NCBI GenBank assembly: GCA_944388545.1
Contig: CALXJE010000004.1
Span: 1-49,452, forward strand
DNA from: an uncultured Clostridia bacterium
GTDB lineage: Bacteria > Bacillota > Clostridia > TANB77 > CAG-465
Direction: 5' to 3'
Length of the DNA: 49,452 nt
The notes beneath the pieces were generated by a model that was not told where the DNA came from, did not search any database, and worked only from the letters and a program-made list of their open reading frames with translations. The position numbers were made by a program, and so were the translations under genes. Below are positions 1 through 49,452 of this stretch, one piece after another (within the stretch, counting starts at the first letter, position 1; every line of letters starts with the position of its first letter).

Positions 1-60
1 AAAAAAATTTTAAAAAACTTAAAAAATTAATCTATGGTACGCATTTTTTATTAATCTATT

Positions 61-100
61 AAAGACTGAAAGCCTTATATATCAAAGGTTATCAGTCTTT
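61..100 (+). terminator. Long hairpin, probable terminator of a gene left of the window
   Basis: The arms at 61-69 and 92-100 pair perfectly over 9 bp. After one A-A mismatch, 71-76 pairs with 85-90 through one G-U pair. A loose T-rich stretch follows on the plus strand, so it may end a plus-strand transcript entering from outside. No gene in the window needs it. Confidence 0.45.
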
Positions 101-133
101 TGTCCTTTTACAACTGTCAAATTTAGGATTATA

Positions 134-170
134 ATAGAAAAAACATGCTTTGTCAACATGTTTTTTCTAT
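134..170 (-). terminator. Terminator of the bactofilin-like gene
   Basis: A perfect 14-bp stem (134-147 with 157-170) encloses a 9-base loop. It lies about 70 bases beyond the stop of the minus-strand gene at 238. The arms carry A6/T6 runs, so it could work on both strands. Confidence 0.65.
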
Positions 171-237
171 TTTTTCAAATTTCCCTTAATAACTTTAATA
201 AAAAGTTTAAATTCGAGTTGCAAACAATCTTTTTAAC

Positions 238-1407
238 TTATTCTTTATTCTTTCTTGTAAAACCTGTAATAATTATTCCTGATGAGAATAATATTGTTGC
301 CATTGTCATAAACCAAGATATATATGGCATATAACAAAGTATATATAATACTGTATATATTGCAAGTAATATTCCTAGCTCTTTTAATTTATTATTTACT
401 TTTAATTTGTCTTTTGCTAGTTCATAAATTACAGAACCTGTTATAAACTTTGCAAGTGATATAATTACTACAATAAGTGCTATATATACGACTAGTAATG
501 GTGTTGTAACTACTCCTGCACCAAACATAGATAATAATATTAATATAAATATTACAAATGGTATAGTTGTAAGTCCTAACACTCCAGCAATAACACCATA
601 TGATGAATGATTTTTGAATTTATTTGCTAAATTAACAAATAAGTTTGGATTTATCTTTCTTATTAGCATATTAAGTAATGTAAATAGTATTATAGCTGTT
701 ATGCTTTTTAATATTGTATTTATTATTTGATCTTTTTTCTCTGCTTCTGTCATTATTCTTGTTTGTATTTTATTCACTACAGCATTTGGATATTTATCAG
801 AAATGTTTAACTCTGAATTTGTTTCTATATATATATTTCCATTTATAGTTGTCTCTCCAAATGTCATACTATTACTTAAAACTCTAAAATCTTTTTGAAC
901 TTTACCTTCCATTAAAAAGTTATCTGAATTTCCAATGAAATTTCCAGCAACATTTCCTTTCAACTCAATTGTATTTGCCATTGCTATTATATCACCACCA
1001 ATATTAGCTGTATCAGTAATGAAAATGCTTTCTGCTAAAATAACAACATCTTTTTCTATAGTTCCTGATATTACTACATTAGACGAAATAATAAAACCAT
1101 ATTCCATACTTCCTTTGATATTTACAGTGTCTCCTGATACTATTGTATGTACTCCTTTAATGTTTTCTTCTATATCTATTGTTTTTGAAGCTATAGACAA
1201 ACCTGACTTATCAAGCTTTTTATCAAAAGTTGCTTTTTCATTAAAAAACTTAACAAATGGTAATGATACATCACTATCTTCGCTTAATCTATAGATATCA
1301 GCATATGCTTGTAAATCTATAAAATTAGATTCACTTGCTGCCTTTACATTAGTAAAACTAAAAAAACAAACTAATACTAATAATATAGCACATATCTTCT
1401 TTTTCAT
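238..1407 (-). CDS. Bactofilin-like polymer-forming membrane protein
   Basis: This 389-residue protein has an N-terminal signal peptide (about residues 1-23, MKKK followed by a hydrophobic stretch ending in VKA). Residues about 90-205 form a regular alternation of short hydrophobic strands and G/N turns (for example VVISGTIEKDVVILAESIFI), the signature of a right-handed beta-solenoid of the polymer-forming (bactofilin-type) class. From about residue 225 there are four or five strongly hydrophobic segments, so the solenoid is probably outside the cell and anchored by a C-terminal membrane domain. The start is supported by an AGGAGGA box 7 bases upstream. It is monocistronic with its own terminator. 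Exact function is unknown; a surface or envelope scaffold is an inference from fold and signal peptide. Confidence 0.7.
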   Translation of the reverse strand: MKKKICAILLVLVCFFSFTNVKAASESNFIDLQAYADIYRLSEDSDVSLPFVKFFNEKATFDKKLDKSGLSIASKTIDIEENIKGVHTIVSGDTVNIKGSMEYGFIISSNVVISGTIEKDVVILAESIFITDTANIGGDIIAMANTIELKGNVAGNFIGNSDNFLMEGKVQKDFRVLSNSMTFGETTINGNIYIETNSELNISDKYPNAVVNKIQTRIMTEAEKKDQIINTILKSITAIILFTLLNMLIRKINPNLFVNLANKFKNHSSYGVIAGVLGLTTIPFVIFILILLSMFGAGVVTTPLLVVYIALIVVIISLAKFITGSVIYELAKDKLKVNNKLKELGILLAIYTVLYILCYMPYISWFMTMATILFSSGIIITGFTRKNKE

Positions 1408-1782
1408 TTTAAATCCTCCTATTCTTTATTTATATTTCTAGAAAAAATCATTGTTGAATAAACCTATTTATAATATATACGTCCATACTTCCTTAATATA
1501 TTTAATTGAGGTTTTAAATAAATTATCATAAAAACAACTTTAGTTTCATTACTTAAACTTGATACTAATATTTACAACATATATAGTTATCCAATGATTA
1601 TATATTATTAAAATTTCCCTCTTTTAAATTTTAATATATTTTATAATATTTTTTGTTGATTTTCAATATTAGAATTAGTCAAATTATATATTTTTAATTA
1701 TATTGCAATTACGCTATTTTAGTGGTATAATCAATTTAAATTATATTAAGCATCTAATATTAATTAATGAGGAGGTTTTTAT
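1408..1782. other. Intergenic region between divergent genes
   Basis: This 375-base AT-rich spacer has no convincing ORF or RNA gene. Its right end holds the plus-strand promoter listed separately. On the left side a minus-strand promoter for the bactofilin-like gene must exist; the best -10-like words are near 1475-1485, but I see no matching -35. Confidence 0.5.
1703..1731 (+). promoter_or_regulatory. Sigma-A-type promoter of the orphan gene at 1783
   Basis: TTGCAA (1703-1708), a 17-base spacer, then an exact TATAAT (1726-1731). The predicted transcript starts near 1738, about 45 bases before the start codon. Confidence 0.7.
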
Positions 1783-2466
1783 ATGATATATTCTATTCCA
1801 GTTACTTTCCACTCGGTAAAAAAGGATTTACCATTCATATCTATCCTTTTGAAAGAAATTAACGTAAAAAAACATACAATGATATTTCTTAGTAGGAAAT
1901 GTTATTTACATTTAAAGGAAAATATGGATAATATTTGTACTGCGTTCTTTTTATACAATTCAAACACTTTAATGCAATATGAAGATAATAATAACCGGAC
2001 TTGCCTATCTATAACGAAACTGTCTTGTGATTGGCTGTTAATAGAAAGTATAGTTTCAAGCAAGATAAATTATAGAGTTAGTAAAGCCTTTCCTACAAGT
2101 ATTTTATTTCTATATCTTGAAGAAGAATTCGATGAAAAAGATATACAAATTCACTTAATAGAAACACCTCCTTTTGATTGTCCAGTTGATATTATCATAC
2201 GCAATCCTGATGTTTTTAAAAATTCTATGGTGTTTTTAACAGATGTAAGTTATAACTCGCTTAAAAGAAATACAAATACTATATCCTATTATAAAGGAAT
2301 TCATAGACTTAGTTGGACTTCTGATGATAGTTATCCTGGTGGAACCATCATGTTACGTTTAATTAGTGAACATCCCTTCTATTATTTAGAAAATATGGAT
2401 TTCCCATTTTTTAGAAAAAACTTTTCAACATATGATTTACCAGACACTATATATTTTATTAAATAA
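1783..2466 (+). CDS. Orphan protein of unknown function
   Basis: I do not recognise this 227-residue protein. It has no signal peptide, membrane segment or known nucleotide-binding motif, so it is probably cytoplasmic. It is rich in aromatic residues and Cys near the N-terminus; the most distinctive stretch is GIHRLSWTSDDSYPGGT at about residues 175-191, which may be a conserved core. The start is secure: a GAGGAGG box sits 7 bases upstream and a good promoter precedes it. It stands alone, divergent from the bactofilin-like gene and convergent with gpr, sharing a bidirectional terminator with the latter. The promoter, RBS and terminator argue that it is a real expressed gene. Confidence 0.75.
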   Translation: MIYSIPVTFHSVKKDLPFISILLKEINVKKHTMIFLSRKCYLHLKENMDNICTAFFLYNSNTLMQYEDNNNRTCLSITKLSCDWLLIESIVSSKINYRVSKAFPTSILFLYLEEEFDEKDIQIHLIETPPFDCPVDIIIRNPDVFKNSMVFLTDVSYNSLKRNTNTISYYKGIHRLSWTSDDSYPGGTIMLRLISEHPFYYLENMDFPFFRKNFSTYDLPDTIYFIK

Positions 2467-2482
2467 CACATAATAACGACGA

Positions 2483-2517
2483 AAAAAATCACTCTATATA
2501 ATTTAGAGTGATTTTTT
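2483..2517. terminator. Bidirectional terminator between the orphan gene and gpr
   Basis: A perfect 14-bp stem (2483-2496 with 2504-2517) around a 7-base loop, with A6 on one side and T6 on the other. It overlaps the gpr stop codon and lies 17 bases after the stop of the convergent orphan gene, so it probably ends both transcripts. Confidence 0.85.
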
Positions 2518-3499
2518 AAGCAGGTCTAAGAGCCGTATTTATTCCACTTGCAATTATTTCAGATATTTTAGCAATTATACTATCAATTTCCTTTGGAGTT
2601 ACTATATAATTTTCAGTATTTAATACATTTGCTATCATAGTATATCTATTATCATTTTCAAACAATTCTATTATTTCTTTTACTTTATCAGAATCTATTC
2701 CGTGATTCATATATGTTGTAGCCTCACTTTTTATATTATCAGTAAGTTTATCAATCGCTTCATTAGTTATAGTAGCCATATCTACAACTGTAGGTACTCC
2801 AACCGCTATTACTGGAATTCCCAAACTATTTTTATCTAGTGCTTCTCTTTTATTATTTACTCCTGCTCCAGGTGTTATCCCTGTATTAGAAAGTTGTATT
2901 GTTTTTCCAACTCTTGATACACTCATAGACGCTAAACTATCTATAGCGATAACTAAATTTGGAGATATTTTATTTATAATTGATGTAATTATTTCAGATG
3001 TTTCTATTCCTGTTGTACCAAGAACTCCAGGAGATATTCCACTTATCTCTTTAGTTCCAGGCTCTACATATTCTTTTGCATATTTTAATAAATGTCTTGT
3101 TATATCAACATATGATACTACTTTAGGACCTAACGCGTCTGGAGTAACAGTTTCATTCCCAAGGCCTACTATTAATATAGATTTATTTTCCTGATTATTT
3201 AATACACTATCTACTAAGATTTCTAAATTATTACCGAGTTCATTTATTAATGTTTCCTTTTCTGATTCTTCTAAGTATTCTACATCTTGAATTTCAATAG
3301 TTACATATTTGCCTATCTCTTTTCCTACTGCTTGTTTTCCATTCTCATTTAAAACATCTACAATTGTAGTATTTATTTTGCCATTTATCTTACTGTCTAC
3401 TTTTATACCATCTATTTCACTTAAATTATGGACTCTTTTATATGTATCGACTCTTTCATCTGCCATATCAGTTCTAAAATTCAAATAACTTTTATTCAT
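2516..3499 (-). CDS. gpr: Germination (spore) protease GPR
   Basis: GPR degrades the small acid-soluble proteins that coat spore DNA, starting outgrowth after germination. This 327-residue protein has the family length. Near the N-terminus is RTDMADE, which resembles both SASP cleavage sites and the zymogen site where GPR removes its own propeptide. The core motifs VGLGNETVTPDALGPK (about 111-126) and AIDSLASMSVSRVGKTIQLS (about 185-204) contain the conserved acidic residues of this atypical aspartic protease family. The start has a GAGGTG box. It follows holA by 59 bases, and a candidate forespore sigma promoter lies in that gap. In Bacillus the neighbours holA, rpsT and gpr are clustered; here rpsT is missing between them. 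Confidence 0.95.
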   Translation of the reverse strand: MNKSYLNFRTDMADERVDTYKRVHNLSEIDGIKVDSKINGKINTTIVDVLNENGKQAVGKEIGKYVTIEIQDVEYLEESEKETLINELGNNLEILVDSVLNNQENKSILIVGLGNETVTPDALGPKVVSYVDITRHLLKYAKEYVEPGTKEISGISPGVLGTTGIETSEIITSIINKISPNLVIAIDSLASMSVSRVGKTIQLSNTGITPGAGVNNKREALDKNSLGIPVIAVGVPTVVDMATITNEAIDKLTDNIKSEATTYMNHGIDSDKVKEIIELFENDNRYTMIANVLNTENYIVTPKEIDSIIAKISEIIASGINTALRPA

Positions 3500-3521
3500 A
3501 TATTATACGTCACCTCAGACT

Positions 3522-3551
3522 TATTATGAGTAATCGTTACTTAAATTATTC
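3522..3551 (-). promoter_or_regulatory. Candidate forespore (sigma-G/F) promoter of gpr
   Basis: On the minus strand GAATA (3551-3547) is followed after 18 bases by CATAATA (3528-3522). This fits the sigma-G pattern known from Bacillus spore genes, including gpr. The expected start site falls close to the RBS, leaving almost no leader, which lowers confidence. Confidence 0.4.
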
Positions 3552-3558
3552 TTTATTA

Positions 3559-4512
3559 CTACATAGAAGCTACTAATCGTATAAGTCCTTTTTCCATATC
3601 CATTTCGCCAATTTTTACTCTTTCATCGTATTCTCCAAATTCTAAAAGAATCTGCCTTAATTCATCTATTGTATAATTTTTTATAGAGTAACTAAGTTTC
3701 CTGTATACAAATGGATGTATTCCTAATGTTTCTGCGATATTTGATATCTGCCCATCTAATTCCAATAACTTTATCATATACATTTGTTTAATCTGTTTAA
3801 ATAACATTATACTTATTCCTATAGCTGATTCTTTTTGCTCTATAAGCTCTTTTAATTTATACACAGCTTCATTATGCTTTTTATTTATTGCTAGATCAAG
3901 CATATCAAATACTTTAGCATTCAATGTTTTTACACATATATAATCAATAACTTCTTTTGTAAGTTCATCTCCTTTATTTAAATATGATGTTATCTTTTTA
4001 AATTCATTTATTAGCAAAAGTTTATCAGATGTAGAACTTTCTATCATATAATCCGCAACAGTTTGACTTACCTTTATACCATATGCTCCAAGCGTTTTTA
4101 TTACGTATGAAGCAGCTTCTTTCTCGTTCAGTTTGCTAAATTCAACACAAGTTGCTTTTTTACTTAAATACTTCCATTCACTTGTTCTTTTATCAATATT
4201 CTTTTCATCAATTATAATAGTAGTATCTTCATTAATATTATCAAGTAAATTTACATTAAATTTAAGGCCTGTGTCTTTTACTATTATTAATTTTTTTGAT
4301 CCCAAAAATGATACCAAATCACACAAATCATACAACATATCTATGTTAGATTTATCTAATATATAAAAATTAACCCCTATCTCTAATTTATCAAAACATT
4401 TTTTTATCTTTTCTATATATCTTGATATATCATATTCTTCTTCACCGTAAAACAAATAGACTCCTGATATATCTTTGTTTTGTATCTTTCTATCAAGTAC
4501 ATTTAAACTCAT
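3559..4512 (-). CDS. holA: DNA polymerase III subunit delta
   Basis: Delta opens the sliding clamp within the clamp-loader complex so the clamp can be placed on DNA. This 317-residue protein has the family length. The N-terminal part begins with GVYLFYGEEEYDISRYIEKI, the degenerate P-loop region typical of HolA/YqeN. The middle contains the characteristic FDMLDLAINKKHNEAVYKL segment (about residues 208-226), followed by the C-terminal oligomerisation domain. The start codon lies 20 bases inside the end of trmFO, in another frame, indicating translational coupling. It is the middle gene of trmFO-holA-gpr. Confidence 0.93.
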   Translation of the reverse strand: MSLNVLDRKIQNKDISGVYLFYGEEEYDISRYIEKIKKCFDKLEIGVNFYILDKSNIDMLYDLCDLVSFLGSKKLIIVKDTGLKFNVNLLDNINEDTTIIIDEKNIDKRTSEWKYLSKKATCVEFSKLNEKEAASYVIKTLGAYGIKVSQTVADYMIESSTSDKLLLINEFKKITSYLNKGDELTKEVIDYICVKTLNAKVFDMLDLAINKKHNEAVYKLKELIEQKESAIGISIMLFKQIKQMYMIKLLELDGQISNIAETLGIHPFVYRKLSYSIKNYTIDELRQILLEFGEYDERVKIGEMDMEKGLIRLVASM

Positions 4513-5806
4513 TTATAAGCACCTCTATCTCATCTAGCGATCTTTTCGCATACTCTTTATACTTTAACTTTTTATCTTTTATTTTTTTATCTAAAGGAAA
4601 AATTATTCCAAAATTTGCATTCATAGGCTGATAATCTTTATTTTCACTACTTATATATTTAGCTAAACTTCCAAGCATTGTAGTTTCTTTAAACTCAATA
4701 TTTTGGTTTGTTAATCTAGCTAAAATATTATAAGCTACCATAAGTCCAGATGCTGCTGATTCAACATATCCTTCAACTCCTGATATTTGTCCTGCAAAAT
4801 ATATGTTATTATTATCTCTCATATTAAACTTTTCATCTAATACTTTTGGTGAGTTTATATATGTATTTCTATGCATTACACCATATCTTACAAATTCAGC
4901 ATTCTCAAGTCCAGGTATACTTTTGAATACCTTTTCCTGTTCTTTAAATTTTAAACTAGTTTGAAATCCAACTAAGTTATACATTGTTTCTTCTTTATCT
5001 TCTGCTCTTAATTGCAAAACAGCATATGGCTTATCTGATTCATCTTTATTTAATCCAACAGGCTTTAATGGACCAAATAAAAGTGTTTTCTCCCCTCTTT
5101 TTGCCATTTCTTCAATAGGCATGCATCCCTCAAAAAAGTCTAATTTATCAAATTCATGCCTATTTGCAGACTCTGCATTTACTAAAAGATTATAAAATAT
5201 ATTGTATTCGTCCTTATTCATACTTGCATTTAAATATGAACCTTCACCAAATGTTCCGTATCTGTCCATTTTATATACTTTATTTAAGTCTAAACTTTCT
5301 TTAGTAACAATTGGAGCTGCTGCATCGTAAAAATACAATCTTTCTTCTCCTATTAATCTCATAATTGATTCAGATAACCTGTCGCTTGTAAGAGGCCCTG
5401 TTGCAATAACTATAATATCATCCTTATCAAATTTATCTAAATTAGTAATTTCTTCATTTATAATTTGGATATTAAGATTTTCATTTATTCTATTTGTTAT
5501 ATATTTAGAAAATTGTTCTCTATTTACTGCAAGAGCTTGTCCTGCTTCAACTCTATTCTTATCTGCTGCTTCTATTATTAAACTATTTAACCTTCTCATC
5601 TCTTCTTTTAAAAGTCCACAAGCATTTGTAATTTGGTTTGATTTTAATGAATTACTGCAAACTAGTTCTGCAAAATCATTACTTACATGTGCAGGACTTT
5701 TCTTATTTGGTTTCATTTCATATAACTTTACTTTTATATTATTTTTGGCAAGAATATATGCGCATTCACAGCCCGCAAGTCCTGCTCCTATTACATTTAC
5801 TATCAT
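4493..5806 (-). CDS. trmFO: Methylenetetrahydrofolate-tRNA-(uracil-5-)-methyltransferase
   Basis: TrmFO makes 5-methyluridine at position 54 of the tRNA T-loop, using 5,10-methylenetetrahydrofolate as carbon donor and FAD as cofactor. The 437-residue length is typical. The N-terminus carries the FAD Rossmann motif GAGLAGCE (about residues 7-14). Next is the Gid-family stretch LVCSNSLKSNQITNACGLLK, and near residue 340 IYFAGQISGVEGYVESAASG closes the FAD site. A weak AAAGGAA box precedes the start. It is the first gene of the trmFO-holA-gpr run, with a plausible promoter just upstream. Confidence 0.96.
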   Translation of the reverse strand: MIVNVIGAGLAGCECAYILAKNNIKVKLYEMKPNKKSPAHVSNDFAELVCSNSLKSNQITNACGLLKEEMRRLNSLIIEAADKNRVEAGQALAVNREQFSKYITNRINENLNIQIINEEITNLDKFDKDDIIVIATGPLTSDRLSESIMRLIGEERLYFYDAAAPIVTKESLDLNKVYKMDRYGTFGEGSYLNASMNKDEYNIFYNLLVNAESANRHEFDKLDFFEGCMPIEEMAKRGEKTLLFGPLKPVGLNKDESDKPYAVLQLRAEDKEETMYNLVGFQTSLKFKEQEKVFKSIPGLENAEFVRYGVMHRNTYINSPKVLDEKFNMRDNNNIYFAGQISGVEGYVESAASGLMVAYNILARLTNQNIEFKETTMLGSLAKYISSENKDYQPMNANFGIIFPLDKKIKDKKLKYKEYAKRSLDEIEVLINEFKCT

Positions 5807-5837
5807 TTTATATACTCTTTATTCCTTTCGACAAATG

Positions 5838-5866
5838 TTTATGTTATTTTTAATCATTCATGTCAA
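5838..5866 (-). promoter_or_regulatory. Candidate trmFO promoter
   Basis: On the minus strand an exact TTGACA (5866-5861) is followed after 17 bases by CATAAA (5843-5838). The -10 is weak (4 of 6). A second possibility upstream is TTGTAT-17-TATAGT, beginning at 5923. Confidence 0.45.
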
Positions 5867-5906
5867 ACTTCAACATTTTTCTTCTATCTATTCTACTATA
5901 ATATAT

Positions 5907-5923
5907 TTGTATTTACAATACAA
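5907..5923. repeat. Perfect dyad, possible operator
   Basis: A 7-3-7 inverted repeat, TTGTATT TAC AATACAA. It covers the -35 word of an alternative minus-strand promoter upstream of trmFO, so it could be a repressor site. No regulator gene is adjacent. Confidence 0.35.
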
Positions 5924-6063
5924 AACACCCATTTTCATAAACACTCTTTTCAATATATATTTTACTTATGTTAGCAAAAAACTCTATATATATATTACAC
6001 TATATCTAGCAACTATATATCGTTGTGTTAGTTAATATATTTTAGTTTTTTGCTTTCTTTATT

Positions 6064-6107
6064 AAACAAGATATTTTTCTCTAATATTAAAGAAAAATAT
6101 CTTGTTT
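6064..6107. terminator. Terminator of the ferritin-like gene
   Basis: A perfect 17-bp stem (6064-6080 with 6091-6107) with a 10-base loop, just after the stop of the minus-strand gene at 6117. The longer T run is on the plus strand, so it may act in both directions. Confidence 0.75.
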
Positions 6108-6116
6108 TTTATTATA

Positions 6117-7394
6117 TTAATAATTTTCTATATTATGCATTTTTTCTTTACAAAGTGGTTGCCTTCCTACACACACATTATCACATCTTCTATTCTGAAG
6201 TTCTGGTATCGGATTTGGTGCCACTTCAAACCTATAATCGATTCCATATCTATTAACATATCTATTTATAGTTTTATGACTTGGAACATCACATACATCT
6301 TTTATAACGGCATTTTGATATTTGAAAAAGTCAAAGTCAAGAGGAAGATTATTTACATTTTCATACTCTTCTCTTACCGCTGTGTTGTTAACTGTACATT
6401 CTAGTATTTTTCTTACGTACTCTATGTTTGGTCCCAATGATAGTAATTCTGGAAATTCTCCATTTTCACCAATTATTTCTTGCCAGTTTTTACATTCATA
6501 TTTTTCTAAAAGTTCTGCTGCTTTCTGAAGTTGCGCTACTTCTTTTTCAAAGAAGCATTCCCAAACTCTTTTAATATATGGATCTGTTTCTTCTTCATAG
6601 CAAGAATAATATAAATAACATTCGGTATATTGATGCATTAATAAATTTTCAAGCCATGTTTGGTTTGGGTTAATTAGACTTCCGTATTGTGAAACGTGAT
6701 CTTCCTCTACCATACCTATTTCTTGATATAATTTGCGCCCTAAATCTGAACTATAATAACTTCCTACATTCATATAGTAATTCATAGTTTGTTGTTCTGC
6801 TGCCGTTATTATATTAACATTTAATTTAGTTATTAATTCATCCTCTTTATTTATATATTTTTTTATTGAATCATACGGGTGTCTATGATGTGCAATTGTA
6901 GGTCTAGCAGGCATTATTTCTGTATATCTACCAACTAGGTTTTCCGCATGAACACCATAATCCATTTCAAGTAAATTTGAATATCTATATAAATGATCAA
7001 AATCTTCTAAAAGAGCAAAATCTAAAGCTGCTTTCACATTTTCATTAGGTTCATTTTTTGCAAGTCTAGCAGTCAAATCTACTGCAAGTTGTTCATAACC
7101 TATTGTACTTTCTAATATATTTTCATTAATAGGTTTCAAATTAATAATTTTTTTCTGTTGTTGCTGTTCAACTCTTCTAATTAATGCTAGTTGTCTCCTT
7201 AAGTCGTTATCATCACAATTTCTAGAAAATTGATGTGAGAAGAAAACCGCCTCTACTTCTGTTCCATTCATTAGTATTACCCTTGTTTTTGTATAAGGAT
7301 TTACATCATATTTGTTATATGATTTAGGGTATAAACATTCAAAATCTTCAAACGTTTTTTCAAGTGGTGTTACTTTTTGCTCAAATGGATTCAT
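6117..7394 (-). CDS. Ferritin-like di-iron domain protein
   Basis: This 425-residue protein has no signal peptide. Its middle looks like a four-helix di-iron bundle. Helix 1 carries E101 (YEQLAVDLTARL). Helix 2 carries E130/D131 and H134 (LLEDFDHLYRY). Helix 3 carries E200 (AAEQQTMNYYM). Helix 4 carries a canonical ExxH, E230 and H233 (MVEEDHVSQYG). Thus the E...ExxH...E...ExxH ligand pattern is present, with DxxH or ExxxH in the first half. A further helix pair (about 250-300) contains Glu-rich YTECYLYYSCYEEE. The C-terminus has a small Cys cluster (CDNVCVGRQPLC). A role in iron or peroxide handling is inference. The start has an excellent AGGAGGG box. Confidence 0.7.
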   Translation of the reverse strand: MNPFEQKVTPLEKTFEDFECLYPKSYNKYDVNPYTKTRVILMNGTEVEAVFFSHQFSRNCDDNDLRRQLALIRRVEQQQQKKIINLKPINENILESTIGYEQLAVDLTARLAKNEPNENVKAALDFALLEDFDHLYRYSNLLEMDYGVHAENLVGRYTEIMPARPTIAHHRHPYDSIKKYINKEDELITKLNVNIITAAEQQTMNYYMNVGSYYSSDLGRKLYQEIGMVEEDHVSQYGSLINPNQTWLENLLMHQYTECYLYYSCYEEETDPYIKRVWECFFEKEVAQLQKAAELLEKYECKNWQEIIGENGEFPELLSLGPNIEYVRKILECTVNNTAVREEYENVNNLPLDFDFFKYQNAVIKDVCDVPSHKTINRYVNRYGIDYRFEVAPNPIPELQNRRCDNVCVGRQPLCKEKMHNIENY

Positions 7395-7808
7395 TAATTA
7401 TCCCTCCTTGTATATAATTAATTATATTAATTATATGTAGTATTATGCATATATTATAGCTTAGTTTCTATTTATTATATTTTTATTTTGTATCTTATTA
7501 TTATTGTTTTTTATAACTAAAAAAACAGGCTGTATAATTTAGGTTGGTGATTATATAAATACCTAACTTAAATTATACAGCCTTTCTTTATTTACTATAT
7601 TTAATATATACACATATTTAAGAAATGTAAAATAATTAAAAAATTCTTTAATACAATAAAAAGTAAATAATAGATATGTAACATACTTCGCTTGTCTAGA
7701 ATATTTAGTTTTTATGTTTATATTTTTTATTATTCTAATTGTTTGAAATATTCTCAGATATTATCATAGAGCCCGTAAATATTATATTTTTACTAATAAA
7801 TGTACCTC
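7395..7808. other. Intergenic region between nagZ and the ferritin-like gene
   Basis: Both flanking genes are on the minus strand. The spacer contains the hairpin at 7528-7584 and a TATAAT word on the minus strand (7458-7453) with no good -35. No ORF or RNA gene is evident between 7585 and 7808. Confidence 0.5.
7528..7584 (-). terminator. Long-stem terminator downstream of nagZ
   Basis: A 19-bp stem (7528-7546 with 7566-7584) has a single G-U pair. On the minus strand it is followed by G and a run of seven T, so it is a strong terminator in that direction. It lies about 225 bases after the nagZ stop. Confidence 0.75.
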
Positions 7809-8906
7809 TTAGTTTTCTTTAACTTCTCTTGCTATATTATTAATTTCTTTAATGCTCTCATTTATTTTATCTATGTTATATTCTGTTATAACGTTATCCT
7901 GAATATTATATTTTTCTTTCATGCTTAAAATTCTACTTACACTTTCATTTATTCTATTTAAAACCGTATTACTTCTTTTTCCTACTTTATTTAAATTATT
8001 TATTATTCTAATTTTACTTTTATGTTCTTTATTTATCATAACTATATCTGCGCCTGCTGATATGGCCTTCATTGTAGCATGTGTTATTCCAAACAAAAGT
8101 GTTATTCCCTTCATAGATAAATCATCTGTTATAACAAGTCCGTTATATCCAATATCTTTTCTAAGTATTTTAGTAATTACTCTTTCTGATAAAGAAGCTG
8201 GATATATTGAGTTAACGTCTGCTATTAAGAGATGTCCTATCATTATGCTGTCTGCCCCTGATTTTATCGCATTAATAAATGGAAGCATATCCTCATTTTT
8301 TAATCTTTTTACGCTTTTATATACTGTAGGCATAAATATATGTGAGTCTATTCTACTTGCTCCGTGACCTGGAAAATGTTTTATTGTTGATATAACATTG
8401 TTATATTTTATACCATTCATAAGAGCTATTCCGTTTTTGGATACATCTTCTGGTTTTTCTCCAAGACATCTATTACCTAATGGGTGATTATCTCTAAATC
8501 CTCCTATGTCCAATACTGGTGCAAAATTAATATTTATATTAAATTCTGCTAACATTTCACCTAATACCTTTCCTGATTTATAGCATAAATCTGGTCCGCC
8601 TACATTTGCAATCAGTTTAGCATTTGCTAAATTATTTATTTGCATAGGCATTCTATTTACTCTTCCACCTTCTTGGTCAATACCTATCATTAATGGCACC
8701 TTGTTGTTTTTATTTAATTCCCTTAATCTATTTAATAGACTTACAAAATGATCTAAGCTAAGAATATTTTTTCTATATAGTATAATTCCACCAATTTTAT
8801 ATTTTGTTATAAGTTCTCTTGTTATATCATCGATCTCTGTTCCTGGCATTCCAACCATAAACATTTGTCCGATTTTCTCTTCTAGTGTAAGATCTTCTAG
8901 CTTCAT
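7809..8906 (-). CDS. nagZ: Beta-N-acetylhexosaminidase, glycoside hydrolase family 3
   Basis: NagZ removes N-acetylglucosamine from muropeptides during cell wall recycling. The 365-residue protein is the single-domain form. It has IGIDQEGGRVNRM (about 74-86), the KHFPGHG loop with the catalytic His/Asp pair (176-189, ending IDSH), and TDDLSMKG (about 260-267), which carries the nucleophilic Asp. An in-frame ORF extends upstream to 9059. The start at 8906 is preferred because an AGGGGTG box sits just before it and because a promoter (8941-8970) lies inside the extension. No signal peptide is seen, so it is probably cytoplasmic. Confidence 0.9.
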   Translation of the reverse strand: MKLEDLTLEEKIGQMFMVGMPGTEIDDITRELITKYKIGGIILYRKNILSLDHFVSLLNRLRELNKNNKVPLMIGIDQEGGRVNRMPMQINNLANAKLIANVGGPDLCYKSGKVLGEMLAEFNININFAPVLDIGGFRDNHPLGNRCLGEKPEDVSKNGIALMNGIKYNNVISTIKHFPGHGASRIDSHIFMPTVYKSVKRLKNEDMLPFINAIKSGADSIMIGHLLIADVNSIYPASLSERVITKILRKDIGYNGLVITDDLSMKGITLLFGITHATMKAISAGADIVMINKEHKSKIRIINNLNKVGKRSNTVLNRINESVSRILSMKEKYNIQDNVITEYNIDKINESIKEINNIAREVKEN

Positions 8907-8940
8907 ATATTCACCCCTTGATATTAATATATCTACAAAG

Positions 8941-8970
8941 ATTATACTATTAAATATATATTTTGTGCAA
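8941..8970 (-). promoter_or_regulatory. nagZ promoter
   Basis: On the minus strand TTGCAC (8970-8965), an 18-base spacer, then an exact TATAAT (8946-8941). The transcript would start about 28 bases before the chosen start codon. Confidence 0.65.
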
Positions 8971-9031
8971 TAGCTTTTGCTAATATATATACTATTTACA
9001 TTTATTTTTATATATCTGTTATTTTTAAATA

Positions 9032-9060
9032 TTGCTTTAATACTTATTTTAGTGTACAAT
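9032..9060 (+). promoter_or_regulatory. mnmA promoter
   Basis: TTGCTT (9032-9037), a 17-base spacer, then TACAAT (9055-9060). It drives the mnmA/hemolysin III pair and is divergent from the nagZ promoter. Confidence 0.65.
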
Positions 9061-9086
9061 ATATAAATTAATGAAGGATGAGTAAA

Positions 9087-10148
9087 ATGAAAAAAGTAAT
9101 AGTTGGAATGAGTGGTGGCGTTGACAGCTCTGTAGCTGCTCTACTTTTAAAAAAACAAGGATATGATGTTATTGGAGTAAATTTAGATTTACTCCCAAAT
9201 TCATCTTCTAACAAACCATGTTCAAATGCTACGTCAATAGAAGATGCAAAAAAGGTTTGTGAAAAATTAGATATACCGTTCTATACTTTGGATTTTAAAA
9301 ATACATTTAAAAAAAACGTAATAGATTATTTCGCAAAAGAATATATGGATGGCCATACTCCTAATCCTTGTATAGCTTGTAATAGATATGTTAAGTTTGA
9401 GGAACTACTAAATCAAGCGTTAAACAAATTTAATGCTGACTATATTGCTACAGGTCATTATGCAAAAATTGAATATAACAAGGAAAATGGCAGATACTAT
9501 ATTGTAGAATCAGCTTCTGCTAGTAAAGATCAAACTTATGTATTATATAACTTAACACAAAAACAGTTAAAACATATTTTAATGCCTCTTGGAGATTACA
9601 CAAAGGAAGAAATACGCACTATTGCAAAAGAAAATGGACTTGAAAATGCTAGTAAATCAGATAGCCAGGAAATATGTTTTGTAGAAGATAATAACTATGC
9701 AAAGTTCATACAAGATAATTATAACTATAAATCAAAGCCCGGCAATTTTATTGATACTGATGGAAATATTTTAGGTAAACATAAAGGAATTATTCACTAT
9801 ACTATAGGTCAAAGAAGAGGACTAGGTTTATCCTTAAAAGAACCCCTTTATGTAACAAAATTAGATGTTAAAAACAATAATGTGATTTTAAGTAAAAATG
9901 ATACCTTATTTTCTAATTCTTTAATATGTTCAAAATGTAATTTTATGCCTTTTGAAAAATTAGAAAAACCTATGATAGTATCTGCAAAAATAAGGTACTC
10001 TGCCAAAAAATCTGAAGCAACTATATATCCACTAGAAAATGGTGACGTTAAAGTTTTATTTAAAGAACCTCAAAGAGCAATTACACCTGGTCAAGCAATA
10101 GTATTTTATAACGATAATGTTGTAATTGGAGGAGGTACAATAATATAA
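9087..10148 (+). CDS. mnmA: tRNA-specific 2-thiouridylase
   Basis: MnmA puts sulfur on uridine 34 of tRNAs for Lys, Glu and Gln, using ATP and sulfur passed along from cysteine desulfurase. Residues 9-15 are the PP-loop SGGVDSS. The two reactive cysteines are C98 (in TPNPCIACNR) and C197 (in SQEICF); GHYAKI and IGQRRGLGL are also family motifs. An in-frame ATG exists at 9078, but it lies within the AAGGATGAG ribosome binding site of the ATG at 9087, so the later start is chosen (353 residues). The next gene follows after 14 bases, indicating an operon. Confidence 0.95.
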   Translation: MKKVIVGMSGGVDSSVAALLLKKQGYDVIGVNLDLLPNSSSNKPCSNATSIEDAKKVCEKLDIPFYTLDFKNTFKKNVIDYFAKEYMDGHTPNPCIACNRYVKFEELLNQALNKFNADYIATGHYAKIEYNKENGRYYIVESASASKDQTYVLYNLTQKQLKHILMPLGDYTKEEIRTIAKENGLENASKSDSQEICFVEDNNYAKFIQDNYNYKSKPGNFIDTDGNILGKHKGIIHYTIGQRRGLGLSLKEPLYVTKLDVKNNNVILSKNDTLFSNSLICSKCNFMPFEKLEKPMIVSAKIRYSAKKSEATIYPLENGDVKVLFKEPQRAITPGQAIVFYNDNVVIGGGTII

Positions 10149-10162
10149 AAGAAAGGAAAAAA

Positions 10163-10906
10163 ATGAGTGATATAATAATACAAAAAATTGAAGCAAAAAA
10201 AGCAAATATTAATAATTCTTTTACATCTAAAACAACATTAAAAGATAAAATAAAAAGATATACTTTAGGCGAAGAAATTTTCAGTTCTATTGTACACGGT
10301 ATAGGTTCGCTTCTTGCAATTACAGCATTAGTATTATTAATAGTATTCACAGTAAAGCATAATGGAACAGCTATAGATGTTGTAGGTGTTACAATATACG
10401 GTGCAACATTAATAATACTATATACAATGTCGACACTATATCATGCAATTTCAAATGAAAAAGCAAAAAAAGTTTTGCAGATATTTGACCATTGCTCAAT
10501 ATATTTTTTAATAGCTGGAACTTTTACTCCACTTACATTTACAATACTTAGAAACTCAGGTAAAGTGACTTGGATTGTATTTGGGTTTGTTTGGCTGATG
10601 GCAATAGAAGGAACTATACTTTATTCAGTATTTCCTAGAAGATTTAAAATACTAAATGTTGTATCTTATGCCTTAATGGGATGGAGTGCTTTATTTTTAA
10701 TTCCTTCTCTTTTAGAAGAATTAAGAGCTCTTGATTGTGTTTCTAGTGTATATTGGCTACTTTCTGGAGGAATAGCATATACTGCAGGTATTATATTCTA
10801 TGCTTTAAAAAAAGTAAAATATTTTCATTCAATTTGGCACATGTTCGTTTTAGCTGGTTCTATTTGTCACTTCTTTTGTGTTCTATTATATACACTAAAG
10901 CTATAA
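10163..10906 (+). CDS. Hemolysin III / YqfA family seven-helix membrane protein
   Basis: This 247-residue protein has about seven hydrophobic helices after a charged N-terminal tail. Family motifs are EEIFSSIVHGIGSL near residue 36, STLYHA near residue 92, FDHCSIYFLIAGTFTP (about 108-123) and FHSIWHMFVLAGSICHFF near the end. The conserved His and Asp residues of the PAQR/hemolysin III superfamily are present. The cellular role of bacterial members is not settled; the name comes from one Bacillus cereus protein. An AAAGGA box supports the start. It is cotranscribed with mnmA and ends in a strong terminator. Confidence 0.9.
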   Translation: MSDIIIQKIEAKKANINNSFTSKTTLKDKIKRYTLGEEIFSSIVHGIGSLLAITALVLLIVFTVKHNGTAIDVVGVTIYGATLIILYTMSTLYHAISNEKAKKVLQIFDHCSIYFLIAGTFTPLTFTILRNSGKVTWIVFGFVWLMAIEGTILYSVFPRRFKILNVVSYALMGWSALFLIPSLLEELRALDCVSSVYWLLSGGIAYTAGIIFYALKKVKYFHSIWHMFVLAGSICHFFCVLLYTLKL

Positions 10907-10939
10907 AAGGTCTTCCCTTTTTTATGAGGAAGACCTTTT
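10905..10939 (+). terminator. Terminator of the mnmA operon
   Basis: A perfect 12-bp stem (10905-10916 with 10928-10939) directly at the stop codon of the hemolysin III gene, with a T-rich loop and a T run at the 3' side. Confidence 0.85.
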
Positions 10940-11011
10940 ATATTGTTTAATTACTAAGCTATACTGTTATTATTTTTAATATTCTATTATATCTATTTTA
11001 TTTTTTACACA

Positions 11012-11189
11012 AAATTTAGGGAACTCTCATATAGAAGACTAAAAAAAAAAATGCATATCCATCTATACAAGCATTAAATAAAGTATTGTATTTAGCAACA
11101 AGAAGAATAACAAAAATTGTACAGGCAAAGTTCCTAAATGGGGCAAATACTTAAGAGAATTAGAGATTATGTATGAAGGCAGGATATAA
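11012..11189 (+). pseudogene. Decayed 3' end of an IS256-family transposase
   Basis: Translation from 11053 gives AYPSIQALNKVLYLATRRIT, the typical C-terminal region of IS256/Mutator transposases. A frameshift near 11115-11125 moves the reading to another frame, which continues TGKVPKWGKYLRELEIMYEG and stops at 11187-11189. Upstream, an A run around 11041-11050 hides a second frameshift, before which FRELSYRRLKK is readable from 11012. Only about 55 codons remain of a gene that is normally about 400. It is therefore a non-functional relic. Confidence 0.75.
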
Positions 11190-11263
11190 AAACTATCAAC
11201 ATACTAATATAAATAGCACATTGATAGTTTAAATATATAAAATATATTATCGTAAGGATATCA

Positions 11264-11289
11264 AATTACACAAAATTATTTACACACCC
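11264..11289. repeat. Right terminal inverted repeat of the IS256 relic
   Basis: Read on the minus strand this 26-base stretch begins GGGTGTGTAAATAATTTTGT, the typical end sequence of IS256-family elements. It lies 75 bases after the transposase stop, where a right end is expected. No matching left end was found in the window. Confidence 0.6.
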
Positions 11290-11296
11290 ATTTACA

Positions 11297-11346
11297 CACT
11301 ATCTAGTTTTGTGAATATCAGGACCAGTTCTACACTAGATAAAGTG
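11297..11346. repeat. Imperfect inverted repeat across the end of the pilin/FGE-like gene
   Basis: CACTATCTAGT (11297-11307) pairs with ACTAGATAAAGTG (11334-11346) except for two extra bases. The right arm overlaps the last codons of the minus-strand gene that ends at 11330. It could be a weak terminator, or the hairpin often found beyond the variable repeat of a diversity-generating retroelement. Confidence 0.4.
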
Positions 11347-12586
11347 CTAAACGAAAACCAATTCCAAACTCAAAACTTTCTGAGAGATAGCCTGAACGGC
11401 TAGATGCCGGATTAAAAGAACCGGTATTGTAATATTGTCCACCACGAACAGAACGTGAATTAGTTGAGTAAGCTTCCATAGTCCATTCCCTTACATTTCC
11501 TGCTATGTCATATATATTCTTTGCTTTCCAATTTTCATACGCACCTGTTTTGGCTGGACTATTTGGACTTACCTGTGTTCTATCTGTATTATTACTGTAA
11601 TTTCCCCATGATGTACTATCTATTATACTATGCTCGTTATCTGCTACAAACTTTAATACTGCATCCCACTGAACTCCATATACTAGTGTTGATTTTACCG
11701 AAGTACTTGCTTCATATAAATTTCTTGACAGTTCAACAGCTCCTTTTCCTAAGTTGCGTCCCGGAGACGATCCAAAAGCCTCTTCTGTAACATCTCCTTC
11801 TGTAGATGTATTGCTTGGTCCCCATCCTACATAATTATATACATATGCATCTTTTCTTACTGCCATATTTGTTGTTCCGATTGCAGTATCTTCATATGTT
11901 CTTTCTGTTTCACTTCCTGTCTCATATCTTCCTATATAAAAGCCTCCATATTTTTCTACACTTGCTCTCATTGCTTTATACTCTGCATATTCTCCTGTTA
12001 AATCATTTGATTCTGTTATCGTTGTATTATATGAATATGGCTCTGTCGCAGTACTTGATGATACGTATGTTTGTTTAGTGCCATCACTATATCCATCTTC
12101 TCTTTTAAATTCTGATATATCTACTGGTATCCATACAAATTGGTTTCTTGTTGTCTTTGCATCTGCATCTTCTGATACTTTCTCCGTTCCTTCATATATT
12201 ACTAAACCTTTTGCTACTGTATTTTCTCCTTCTATATCTGATACTACAAATCCTTCTGGCACTGTTGCTATTGATATTTTACCTGTATCTGCTATATATA
12301 CTAGTTGTAAATCTTCATCACTAAATCCTTGATCTTTTAGCTTTTCTTTTACATATTCATCTGCACTTTTTGTCTCACCATCCATCTGCTTTGCTAATGT
12401 CCATTCTCCGTATGCTACATTTGCTGCTTCTTTTAGTGTTGACGTGTCACTTTTATCTCGTGCTTCCTCTGCTCTTCCGATGACTCCGCTATTATTTAAT
12501 GTTAGTATTATCGCTCCTGCTAAAATTATCATTATTATTATTGTAATTACTAATACTATTAATGAAATACCTTTTCTTTCTTTCAT
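11330..12586 (-). CDS. Prepilin-like protein with an FGE-like (C-lectin fold) C-terminus
   Basis: The N-terminus MKERKG followed by ISLIVLVITIIIMIILAG is a type IV prepilin signal: a short basic leader, Gly before the cut, then a long hydrophobic helix. The usual Glu at position 5 of the mature protein is absent. The C-terminal half (about 220-418) ends with IAGNVREWTMEAY and SVRGGQYYNTG...GIGFRLAL, the hallmark of the formylglycine-generating-enzyme/SUMF1 fold. No catalytic cysteines are present, so it is likely a binding module, not an enzyme. Start 12586 is chosen over upstream in-frame ATGs because an AGAGAGG box is best spaced for it. The last 120 bases are much richer in G+C and use CGT arginine codons, unlike neighbouring genes. 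Confidence 0.8.
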   Translation of the reverse strand: MKERKGISLIVLVITIIIMIILAGAIILTLNNSGVIGRAEEARDKSDTSTLKEAANVAYGEWTLAKQMDGETKSADEYVKEKLKDQGFSDEDLQLVYIADTGKISIATVPEGFVVSDIEGENTVAKGLVIYEGTEKVSEDADAKTTRNQFVWIPVDISEFKREDGYSDGTKQTYVSSSTATEPYSYNTTITESNDLTGEYAEYKAMRASVEKYGGFYIGRYETGSETERTYEDTAIGTTNMAVRKDAYVYNYVGWGPSNTSTEGDVTEEAFGSSPGRNLGKGAVELSRNLYEASTSVKSTLVYGVQWDAVLKFVADNEHSIIDSTSWGNYSNNTDRTQVSPNSPAKTGAYENWKAKNIYDIAGNVREWTMEAYSTNSRSVRGGQYYNTGSFNPASSRSGYLSESFEFGIGFRLALYLV

Positions 12587-13008
12587 TTTCATATTCCTCT
12601 CTTTCTTTTTACTCATATTTATATATAGATATATTATTTCATATATTAAAACTTTTTGCAATTATTTTTAATTGCTTTTCTTTTTTATTTTTTATCATTA
12701 TTAATATTCTCTTCTTATATATCTATATTATGTATTGTTACATTAGTTTTTATCATATTGATACCAATTAAACACGAAAAAGTTAGCTATACTTTCACAC
12801 ATTTGGTATAACTAACTTTTTATTTGTGTTTTCTATATTATTTTGAGCATAAAAACTTATATATACATTATTTATAGCTTCTGCTTGTGTGTTACTCCCA
12901 AAATGCTTTTATGCTTCTTAGTTAAAATTTATTTTCTTGTTTTTATTATTTAGTAGTATCCTATAATTTGGGCTACGTCAAGCGCTCTTTTTTTATTAAA
13001 ACATTATA
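12587..13008. other. Intergenic region between the YcxB gene and the pilin/FGE-like gene
   Basis: Both flanking genes are on the minus strand. The region has the hairpin at 12777-12821, very AT-rich sequence and no coding signal. A weak minus-strand TTGACG word near 12980 has only a poor -10 17 bases on (TACTAC). Confidence 0.45.
12777..12821 (-). terminator. Terminator after the glyA operon
   Basis: A 16-bp stem (12777-12792 with 12806-12821) ending in T5. One position is C-A on the plus strand but G-U on the minus strand, so the structure is better formed in minus-strand RNA. It lies about 190 bases after the YcxB gene stop. Confidence 0.65.
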
Positions 13009-13494
13009 TCATTTTTTTGAATATATAAATTTACTAAATTCTTGAACATTATTTAGTGCTTCTTTTTTAACAATAAATGCTTGATTAAATGATATGAATA
13101 GGAAAAATGCTCTTTTTGTTTCTCCTATACTATATAATTTATCATAGTGTACTTTTGAATTACCAACTTCATTTTTTATTTCAAAATATTCTTCGTAAAA
13201 AGTTATATTTTGATCCATATTTTTAGCTATTTTATTGCTCTCATATGATTTTTTTGCAGCCCTTTTTATCGTAAATACTAAAAGTATAGGATATATTACT
13301 GCAAATGAAATAGAAAATACTAAATATGAATAATTCTTTAAATAAAAAGATATTATTGCTAAAAATATTAATAATATACCTAATATTATGTTTGATATTA
13401 TTGTTCTTTTTGATTTGGTCATATAGTATTTATTTAAATCTAAGTAATCTTCATAAGTATATTGTTCATTTATTTCAAAAAGTTTCTCCATCAT
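13009..13494 (-). CDS. YcxB-like membrane protein
   Basis: This 161-residue protein has two adjacent membrane helices (about residues 32-52 and 56-76). They are followed by a soluble part containing NITFYEEYFEIKNEVGNSKV and, nearer the end, FFLFISFNQAFIVKKEAL. This layout of two helices followed by a PH-like domain ending in an 'iiPK' strand matches the YcxB family, whose function is unknown. It overlaps the end of the upstream CDF gene by 4 bases (ATGA), so it is translationally coupled as the last gene of the glyA operon. Confidence 0.75.
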   Translation of the reverse strand: MMEKLFEINEQYTYEDYLDLNKYYMTKSKRTIISNIILGILLIFLAIISFYLKNYSYLVFSISFAVIYPILLVFTIKRAAKKSYESNKIAKNMDQNITFYEEYFEIKNEVGNSKVHYDKLYSIGETKRAFFLFISFNQAFIVKKEALNNVQEFSKFIYSKK

Positions 13495-14375
13495 TTCTCC
13501 TCCTTATCTTCTTTTATATCTGGATTTATATGAACTATTGTATCATAAATCTTTTCATTTTTGTTCATTTCATATCTTATTTTTCCCGCTATTTTATGAC
13601 TTTCCAAAACTGTCATATTTGGCTCCACTGAAATTTTTACAATTAATATATGTTTATCTCCTGTAGGCTTTGATTTTACCTCATCGATATGATTTACTCC
13701 TTCAAGCTTCATAATTTGCTGAATCAATTCATTAGAAATATTTGCATCAATGCATTTATCTATTAAAATGTCGTAAGCTTTGATTGCTATTTTTATACCT
13801 GTTACTACAATAATTAGAGATATTATTGCACCTATTATTCCATCTACAAAATAATATCCACTGTATCCAAATACAATTCCTATAAGTACACCTGTAGATA
13901 AAAAAACATCATTTCTATGATCATCTGCATTTGCTTCAATCAATATACTAGATTTTTTCTTTCCAACATGCTTAGTATAGATATATAACAATGTTTTTAT
14001 AAATATAGTAATAAGTGGGACACATACTAATACATATGAAAGCTCAAATCTTTTATTTTGGATAGCAGAAATAACACTACTATACAAAGTATCTGCTCCT
14101 ACAACAATCATAAAAATACCTATAAGGAAAGTTGCTACATATTCTGCCTTACCATGACCAAACTCATGATCTGTATCTTCAGGTTTTTCTGCTATTTTAC
14201 CTCCTATAAGTGTAACTGCAGATGAAAAAATATCTCCAAAACTATTTACTGCATCTGCTATAAGTCCTTGTGATCCAAAAAACATTCCTCCTATAAATTT
14301 TAATATTAGAAGAAGTAAGTTGGCTATTATACCAATTATGCCAACTTTTTTTACTTCTTTTTTATTTTCATTCAT
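13491..14375 (-). CDS. Cation diffusion facilitator (divalent metal efflux) protein
   Basis: CDF proteins export Zn, Mn, Fe or related ions in exchange for protons. The 294-residue protein has six hydrophobic helices and a C-terminal cytoplasmic metal-sensing domain (about 205-290). Metal-site motifs are IADAVNSFGD (about 39-48), the DHEFGHGKAE loop and NADDHRND in helix 5. The D-x3-D pattern in the second site fits either Mn/Fe or Zn types, so the substrate is open. The reading frame extends to a GTG at 14384, but that codon lies within the AAGGGTG ribosome binding site; the ATG at 14375 is chosen. It starts 11 bases after topA. Confidence 0.92.
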   Translation of the reverse strand: MNENKKEVKKVGIIGIIANLLLLILKFIGGMFFGSQGLIADAVNSFGDIFSSAVTLIGGKIAEKPEDTDHEFGHGKAEYVATFLIGIFMIVVGADTLYSSVISAIQNKRFELSYVLVCVPLITIFIKTLLYIYTKHVGKKKSSILIEANADDHRNDVFLSTGVLIGIVFGYSGYYFVDGIIGAIISLIIVVTGIKIAIKAYDILIDKCIDANISNELIQQIMKLEGVNHIDEVKSKPTGDKHILIVKISVEPNMTVLESHKIAGKIRYEMNKNEKIYDTIVHINPDIKEDKEEK

Positions 14376-14386
14376 ATATCTCACCC

Positions 14387-16438
14387 TTATTTAGATTTTT
14401 TTATTTTAGTAGTTTTCTTATTTGCTTTAGTCGTTTTAGTTTTCTTTACTGATGAGCTTTTTTTCTTAGCTTTTCCTTCCTGACTTGGTTTAGTCCATGA
14501 AATATAATCACATGTTTTGTTATCATCGTTAGTATTATTTTCACAAACATAAAAGCTTCTTCGAGTCTTAGTTTTCTTTATTATTATTTTTCCGCCACAT
14601 CTAGGACATTTTTCGTTTATTTCTTCTACAATTGGTTTTGCATTTTTACACTCTGGATACCCTGGGCAAGCCAAAAATTTTCCAAACCTTCCTTGTTTTA
14701 TAACCATATTTTTTCCACATAGTTCACATATTACATCTGTAACTTCCTCTTTAAGCTTAACTTTTTCTATTTTATCTTGTACTTCTTCTAAATTTTTATT
14801 AAAAGGATCATAAAATTCTTTTAGCATTCCTTTGTATTCTATATTTCCTTCTGATATTTCATCTAGTTTATTTTCCATATTCGCAGTAAATGCTATATCT
14901 ACTATATTATTAAAATATTTTACCATAATATCATTTACTATTTCTCCAAGTTCAGTTGGCACTAGATACTTTTTATCTTTTTCTACATAAAATCTCTCTA
15001 TGATAGTAGAAATTGTAGGAGCATAAGTACTAGGCCTTCCTATTCCTTTTTCCTCTAATGTTTTTACTAAACTTGCCTCTGTATATCTCGCAGGTGGCTC
15101 TGTAAATTTTTGCTTAAAGTCTAGTTTTTTCTGTTTAAGAACTTCTTTAATAGCTACTTCTGGAAGTTTTCTATTTTCGCCTTCTTCATCGTCTTGATTT
15201 TTATCTTCCTTAGTTTCTATATATAGTTTCATGTATCCATCAAATTTAATTGTTGAACCTGTAGCATGAAATATATAGCCTGATACGTTTATAACTATCT
15301 TAACTGTATCATATATAGCCGGTTTCATTTGACTTGCTAAAAACCTGTTATATATTAAAGTATATAATTTAAGATCATCTTTATCTAAATTTATTTCATT
15401 TATATTATTAAGTGTTGTTGGCCTTATAGCTTCATGCGCATCTTGAGCTCCAGACTTACTTTTAAACACTCTACTCATATAGTATTTACTTCCAAAATTA
15501 TTGAGTATATAACTTTTAGCCATGGCCAAAGCATCTTCTGATATTCTTGTAGAGTCAGTCCTCATATATGTAATATATCCTGCTTCATATAGTCTTTGAG
15601 CAATCATCATTGTTTTCTTTACTGGAAAACCAAATTTCTTAGATGCATCTTGTTGCAAACTTGATGTAGTAAATGGAGCTGGTGGATTTTTTTGTCTTTG
15701 ACTTTTTTTAACATCTTCAACTATATAATCTTTTAAGTCTATATTTTTTACAATTTCTTTAACTTGTTTCTCATTTGTTAAATTTATTTTCCCTTTTTTA
15801 TCACCATAAAATTTAGCAAATATATCAGTTTCATCATTTAATTTATTTAATATAACATTTAAATCCCAATACTCTTCAGGAACAAAGTTTCTTATTTCAT
15901 TTTCTCTATCCATTATAATTCTTAATGCAACTGATTGCACACGTCCAGCACTAAGCCCTCTTTTTACTTTTTTCCATAAAAGTGGACTTATTTTATATCC
16001 AACAATTCTATCTAATATTCTTCTTGCTTGCTGAGCATTTACTAAGTTCATATCAATTACTCTTGCGTTTTTTACAGCATCAGTAACAGCTGTTTTTGTT
16101 ATTTCATTAAATTCAATTCTACATTTGTCTTTTTCATTTATATTTAATTCATTTCTTAAATGCCATGCTATTGCTTCTCCTTCACGATCAGGGTCGGTCG
16201 CTAAATAGATAACATCTTTATCCTTTGCCTCAGCTTTTATTTCTTTTATAATTTTAGCTTTTCCCTTCATTTTGATATATTCAGGTTCAAAATTGTTTTC
16301 TAAATCAACTCCCATTCTACTTGCTGGAAGATCAATTATATGTCCCTGAGATGCTATTACTTCATAATCTTTTCCTAAATATTTTTTTATAGTTTTAGCT
16401 TTCGATGGCGACTCTACTATTACTAATTTTTTAGCCAC
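14387..16438 (-). CDS. topA: DNA topoisomerase I
   Basis: TopA relaxes negative supercoils by cutting one strand. The 683-residue protein starts with the Toprim domain ([18 protein letters not shown], then [13 protein letters not shown] near residue 80). The catalytic tyrosine lies in [14 protein letters not shown] at about residue 290. Two C-terminal zinc fingers are visible, CELCGK...CPGYPEC (about 568-596) and CPRCGG...C...C (about 609-645), followed by a Lys/Thr-rich tail. The start codon is GTG. It lies 16 bases inside the end of glyA and uses the AGGAGG contained in the glyA coding sequence. Confidence 0.97.
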
Positions 16439-17658
16439 GAGCTTTCATACCTCCTAACTAATTCTGCAACAATTTCTTTTGCTTTAAATATATTATCTTG
16501 TTTTTTAGATAATGCTAAATCTATAGCTTCTGCTAACTTTATCATATCATTTTCTTTTAGTCCTTTAGTTGTACATGCAGCTGTTCCTATCCTAATTCCA
16601 CTTGTTACTTTGGGTTTTTCCGGATCATTTGGTATTGCATTTTTATTTACAGTTATACTTACACTATCTAATAACTCTTCTGCTTCTTTCCCAGTTAATC
16701 CCTTATTTCTTAAATCAACTAGCATTAAATGATTATCCGTTCCATTTGATACAAGACTATATCCTTTGTTTATAAGCTCATCTGCAAGTTTTTTTGTGTT
16801 TATTATAACTTGTTTTGTGTATTCTTTAAATTCATCTGACATTGCCTCTTTAAAGCATACCGCTTTACCAGCAATAACATGTTCTAATGGCCCTCCTTGT
16901 ATACCTGGAAATATAGTTTTATCTATCTTCTTTCCATACTCTTGTCTGCAAAGTATAAGACCTGAACGAGGTCCTCTTAAAGTCTTATGGGTTGTCGTTG
17001 TAACAAAATCTGCATAGGGTACTGGTGACTCATGTAGCCCAGTAGCAACAAGCCCAGCTATATGTGCCATATCAACCATAAAATACGCATTTACCTCATC
17101 TGCTATTTCTCTAAACTTCTTAAAATTTATCTTTCTTGGATATGCACTTGCCCCTGCAAGTATTAATTTAGGTCTATGTTCTAATGCTTTTTCTCTTACA
17201 TCATTATAGTCTATATATCCATTTTCATCTACACCGTAAGATACAAAATTATATAACTTTCCAGAAAAATTTACTTTACTTCCATGAGTTAAGTGCCCAC
17301 CATTTGATAAATCCATTCCAAGTACTGTATCTCCTGGATTTAGCATAGCCATATATATAGCCATATTAGCCTGACTTCCACTATGAGGTTGAACATTTGC
17401 ATATTCTGCGTTAAATAGTTTTTTAGCGCGCTCTATTGCTAAATTTTCAATTTCGTCTATGTTAACACAGCCTCCATAATATCTTTCATTTGGATAGCCC
17501 TCTGCATATTTATTTGTAAGTATACTTCCTACTGCTTCTAATACTCCTTTGCTTACAAAATTTTCAGAGGCTATAAGCTCAATATTATTATTTTGCCTTG
17601 CCTCCTCCTTTTTTATAATATCATATATTTCTCTATCATTTTCTTTTAAATAATTCAT
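16423..17658 (-). CDS. glyA: Serine hydroxymethyltransferase
   Basis: GlyA interconverts serine and glycine with transfer of a one-carbon unit to tetrahydrofolate, feeding folate chemistry that TrmFO also uses. The 411-residue protein carries the PLP lysine in [14 protein letters not shown] (about residue 225) and the signature [15 protein letters not shown] near residue 50. The open frame reaches 17685. The ATG at 17658 is chosen because GGAAGTG sits just upstream and all homologs start near MNYLKEND-like sequence. It is the first gene of glyA-topA-CDF-ycxB, led by a strong promoter. Confidence 0.97.
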
Positions 17659-17714
17659 ATTATCACTTCCATATAAATATAACAATTAGTTATATAATAC
17701 AATATATTAAACTA

Positions 17715-17744
17715 TTGCTTTTTGTATTATATACAATATATAAT
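17715..17744 (+). promoter_or_regulatory. Promoter of the pentapeptide-repeat gene
   Basis: TTGCTT (17715-17720), an 18-base spacer, then an exact TATAAT (17739-17744). It overlaps the glyA promoter on the other strand. Confidence 0.6.
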
Positions 17745-17754
17745 ATATAGTCAA
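17726..17754 (-). promoter_or_regulatory. glyA operon promoter
   Basis: On the minus strand TTGACT (17754-17749), a 17-base spacer, then an exact TATAAT (17731-17726). It shares most of its length with the plus-strand promoter, so the two cannot be occupied at once. Confidence 0.75.
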
Positions 17755-17790
17755 GATTAACAAAATATAATAGTTTTAAAAGGTGATAAT

Positions 17791-18396
17791 ATGATTATTA
17801 GTGAAAATACTAATTATGACAATGAAGATTTTTCATCAATAGATTTTACAGAAAATAACTTTAATAATTCAACATTTATATGTTGCAATTTTAAAAATTC
17901 TAATATGTGCGAACTTCAAATTGAAAATTGTAGATTTGACTCTTGCAATTTTAATCTTGCTGATATGAAAAACATATCTTGCATAAACTGTGCATTTACA
18001 AATTGTAACTTCGAAAATACTAATTTATTTTTATCTACTTTTAAAGAATGTAAAATGACTGGGTCTAATTTTGCTGGTAGTAATATAGTTGGATTAAATA
18101 TTATTGCTGGTGACTGGTCATACGTAAATTTAAGAGGAATGTCATTTAAAAATCACAAACTAGAAAATATTAATTTTGAAAGAGCTGATTTGTCTGAATC
18201 TTCATTTGAATCCGCAAAACTTTCAAATATAAACTTCTCATTTGCTAACCTTAATAAATGTAACTTTAAAAATGCAGATTTGAGAGGTTCAAATCTAGCT
18301 TATACTCCTATTAAAAATATGATTTTTAGTAATACTAAAGTTGATTTAGAAACTTCTATTATGATTGCAGAAGCCTACGGCGCTATATGCATTTAA
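17791..18396 (+). CDS. Pentapeptide-repeat protein
   Basis: The 201 residues are almost wholly a right-handed quadrilateral beta-helix made of five-residue repeats with a central L or F (for example DFTENNFNNSTF, NFENTNLFLSTF, ADLSESSFESAKLSN). The tail KVDLETSIMIAEAYGAICI is a short helix such as caps Qnr/MfpA-type proteins. Some members of the family mimic DNA and protect gyrase from quinolones; whether this one does cannot be judged from sequence. Cys is common in the first half, which is unusual. The RBS is GGTGAT. It stands divergently from glyA with an overlapping promoter. Confidence 0.85.
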   Translation: MIISENTNYDNEDFSSIDFTENNFNNSTFICCNFKNSNMCELQIENCRFDSCNFNLADMKNISCINCAFTNCNFENTNLFLSTFKECKMTGSNFAGSNIVGLNIIAGDWSYVNLRGMSFKNHKLENINFERADLSESSFESAKLSNINFSFANLNKCNFKNADLRGSNLAYTPIKNMIFSNTKVDLETSIMIAEAYGAICI

Positions 18397-18416
18397 AACA
18401 ATTATAATATATTTAG

Positions 18417-18444
18417 TTGACATTTAAATAATATTATATATAAT
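18417..18444 (+). promoter_or_regulatory. Promoter of the coiled-coil orphan gene
   Basis: Exact TTGACA (18417-18422), a 16-base spacer, then exact TATAAT (18439-18444). Both boxes are perfect; the spacer is one base short of ideal. Confidence 0.75.
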
Positions 18445-18467
18445 AATTGATATAGAGGTATTATACT

Positions 18468-19187
18468 ATGTTAGATAGAATAAGAGAAGAAATTCCAAAT
18501 AATGAAGTTGATATGACAGATATTAAAAATTTATGTTTAGAAATTGCTTATCACGATCCCCAAGCACATAGGACCTTTGCAAAAAACAAAATTAAGCCAA
18601 AATATGTTGATCAACTTACGACTATTCAAAATAAACTTGAAAAAGCAATGGCAAATAAAGATTCTAAGCAAATAGATAAAATATTAGATAAATATTCTAG
18701 AGTTTTAGATAGATATAAAGGCTTAAAACCCAATATGAATATTATTAGTACAAAAAATGAAAATAATGATATTACATTCAAAATTCAAGAAACTGCTAAT
18801 GGTGGTAATATTTCTCAACTTGGTTTAATGTTTGCAAATGCAAAACAAAACACTAAAGCTAGAATTAAAGAAGATCTTCAAACAGAAAAAGAAAGACAAG
18901 AAGATGAAATAAAAAAACGAATTTATGGAGATATTGATGATAGAAAACAGAGTAAAACTGTAGCTGAAAATGAAAGAAAAGAAAGAGAAGATCTTAGACA
19001 AAGTATAAGTAGAGCTCATGATATGGATAAATTTAAAACTGAACTTCAAGGACAAGTACAAGAATTTAATCGTGAAGCAATAGAAACATATGGAGATAGC
19101 GATTCAGGAAGAGCATGGAGTGAAATGCAAAAAAATCCACACAAAAAGCAATTAGATGAAATAAATGGAAATGATCCAACAAGATAA
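18468..19187 (+). CDS. Charged coiled-coil protein of unknown function
   Basis: I do not recognise this 239-residue protein. It has no signal peptide or membrane segment. The N-terminal third contains two helices with many Lys and Asp (about 50-85). Residues about 125-200 form a long, highly charged helix with many E, K, R and D, likely a coiled coil. The C-terminus (SGRAWSEMQKNPHKKQLDEI) is also polar. It resembles in composition phage or mobile-element structural proteins, but no diagnostic motif is visible. The GAGG box, consensus promoter and terminator show it is an autonomous expressed gene. Confidence 0.7.
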   Translation: MLDRIREEIPNNEVDMTDIKNLCLEIAYHDPQAHRTFAKNKIKPKYVDQLTTIQNKLEKAMANKDSKQIDKILDKYSRVLDRYKGLKPNMNIISTKNENNDITFKIQETANGGNISQLGLMFANAKQNTKARIKEDLQTEKERQEDEIKKRIYGDIDDRKQSKTVAENERKEREDLRQSISRAHDMDKFKTELQGQVQEFNREAIETYGDSDSGRAWSEMQKNPHKKQLDEINGNDPTR

Positions 19188-19193
19188 ATATTT

Positions 19194-19221
19194 AAAAGTA
19201 GGATATTAAATGCCTACTTTT
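19194..19221 (+). terminator. Terminator of the coiled-coil orphan gene
   Basis: A 9-bp stem (19194-19202 with 19213-19221) directly after the stop codon, followed by a T run. Confidence 0.75.
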
Positions 19222-19292
19222 TGTTATTTAGAAATATTAAGAGAAAAAATAAATCTTCAATATTATTTGCTTCTACTTTTAAATTAATATAA

Positions 19293-19322
19293 ATAACAGA
19301 CACATTTTTTTGTGTCTGTTAT
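19293..19322. terminator. Terminator of nrdD-nrdG
   Basis: A perfect 12-bp stem (19293-19304 with 19311-19322) with a T6 loop, just after the nrdG stop. It can also back up termination of the convergent orphan gene. Confidence 0.75.
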
Positions 19323-19325
19323 CTT

Positions 19326-19898
19326 TTATATAAACATAAATTCTTTTTCTTTTGCTAAACAGTCATATCCTAAAAATGTTTTTTCAGTATTATACTCTTC
19401 CATTATTACTGGTTTTCCACATTTTAAACTCTCGTGCATATCTAATATTCTTTGATTTCTAGATCCTTTAAATTTCAAATTTAAACTCCTTTTTTCAAGT
19501 TCAAACTTTCCATCCACTAATACATCTATATTGTTCATAAAGTCTCTTAATTTACTATTATTTTTAGACATTTCTTGTAATTTCTCAAAAGTAAAACCAG
19601 TATATGCCCAAACGTTTAAATCATTTTCTTTACAATATTTTGCAATCTCGCAAGATGCTTCTACTTGAAAAAAAGGATCTCCTCCAGATAAGGTAATACC
19701 ATCTTGATTGCTTAAAGTTGAAAGTTTGTTTTTTATATCTTCAACATCAACTTCTATTCCTTTTGTATGATCATGAGTTTCAGGATTATGACATCCCTTG
19801 CAATGATGTGAACAGCCTTGTGTCCATATTACTGTTCTTATTCCTTCTCCATCTACAATACTATCTGTTTGTAAATCACATGCTAACCTTATTTTCAT
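19326..19898 (-). CDS. nrdG: Anaerobic ribonucleotide reductase activating protein
   Basis: NrdG is the radical SAM enzyme that places the glycyl radical on NrdD. The 190-residue protein has the class-specific cluster motif CSHHCKGC (C29, C33, C36; C-x3-C-x2-C) and GITLSGGDPFFQ for SAM binding. The frame extends to a GTG at 19907 within the ribosome binding site, so the ATG at 19898 is chosen. It lies 28 bases after nrdD on the same strand. The C-terminal part is somewhat longer than in short homologs but has no extra domain. Confidence 0.95.
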   Translation of the reverse strand: MKIRLACDLQTDSIVDGEGIRTVIWTQGCSHHCKGCHNPETHDHTKGIEVDVEDIKNKLSTLSNQDGITLSGGDPFFQVEASCEIAKYCKENDLNVWAYTGFTFEKLQEMSKNNSKLRDFMNNIDVLVDGKFELEKRSLNLKFKGSRNQRILDMHESLKCGKPVIMEEYNTEKTFLGYDCLAKEKEFMFI

Positions 19899-19926
19899 AC
19901 AAATCACCTTTTATCTTTCTTTACTA

Positions 19927-22320
19927 TTATTTATTATCTTTATCCGTCATATCAATAGTATGTTTTACTCTATCTCTTTCTTCTGCTCTTTTACCATTAT
20001 TAAATCTATCTACTGTACCAACAAGATATCCTGTTATTCTTCTAATCCTTTCAAATCCTACCCCATCTGATTCTGTTCTTCCACATCCAGGACATTGATC
20101 ACCTATTACACCTGTAAATCCACATACTGGGTCTCTATCTACTGGATGATTAATAGCTCCATAACCTATACCATTTTCTTTCATTAGCCTTACAACCTTT
20201 TCAAAAGCATCTATATTATTAGTTGTATCTCCATCAAGTTCTATGTACGAAATATGTCCTGCGTTTGTAAGCGCATGATATGGTGCTTCTGTTTCTATTT
20301 TTTTAGCTACAGATATATTGTAATAAACTGGTACATGGAATGAGTTAGTATAATATTCTCTATCTGTAACTCCTTTTATCTTTCCATATATAGCTTTATC
20401 TATATTTGTAAATCTTCCTGAAAGTCCTTCTGCAGGAGTAGCTATAACTGAGAAGTTAAGGTTATATTTTTCAGCATATTCATCTGCTTTTTTTCTCATA
20501 AAACCTATTATCTTTAATCCTAATTCTTGAGCTTCCTGACTTTCTCCGTGATGCTTACCAATTAATGCTTTTAAACATTCAGCAAGGCCAATAAATCCAA
20601 ATGTTAATGTTCCGTGTTTATATACTTTTCTTAATCTATCTCCTGGTTTCAGTTTTTCGCTATCAAGCCATACACCCTGTCCAAGCAAAAATGGGAAATT
20701 ATATACTCTTTTATTACATTGTATTTCGAATCTTTCTAATAATTGGTCTTTTACAAGTTCCATTTTTTCTTCAAGCTCTGCAAAAAATCCATCTAAATCT
20801 GGTTTTTCATTACTTACTATACCATGCTTTATACCCATTCTTGGAAGGTTAATTGAAGTAAATGATAAATTACCTCTACCTGCTGTAACTGCTTTATTTG
20901 AATCTACAACATTTCCTAATACTCTTGTTCTACATCCCATATATGCAACCTCTGTATTATAGTCAGCAGGATTATAATACTCAAGATTGAATGGCGAATC
21001 AATAAATGAAAAGTTAGGAAATAATCTTTTAGCAGATACTTTACATGCAAGTTTAAACAAATCATAGTTTTTATCTTCTTTGTTATAGTTTACTCCTTCT
21101 TTTACTTTAAATATTGATATAGGGAATATTGGTGTTTCATTTTTCCCAAGACCTGAATCTGTTGCTTTTAAATAATTCTCTATTACCATTCTACCTTCTG
21201 GTGAAGTGTCAGTACCAAAGTTAATAGAAGAGAATGGAACCTGAGCCCCAGCTCTAGAATGCATTGTATTTAAATTATGAATAAATGCTTCCATAGCTTG
21301 ATAAGTTATACGGTTTGTTTTTTGAATTGCTTTTTCATAAGACTTAACAAAAAGTCTTTTTAATTCTTCTGATTCTTTATAAAATTGTGAAAATACTTCT
21401 TCTGGATTTATGTCTATACTATTAAATCTATCAATTTCTCTTGCAATCTTGTCCATATTTATATAATATTTAAAATCCGTTAAATCCAAATAATCATATA
21501 TTGTTTGTTTTAATTGTTTTTTAAATGTAATTAAAACTCCTGGAGCCATATAATAATCAAAAGCTGGTATACTTTGTCCTCCATGCTGATCATTTTGATT
21601 AGATTGAATTGCTATTGCTGCAAGGGCAGTATATGACATTATATCTTTTGGCTCTCTTAAATGACCATGTCCTGTTGAAAAACCATTTTTAAATAATTTA
21701 TTTATATCTATTTGGCAGCAAGTAGTTGTTCCCATAGGCATAAAATCCATATCATGAATATGTATTTCTCCACTTTCATGAGCATCTGCAAATTTTCTTT
21801 TCATTAAATATGATTTTGCAAATTCTTTTGAAACTGTACTTCCATATTGAAGCATAGTTCCCATTGCTGTATCACCATCAACATTTGCATTTTCACGTTT
21901 TGCATCTTCCTCATGAGCTGATTTTAAACCAAGACCTTCTAATGCTTTTAAAAATTTATGTTGTTTTTTTTCATCGAAAAACACTTGTCTTGATTGTGCT
22001 CTTCTTTCTCTATAACTTGAGAATGATTCATAAACATCTTCATAACCTCTTTTTTTAAGTTCATCTTCTATCATGTCTTGAATTTCTTCAATTTTAACTT
22101 TTTCTTTTTCCTTGTTTAATTCTTCTAATCTATCTATAACAGCTTGATATACTTTATGAACATCCTTTTCAGTATATTTTACTGCTTCTTCTTCATCAAA
22201 TTTTACACTATCAAAACCTTTTTTTATTGCTAATGCAATTTTTGATCCATTAAAATCAACCTTTTTTCCATCTCTTTTTACAACTAATAATGTTATATTA
22301 TTTTCTTGTAGTTCTGACAT
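19927..22320 (-). CDS. nrdD: Anaerobic (class III) ribonucleoside-triphosphate reductase
   Basis: NrdD makes deoxyribonucleotides without oxygen through a glycyl radical. The 797-residue protein begins with an ATP-cone regulatory domain (VVKRDGKKVDFNGSKIALAI, about 13-32, continuing to about residue 95). The large catalytic domain follows. Near the end is a zinc site (DPVCGFTG...CPGCG, about 730-745) and the radical glycine in RITGYLVG (about residue 762). A perfect GAGGGGG box precedes the start. Its promoter is close upstream. Together with nrdG it indicates strictly or largely anaerobic growth. Confidence 0.97.
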   Translation of the reverse strand: MSELQENNITLLVVKRDGKKVDFNGSKIALAIKKGFDSVKFDEEEAVKYTEKDVHKVYQAVIDRLEELNKEKEKVKIEEIQDMIEDELKKRGYEDVYESFSSYRERRAQSRQVFFDEKKQHKFLKALEGLGLKSAHEEDAKRENANVDGDTAMGTMLQYGSTVSKEFAKSYLMKRKFADAHESGEIHIHDMDFMPMGTTTCCQIDINKLFKNGFSTGHGHLREPKDIMSYTALAAIAIQSNQNDQHGGQSIPAFDYYMAPGVLITFKKQLKQTIYDYLDLTDFKYYINMDKIAREIDRFNSIDINPEEVFSQFYKESEELKRLFVKSYEKAIQKTNRITYQAMEAFIHNLNTMHSRAGAQVPFSSINFGTDTSPEGRMVIENYLKATDSGLGKNETPIFPISIFKVKEGVNYNKEDKNYDLFKLACKVSAKRLFPNFSFIDSPFNLEYYNPADYNTEVAYMGCRTRVLGNVVDSNKAVTAGRGNLSFTSINLPRMGIKHGIVSNEKPDLDGFFAELEEKMELVKDQLLERFEIQCNKRVYNFPFLLGQGVWLDSEKLKPGDRLRKVYKHGTLTFGFIGLAECLKALIGKHHGESQEAQELGLKIIGFMRKKADEYAEKYNLNFSVIATPAEGLSGRFTNIDKAIYGKIKGVTDREYYTNSFHVPVYYNISVAKKIETEAPYHALTNAGHISYIELDGDTTNNIDAFEKVVRLMKENGIGYGAINHPVDRDPVCGFTGVIGDQCPGCGRTESDGVGFERIRRITGYLVGTVDRFNNGKRAEERDRVKHTIDMTDKDNK

Positions 22321-22349
22321 ATATATTACCCCCTCTTTACTATAGCAAT

Positions 22350-22378
22350 ATAATACATCATTACATACATATAGTCAA
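22350..22378 (-). promoter_or_regulatory. nrdD-nrdG promoter
   Basis: On the minus strand TTGACT (22378-22373), a 17-base spacer, then TATTAT (22355-22350). The leader would be about 25 bases. Confidence 0.65.
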
Positions 22379-22760
22379 TATATTTTTTGTTATTTTTTTT
22401 GCATTTTTTGATTACATCATTTTTTCATTTTTATGTAATTTTAAAAGTTTTTAACGGTATTTTTTAACACAAAAAATTGCTACTTTTTGCCTATGTATAA
22501 GCAAAAACTAGCAATTTGTAATTTTTGGAATTTTTTAGAAAAAATAGCGATTTTGCATTTTTTCATTTTTTAAATTTTGCTATTTTTTTATATTTTTTCT
22601 TATTTTTATGTCATTAAAAAATTGTATATATATTGACTACATTAATAGTCAAAAAATTACACAATTATTACATGATATTTAAATAACAAATACATACAAA
22701 TTAAGATACAAAATTTTTATTGGCAAAATGACAATAATACAGTGCTTTTTTATTCAAGAT
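22379..22760. other. AT-rich region with several inverted repeats upstream of nrdD
   Basis: This stretch contains a 17-bp stem with one mismatch (22474-22490 with 22501-22517) and a looser AAAAATAGC/GCTATTTTT pair (about 22540-22585). It also holds a TTGACTA-6-TAGTCAA dyad (22633-22652). A second minus-strand promoter (TTGACT-18-TATACA, 22652-22623) is possible. I see no protein gene. Confidence 0.45.
22633..22652. repeat. Perfect dyad, possible operator
   Basis: A 7-6-7 inverted repeat, TTGACTA CATTAA TAGTCAA. One arm doubles as a -35 word of a possible distal minus-strand promoter. Confidence 0.4.
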
Positions 22761-22957
22761 GAAAATGATTATATATACATTCAAATAGCATTAAGTGTAC
22801 GTGAAGATTCTACTCTACAAAGGAAATTAGACCATTGGAAATAATATCAGATCATTATAAAAAATACTTGATAACTTTGGACTACGATACTAATAATTAT
22901 AATGGAATAAAACAAATAAGTGCTATTGACTTTCTATTAGGGAAAACTAATTTATAA
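22761..22957 (+). pseudogene. Decayed C-terminus of an AAA-type ATPase (DUF4143 class)
   Basis: From 22761 the frame reads ENDYIYIQVALSVREDSTLQ, and after a frameshift near 22827 the next frame reads PLEIISDHYKKYLITLD and then GIKQISAIDFLLGK, ending with a stop at 22955-22957. This is the usual C-terminal end of the widespread prokaryotic AAA ATPases with a nuclease-like tail. Nothing of the ATPase part remains, and there is no start, so it is a relic. Confidence 0.6.
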
Positions 22958-22978
22958 CATACAAATATATAACTTCTA

Positions 22979-23009
22979 ATCAGGCAAGAAAATTTTTCTC
23001 TTGCCTGAT
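22979..23009 (+). terminator. Hairpin after the ATPase relic
   Basis: A perfect 11-bp stem (22979-22989 with 22999-23009). The T run is weak. It is probably the old terminator of the decayed ATPase gene. Confidence 0.5.
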
Positions 23010-23202
23010 CTATTAAATTATAATTGCTTTATATATTAAACATAATACTTTTTACTAAAATCATTTCACTATTATATCTATATAATATTCCGTGCATTTT
23101 TTATAAAAATATAAATTAATTTTAAAACTTCTGTTATTTTTTATATTATTAATAGGAGTATTTATTTATTTATTGGATATTAAGATTTATTAGTATTAAA
23201 AG

Positions 23203-23240
23203 AAACTGATAAATAGAAAATTAATTCTAAATATCAGTTT
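23203..23240 (+). terminator. Hairpin with T run
   Basis: A 9-bp stem (23203-23211 with 23232-23240) and a 20-base loop, followed by T-rich sequence on the plus strand. No gene needing it is visible. Confidence 0.4.
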
Positions 23241-23303
23241 TTTATTTTGCTATTTTCTAGCAACTCCTTTTTAGAGTATCTATACTCAAAGCTACTAACT
23301 TTA

Positions 23304-23345
23304 AACCTCTTTTAGTATTAATATATTTTAATACTAAAAGAGGTT
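23304..23345 (-). terminator. Strong hairpin downstream of tRNA-Lys
   Basis: A perfect 18-bp stem (23304-23321 with 23328-23345) with a 6-base loop. It begins 16 bases after the 3' end of the minus-strand tRNA. The following T run is short, but the position fits a tRNA terminator. Confidence 0.6.
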
Positions 23346-23361
23346 CATGCTAAATTTCTAT

Positions 23362-23437
<76 letters not shown>

Positions 23438-23460
23438 ATATATAATATTAATGCTTAATT

Positions 23461-23489
23461 ATTATACCAAATAAAGATTCATTTGTAAA
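23461..23489 (-). promoter_or_regulatory. tRNA-Lys promoter
   Basis: On the minus strand TTTACA (23489-23484), a 17-base spacer ending TGG (extended -10), then an exact TATAAT (23466-23461). Confidence 0.7.
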
Positions 23490-23602
23490 TATTTCGCATA
23501 CAAATTGTCAATAGTTTTTGAAGCATCTACATTTGCTTTTATTATTATATATACACCTATATTTTAAAAAGTTAATTACAAAATTACAATCTCTTGTTTT
23601 CT

Positions 23603-23631
23603 TTAACTATCTTTTATGATATACTTATAAT
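23603..23631 (+). promoter_or_regulatory. Promoter of the thioredoxin-like gene
   Basis: TTAACT (23603-23608), a 17-base spacer, then exact TATAAT (23626-23631), about 15 bases before the start codon. Confidence 0.6.
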
Positions 23632-23646
23632 GTGTGAGGAGGAAAT

Positions 23647-24234
23647 ATGCAAAAAAGTAAAATTATATTATTAATTACAATTATTTTGACCATTATTGTT
23701 GCAATAATATTTATATATACTTTAATACAATACATAGACAATTCTAAAACTCTTGATAATACAATGAGTAATAATAAAAATGAAACTGAACTTTCTTATA
23801 CTATGGCCGAAGGAAATGAAACAGTAATAACTGTTGATGAAGATTCTTCAATTAGAATCATAAATGAATATGATGAAAATATGTTTAAAGGTCATAAATC
23901 TTTAATTTTCTTCTGGGCATCTTGGTGTTCACATTGTCAAGAAGAATATGAAGTGGTCAAAACAGCTATATCAGAATATCAAAACAGAGGATACAATATT
24001 TACGTTATTTCTCATGATTATGAAGAGTCTGAACTTGCTGAATTTATGAAAAATAACGATTTAAACTATGAAGTATATTTTGATGAAAGTAGAATTATTA
24101 GAAAAAATATTAATCCTGAAGCATCATCAGTACCTCTTACATATCTATTAGATGAAAATGCTAATCTTATAGCATCACATGATGGGCCAATAACTTTAAA
24201 TGAATTAAATGAATTATTAGATAAAAACATGTAG
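23647..24234 (+). CDS. Membrane-anchored thioredoxin-like protein (TlpA/ResA type)
   Basis: The 195-residue protein has one N-terminal membrane helix (about 5-28) and a thioredoxin-fold domain outside the membrane. The active site is WASWCSHCQEE (C94 and C97), and the cis-proline is P163 in SSVPLTYLLD. This arrangement fits TlpA/ResA proteins that reduce disulfides in exported proteins or cytochrome c. No cytochrome maturation gene is nearby, so the partner is unknown. An exported surface protein with six close cysteines (33094-38973) could be a substrate, but this is speculation. The start has a GAGGAGG box. Confidence 0.88.
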   Translation: MQKSKIILLITIILTIIVAIIFIYTLIQYIDNSKTLDNTMSNNKNETELSYTMAEGNETVITVDEDSSIRIINEYDENMFKGHKSLIFFWASWCSHCQEEYEVVKTAISEYQNRGYNIYVISHDYEESELAEFMKNNDLNYEVYFDESRIIRKNINPEASSVPLTYLLDENANLIASHDGPITLNELNELLDKNM

Positions 24235-24263
24235 AAAGTGTGAATGTAAAATATTCACACTTT
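24235..24263 (+). terminator. Terminator of the thioredoxin-like gene
   Basis: A perfect 11-bp stem (24235-24245 with 24253-24263) immediately after the stop codon, followed by T-rich sequence. Confidence 0.8.
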
Positions 24264-24357
24264 ATTTGTACTTATTAAGAATTTTTTACTAAATATGCAT
24301 TTTTTAAAATTTACATATAGCTTATCTTTACAATTTATATTATTTTAGTAAAATAAT

Positions 24358-24383
24358 AACCAAGAGATTTTATTCTCCTGGCT
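24358..24383 (-). terminator. Terminator of secA
   Basis: A stem of about 10 bp (24358-24367 with 24374-24383) with two G-U pairs in the minus-strand RNA, followed by a T-rich tail. It lies just after the secA stop. Confidence 0.6.
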
Positions 24384-24390
24384 ATTGTTA

Positions 24391-27159
24391 TTATTGTTCC
24401 TTTCCACAACAGAATTTATATTTTTTGCCGCTTCCACATGGACAAGGCTCATTTTTTCCTACTTTTTTTGCCACTCTTACAGGTTCTTTTGCTACATTTT
24501 GTTGCTTGTTATCGCCATAAGCAGACATATCTTGCTTTTCATAATTTGCATTTACAACATTACCTTTTGTAGGCAAATCAGTTCTATTAAACTTTACTGT
24601 AAATATAGTTTTTAATACATCTTCTTGAATTGCGGCGTTCATTTCTTCAAATAATTCGAATCCTTCTATTTTATATGCGTCTACAGGATTACTCTGACCA
24701 TACGCTCTTAAATGAATTCCATCTTTTAAATGAGACATGTCATCAATATGATTCATCCATTTTTCATCAACAGTCTTAAGCATAATATATTTCTCTAACT
24801 TTCTATATGCATCAAGAGCATTTTTTTCTTCAAATTCTTTTATTCTACTATTATATATCTCTTTTACTCTTTCTGATATGTTTTTAGATACTTCATCCAT
24901 ATTCATACTTTCTATATCTTCTTTAGTAACTAAGTCATTTTTCCCAAAAAGATTGAATAATGCAAGTTCAAATGTTTCCAAATTAATCTCATCTACATGT
25001 CTTACAGACATCATATGTTCACTTACAATTTGATTGATTTGAGAATCTAGTATCTTCATTATAGAGTCTTCTACAGAATCGTTATCTAATATTTGCCTTC
25101 TTTGTTTATATATTACATCTCTTTGTTTATTCATTACATCGTCGTATTCAAGTACACTCTTTCTTATACTATAATTTCTTCCTTCTACCCTTTTTTGTGC
25201 TGTTCTTATAGCATTAGTAAGCAGTCCCATTTCTATTGGCATATCTTCTGGCAACTTCATAGTATTTGCAACTGTTGAAACAGTATCTCCACCAAACAAT
25301 TTCATCAAGTCATCTTCCAAAGATATATAGAAACGGCTTTCTCCTGGATCTCCTTGCCTACCTGCTCTTCCTCTTAACTGATTGTCAATTCTTCTTGATT
25401 CATGTCTTTCACTACCTATTATCTTTAATCCACCTGCTGCAATTACCTTACTTTTATCTTCTTCTATTTCTTTTTTATAGCTGTTTTCTAATTCTTTATA
25501 TTCTTTTCTTATGCTTAATAGTTCTTCATCATCTGTATTTGCATATCCAGATGCAAACTCTATTTTTTCCGGATCAATTCCTTTTGCAAGTAATTTTCTT
25601 TTTGCTAAAAACTCTGCATTACCTCCAAGTAATATATCCGTTCCTCTACCTGCCATATTAGTTGCTATTGTAACTGTTTTGTATTTACCTGCTTGTGCTA
25701 CTATTTCTGCTTCTTTTTCATGAAATTTTGCATTAAGTACTTTATGTGGAATTCTAGCTTTATCAAGCATTTTACTTATAATTTCAGACTTTTCTATGGA
25801 AACAGTACCAACTAGAACAGGTTGCCCTTTTTCATAACTTTCTTTTACATCCTCTACTATAGCATTGTACTTACCTTTTTCTGTTTTATACACAGAGTCA
25901 TTTCTATCTATCCTAATTATTTCTTTATTAGTTGGTATTTCTATAACATCTAATCCATATATTCCTTTAAATTCTACTTCTTCGGTCTTTGCTGTACCTG
26001 TCATTCCTGATAATTTAGAATATAGCCTAAAATAATTTTGAAATGTTATAGTGGCTAATGTTTTTGACTCTCTTGCTATTTTTACGCCCTCTTTTGCTTC
26101 AATCGCTTGATGAAGTCCATCACTATATCTTCTTCCTTCCATTATACGTCCAGTAAATTCATCAACTATTAAAATTTCACCATCTTTTTCAATATAGTCA
26201 ATATCCTTTTTCATAATACCATAAGCTTTTAGTGCTTGATTTATATGATGTGATATTTCCATGTTGTCCATATCTGAAAGTTCGCCTATTCCAAAGAATT
26301 CTTCACATTTTTTAGTTCCTCTTTCTGTTAAAGAAACACTTTTAGCTTTTAAGTCTACAACATAATCATATTTTTCATTATTATCATCAAATTCTTTATC
26401 ATTACTTTCTACTATAACCCTTGGTGTCATCTTTTTTACTAATTTATTTGCTTTTTCATATAAATCCGTTGATTTATCCCCCATACCAGATATTATAAGG
26501 GGAGTTCTAGCTTCATCTATTAATATACTATCAATTTCATCGACTATCGCATAGTTAAGTTCTCTTTGTACCATCTCTTCTTTCGACATACACATATTAT
26601 CTCTTAAATAGTCAAATCCAAGTTCATTGTTTGTAGCATAAATAACATCAGATGCATATGCTTTCTTTTTATCCTTAGGTGTCATTGATGGAACAACCAG
26701 ACCAACTGTAAGACCTAAAAATTTATATATTTTTCCCATCCAAACACTATCACGTGATGCAAGATAATCATTTACAGTTACAACATGCACTCCTTTTCCT
26801 GTAAGTGCATTAAGATATACTGGAAGTGTAGCTACTAAAGTTTTCCCTTCTCCAGTTTTCATTTCTGCTATTCTTCCTTGATGAAGTATAATTCCTCCAA
26901 TTAATTGAACTCTAAAATGTTTCATGTTAAGTACTCTGCTAGATGCTTCACGAACAACAGCAAAAGCTTCAACTAGTATATCTTCTAATGTTTGTCCTTC
27001 TTCTAATCTTTTCTTAAATTCTTCTGTTTTTGCCCTTAGTTCATCATCAGATAACTTTTGCATTTCTTCATCTAATGCTTCTATTTTATCTACTAAATGT
27101 AGTATTTTTTTTATCTCCCTTTTACTATATGAACCAAAAATTTTTTCCATTATTCCCAT
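24391..27159 (-). CDS. secA: Protein translocase ATPase SecA
   Basis: SecA drives unfolded preproteins through the SecYEG channel by ATP hydrolysis. The 922-residue protein has the Walker A region MKTGEGKTLVATLP (about 98-111) and IVDEIDSILIDEARTPLIIS with the DEAD-like box (about 206-225). MAGRGTDILLGGNAEF is in the second motor domain, and the C-terminal zinc finger is CPCGSGKKYKFCCG (about 905-918). The start has GGAGG 11 bases upstream, and an extended -10 (TGaTATAAT) occurs at 27221-27213. It is a single-gene transcription unit by appearance. Confidence 0.97.
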   Translation of the reverse strand: MGIMEKIFGSYSKREIKKILHLVDKIEALDEEMQKLSDDELRAKTEEFKKRLEEGQTLEDILVEAFAVVREASSRVLNMKHFRVQLIGGIILHQGRIAEMKTGEGKTLVATLPVYLNALTGKGVHVVTVNDYLASRDSVWMGKIYKFLGLTVGLVVPSMTPKDKKKAYASDVIYATNNELGFDYLRDNMCMSKEEMVQRELNYAIVDEIDSILIDEARTPLIISGMGDKSTDLYEKANKLVKKMTPRVIVESNDKEFDDNNEKYDYVVDLKAKSVSLTERGTKKCEEFFGIGELSDMDNMEISHHINQALKAYGIMKKDIDYIEKDGEILIVDEFTGRIMEGRRYSDGLHQAIEAKEGVKIARESKTLATITFQNYFRLYSKLSGMTGTAKTEEVEFKGIYGLDVIEIPTNKEIIRIDRNDSVYKTEKGKYNAIVEDVKESYEKGQPVLVGTVSIEKSEIISKMLDKARIPHKVLNAKFHEKEAEIVAQAGKYKTVTIATNMAGRGTDILLGGNAEFLAKRKLLAKGIDPEKIEFASGYANTDDEELLSIRKEYKELENSYKKEIEEDKSKVIAAGGLKIIGSERHESRRIDNQLRGRAGRQGDPGESRFYISLEDDLMKLFGGDTVSTVANTMKLPEDMPIEMGLLTNAIRTAQKRVEGRNYSIRKSVLEYDDVMNKQRDVIYKQRRQILDNDSVEDSIMKILDSQINQIVSEHMMSVRHVDEINLETFELALFNLFGKNDLVTKEDIESMNMDEVSKNISERVKEIYNSRIKEFEEKNALDAYRKLEKYIMLKTVDEKWMNHIDDMSHLKDGIHLRAYGQSNPVDAYKIEGFELFEEMNAAIQEDVLKTIFTVKFNRTDLPTKGNVVNANYEKQDMSAYGDNKQQNVAKEPVRVAKKVGKNEPCPCGSGKKYKFCCGKEQ

Positions 27160-27232
27160 TTATATATTTACCTCCAAATTTTGCTACGTTTAATATAACA
27201 AATACTTTGGACATTATATCATAAGTATTAAT

Positions 27233-27275
27233 AAAATAAAAGACCAATAATATTTAATTATTAGTCTTTTATTTT
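27233..27275 (-). terminator. Terminator of the unknown gene at 27275
   Basis: A 19-bp stem (27233-27251 with 27257-27275) with one mismatch on the plus strand that becomes G-U in minus-strand RNA. It starts at the stop codon of the minus-strand gene. Confidence 0.75.
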
Positions 27276-28270
27276 TAATCTGGTGGTATTACTAAGAATA
27301 ATTCTGAGAAATAATTTGAAATTTTAAAATCTTCCAACCTCTTTTGTATGTATTTCCCATACTCTTCTAAATATTCCTTTGTAAAATCTTTAAACTCATA
27401 CCGTTCTATAAGCTTATCTGTAAGTTCTTTTGCTGTAACAGTTCCAAGTTTTATTTCTTTTATCAAAAGATCCGCATCTACTTTTGATATACTAAGATCT
27501 TCTGGCGTATCTGAATAGGGAATAGCAAATAAATAATTGTTAATAACTTTTTCAAATAGATTAAACGGAATTTCCATTCCAACAATTTTTATATAACTCA
27601 TGTATACTTTAGTTATATATTTTAAATCAATTTTTGCTAAGATACGCAGTTCGTTATAAATAGAATAAACGGTTTCTTCTAGTTTCAAAAAGCCATTTAA
27701 ATTGTCAACCATTACAGGAGCGCACAATCCATAGTATCCACCAAAAGCAAACTCTGATAGATTCTCTGCTTCTGTTAAATATTTTTTGCAAACTGTCAAA
27801 TCTGAGTCGAGTTTTACTAAAAAACCTCTGGTGTTGTTAAAAACTTTGTTTCCTCTTGGAATCTTCTTTTTTGACTTTAAAATAATCTTTTTAAGCCGAT
27901 TTATATGCAAATGAAAAGATTCTTGAGAAGCTAATATAATTTCTTTAGAACGTCCTGACATAACCAGATTTAAAAATTCTTCATACCCAATATAGTGTTC
28001 CTTATTATAATAACCACGAAGATAGAGTTCAACAATGTAGTACACATTTCTAATGGCTATATATATATCGTCAGCCTTAATCATTACTTTTTCTTTCAAT
28101 GAGTCAGCTATAAAATCTAATGCCTCGAAAGAAAAAGTATTTTGTATCTCTATCTCATCTCCTATACCCAACTCTTCTGCAATTTTAAATAAATTTTCTA
28201 CTAGTTCTCCTTCTTTTACAGAGTTTATTTTTTCTTTAATTATATCTTCTTTAGAAATGATATTCATCAT
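27275..28270 (-). CDS. Protein of unknown function, divergent partner
   Basis: I do not recognise this 331-residue protein. It has no signal peptide and no clear membrane segment, and it is predicted mostly alpha-helical. Notable stretches are FAFGGYYGLCAPVMVDNLNG (about 186-205) and the C-terminal IQKRLEDFKISNYFSELFLV. It vaguely resembles the DUF6179 proteins that sit beside DUF6323 proteins in Clostridia; this is an impression, not a tested match. The start has AGGAGG 9 bases upstream. Its promoter is a perfect consensus, back-to-back with that of the next gene, so the two are likely controlled together. Confidence 0.7.
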   Translation of the reverse strand: MMNIISKEDIIKEKINSVKEGELVENLFKIAEELGIGDEIEIQNTFSFEALDFIADSLKEKVMIKADDIYIAIRNVYYIVELYLRGYYNKEHYIGYEEFLNLVMSGRSKEIILASQESFHLHINRLKKIILKSKKKIPRGNKVFNNTRGFLVKLDSDLTVCKKYLTEAENLSEFAFGGYYGLCAPVMVDNLNGFLKLEETVYSIYNELRILAKIDLKYITKVYMSYIKIVGMEIPFNLFEKVINNYLFAIPYSDTPEDLSISKVDADLLIKEIKLGTVTAKELTDKLIERYEFKDFTKEYLEEYGKYIQKRLEDFKISNYFSELFLVIPPD

Positions 28271-28334
28271 TTATCTTTTCCTCCTTAATATAAAATTATT
28301 TATATAAATATATAATCCTTAAACGTACAATAAT

Positions 28335-28363
28335 ATTATACCATGCAAACCATAAATTGTCAA
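28335..28363 (-). promoter_or_regulatory. Consensus promoter of the gene at 27275-28270
   Basis: On the minus strand exact TTGACA (28363-28358), 17-base spacer ending TGG, exact TATAAT (28340-28335). Confidence 0.85.
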
Positions 28364-28384
28364 TTATGTATCTAAATTATGTAT
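28362..28384. repeat. Direct repeat between divergent promoters
   Basis: AATTATGTAT occurs at 28362-28371 and again at 28375-28384, 13 bases apart, between the two -35 boxes. This is a good place for a shared regulator to bind. Confidence 0.45.
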
Positions 28385-28390
28385 ACTATG

Positions 28391-28419
28391 TTGACATTGT
28401 TCCCCTATTATGCTATAAT
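28391..28419 (+). promoter_or_regulatory. Consensus promoter of the gene at 28475-29065
   Basis: Exact TTGACA (28391-28396), 17-base spacer ending TGC (extended -10), exact TATAAT (28414-28419). Confidence 0.88.
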
Positions 28420-28474
28420 CTAAGTGTATTAATCTAAAAACTTTGATATATAATTATAAGGAGGATTTATTATT

Positions 28475-29065
28475 ATGTCTAGTGAAGGAAAAAAAATAAA
28501 GTCATTTGAATCATTTGAGGTTACAATTGGCGATGCACGTAAAGCATTTCTTGCTTTACGGACCTACGGGTTATCAAAAGAGGTAGCTGAGAAAATAATT
28601 GCAGACGAAACTGATATTGCGGTATATGACTATGGATTTATTCCACAGACTTCTATTGCACCAGATTTAATAGAAGCTTTCGGCGAGCAACACATAAATG
28701 AAATTATTCTCTATGCATACCATTTTATGGATAAATTTGACATAGACTGGTCACTGTTAAAAGAAATCTTTAAAACTCTTTTGGATGTATTTAAAGCAGA
28801 AGAACTTGTTATTAACCCAGAAAAAATCAGATTTTTTATAAAGTCATTACAAGATAAAGCATTTTGTCTAATGATTGAAGACGTTGTAAAAGAAGACCCC
28901 GAAGCCATCGCATCTGCTGAGTCTTCTTGTGAATCACGTTATATGTTTTTGATTCTTAGAGAATTAAAATATTCTGATTTAAGTACTATCAGAAAAATGG
29001 CTAACGATCCTGATGACATAAGTGATGACGACACCGATGATGATATTCAAGATGACGACAATTAA
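28475..29065 (+). CDS. Acidic helical protein of unknown function
   Basis: This 196-residue protein has no signal peptide. It appears helical, with YGLSKEVAEKIIADE (about 31-45), QTSIAPDLIEAFGEQH (about 58-73) and FKTLLDVFKAEELV (about 103-116). It ends in a strongly acidic tail of DDD repeats. The middle has the look of DUF6323 family proteins; I could not test this. The gene is visibly less AT-rich than its neighbours and uses CGT/CGG arginine codons, which may reflect transfer. AGGAGG lies 10 bases before the start. It is divergent from the gene at 27275 and ends in its own terminator. Confidence 0.75.
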   Translation: MSSEGKKIKSFESFEVTIGDARKAFLALRTYGLSKEVAEKIIADETDIAVYDYGFIPQTSIAPDLIEAFGEQHINEIILYAYHFMDKFDIDWSLLKEIFKTLLDVFKAEELVINPEKIRFFIKSLQDKAFCLMIEDVVKEDPEAIASAESSCESRYMFLILRELKYSDLSTIRKMANDPDDISDDDTDDDIQDDDN

Positions 29066-29071
29066 CCCTTC

Positions 29072-29107
29072 AAGTGAGTTCCTTATTTATTTAAGGGCTC
29101 ACTTTTT
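29072..29107 (+). terminator. Terminator of the acidic protein gene
   Basis: Arms at 29072-29078 and 29098-29104 form a 7-bp stem extended by six inner pairs around one bulged T, followed by T6. Confidence 0.8.
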
Positions 29108-29169
29108 TGCATATATTATTTTTTTATGAATATGATTTACTAAAGTATAAAATTAATTAGAGGTGGTAT

Positions 29170-29667
29170 ATGTTTGTATATAATTTTAAATTAAATATTA
29201 AAAAAGTAATGATCGTTCTTGGAATAATAGCAGTAGCTGTTGCCATTAGTTTAGAACTTGGGTTGTTTAAGAAAGATAATAAAAATATTAATATATATGA
29301 TAATGATTTTGATTATGTGATATCAGAAACCAATTTTACAAATATGCTAAAAACTATACATGAAAATATAGATGAAAATATCGGAAAAACAGTTAGTATT
29401 TCAGGATTTGTATTTACTATGCCTGACTTTAAAGACAACTATTTTGTATGTGGAAGAAATATGATTTTATCTGGAGATGAAAAAGTTGTAGGATTCCTTT
29501 GTAATTTTGATGAAGCATCTGATTTATTAGAATCTGAATGGGTAGAAGTTACTGGTGTTATTGAAAAAGGATTTTATCAAACAGATATGCCTATAATAAA
29601 AGTTAAATCTCTAAAGAAAATTACCGCACCAGAAAATACTTTTGTCAATCCTCCTTCTAACTATTAA
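29170..29667 (+). CDS. Membrane-anchored OB-fold-like protein (DUF1980/TIGR03943 C-terminus type)
   Basis: The 165-residue protein has one N-terminal membrane helix (about 12-32). The outer domain has GKTVSISGFVFTMPDFKDNY (about 77-96), FVCGRNMI, VVGFLCNFDEASDLL and EWVEVTGVIEKG. This order of short beta-strands with W-V-x-V-x-G-x-I is typical of the C-terminal domain of DUF1980/TIGR03943 (YcgQ-like) proteins, which usually pair with a permease. Here the permease half is absent and the usual Cys-Cys pair is replaced. Function is unknown. The RBS is GAGGTGG. Confidence 0.6.
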   Translation: MFVYNFKLNIKKVMIVLGIIAVAVAISLELGLFKKDNKNINIYDNDFDYVISETNFTNMLKTIHENIDENIGKTVSISGFVFTMPDFKDNYFVCGRNMILSGDEKVVGFLCNFDEASDLLESEWVEVTGVIEKGFYQTDMPIIKVKSLKKITAPENTFVNPPSNY

Positions 29668-29674
29668 ATATATA

Positions 29675-29704
29675 AAGTAGCAGTATTTAAAATCACTGCT
29701 ACTT
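29675..29704. terminator. Bidirectional terminator
   Basis: A perfect 10-bp stem (29675-29684 with 29695-29704) between two convergent genes, with A-rich and T-rich flanks. Confidence 0.75.
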
Positions 29705-29707
29705 ATT

Positions 29708-30799
29708 TTAATTATTGTTCTTTAATTCCTTTTTATAAACTATAATATTTTTTAAATATCCGTACTCAAACAATTGAGAAAAAACATTTTTAAATATTAC
29801 CATTATTACTGGACCTATTATAAGTCCAAATACGCCAAATATTTTAAATGCAATATACATAGATATTAAAGTCATAAAAGGATGAACTCCTAAATTATTA
29901 CTTACTATTCTAGGTTCTATTAACTGTCTTGCTATAATTATAATTGCATAAGTGATTAGTAATCCTATACCTAAATAAATGTTACCAATAATTGCAGAAT
30001 ATACTCCCCAAGGTATTAATACACTTCCTACTCCTAGTATAGGTAATGCATCTATTAATGCTATAGTAAATGCTAGTGTAAAAGGATATTCTTGTTTTAA
30101 TATAAAAAATGCTATAAGCAATTCTATAAATGTTATACAAACCATTACAAGTTGAGATTTTAAATATTGTGATAATGATGTAACAATTTCTCTTAATATG
30201 CTACTTATCTTTCTTACAAATCTTTTTGGAAATACATCATGTACATACATCGATAATTTTCTTCTATCTGTTACTAAAAACAATGTAGCAAGTAATGTTA
30301 TTACTGCATATATAAATATATTTGGTATAAACATTATAAAATTTATTGTACTGTTAAAAAATTTAGTTACATACTTAGATAAATTACCCAAAAAATCTAA
30401 TCCTATATCATATATTTTACTTGATACAGACTCTGGTATATTTTTTAATGCACTTATGTATTTTTCATATATTACTTGATATTTAATTTTTATATACTCA
30501 AATATGTCGGGTAAATCAATTGCAATAGAAAATGCTTCTTTAATGAGTTTTGATACAAGTAAATATATTAAAAAAGCTATTAATAAATATAGCCCTAAAA
30601 CTAAAATAGTTCCCACTATTTTTCTTGAAATTTTTGTTTTTTTCACAATGTATTCAACTAATTTTTCTAGTATAATCGCTATAGTTATAGCAATTAAAAA
30701 TGGCCAAAAGAATACACCTAATAAAAGACCTACTATAATAAGTGAAGATATCACTAAAAGTCCAAGTATTTTTAAAATTGTTTTTTTATAATCTATCAT
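29708..30799 (-). CDS. AI-2E family / YtvI-like membrane protein
   Basis: The 363-residue protein has about seven hydrophobic helices. The pattern is two N-terminal helices, a long amphipathic segment (about 95-140), then five C-terminal helices with ALPILGVGSVLIPW and GVHPFMTLISMYIAFKIFG. This is the AI-2E transporter family, which includes the sporulation membrane protein YtvI and Na+/H+ antiporters. YtvI is a sensible guess in a sporulating organism, but the substrate is not inferable. An open frame reaches 30847. The ATG at 30799 follows AAAGGTG, and an extended -10 (TGgTATAAT, 30839-30834) lies inside the extension, so 30799 is chosen. Confidence 0.85.
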   Translation of the reverse strand: MIDYKKTILKILGLLVISSLIIVGLLLGVFFWPFLIAITIAIILEKLVEYIVKKTKISRKIVGTILVLGLYLLIAFLIYLLVSKLIKEAFSIAIDLPDIFEYIKIKYQVIYEKYISALKNIPESVSSKIYDIGLDFLGNLSKYVTKFFNSTINFIMFIPNIFIYAVITLLATLFLVTDRRKLSMYVHDVFPKRFVRKISSILREIVTSLSQYLKSQLVMVCITFIELLIAFFILKQEYPFTLAFTIALIDALPILGVGSVLIPWGVYSAIIGNIYLGIGLLITYAIIIIARQLIEPRIVSNNLGVHPFMTLISMYIAFKIFGVFGLIIGPVIMVIFKNVFSQLFEYGYLKNIIVYKKELKNNN

Positions 30800-30905
30800 A
30801 AGTTCACCTTTTTGATTTTTTATTATTATGGGAATTATACCACACAAAAATACATAGTAAGATTTATTTGATTTTATTGCTTATTTTTTTACATATTATG
30901 GCAAA

Positions 30906-30932
30906 AAGCATTGTGTAAATAACACAATGCTT
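30906..30932 (-). terminator. Terminator of the SLH-domain gene
   Basis: A perfect 11-bp stem (30906-30916 with 30922-30932) with a 5-base loop and T5 following on the minus strand. Confidence 0.85.
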
Positions 30933-30953
30933 CTTGTGAGTTAAATAAAAACT

Positions 30954-32927
30954 CTAAGGCATAACATGAATTGTTGAATCATAAAAATAAATGTCTCTTA
31001 TCATAGGAGTAGCCATAATTCTATATTCTGCTATTTTTTTGTTTTTAAAATCTAATGCTCCTGCAATTTGAACATCAAAGTGCACATTATAATTAGAATT
31101 GTTATATTCTACAGGTACGTGATTTATGTCATATCCTGTGCCATTAGAAAAATCACCAAAAACTAAATCTTTTCTTACATCTGCAGAAACAACTTCAAAT
31201 TCTACCATTACTCTTACATGTAGCAAGTCTTGAGGAAGCATTATTGTTCCTGGTATTGCACAACCTTTACCCTTCAATATGATTTTATTATCTATCACAT
31301 ATTGAACGTACTTAGCTGCAGATTCTCTTGATGTTATACCGTATCTCATAACCTTACTAATAAAATCCTCTTTATTAATAGTGCGATAATCTACATTTAA
31401 TATTGCATCATAATAATGATAAGAGTTACCTATTAAATTAAATGTATATTTAAAATAATCTGGATGGCACTCAATTGGCTTATGAACGTCATATATATTA
31501 CTATGATTATATGGAGTTTCATATACTTCTTTAGGAATTCCTTTTATTATAAATGGATATTCATAGTAATTATATGGCATTTTAGATATATCTGTTTCTA
31601 GTTCTACAGTATCTTGTCCTAAAAACTTTGCAATATAATTTCCCATCTCATGCTGATAGGTATTATATTTTTCTTGTAAACATAGTATAGTGTAGTTTAA
31701 CATGTATCTTGTAATTGGAGCATCTATAGGAAAATACATTGTATTTGATTCATAAAATTTTTTGTTATATTTATACGTAATAGAAGCACTTGCCACTGCT
31801 CCTTGTTCTTGCCTAGAAAGCTCGTCCATATTGGAGAATTCTGCCATTTCTATAATTGTATCTGATCCAAAATCCATTATTTTGTTATCCCAGTTTTGTA
31901 AATTATTATGTTCTACTGAATTAGCTGTACATATGGCAAATAACAAATTTCTCATAGTAATTCCTTGACTAAAATATTTATCCTTATCAGCCTCTAATCC
32001 TTGAACTTCTAACATATATTTAGCCATTCTTTCTATTTTCAATTCTCCATTATCAAGCTTACGGTATACATCTGCTTCTCTTGGTATTGTAAAATACATT
32101 GCGTATAGTAAATCTTCATACGTTGCTAACCCTTGCCAATCAGTTACACCATAATAATTAGAATAAGGCCACATATACTTAATGTCATTTTGTACCTGAT
32201 CAAACTTGCTATACATTACTTCAATTATATATTGTTCTTTTTCATTATACTTTTTACAACTAAATGTATCTGTCATTGTAGAAATTAACTTTTCTGAATC
32301 AATGCATTTCAAATTTACTAACCTATCTAAAATTATTAATATTTCTTGCGGTGTTATATTCTCTTCTGGGCAAAAATTTCCTTCTCCCTTGCCTGCAATA
32401 ACACCAAGACTTGCTATCTTATTTATACTTTTTTCTGCCCAATGACCAGTTATGTCATTAAATCTAATATTACTAATAGAACCATCTATATCTTTTAATA
32501 TATTAGACCTATCTAACATAGCTACAAACTCTGACCGTGTAACATTATTATTCGGCTTAAAAGAACCATCTTCATATCCAGATATAACACCTTCACTTGC
32601 TACTGTAATTATTCTTTCTTTTAATATTCCTTCTAAACTAGAGATATCATTAAAAGTTTTGCTTACTTTTTTTTCACTACTAAAAGACATAATGTTATAT
32701 AGTATATTTGCTATTTCAACTCTCTTAGTTTCTCTAGTATTATTTTCAAGAAATATTAACTTATACTTGATACCTGTATCTACTGCCCAACTACTAAAAG
32801 GATAATATTTTTCTACATCTGACCAATTAGTAGCTTCATTAGATGCAATTACAAAGCTAGTATTACAAAGTAATAACACAATTGTAATTAAAAAACTAGT
32901 TACCCGCATAAAAAACTTTTTTTTCAT
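30954..32927 (-). CDS. SLH-domain surface protein
   Basis: The 657-residue protein has a signal peptide (about 1-29). Three S-layer homology domains follow at about 35-85, 90-145 (SGYEDGSFKPNNNVTRSEFV) and 156-210 (FNDITGHWAEKSINKIASLG). SLH triplets bind pyruvylated secondary cell-wall polymer and fix proteins to the surface. The C-terminal part (about 460-657) is an unknown domain shared with the membrane protein at 38982-40412; both have EVYE, DYRTIN and a similar NKIIL strand. An AGGAGA box and a consensus promoter precede it. It lies downstream of, but separately terminated from, the pilin-like operon. Confidence 0.88.
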   Translation of the reverse strand: MKKKFFMRVTSFLITIVLLLCNTSFVIASNEATNWSDVEKYYPFSSWAVDTGIKYKLIFLENNTRETKRVEIANILYNIMSFSSEKKVSKTFNDISSLEGILKERIITVASEGVISGYEDGSFKPNNNVTRSEFVAMLDRSNILKDIDGSISNIRFNDITGHWAEKSINKIASLGVIAGKGEGNFCPEENITPQEILIILDRLVNLKCIDSEKLISTMTDTFSCKKYNEKEQYIIEVMYSKFDQVQNDIKYMWPYSNYYGVTDWQGLATYEDLLYAMYFTIPREADVYRKLDNGELKIERMAKYMLEVQGLEADKDKYFSQGITMRNLLFAICTANSVEHNNLQNWDNKIMDFGSDTIIEMAEFSNMDELSRQEQGAVASASITYKYNKKFYESNTMYFPIDAPITRYMLNYTILCLQEKYNTYQHEMGNYIAKFLGQDTVELETDISKMPYNYYEYPFIIKGIPKEVYETPYNHSNIYDVHKPIECHPDYFKYTFNLIGNSYHYYDAILNVDYRTINKEDFISKVMRYGITSRESAAKYVQYVIDNKIILKGKGCAIPGTIMLPQDLLHVRVMVEFEVVSADVRKDLVFGDFSNGTGYDINHVPVEYNNSNYNVHFDVQIAGALDFKNKKIAEYRIMATPMIRDIYFYDSTIHVMP

Positions 32928-32994
32928 GTTAATCTCTCCTTTAATTATAATAGTTTTAATATTAATTTAAACATCTACTTAAAATTTCTTATAC

Positions 32995-33023
32995 ATTATA
33001 TATTAATTTCCAATATTTGTCAA
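32995..33023 (-). promoter_or_regulatory. Consensus promoter of the SLH-domain gene
   Basis: On the minus strand exact TTGACA (33023-33018), 17-base spacer, exact TATAAT (33000-32995). The leader is about 60 bases. Confidence 0.85.
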
Positions 33024-33054
33024 TATTATGTAATCTTAATTAATTAAAACATAT

Positions 33055-33089
33055 AAAAATGAAGAAGAAATTCTTTCTTCTTCATTTTT
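33055..33089 (-). terminator. Terminator of the pilin-like operon
   Basis: A perfect 16-bp stem (33055-33070 with 33074-33089) with a 3-base loop and T5 at the minus-strand end, four bases after the last stop codon of the operon. Confidence 0.85.
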
Positions 33090-33093
33090 TCAA

Positions 33094-36000
33094 TTAGTCA
33101 TAATCTGATGAAGCTGTTGCATCTGTATCGTATAGCATAACTGTTCCTTTAATCTTATTATACATTGTATTATTTAATACCCATACACCTTTTTCTAGTG
33201 GTAATCTAATATTATTTGCTGAATTTCCAGGATTTGAAAATCCTAAATATCCTTCATAATCCCATTGTGATGTATTAGTATTTGATGATGCGTTTTTATC
33301 GTTTTGAGAATAACTTAATTTTTTACTAATAGTTGTCATAGAAGAATCTTTATATTCCCAAACTTTTATATCAAACTTTACTCCTATATATCCTCCAGTT
33401 AATCTATCTCTATTAATATCATATTTTCCATCTGTTCCTTTTCCAATTACTATAGTAGAATTAGGTAGTTTATATTCTCCATACCAAATCTGAACGAAAT
33501 TATTGTCTGCTTGTTCCATCATATTAGACTTTAATTCTATGTTCTTTGTTGTTCCTAAAGCCACAGTTGATTTTGATATTGACGATGATGAGAATCTATA
33601 GCCTTCATCTGTTCCCTCAAACGTCAATCTATAACCATCGTCTGGTACAAAATACAATTTATAATTAGATATGTCAACATATTTATTACTACTATTCTTA
33701 TAATATAATTTAATATCTTCTGTATATCCTGTTGCATCTTTTTTTATGAAGTAAAAACTTGGTGTTATAACTATCTTTTTATTTGCATTTGCTCCTGTTG
33801 TTTTTAAATCAAAACTAAATTTATATCCTAGTTTTGGGGCCCTAGTATACGTTGTTGTAGTATGTTTATATGGTCCAACCGGTAATATTTGTTGTTTAGT
33901 TGCTCCTATCTCTGAAACATCTCTTGTAACCATATCGTTATATGCCGTAGTATAAATATTCCATTTTTTAATACCAGAATAATATGCTTTTCCTGAATGT
34001 ACATTTGTTGTTGTAGATGTAGATTTTCTAAATATATTTTTCCAATCTACGTCTTTAATATCTGTAACTTTAAAATCATATACTCTACTAATGTTTTCTG
34101 TCTCTACTGTTTCTTTTCCAACATAATTACTATGTCCAAATATATTTTTTTGGTCATAATATTTATTATGATCCTGATTATTACTTCCTGTTCCAGAGAA
34201 AACATTTTTACCATTAGAACCGATATATGTAACTGTATCTGATATTCTTCCTCTTAGCACGTCATACTCAAGTGAGCTAGGTGTATTTACTGCAACTGCT
34301 CTAACCTCATAACTGTTTTGTTCTTGATTAACTACATCAGTAGCTTCATTTGGATCAGCTAATGCATATGCACTTACTGTCACTGTTCCTTTTGTTATTC
34401 CATTATACTTATTATATATAGGGCCTATCCATGTCTCACTACTTGCTGAATTACTAGAATATGCTCTATCAGTTCCTCTTGCATCCGTAATTCTAATATC
34501 TTGAACATCAAAGTCAAACTTAATATAGTATTGCTCTAAATATTTTGAAGTTTGAATTCCTGGATATGTAGAATTTTGATTGTTTGCATCTATTTGAATT
34601 GTAAATCTAGAATTCTTTTGAATTTGTTTCTGCTGATTTGTGTTATAATTTTCAGTGGTATGATCAACTCTTATATCACTACTATTATTTCCTATAATTT
34701 TAGTTGTAAACGATATTGGAGTAAATACATCTACTATATCTGCATCAGTTCCATTATTATCACCATATTCCCAAACTTCATCTTTAAGTGTACCTGCTGA
34801 TATTAATGTGGTTGTACTTGGACTTGCTACTCCATTATTATTATACATTTCTGTATCTACAAAAGTGTTACCACCTGAACCTGTTACAGCCTTTTTCTTA
34901 CTTCCGTCATTCCAATTATGATTTCCATTTCTAACATTGCTATCATTAACATCAAAGTTTAATATATTATTTCCTGAAAGTAATGTATAATATATTTTTC
35001 CGTATGAATATCTTTTACCATTTAATCTTGATTCTGGTATAGTTAAATTTTGTAAATTATAATAATCTCTTCCACCATAAGTGCCATAATTTGTTTTACT
35101 ATCTGATGGTAAATATTTATTCTTTACAGATTTAGGATATACTGTTGCTGTATCTACTTTATCTGAATCTGTTGTTGTATACACGTATTTTGATCCTGAC
35201 TTGGTTGTTGTTTTTGACTTTGTATATTCTGATAAATCAATTTTTCTTGTTGCTTCTTTTTCTGATCTAGTATATGTATTATTTAATGTACTTGACCTAT
35301 TATTATCTTCACCTACCAATTTAATAGTTTGATTTTTTACACCATCTTTAAAACTTATTTCATCATTTTTTACATATAATGTAGCTGTTAAATTTGTTGA
35401 TGTAGGATTATAAGCTGAAGAATTTATTCCTTTAAAGCTCTCAATTTTTGCCGCATCTGAATGATTTATATTATTTAATAATGTATTTATTTTATTTTCA
35501 GAATCACCTTTAGGTACTGATACTCTTACATCGCCATTTTCATTATTATATGTGTAATACAATCTATTACTTAAAGTTTTTGAAGTTCTATTATTGGTTT
35601 CTTTATTGGATGATTTAACAAAACTTGCATCATTAAACCCATCTTTGTATTTATCTGTTGTTGTGGCTGTATAAGTTTTTCCGTCAAATAAAGGTAATCC
35701 ATTATTGTCATATCCATCTATTAATTCTATTTTATTAATAGTATACATCCTCATGTTTTTTACTTTATAATATGTATATTTGTATGGTATTTTATATGTA
35801 TATGTTCTTGATACCTTTCCTGTAGCTGTTATATTCTTATATGTAGCTGTCCATGTTCCTGTACATCTTGCTGTTGCCTCTTTTTCACAAGGATATGAAC
35901 CACCCTCTCCATCATAACACGTACCTATATATGTATATTTATATGTATTAGTACATGCTCCTTCTTTTTTATCTGAAGATGTTTTCTCACACTGCCCACT

Positions 36001-38973
36001 ACAACTTGATGACCAATCTTTATATGTAACTGTATATGGCTGAGTTATAGTATAGTCAAATGAATATGTGTTTTCAATTGTTTGCTCTTTTATATTTATT
36101 GCTCCAAGCATATATGTATATGCATTATCTACAGACATCCTTAGCACTTCACTAGATGGTATAACATCATATACTGCTTGTGTATCAGTATTAGTATGAT
36201 TGTCTACTTTATTTGCAAATTGACTACTTTGTGATACCGAATAAAAAGCTAGTCTTCCTACTTTAGGTCTTTCTATTGGTGTTCCTGTATGCTTACTTGA
36301 ATAGTAAAAATCCATTATTATTATATCGGCACTATTACCAGATGGTGTTTTTCTAGATTCTGTAAGCCAACTATCATATTTATTACTATTTCCATTTAAC
36401 TTGCTATTCATTCTATTTTTAACAGTTGTTAAATTTCCGTCGTTTGTTGTAGTCATATTCGAACCAACACAATTATAATTATCGTTTGGATCTCTAAATA
36501 CCTCTAGACTTTCATTTGAATTTATAGTATAACGCTCTTGATATCCAGAATAATTTCCAGAATCTTTATTTTTATTAAATCTGCTACTTCCATTTTTCTT
36601 AGCCACACCTCTACCATTTAAGGTTTTACCACTTCTTACTGCATCATCAATACTATTAGAATTAATATTATTTATTCCTGTAATATCTATATGTCTTACA
36701 TAAACGTATTTTTTTCCAGATCCTCCTGGTGGATCTATTATTGTTGGATCATCTTCTTTTATATAATAAAAGTCTACTACTATCGCATTATAATTATTAT
36801 CTGGTATAGTTACAGATGTATAATTGTAATTTCTATCAACATAACTATCTTCTGATTGTAATATATCGCCATTTTTAAAATTAACAAAATCTATAAGATT
36901 ATTATTAAAAGCATTTTTGGTTGCTTCATCTCTTTTTACTTCTGCTAAGTCTACTCTATCTCCTTTACCAACTGCAGAGCCTACACAAATATAATCTCCA
37001 TATGTTTCTTTCTTACTACTATTTAATAAATCCCAATACGATCCTCCTGTTTCATGATCATACTTTATATTTGCAATTCTTAGTGGACCTGTTCCTGAAT
37101 TTTTTTCAAAAACTTCTTGATACTCGTATACTGAACCATCTGGAATTTGATTTCTTCTAACAGGATTTACGCTTCCTGTTGATATATTCCAATCTGCTTG
37201 ATTTATAAGAAAGGCTTTACCAACACTCGTTTGAAGAAATGATACGTCAGATGTGTCATTATATATATAACCTATATTTGTTTTATCAGTTACATCTATA
37301 TGTCTTACATATACTTGTGTAGGTTTTTTCTCATAATAAAAATCAATAACTATAACTGGATTTGATTCATTTCCTTGTACTACAACAGATGACCAGTCAG
37401 TACCTTTTATTACTCCTGACGTATTATTCATATATTGTCCGTTATCATCTTCTACTGTTCTAATATTAATTCCGTTTAATTTATCGTTTCTATTTTCTAT
37501 AGCTTTATCAATATCTTCTCCCTTTCCAACTACAGCACCTATACAATTATAGTTAGTACGAATATCTCTTTCTATATCTGACAATGCATATCCATTTATT
37601 CCTTCTATAGCTTCTGGATTAACTGCAGAAAAATATTGACCAGTTTCTGCATTGTTATATGCATATTTTAAGTTTCCAAATCTCCATGCTGTATCTAATA
37701 TAGGTTTAGTATAATATTCACTAAATTTATCACTTCCTGCATTCGTGTTTCTAGTTCCATCTGGATTTGCTACTGGATATTTATATGCATTTAAAGCTTC
37801 CCAGTTATCTGATGCATGTTCAATAGCTTGTGTATTTGTAACATCTATAATATTTTCATTTTCTATTGTTTCAGAATTTACTGTCTCTAAATTAGTGATA
37901 TCTACATGTCTTACATATATCTCTATCTCTTTACCTTTAGGCACTACAAATGTATTATCATAATAATTTATTACAGAACTTGATGACTGAATATAAGGAC
38001 CTCTTTCTCCAACTGTAGATGGTGAATCATACCATGCTTCTCTAGCAGACATGTAATTTCCTCTACTATCTTGTAGTCTTCTTTGTGTTGTCCCTCTTAT
38101 AGTAGTTTCCCAAAATTTATATGCAGTATCCATATTATGATAATAACAATATATGGTATCTCCTGGTCCATTTGCATTTTTGTCATTTAACCAACTTGTC
38201 CTAAGAACCGAAGATTGATAAACTTCTAAAGTGTCCGAATTGTTACCTTCACCAAATATATCCCATAATTTCTCAACTGTATTTTCAGTTAAAAAGTTAT
38301 CTGATACATATACTCCATTGTCAACCGCAAACCTATATAAATTGCTACTAAACAATAATATATCATTATTTGAAAAAAAATCCTCTCTTAATCCAGAAAT
38401 TTGAGTCTGACTTGCAGGTTGCCAATATACTCCAGAATAATTATTTGACTCTCCCCAAACATTATATAATACATTCGTACTCAAATCATATGATATTTTG
38501 GGCGAAGATTCAGGCCTTATTTCGCCTGTTGTATAATATCTAGGCTTTTTATAATCACTAGATGCACTTGCATCAAATTGTGTAGTATATTCACTATTTT
38601 GATATTTGTGAATATACTCATAATATCTTTCAAATGAAAAGGCATTATTATGCGGTTCATTGTTATTTGTATATGTATTATCAGAAGGTAACTCTAAATC
38701 TTCTCCTCTCATATCCGATACATATACCCAACGATCTTCAGATACAGGATATACTCTATTATTATAATTGATAATTGTTGTTGGATATGCAGATACTTGT
38801 TTTTTATATAATAGTTCCGGGAAATTAGGGTCTTCTCCTTTTCCTAATTCTTCCTTTGGAATTACTATATTTCTTATTTGATATCCATAGCTATTATTTG
38901 TTATGCTTACTATAAATAGAAGTAATATACTTATTAATACTGTTTTTACTACTTTGTTTTTATAACTTTTCAT
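33094..38973 (-). CDS. Giant secreted repeat protein (1959 residues)
   Basis: A signal peptide (about 1-30) starts the protein; no LPxTG motif or C-terminal membrane helix is present. Three units about 200 residues apart begin with VRH[IV]D[IV]T (near 353, 556 and 758). Two of them contain YxCxG followed by VGKG, the third YNCVGS, and each unit ends in a DFYY strand. The motif is reminiscent of MucBP-type mucin-binding repeats, but weakly. A segment with six Cys (about 989-1035) could form three disulfides. The remaining 900 residues are Asn/Ser/Thr/Tyr-rich beta-like sequence. It is the last gene of the operon, 8 bases after its neighbour. An adhesive surface or pilus-tip role is inference. 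Confidence 0.8.
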   Translation of the reverse strand: MKSYKNKVVKTVLISILLLFIVSITNNSYGYQIRNIVIPKEELGKGEDPNFPELLYKKQVSAYPTTIINYNNRVYPVSEDRWVYVSDMRGEDLELPSDNTYTNNNEPHNNAFSFERYYEYIHKYQNSEYTTQFDASASSDYKKPRYYTTGEIRPESSPKISYDLSTNVLYNVWGESNNYSGVYWQPASQTQISGLREDFFSNNDILLFSSNLYRFAVDNGVYVSDNFLTENTVEKLWDIFGEGNNSDTLEVYQSSVLRTSWLNDKNANGPGDTIYCYYHNMDTAYKFWETTIRGTTQRRLQDSRGNYMSAREAWYDSPSTVGERGPYIQSSSSVINYYDNTFVVPKGKEIEIYVRHVDITNLETVNSETIENENIIDVTNTQAIEHASDNWEALNAYKYPVANPDGTRNTNAGSDKFSEYYTKPILDTAWRFGNLKYAYNNAETGQYFSAVNPEAIEGINGYALSDIERDIRTNYNCIGAVVGKGEDIDKAIENRNDKLNGINIRTVEDDNGQYMNNTSGVIKGTDWSSVVVQGNESNPVIVIDFYYEKKPTQVYVRHIDVTDKTNIGYIYNDTSDVSFLQTSVGKAFLINQADWNISTGSVNPVRRNQIPDGSVYEYQEVFEKNSGTGPLRIANIKYDHETGGSYWDLLNSSKKETYGDYICVGSAVGKGDRVDLAEVKRDEATKNAFNNNLIDFVNFKNGDILQSEDSYVDRNYNYTSVTIPDNNYNAIVVDFYYIKEDDPTIIDPPGGSGKKYVYVRHIDITGINNINSNSIDDAVRSGKTLNGRGVAKKNGSSRFNKNKDSGNYSGYQERYTINSNESLEVFRDPNDNYNCVGSNMTTTNDGNLTTVKNRMNSKLNGNSNKYDSWLTESRKTPSGNSADIIIMDFYYSSKHTGTPIERPKVGRLAFYSVSQSSQFANKVDNHTNTDTQAVYDVIPSSEVLRMSVDNAYTYMLGAINIKEQTIENTYSFDYTITQPYTVTYKDWSSSCSGQCEKTSSDKKEGACTNTYKYTYIGTCYDGEGGSYPCEKEATARCTGTWTATYKNITATGKVSRTYTYKIPYKYTYYKVKNMRMYTINKIELIDGYDNNGLPLFDGKTYTATTTDKYKDGFNDASFVKSSNKETNNRTSKTLSNRLYYTYNNENGDVRVSVPKGDSENKINTLLNNINHSDAAKIESFKGINSSAYNPTSTNLTATLYVKNDEISFKDGVKNQTIKLVGEDNNRSSTLNNTYTRSEKEATRKIDLSEYTKSKTTTKSGSKYVYTTTDSDKVDTATVYPKSVKNKYLPSDSKTNYGTYGGRDYYNLQNLTIPESRLNGKRYSYGKIYYTLLSGNNILNFDVNDSNVRNGNHNWNDGSKKKAVTGSGGNTFVDTEMYNNNGVASPSTTTLISAGTLKDEVWEYGDNNGTDADIVDVFTPISFTTKIIGNNSSDIRVDHTTENYNTNQQKQIQKNSRFTIQIDANNQNSTYPGIQTSKYLEQYYIKFDFDVQDIRITDARGTDRAYSSNSASSETWIGPIYNKYNGITKGTVTVSAYALADPNEATDVVNQEQNSYEVRAVAVNTPSSLEYDVLRGRISDTVTYIGSNGKNVFSGTGSNNQDHNKYYDQKNIFGHSNYVGKETVETENISRVYDFKVTDIKDVDWKNIFRKSTSTTTNVHSGKAYYSGIKKWNIYTTAYNDMVTRDVSEIGATKQQILPVGPYKHTTTTYTRAPKLGYKFSFDLKTTGANANKKIVITPSFYFIKKDATGYTEDIKLYYKNSSNKYVDISNYKLYFVPDDGYRLTFEGTDEGYRFSSSSISKSTVALGTTKNIELKSNMMEQADNNFVQIWYGEYKLPNSTIVIGKGTDGKYDINRDRLTGGYIGVKFDIKVWEYKDSSMTTISKKLSYSQNDKNASSNTNTSQWDYEGYLGFSNPGNSANNIRLPLEKGVWVLNNTMYNKIKGTVMLYDTDATASSDYD

Positions 38974-38981
38974 ATTACCTC

Positions 38982-40412
38982 CTAAAATTCATTTAAATTT
39001 CTTGCTTCCGTATCATTTACCATTAAATCTATAATAGGTTCCATATCTAACAATAATGCTTTGCTAAGTAATGTTGTGCCCATAGGAGTATCAATATATA
39101 TTGTGTATTTTTTATTTTTATATTTAACTTCTGATTGTCTACCTAGATCTCCTAACAATAAATTCTTATCTGTATCAGAATTCTTTATTTCAAATGTTAA
39201 TTTAACTCTAGCTCTAAATCTAACTCCATCTAAATAAAATATTGGTAATTGAACTTTTGCTGTTCCTTCAATAATTATTTTATTTTCTTTAACATAATCT
39301 ATATACTCATATATTTCTTCATCGTAATTATGTCTTAAATATCTATCAATTTTTTCATAAAATTCATCTTTATTTATTGTTCTATAATCAATATTTAATA
39401 TTGTATTATAATATGTTTCTGATCTATATTGCATTTGTGGATAATAATCTTTATCATATTTGTATGTCTCTGCTGGTGTTTTGTAATCGCCTTGGCCTTC
39501 AGATACACCTTTATATTCATATACTTCTTTATCTACTGAATATAGTATATATGGATATATCTCATAATTTGAAGGTTTGCTTTCTTCTTTAGTAACTAAT
39601 ACATCGCCTTCTGGCGCTACTGTATTATACTTCTCCACAAATTTTATAACTAGTTCATTAAACTGACCTTTAAATAATGTATTATTAATATTTAATCTCT
39701 TTTTACTATCATCTAATAATCCATTCTCTACAGCATCATTTATATATTGTCTTTCTTCCTGAGAAAATGATTGTAAATTTTTAAAACTACTTTCTTTTGT
39801 ACTAGAAACAGGAATATCTTTTATTTTACTCCTAGCATTCAAATAAGTAAATAAAGCTTCTTTATATGTTACTCCATCTTTATATGTTTCTTTAGTTATA
39901 TATCCTTCATCTATTATTTCAAAAGCTTCTGCTGTTCTTGCCCATTCATCACCTTCAAATTCACCTTTTGGACCAAAACCTATACTTTCCACTTCAGTAG
40001 TGTTATATAATGATGATAGTATTATTTTTACCATTTCTAACCTTGTAATTCTTTCACTAGATTTAGGAGATTCATTATTATACATTAAAGAAAAACCATA
40101 TAAATCCATTTGCTTCTCATATTTGCCATATTTCTTATTTAATATATAGCTTCTTATACCAATATATCCTCCTATAGCAATTGCAATAATAAAAAGTACT
40201 AATATAATCAACATATATAGTCTTTTATACTTTTTAAAATGTTCTTTTATATTTTTTTTCTTTTTTGTTTTTTTAGGAGCTGGCTCCGATATAACATTTC
40301 CTTTCAAATCGGTTGCAACCTTCTTGTTTACTTTTTTGGTTTTATCTGCTACTGTCTTTTTTTGAGTACTTTTTTTCTCACTTTTAGGTTTATTATTTAT
40401 TTTATCTTCCAT
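38982..40412 (-). CDS. Lys-rich membrane protein with SLH-like region and shared C-terminal domain
   Basis: The 476-residue protein has an unusual cytoplasmic N-terminus of about 65 residues rich in Lys and Thr. One membrane helix follows (about 68-90), then an outer part. Residues about 110-215 resemble divergent SLH domains (SERITRLEMVKIILSSLYN). Residues about 284-470 are homologous to the C-terminus of the SLH protein at 30954-32927, sharing KEVYE, ILNxDYRTIN, and a following KENKIIIEG strand. It would display that domain close to the membrane. A GGGAGG box supports the start, and it is spaced 20 bases from the gene before. Confidence 0.8.
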   Translation of the reverse strand: MEDKINNKPKSEKKSTQKKTVADKTKKVNKKVATDLKGNVISEPAPKKTKKKKNIKEHFKKYKRLYMLIILVLFIIAIAIGGYIGIRSYILNKKYGKYEKQMDLYGFSLMYNNESPKSSERITRLEMVKIILSSLYNTTEVESIGFGPKGEFEGDEWARTAEAFEIIDEGYITKETYKDGVTYKEALFTYLNARSKIKDIPVSSTKESSFKNLQSFSQEERQYINDAVENGLLDDSKKRLNINNTLFKGQFNELVIKFVEKYNTVAPEGDVLVTKEESKPSNYEIYPYILYSVDKEVYEYKGVSEGQGDYKTPAETYKYDKDYYPQMQYRSETYYNTILNIDYRTINKDEFYEKIDRYLRHNYDEEIYEYIDYVKENKIIIEGTAKVQLPIFYLDGVRFRARVKLTFEIKNSDTDKNLLLGDLGRQSEVKYKNKKYTIYIDTPMGTTLLSKALLLDMEPIIDLMVNDTEARNLNEF

Positions 40413-40432
40413 ATATACCTCCCTATACTAAT

Positions 40433-41521
40433 CTATGGCTTACAAACTGGACAAGGATAATATCCGTTTGTTGCTGCATCAATTTTATTCATATAATATC
40501 CACTAAATGATTTATAACTTGATTTATATACAGTACACTCTGTTTCTGAATGATAATAATTAAGTTCTGACAGTCCTGATGTTGCTTGAGAAACATAATA
40601 TCTTTTTGTTATTTTAAGCCCAGATATTCCATGTGCAACATAATTTAAACTTTCATTTCCTACATTTATTCCTTGTATAAATGCTATTATTCCAACATTG
40701 TCCACCATTTCTTCCCAATCAGATAATGCAATTGTTGGAAAAACAAATTCATAATCCACATCTGAATATAAATTATGATTACTAACTGCAAATGACATTT
40801 CTTCAGATACAGTGTCCGAAATAATTTGAGAACGTTTAAGTTTTAAATGTTGTATAACCTTTTCTCTTAGTTCATTATTATTGTTATATAATATTCCATT
40901 ATTATTTGTATCCTCTAGATAAAATCCCGTCGTAGTTCCGTTATCATTTATTACTGATATATAATCATCCATAGTGAATTCTACAGTTATTGTATCTAAA
41001 TTTATTATACCACCATTTTTCTCTAAGTCTTCTCCCGCTATAAGTGTATTACCTATTATAGCATAAGTATATGTAAAATATCTTTTAGGTTTTAATACAT
41101 AATCAGTATATTTTTCTCCTGACTTTTTATCGATGTAGTTATCTATAGAATAAATATATACTCCATTATAATCTACAACTGCAAGTGCAGGTATATGGCT
41201 TTTTATAAATGATTCTCCTGTGCTATCTCCTTTTATATCAAAATTATCATACAAAGACTCATAAAAAGTTTCGACAGCAACTCTTGCATTTACTGTTACT
41301 TTTTTCTCAGACACACCAGAATATCCATAGTCCACATCTTGTTCTTCACCTTCAACAGTCTTCATAACATATGTAGCATCATTTATGGCCGAATTAATTA
41401 TATTAGTATAGTACAACCTTTGTTCTTCTGTCTTAAGCAAAAATGACACATCTACATAAACTACAACAACTATCGGTATCAAGATTGCTACAAATATCAT
41501 TGCTAAATCTGTTGTTTTCAC
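40433..41521 (-). CDS. Anchored extracellular protein with zinc-type Cys/His tail
   Basis: The 362-residue protein has an N-terminal hydrophobic helix (about 7-30) without a cleavage site, followed by a long outer domain. The last 40 residues read YHSETECTVYK...ATNGYYPCPVCKP. This His-Cys...Cys-x2-Cys layout resembles the Ada-type zinc module found at the ends of many secreted Firmicute proteins. The start codon is GTG, preceded by GGGGGAG. It is the sixth gene of the operon. The N-terminal helix resembles a class of pilus minor subunits, but I do not recognise the middle domain. Confidence 0.78.
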   Translation of the reverse strand: MKTTDLAMIFVAILIPIVVVVYVDVSFLLKTEEQRLYYTNIINSAINDATYVMKTVEGEEQDVDYGYSGVSEKKVTVNARVAVETFYESLYDNFDIKGDSTGESFIKSHIPALAVVDYNGVYIYSIDNYIDKKSGEKYTDYVLKPKRYFTYTYAIIGNTLIAGEDLEKNGGIINLDTITVEFTMDDYISVINDNGTTTGFYLEDTNNNGILYNNNNELREKVIQHLKLKRSQIISDTVSEEMSFAVSNHNLYSDVDYEFVFPTIALSDWEEMVDNVGIIAFIQGINVGNESLNYVAHGISGLKITKRYYVSQATSGLSELNYYHSETECTVYKSSYKSFSGYYMNKIDAATNGYYPCPVCKP

Positions 41522-41539
41522 TATTCTCCCCCTTATCTG

Positions 41540-43300
41540 TTAGAATTTGTATTTTACTTTATATGCTATAGTAGCATTGTCTAAACATGACCTACCATCA
41601 TGACTAGGATCAGTTCTGTATTCAAATTTTAACTGTGTATATCTCTCTGCATTTAATGTTTTTGTAACTTCAAAATCTGAACCATTAGCAGAATTGGCTC
41701 GTAACGTTTCACCTCTAGGAACAGTACCGCCAGTTTCCGGATTTATAACTTCCCAAGTATTTGTGGTTCCTCTTACAAGACCTGTAATTCTCCACCAATC
41801 TTTTCCAGAATGTCTTGGTAATTTAACTGTAAAAGTATATTCTGAAATAGTAGCATTAGGAATTATAACGGTTGTCATCTCTGTAATTCCGTTTCTATTA
41901 ATAGATTGTTCTAAATAATTATTCATAATTATAAATCCATAACCTATTGTTTCAGATCTATTACCTCTACTGTCTACTGCGTAAGCAGAAACAGAACCTG
42001 TTCCTTCATCAAATTTATATTCCAAAGATGCTTCTCCTGCATTATTAGTATTAACTGTTCTTTCTATTTTTTGATCATTATTAGTAATAGTAAATACTAT
42101 TTTTTCGACCTTTGCACTTTCACTTACTAAAGTTCCTCTAGCATTAAATTTTATATTAGTTCCTCCACTAATAGGAGTAACAATATTATTCTCTATAACA
42201 TCTGGTGTAGTAGTCATCGTTATTTCAGGCTTATTTACACTATATGTTATTATAAATTCTTTTGAATTTAAAAGACCTAACGCACCTGCTCTAGTATCAG
42301 CTGAACCCGCCTTAATTTGCACCATTCCTCTTAAATAAGCATTATTTTCAAAATCATAATTTATACGACTTAAAGTTATCATATAACTATAGTCCCATGT
42401 TCCAGTGCTATTATTCGTAGCTTGCCTTTCCTCAACATCAACTTCAGCCTCAAAACCTATTATTGAAAAATATTTTTTTATATGATTTTCTCTAGCTGTT
42501 TTACTAGAAAGAATATTTCCTGATTCATCTCTTAATTGATATACATCTTTATATGAAAGTAAAAATTTAATTTTACTTTCATTTGCGTTCATATCATTCA
42601 ATCTTACAGCAAGTCCATAAATCGTTGTAAATTCTTCTAAATATTGATCATACACATCAGTTATTGCTTCATATTTAAACTCTTTTTCATTATAATCCAT
42701 AGGTCTAGATATTGAAATGTTTGCTCCAACAGTTTCTGCATCTTCGCCTTTTGCCCATTCATTTGTATATACAACCCCTCCATAATTTACAACTATTCTT
42801 TCAGTCAATTCACCTGTTAATAATCTATCTAGCAAAATTTGAGCTTGAGTTATATTAGTGTTTTTTACTCTAACATAGAATTTATATCCGTCATTTAGTG
42901 GATATATATCATCATTTATCACACTTGTCTCTTCAATTGAAGGGTCTAAATCTGTTGTTCCCATAGTAGCTATTATATCATCTGTATAGTCTACTACATA
43001 TTTTTCTTCATATGAATTAGCTGTATCTGTTTCTAATAATATAGGTTTATATACTTCTAATTCAACTTCATAAGAATGACCTGTTCTGTTTATCTCTGTT
43101 AAATAATTTTCATAATCTTCAGCCTCAATATATCCTTTATTTCTAGCAGCGTCAACAAAATTCGTAGTAGCCTTTACTACCATGTTTTTTGTTATACTGT
43201 CTTGTCTGGTTGCAACATTATATATAGGAAATAATACTATTATTATTACTGTTAATATCGACGCAAGTAAAACACTAATATTATCTTGCATAGCTACCAC
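41540..43300 (-). CDS. TadE-like pseudopilin with Ig-like extension
   Basis: The 586-residue protein begins with a hydrophobic helix (about 9-28). Residues 40-75 (VDAARNKGYIEAEDYENYLT, then YEVELEVYKP) form a module also found in the 1496-residue neighbour. A second shared module is VRVKNTNITQ...VVNYGG (about 140-175). The rest appears to be Ig-like beta domains, with VSAYAVDSRGNRSETIGYG near residue 455. The start codon is GTG; an ATG three codons later is too far from the AAAGG box. Layout suggests a minor pilin or tip adhesin. It precedes the 362-residue gene by 18 bases. Confidence 0.75.
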   Translation of the reverse strand: MVAMQDNISVLLASILTVIIIVLFPIYNVATRQDSITKNMVVKATTNFVDAARNKGYIEAEDYENYLTEINRTGHSYEVELEVYKPILLETDTANSYEEKYVVDYTDDIIATMGTTDLDPSIEETSVINDDIYPLNDGYKFYVRVKNTNITQAQILLDRLLTGELTERIVVNYGGVVYTNEWAKGEDAETVGANISISRPMDYNEKEFKYEAITDVYDQYLEEFTTIYGLAVRLNDMNANESKIKFLLSYKDVYQLRDESGNILSSKTARENHIKKYFSIIGFEAEVDVEERQATNNSTGTWDYSYMITLSRINYDFENNAYLRGMVQIKAGSADTRAGALGLLNSKEFIITYSVNKPEITMTTTPDVIENNIVTPISGGTNIKFNARGTLVSESAKVEKIVFTITNNDQKIERTVNTNNAGEASLEYKFDEGTGSVSAYAVDSRGNRSETIGYGFIIMNNYLEQSINRNGITEMTTVIIPNATISEYTFTVKLPRHSGKDWWRITGLVRGTTNTWEVINPETGGTVPRGETLRANSANGSDFEVTKTLNAERYTQLKFEYRTDPSHDGRSCLDNATIAYKVKYKF

Positions 43301-43314
43301 ATCATCCTTTCCAC

Positions 43315-43782
43315 TTAAATTTCTTTAAGTAATACTTCTAATATTTGACTTTCTTTATTATATTTAGTCATTGTAACTTCATAGTCTGAAGATATATTTA
43401 TATTTTTTCTTTTAAAAAACTCTTTTACAGTTTCTATTACTTCATCCGCATCATTCTTTGCCATAATTGTATCTTTAGTTATACGACTAGTTCCATTTTT
43501 ATTTTCTATTGTTATTAAAAACTTGCCAGAAGCTGTAAGTTGGCTCTGCTCACTCATATAACCTGCATAATACGCTAATAATTCATCCCCACTTACAACT
43601 CTTTTCTTAGTTTCAGAGACTGAAACAACCCTACTTCCAGTAGGTAAAGAAGCATCATATTCTAATGCAGTTTCAGCAACATCTCTTACTCCGAGCATTA
43701 AAGTAATAGATATGGATAATGCTATGATAAAAATTGTTATATTTACTCCTAATTGTACTGCTTGTTGTGCTGACTCATCCAT
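43315..43782 (-). CDS. Small pilin-like membrane protein (MDE class, third copy)
   Basis: The 155-residue protein starts MDESAQQAVQLGVNITIFII, a short acidic leader leading straight into a hydrophobic helix of about 22 residues. The outer part has VVSGDELLAYYAGYMSE and ends EVTMTKYNKESQILEVLLKE. Its N-terminus and general plan match the proteins at 43800-44180 and 48702-49136. Each has a helix followed by a T/S-x-x-x-R or 'I-x-G-x-E/D-[LV]' strand. GGAGGTGATAAT precedes the ATG. A Flp/TadE-type pilin is the best guess. Confidence 0.75.
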   Translation of the reverse strand: MDESAQQAVQLGVNITIFIIALSISITLMLGVRDVAETALEYDASLPTGSRVVSVSETKKRVVSGDELLAYYAGYMSEQSQLTASGKFLITIENKNGTSRITKDTIMAKNDADEVIETVKEFFKRKNINISSDYEVTMTKYNKESQILEVLLKEI

Positions 43783-43799
43783 ATTATCACCTCCAAAAA

Positions 43800-44180
43800 C
43801 TATATTTCTGTAAATACTATTTTATATATATTTGATTGTTCATTAAGATTTGAACTATATTTATTTGTGTAATCTAATTTATCGACATCTATACTATCAT
43901 TACAAACTTCACCAGAAGTAGTTTCTATACAAACATTTACAGAGTCATCATTTATATATTTCTTTACAGTATTTCTAACATCTAATCCTGTAAAAATATT
44001 ATTTGAATCTCTATACTTATCAAATTCATCAAGTCTTTCTTCAAAGGAAATATTTGTTTGTCCAACTTCTTTATATATACTTTGAATTTGCTCGAATTCA
44101 AATACTACTACAGTTAGTATTATTAAAGTAACAAATATTGACACACCTATAATTATTGCTTTTGTTGAAATTTCGTCCAC
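43800..44180 (-). CDS. Small pilin-like membrane protein (MDE class, second copy)
   Basis: The 126-residue protein begins MDEISTKAIIIGVSIFVTLI, an acidic leader and a single hydrophobic helix, followed by EFDKYRDSNNIFTGLDVRNT. Two cysteines (VCIETTSGEVC, about 88-98) may form a disulfide at the surface. It is a paralog of the small proteins at 48702-49136 and 43315-43782. The start codon is GTG with AAAGGGG seven bases before. Such proteins, with a helix and an 'F-x-x-Y...G-x-[DE]-[VL]' region, are typical of uncharacterised pilin genes in clostridial Tad-like loci. Confidence 0.75.
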   Translation of the reverse strand: MDEISTKAIIIGVSIFVTLIILTVVVFEFEQIQSIYKEVGQTNISFEERLDEFDKYRDSNNIFTGLDVRNTVKKYINDDSVNVCIETTSGEVCNDSIDVDKLDYTNKYSSNLNEQSNIYKIVFTEI

Positions 44181-44201
44181 AAATATTCCCCTTTCTAAAA
44201 A

Positions 44202-47200
44202 CTAATCTATTTTCTTTATTATTACTATACCATTTCCTTTATTGCCTGTCATTGTAGAAGTTGCTTTATATTCCAATGGATTTCTCATAGTTTCATTTCC
44301 TCTTTTTACCTCAAAAGATTCATATGTAATAGTTCTCCATCTTCCATTAGTATTTACATATGGAACTATTGCCTCAATAATTCCTTCATCATATTTACCT
44401 TCAAAAAGTGTTTTTAAAGGTAAGCGTCTTCCTTCTATTACATTAGTTTCATTTCTATATACATATGATAGACCTCCTCCACCACCTGCATATTCATCAT
44501 GAGCCGCACTTCCTCCAAAGTATCCAGCGCCTCCGGCACCTGCTCCATCAAAATCAACACTTCCACCTTGTCCTAAATCACCTTTTTCAGATTCTGGTAT
44601 ACTTTGAATGTTTCCATCTGCTTTTGTATAAGTATCATATCCTACAGATATAGCACTATCTAATGCTCCTTTTCCAACTAACAATTGATTTACTCCCACT
44701 GATGTTCCGTTTATTCCTCTTGAAAAGTTTCCGCCTGCACCACCGGTTCCATATCTTGTTCCGTTAGCTTTACTACTTCCACCGCCACCTGCAGCAACTA
44801 TTATTCTTGTAAGAAGTGATTCAACATCTTCAGGTTCTCCTTTTAAAAGTCTTACATCTGATGCTCCTCCGCCACCATATCCATTATATGAGTTTCCTCC
44901 GCCATTATATCCGCCGTTTTGTTCATTAGACTCAGAGTATTTAGTTCCTTGTCCGCCAACATATACATATAATGTGGTTTCTTCATTTATATTAAATACA
45001 CCTTTTACGTACGCTCCTTTTCCGCCAGTTGTTGATGCTTCATTACTTTCATATCCTCCACCTGACGCTCCCCATGCTTCTATTTGATATTTCCCAGGAT
45101 CTAACGTTATTTCTTCTGCCTGTCCTCTATATTTAAATATTCTACCTTCATCACTTGTAACTATACCATTTGTATCTGAAATTATAGTATCACCATTATT
45201 TTTTATGGTTCCACCATAATTTACATATATCTTAGGAATTTCTTCATTTCCTACATTTGCTGTAAACATAGAATAAAATACACTTGCAACCGTTTGATTT
45301 CTATTCTTAACTATAACATTGATCTGATCTCCTTCGTTCATTACATATGAATTCTCATTCATATAACTTAACGATTTATACATATCACCATTACCAAGCA
45401 TACACTCTCTTAAAAATTCTATTTTGCTTACTCCTGTATTATAAAATAGCTTACTAACTATTTGTTTGTCAGTTATTATTTCCTCATTAACCACATGAGC
45501 TTTTTCTATAATACAGTTTTCGCCAGATACATATGTAACTTTTTTATTTACTATTTGAGAATACTCTTCCCATTCTTCCACTCTCATATTATATATTTGA
45601 TATCTTTGTTCGTCAGTAAGTTCACTATAATCTGCCTCATATTTAACAATAACTTCTCCTGTATTTGGGTCTTTTATTGTTACACTTGGATCTACTACTT
45701 TTAAGTCAGAAGCATGTATTTGATTTGCACTAGCAAAAGTAACTGTTCCTTTTGAATTATATTCATTCACAAATTTAGTATATTCAAAAGTTCCATCATT
45801 GTTGAGATCTGTATTATCATAAACAATTTGAGTATTATCAATTTCATAAGTGTTTCCATTTCTTTTTAGTTTATCTATAGTAATATTAGCTCTATATATT
45901 TCTACATCATCTCTATTATATTTTAATGTAATTCTATTATCATTTAAATATTCAGATAAATACATATTATATAGTTCTTCATTATCATTTTCATATATAT
46001 CTATCATAGGAGAATTATATCCTGTAGGAGTTATTGATATATGAGCATCTTGCACTGTAATTTCACTTTCTGTACTATATGTAATAGGTGATCTTACAGT
46101 AATTTTACCTGTACGTTCAAATTCTGTTAAATAATTTTGATAATTAGGATTTAAATCATCGTACATTAAATCGTTATATTCACCTGACTCTGGCTCTATC
46201 ACTATATTACTTCTTGTAACTGTTACATCTTCTGGTTTATATATTCTCGCTGGGCTAATAGTTATTTGTGCATTTTTAGTATATTCATCTAAATATTTTA
46301 TATAATTAGAACTTTCCGATTCAATATTATAACTAAATGTATATACAGGAGCATTTGTTGTACTTGTTCCTTTTTCAAATATCTCTATTTTAGGATGTAT
46401 AACATTAATTTCATTACCTACAGCTATACTTGAATTTTCAAGCACTATTCTTCTATTTTGATAATATTGCTCAACATATTGCATTGTATCAGAAGTTATA
46501 TTAATTGGTGATTCTCCACCTATTAGTATTTGATTATATACCACATCTATATCCGATGCTGTAAAGACTGTTGCTGGAATATTAACCGTTGCATTTCCTC
46601 TATCTATGTTTTCAATTACTGTATTATTAAAAATAGAATTATATGCTGATTTATTTAAATATTGTAAAAATAAATATTTATTTCCACTAGTATCATTTAT
46701 AGAAACTGATTCATGATTAATTGTTAACTCATTTTTATAATATGTTTTTTTATGAGTATAAGTTATTTTACCATTAGTCACATACAAATTTATATAATTA
46801 TTTATTTCATTTGTATCTAAAACTTGAATATCGGTAGATAATTTGTTTTCAAGTACCATAAATGTTGGATTTACAATTGTTATTTTATCAGGAGATTCCA
46901 CTTTATTAGAATCATATTCTACTCCATCTATTGTCACTCTTCCTGTATCTTTTATTGTTTTAATCTCATCTATATTAGTTATATTTTTTTCTATAGAATC
47001 ATTTACTACAACTTTTGCACCTTCTATATAAATATCATTATTATTAAAGTCTACTATGTTTTCAATTTCTATAACATTTGTACTATTATCTAATAATTCG
47101 TCTACATATTTTTCATAATCTATATAATTATTATTAGTATCATGTATACTTCCTTTAACATGAACAATACTTATTCCATTTTGTCCATCTGTAAAGGTTC

Positions 47201-48692
47201 CACCTTCATCATAAACAATTTGATTAGTTGAACGATATTCTTCAATATAATTTGAAAAATTTAATGATCCTGTATTAAGGGCATTAGGATTATTCTTTTT
47301 ATTTATCTGCCCTGTTATATTTATAGTCCTTATCTCATCTGTTAATGGATTATATCCTATTGCATCTTTACTTTCAGCAAAAATTCTTCCTTTGTTTAGT
47401 ACAATAGTTTGATTATTCTTATATTCATCTGAATTTATTTTTTCTTTATATAACTCTTCTGCAGCATTTTTTTCTTCGTCTGTAAGCTCATTATATGTTT
47501 TATTTCCTATCCACATTGCAGCTCTTGAAATAACTATGTCAGAGTTTTCATTGTTATATACTTCTCCTTCAAAAGCGACCATATCTTGCCCATTGTTATA
47601 ATTTGAAATAAACTCATCATAATTTAGTGATGTTTCATAACCTGCTATTTGTTTATCTTCATTTATTTCTATACTTCCACTATTTACAGATATATTGGCT
47701 ATTCTATCTATTTTAGTATCAATACTTCCACTTACACTACTTACTCTAGTTCTATCTGCATACACTTCACCCTGATCATACACTAATCTTCCATCACCAG
47801 AAGTAACAGCTTCATCATATAAATTTTTCCATGTGTAGTAAAATTCTTCTGCTTGTTCCTGTGACAAATTCATTCCATCTATTAGCATAGAAGCCGGTGT
47901 AAGAACAATTCTGCTATTTCCAGAATTATATACAGGACCAGAAAAATATTCATCATTACTATTTACTGCTTGGTCATAATTTCCAATATAATTATTATAG
48001 TTTATAGTATTCGGTTCATTGCCTTGTTTATTTACAATTGTAATTCTTCCTTCGTTTACTGTCATATACGCAGGATTATATAGTTCTTGGTCAAAATTAT
48101 TTCCAGTTACTCTTCTTATATCTGCATATATTTCACCTTTATCTAAAATTATTCTATTCTGTTCTCTATATTCATCTATTTTTAATTTATATAACTCTTC
48201 TGGAGTTAAAATATTCTCTCCGCCATTAGTAAAATGAATTTGACTTCCATCTGCCATCGTCATTTCGGCTTGTACTACTTCTATATTAGAATTAGTTTTA
48301 TTATATATCTCTTCATTTATAGTAATAGTAGTTGGTAACTCACCATCTTCAGTAAGATATTTATCATAATCTAAAATATGTAACAATCTACCTTTTGTAT
48401 TATCTGCTTTCTTTTCATATATATATATAGCTGGATCATATCTTTTTTTTACATGTTCTATATTAACATCATAAGTATTATTTGTAGCATATAGCCCTGA
48501 TACAAAATCACTATACATTTCAGGAGAAATATATCCTTTGTCTCTTACATTATCAACAAAATTTTGGGTTAATTTTAGAGCCAAACTATATGATACATCA
48601 TCTACTTTTTCAAATGCTATATATACTGGTATTATAAATAAAATCATAACACCAACTATTGCTGCAATTATTTTTTGTAATGAACTCTCCAT
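44202..48692 (-). CDS. Giant pseudopilin with tandem repeats and glycine-rich tip (1496 residues)
   Basis: The N-terminus is a hydrophobic helix (about 9-27) followed by VDNVRDKGYISPEMYSDFVS, the same module as in the 586-residue paralog. Residues about 110-1090 are degenerate tandem repeats of strands of the form Y-x2-[YF]-x-x-E[YF]...G-x-[IV]-T...[ED][VI]-x-V...I-x-I. Near 1120-1165 the second shared module appears (VIVKNRNQT...YVNYGGTI). From about 1190 the protein has a glycine-rich domain (AWGASGGG, GGGGASDVRLL, AAGGGGSS, GGGGLSYVYRN), of the kind seen in adhesive surface proteins. AGGAGGGG lies before the start. It is the second gene of the operon. Confidence 0.82.
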   Translation of the reverse strand: MESSLQKIIAAIVGVMILFIIPVYIAFEKVDDVSYSLALKLTQNFVDNVRDKGYISPEMYSDFVSGLYATNNTYDVNIEHVKKRYDPAIYIYEKKADNTKGRLLHILDYDKYLTEDGELPTTITINEEIYNKTNSNIEVVQAEMTMADGSQIHFTNGGENILTPEELYKLKIDEYREQNRIILDKGEIYADIRRVTGNNFDQELYNPAYMTVNEGRITIVNKQGNEPNTINYNNYIGNYDQAVNSNDEYFSGPVYNSGNSRIVLTPASMLIDGMNLSQEQAEEFYYTWKNLYDEAVTSGDGRLVYDQGEVYADRTRVSSVSGSIDTKIDRIANISVNSGSIEINEDKQIAGYETSLNYDEFISNYNNGQDMVAFEGEVYNNENSDIVISRAAMWIGNKTYNELTDEEKNAAEELYKEKINSDEYKNNQTIVLNKGRIFAESKDAIGYNPLTDEIRTINITGQINKKNNPNALNTGSLNFSNYIEEYRSTNQIVYDEGGTFTDGQNGISIVHVKGSIHDTNNNYIDYEKYVDELLDNSTNVIEIENIVDFNNNDIYIEGAKVVVNDSIEKNITNIDEIKTIKDTGRVTIDGVEYDSNKVESPDKITIVNPTFMVLENKLSTDIQVLDTNEINNYINLYVTNGKITYTHKKTYYKNELTINHESVSINDTSGNKYLFLQYLNKSAYNSIFNNTVIENIDRGNATVNIPATVFTASDIDVVYNQILIGGESPINITSDTMQYVEQYYQNRRIVLENSSIAVGNEINVIHPKIEIFEKGTSTTNAPVYTFSYNIESESSNYIKYLDEYTKNAQITISPARIYKPEDVTVTRSNIVIEPESGEYNDLMYDDLNPNYQNYLTEFERTGKITVRSPITYSTESEITVQDAHISITPTGYNSPMIDIYENDNEELYNMYLSEYLNDNRITLKYNRDDVEIYRANITIDKLKRNGNTYEIDNTQIVYDNTDLNNDGTFEYTKFVNEYNSKGTVTFASANQIHASDLKVVDPSVTIKDPNTGEVIVKYEADYSELTDEQRYQIYNMRVEEWEEYSQIVNKKVTYVSGENCIIEKAHVVNEEIITDKQIVSKLFYNTGVSKIEFLRECMLGNGDMYKSLSYMNENSYVMNEGDQINVIVKNRNQTVASVFYSMFTANVGNEEIPKIYVNYGGTIKNNGDTIISDTNGIVTSDEGRIFKYRGQAEEITLDPGKYQIEAWGASGGGYESNEASTTGGKGAYVKGVFNINEETTLYVYVGGQGTKYSESNEQNGGYNGGGNSYNGYGGGGASDVRLLKGEPEDVESLLTRIIVAAGGGGSSKANGTRYGTGGAGGNFSRGINGTSVGVNQLLVGKGALDSAISVGYDTYTKADGNIQSIPESEKGDLGQGGSVDFDGAGAGGAGYFGGSAAHDEYAGGGGGLSYVYRNETNVIEGRRLPLKTLFEGKYDEGIIEAIVPYVNTNGRWRTITYESFEVKRGNETMRNPLEYKATSTMTGNKGNGIVIIKKID

Positions 48693-48701
48693 TTGCCCCT
48701 C

Positions 48702-49136
48702 CTAGTTTTCAAATGTTGCTACTATTACAGTTGCCGCTCCTCTATTATCTATTGCTAGACCGTAATTAAAATTTGGTCTTATATTTTCATCAAGAAATTG
48801 CTGATTTTCATCTGACCAATATTCTTCATTATCTATATTTAGTTTAGCATTTGTTTCTTCAAATTTCTCGTTCACATTTGGTTGATAAACATATATTTGC
48901 ATATCTGTATCATTATAGTAGTAATTAAGTAAATATCTAAGTTCTAAACCTGTGATTTTGTCTTTAGCAAGTATATCATTTACTCTATTATTTCCAGAAC
49001 TTGTAATATCATACCTATTTGCAACTGCTGCAGAATCTCTAGCAGTACTATAAAGAGTTACAATTAAAGTAATCGTTATAATTGCTACAAAAACACTTAC
49101 ACCTATAAATACTGCTCTACTTGCATTTTCATCCAT
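48702..49136 (-). CDS. Small pilin-like membrane protein (MDE class, first copy)
   Basis: The 144-residue protein begins MDENASRAVFIGVSVFVAII, a short acidic leader and one hydrophobic helix of about 24 residues. The outer part has NRVNDILAKDKITGLELRYL and ends with GLAIDNRGAATVIVATFEN. It has the same plan as the two other small proteins of the operon. As the first gene of the operon it is the most likely major pilin. AAGGTGAG precedes the ATG. No classical G/F prepilin cut site is visible, so processing may differ from type IVa pilins. Confidence 0.78.
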   Translation of the reverse strand: MDENASRAVFIGVSVFVAIITITLIVTLYSTARDSAAVANRYDITSSGNNRVNDILAKDKITGLELRYLLNYYYNDTDMQIYVYQPNVNEKFEETNAKLNIDNEEYWSDENQQFLDENIRPNFNYGLAIDNRGAATVIVATFEN

Positions 49137-49452
49137 ATTCTCACCTTTTTATACGCCTTAATTCTATCATAAAACGCGCATAAAATATATGTATAAAAGT
49201 ATATGTAATAAAAATGTATGTAACGTGTAATGTGTTTGTAATATTTTTCTGAGACATATATAAATACGGTCTTTTTTATAAATTATTACTCTATTTTATC
49301 TATATGATTGACTGTGAAAAATAGTATTTTTGCAAAAGAACAAAACAGGTTAATACACGAAACAAAGACGTGTTTAACATATATGTACATATATATAACT
49401 AAAGAGAATATATATGAGAGAAATCTATAATTTAAAGGAGGAAAAATTTTAT
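49137..49452. other. Divergent control region of the pilin-like operon and the right-edge gene
   Basis: This 316-base stretch separates the operon from the plus-strand gene that begins at the window end. On the minus strand an extended -10 (TGaTAGAAT, 49169-49161) lies 25 bases before the first gene, with no good -35. An imperfect hairpin (GTTAATACACG/CGTGTTTAAC, about 49353-49379) lies in the leader of the right-edge gene. I see no known riboswitch. Confidence 0.45.
49434..49452 (+). promoter_or_regulatory. Ribosome binding site and cut start of a plus-strand gene at the right edge
   Basis: AAAGGAGG (49434-49441) is followed by nine bases and AT at 49451-49452. The next base outside the window is presumably G. 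This marks a new gene divergent from the pilin-like operon. Confidence 0.55.

Follow-up and report, generated by a model that had tools for sequence, protein, structure and literature searches.

A putative divergent Tad-like surface pilus locus of Clostridia, very probably divided by an assembly break at a small-subunit gene

The window analysed here is an entire contig (C4; 49,452 nucleotides) of a 1.15-Mb genome assembled in 49 contigs. Eight ORFs lie on its minus strand between positions 33094 and 49136, and the consecutive gaps from g1 to g8 measure 9, 21, 17, 14, 18, 20 and 8 bases. A first-pass annotation of this DNA had listed eight minus-strand genes 8–21 bases apart, three of them coding for small proteins that start with MDE and contain one helix, and all of these ORFs were recovered. 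The small proteins are g1 (48702–49136; 144 aa, N-terminus MDENASRAVFIG), g3 (43800–44180; 126 aa, GTG start, MDEISTKAIIIG) and g4 (43315–43782; 155 aa, MDESAQQAVQLG), each with a single N-terminal hydrophobic helix; in family scans, g1 matched no Pfam or NCBIfam family. The product of g2 (44202–48692) is a giant subunit of 1496 aa in the TadE position, adhesin-like, with a TM helix, internal repeats and a C-terminal glycine-rich domain of the ALK/LTK type (PF12810, E = 1.5e-43, residues 1194–1494). Its N-terminus is paralogous to that of g5 (E = 1e-12, 32%), the second TadE-position subunit (41540–43300; 586 aa), whose helix has a conserved FP and a charged end and is not preceded by a leader-like G/A. 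The TadF position is held by g6 (40433–41521; 362 aa), which has an N-terminal TM segment and a Cys/His tail (YPCPVCKP). The Lys-rich g7 product (38982–40412), conserved in family f1, has one TM segment and an extracellular part. Finally, g8 (33094–38973) codes for a secreted, repetitive protein of 1959 aa with repeated VYVRHIDxT units, a candidate surface adhesin whose signal peptide was assigned by eye; homologues at the same position in relatives are 900–2000 aa long.

Directly 3′ of g8 stands a minus-strand terminator (33055–33089) with a 16-pair stem and a T-rich tail, equalled by 0 of the shuffled sequences, and the transcription unit therefore ends at g8. The next gene on the same strand (30954–32927) codes for a wall protein of 657 aa with SLH domains (PF00395, E = 7.3e-24). 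It belongs to a separate transcription unit and has a promoter-like site of its own (33023–32995) that is perfect at 12/12 positions. This neighbour and g7 have a C-terminal domain in common (E = 7e-23), in agreement with the earlier remark that the locus combines very large tip-like subunits with an SLH link. Among the operon and its neighbour, the SLH domains and the glycine-rich domain of g2 are the only parts that Pfam names. Other families, too, have proteins of the SLH/g7 kind close to where the locus ends (G038, L046:14144–14785; L092:19701–20966), so that the link to a wall protein recurs.

The contig ends 316 bases upstream of g1, in sequence that contains an outward-pointing ribosome-binding site. 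Its last 127 bp (49326–49452, plus strand) are identical, and in the same orientation, to the last 127 bp of another contig of the genome, C29 (G000:C29:49032–49158). The terminal genes of C29 code, in order, for a CpaB-like SAF protein (404 aa), two CpaE-like proteins (CpaEa, 241 aa; CpaEb, 271 aa), a CpaF-family ATPase (630 aa) and a membrane protein of 686 aa, here called TadBC, and the shared 127 bp follow the TadBC gene. In relatives, the gene after TadBC codes for a further small subunit, X (N-terminus MDNAQKAIMIGVG), and the shared stretch carries the ribosome-binding site ahead of it. A remnant of 127 bases would be expected from an assembler working at k = 127 where two paths enter one repeat. 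Gene X was not found in any binned contig of this genome, as expected for a collapsed repeat; it probably lies in the assembly gap and is duplicated. We infer that C29 and the window are adjacent.

The 127 bp read in the same direction at both contig ends; an inverted copy of X or of its leader must therefore be present here, unlike in relatives. No inverted repeat was found between TadBC and g1 in G001, and an inverted X leader is thus not a general feature. Same-orientation X leaders make an invertible, phase-variable subunit segment between TadBC and g1 possible. The X leader (49326–49452) folds into hairpins (z = −2.58); one of these, ACACG..CGTGT, is kept in shorter form in G001 and could uncouple expression of the major subunit from that of the machine genes.

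Unbroken loci in four relatives (G003, G008, G022 and G010) have the order CpaB-CpaEa-CpaEb-CpaF-TadBC-X-g1-g2-g3-g4-g5-g6-g7-g8, with one or two copies of X and with local insertions or duplications. G001 has the same order up to g5, as far as the stretch was read, and g1 has homologues in the same position in all five genomes (54% in G001). Gene order in other Clostridia is thus conserved, and the eight-gene arrangement is not due to chance. In G001 (L037), a 271-aa gene that looks NAD kinase-like by eye (GGDGTFLEG..NTGTLGFLT) is located between X and g1. In G008 (L033/L034), the locus contains two paired transposase-like genes and a duplication of the g7–g8 module, signs that its adhesin end is being actively remodelled.

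We analysed 88 loci, taking upstream counts from the 64 with 6.5 kb of upstream sequence and downstream counts from the 72 with 6.5 kb downstream. CpaB, CpaEb and CpaF were each present upstream in 64/64 and CpaEa in 61/64; on the downstream side, a g5-type gene was present in 72/72, and X-type and g6-type genes in 71/72 each. The g7 and g8 genes were found mostly in the window's own family. A scan of bacterial and archaeal genomes gave at least 485 relatives of the platform protein, and the 80 that were retrieved all came from metagenome-assembled Clostridia. The platform is present in 134 of 158 near-complete genomes of the order and in 35 of 293 genomes of a wider class sample, among them 18 from family f10, which has larger genomes, and one each from two more families. 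In these other families the locus is minimal: CpaB-CpaEa-CpaEb-CpaF-TadBC is accompanied by two small subunits and a single subunit each of the g5 and g6 types. No relative of the system was found in the viral contigs searched. In several loci, from family f10 and others (L142–L149), a gene for a Ser/Thr protein kinase-like protein of about 470–496 aa lies just upstream of CpaB, which suggests control by phosphorylation.

The first-pass annotation had described the eight genes as lacking an assembly machine. If that were so, they would be an orphan subunit operon whose machine was lost or is borrowed from a type IV pilus, and within this contig there is indeed no ATPase or platform gene. However, a dedicated ATPase and platform, together with the two CpaE-like proteins and the CpaB/SAF protein, are encoded on C29, which shares its junction sequence with the window, and in every relative with enough flank these genes immediately precede subunits of the same types. 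The apparent loss of the machine is an assembly artefact, and we regard an orphan operon as extremely improbable. A weak T2SSE match on contig C46 lies in sequence where this pilus system has no intact gene. The reading that the subunits are those of a Tad-like pilus is retained from the first annotation; its machine is elsewhere rather than absent.

The profile of the 630-aa ATPase matches the solved CpaF of type IVc pili (8rkd, E = 8.6e-9) and NCBIfam TIGR03819 TadA (E = 9.5e-7), and falls below the Pfam T2SSE cut-off. Its Walker A motif (GEQGCGKTT) and THHAK box are invariant, and the Walker B-like GEVATD is nearly so. The SAF domain of the CpaB/RcpC protein (PF08666, E = 9.9e-5) gave the only fitting Pfam match above cut-off among the accessory proteins; the best Pfam matches of the two CpaE-like P-loop proteins, MipZ (E = 7e-4) and AAA_31 (E = 2e-4), are both below their cut-offs.

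The 686-aa platform protein had no Pfam match, and none of ten TadBC homologues scanned for T2SSF gave one. When the halves were aligned by hhalign to a TadB/TadC alignment, the N-terminal half matched over 220 columns (probability 93.6, E = 2e-7) and the C-terminal half over 180 columns (probability 77, E = 2e-5). A proper TadB/TadC alignment was needed for this result, as TadBC did not match one TadB-like sequence and its halves did not match each other. In two distant Clostridia, separate genes match the halves of TadBC one-for-one (E = 1e-6 to 1e-15). Because both halves align to TadB/TadC and split genes match them half for half, the protein is, at the level of its sequence, best read as a fused TadB–TadC. 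Its predicted structure is all-helical, and a helix list read by eye has two similar runs of one long helix, four short helices and another long helix; a Foldseek search against the PDB returned no platform protein at E ≤ 1e-3. TadB and TadC are thought to stem from the fission of a two-domain platform (PMC6668835). In about 16 of the 134 genomes (e.g. G052 (L049), G040, G054, G067, G070 and G104), the TadBC gene appears as two overlapping ORFs (approximately 430 and 280 aa). The break falls at much the same point each time, within the loop that links the halves, and could reflect fission of the gene, a programmed frameshift or indels that arose repeatedly.

With Tad or type IVc (Flp) pili, the system shares a CpaF-family ATPase, platform halves homologous to TadB and TadC, putative CpaE-like P-loop proteins, a CpaB/RcpC SAF protein, small helix-first subunits and subunits in the TadE/TadF positions, all in one gene cluster. 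In contrast to those pili, TadB and TadC are fused here, the locus contains no peptidase, the small subunits have a predicted alpha/beta head, and the subunits are not recognisable as Flp, TadE or TadF, lacking Glu5 and having an acidic leader of at most 7 residues; in family f1, giant adhesin-like subunits and an SLH-linked protein are added. Since recognisable Flp/TadE/TadF subunits and TadV were sought and not found, we call the system Tad-like by its machine and keep it apart from the canonical Tad family. The two loci with split platforms (G264 and G299) have relatives of X, g5 and g6 (hhalign probabilities 81, 78 and 91) beside a CpaF-type ATPase, and their platform proteins match the halves of TadBC; they differ in that the platform is made by two genes and the CpaF is recognised by Pfam T2SSE. 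In G264 (L151), the split-platform locus runs directly into ordinary TadE-type (GQSLVETALILP) and TadG-like genes and another CpaB-like gene, an arrangement that resembles two neighbouring variants of Tad. PilC/GspF and archaeal type IV pilus platforms resemble TadBC in having two platform domains in one polypeptide, but TadBC gave no detectable profile match to a PilC alignment.

The small subunits begin M-[DE]-N-A-x-K-A and enter the hydrophobic helix directly; there is no longer leader. Among 57 aligned sequences, M1, N3, A4 and A7 are invariant and Lys6 is at least 90% conserved. In 229 X-type subunits with a good ribosome-binding site, position 2 is E or D in 221, position 3 is N in 181, position 4 is A in 160, position 6 is K in 139 and position 7 is A in 178, followed by about 20 hydrophobic residues. 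Residue 12, the fifth after Ala7, is G, A, V, I or F, and Glu is never among its common residues; the acidic residue is at position 2 instead. No subunit scanned had a Pfam or NCBIfam match to Flp, TadE or TadF. Of the TadE-like pseudopilin pair described in the first annotation, the paralogy of g2 and g5 and the link to a Tad-like machine stand. X is predicted to form a helix (residues 2–57) with a small alpha/beta head (pLDDT 80). The long helix and small head give it a pilin-like outline, although Foldseek against the PDB matched no solved pilin. By the terms of the first annotation, its reading would fail if relatives had neither pilus ATPase nor platform, which is not the case, and if predicted structures were unlike any pilin, which holds in part.

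One way to read these N-termini is as a canonical Tad pilus in disguise, in which M-[DE]-N-A-x-K-A would be a very short class III leader cut after Ala7 by the genome's single type IV pilus prepilin peptidase. Class III leaders may end in Ala and do not always have Glu5 (PMC10191384), and a 7-residue leader is therefore possible for X. The conservation of Ala7 and Lys6, and a short polar stretch ending in Ala in 180 of 229 X-type subunits, are in keeping with such cleavage. So is the distribution of the enzyme: no A24/TadV peptidase is encoded in the locus, one A24 gene is present elsewhere in this genome (C8), most relatives have one per genome, and 154 of 158 genomes of the order have it. 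MSHA pili provide a parallel, as their loci also lack a prepilin peptidase of their own (PMC6668835); they differ from the present system in having a PilB/PilC-type machine and ordinary prepilins. Against cleavage, 90 of 93 g5-type homologues with a strong ribosome-binding site have no leader-like G/A motif, and 221 of 229 X-type subunits would have an acidic residue at position 2 of such a leader. Nor is there a polar leader in the distant relatives of X, which start with MEKFWAVILIF, and the type IV pilin-like protein of this genome has the form MKKG|ISLIV. On balance, we consider a short cleaved leader close to an even prospect. We also propose, tentatively, that the subunits are never cut by prepilin peptidase, Met1 being kept, acidic residue 2 replacing Glu5 and the fused TadB–TadC building the filament-like machines of the clade; this is possible but less likely than not. 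We rejected the absence of a peptidase as proof of unprocessed subunits: A24 is missing from only 3 of the 134 genomes that have the platform, roughly what incomplete assemblies would lead one to expect.

Taken together, gene content, order and conservation, the ATPase motifs and the TadB/TadC homology of both platform halves make it very likely that the eight genes supply the subunits of one divergent Tad-like (type IVc-like) surface pilus of monoderm Clostridia and form half of its locus, the assembly having broken at gene X. In the mechanism that we envisage, X, g1, g3 and g4, each a helix with a head, would be inserted in the membrane N-in/C-out, and the CpaF-type ATPase would drive the fused TadB–TadC platform to stack the subunit helices into a thin filament. 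The TadE/TadF-position subunits g5, g2 and g6 would act as initiators or form the tip, and the ectodomains of g2, with its glycine-rich domain, and of g8 may mediate adhesion. g7 and its SLH paralogue might hold the structure in place at the cell wall or guide it there.

The same genes could instead form a short pseudopilus that secretes or presents g2 and g8, in the manner of type II secretion or competence systems, rather than a long surface pilus. The giant g8 product is secreted and encoded at the end of the operon, each locus has many small-subunit paralogues, and minimal loci get by with two small subunits and the g5- and g6-type subunits, as might suit such a device. Yet g8 is missing from many loci that have the same machine and is therefore not a general substrate, and a Tad-type platform and ATPase are known builders of pili. 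We consider a pseudopilus unlikely, and the giant g2 and g8 proteins are best read as putative adhesins of a divergent Tad-like adhesive pilus.

The genome has two further loci of related kind. On C19 (L015:5718–13798), a second Tad-like locus codes for an 895-aa secreted protein, a DUF5411 protein (PF17424, E = 3e-52), CpaB, a CpaF of 475 aa, two TadB/TadC-like proteins and two TadE/F-like proteins, which are also without an obvious prepilin leader. The third locus, on C22 (L013:9152–14616), has no clear pilin; it codes for a VirB4/HerA-like ATPase that occupies two overlapping frames, a MinD-like protein, a CpaF-type ATPase and a T2SSF platform protein.

We found no description of fused TadB–TadC proteins or leaderless pilins in the open-access literature, and the genes appear to represent an undescribed, widespread and very divergent Tad-like clade. 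Standard searches would miss the system, as neither Pfam nor NCBIfam has a family that covers its platform or its subunits. The fused TadBC, the split versions in other Clostridia and the two-frame genes make fission and fusion of the platform directly open to study. Processing of prepilins is regarded as a universal trait of type IV filaments (PMC10191384), and here a clade found in about 85% of the near-complete genomes sampled from an order of uncultured Clostridia, and in part of another large family, has at best a minimal, unusual leader on its small subunits and none on those in the TadE position.
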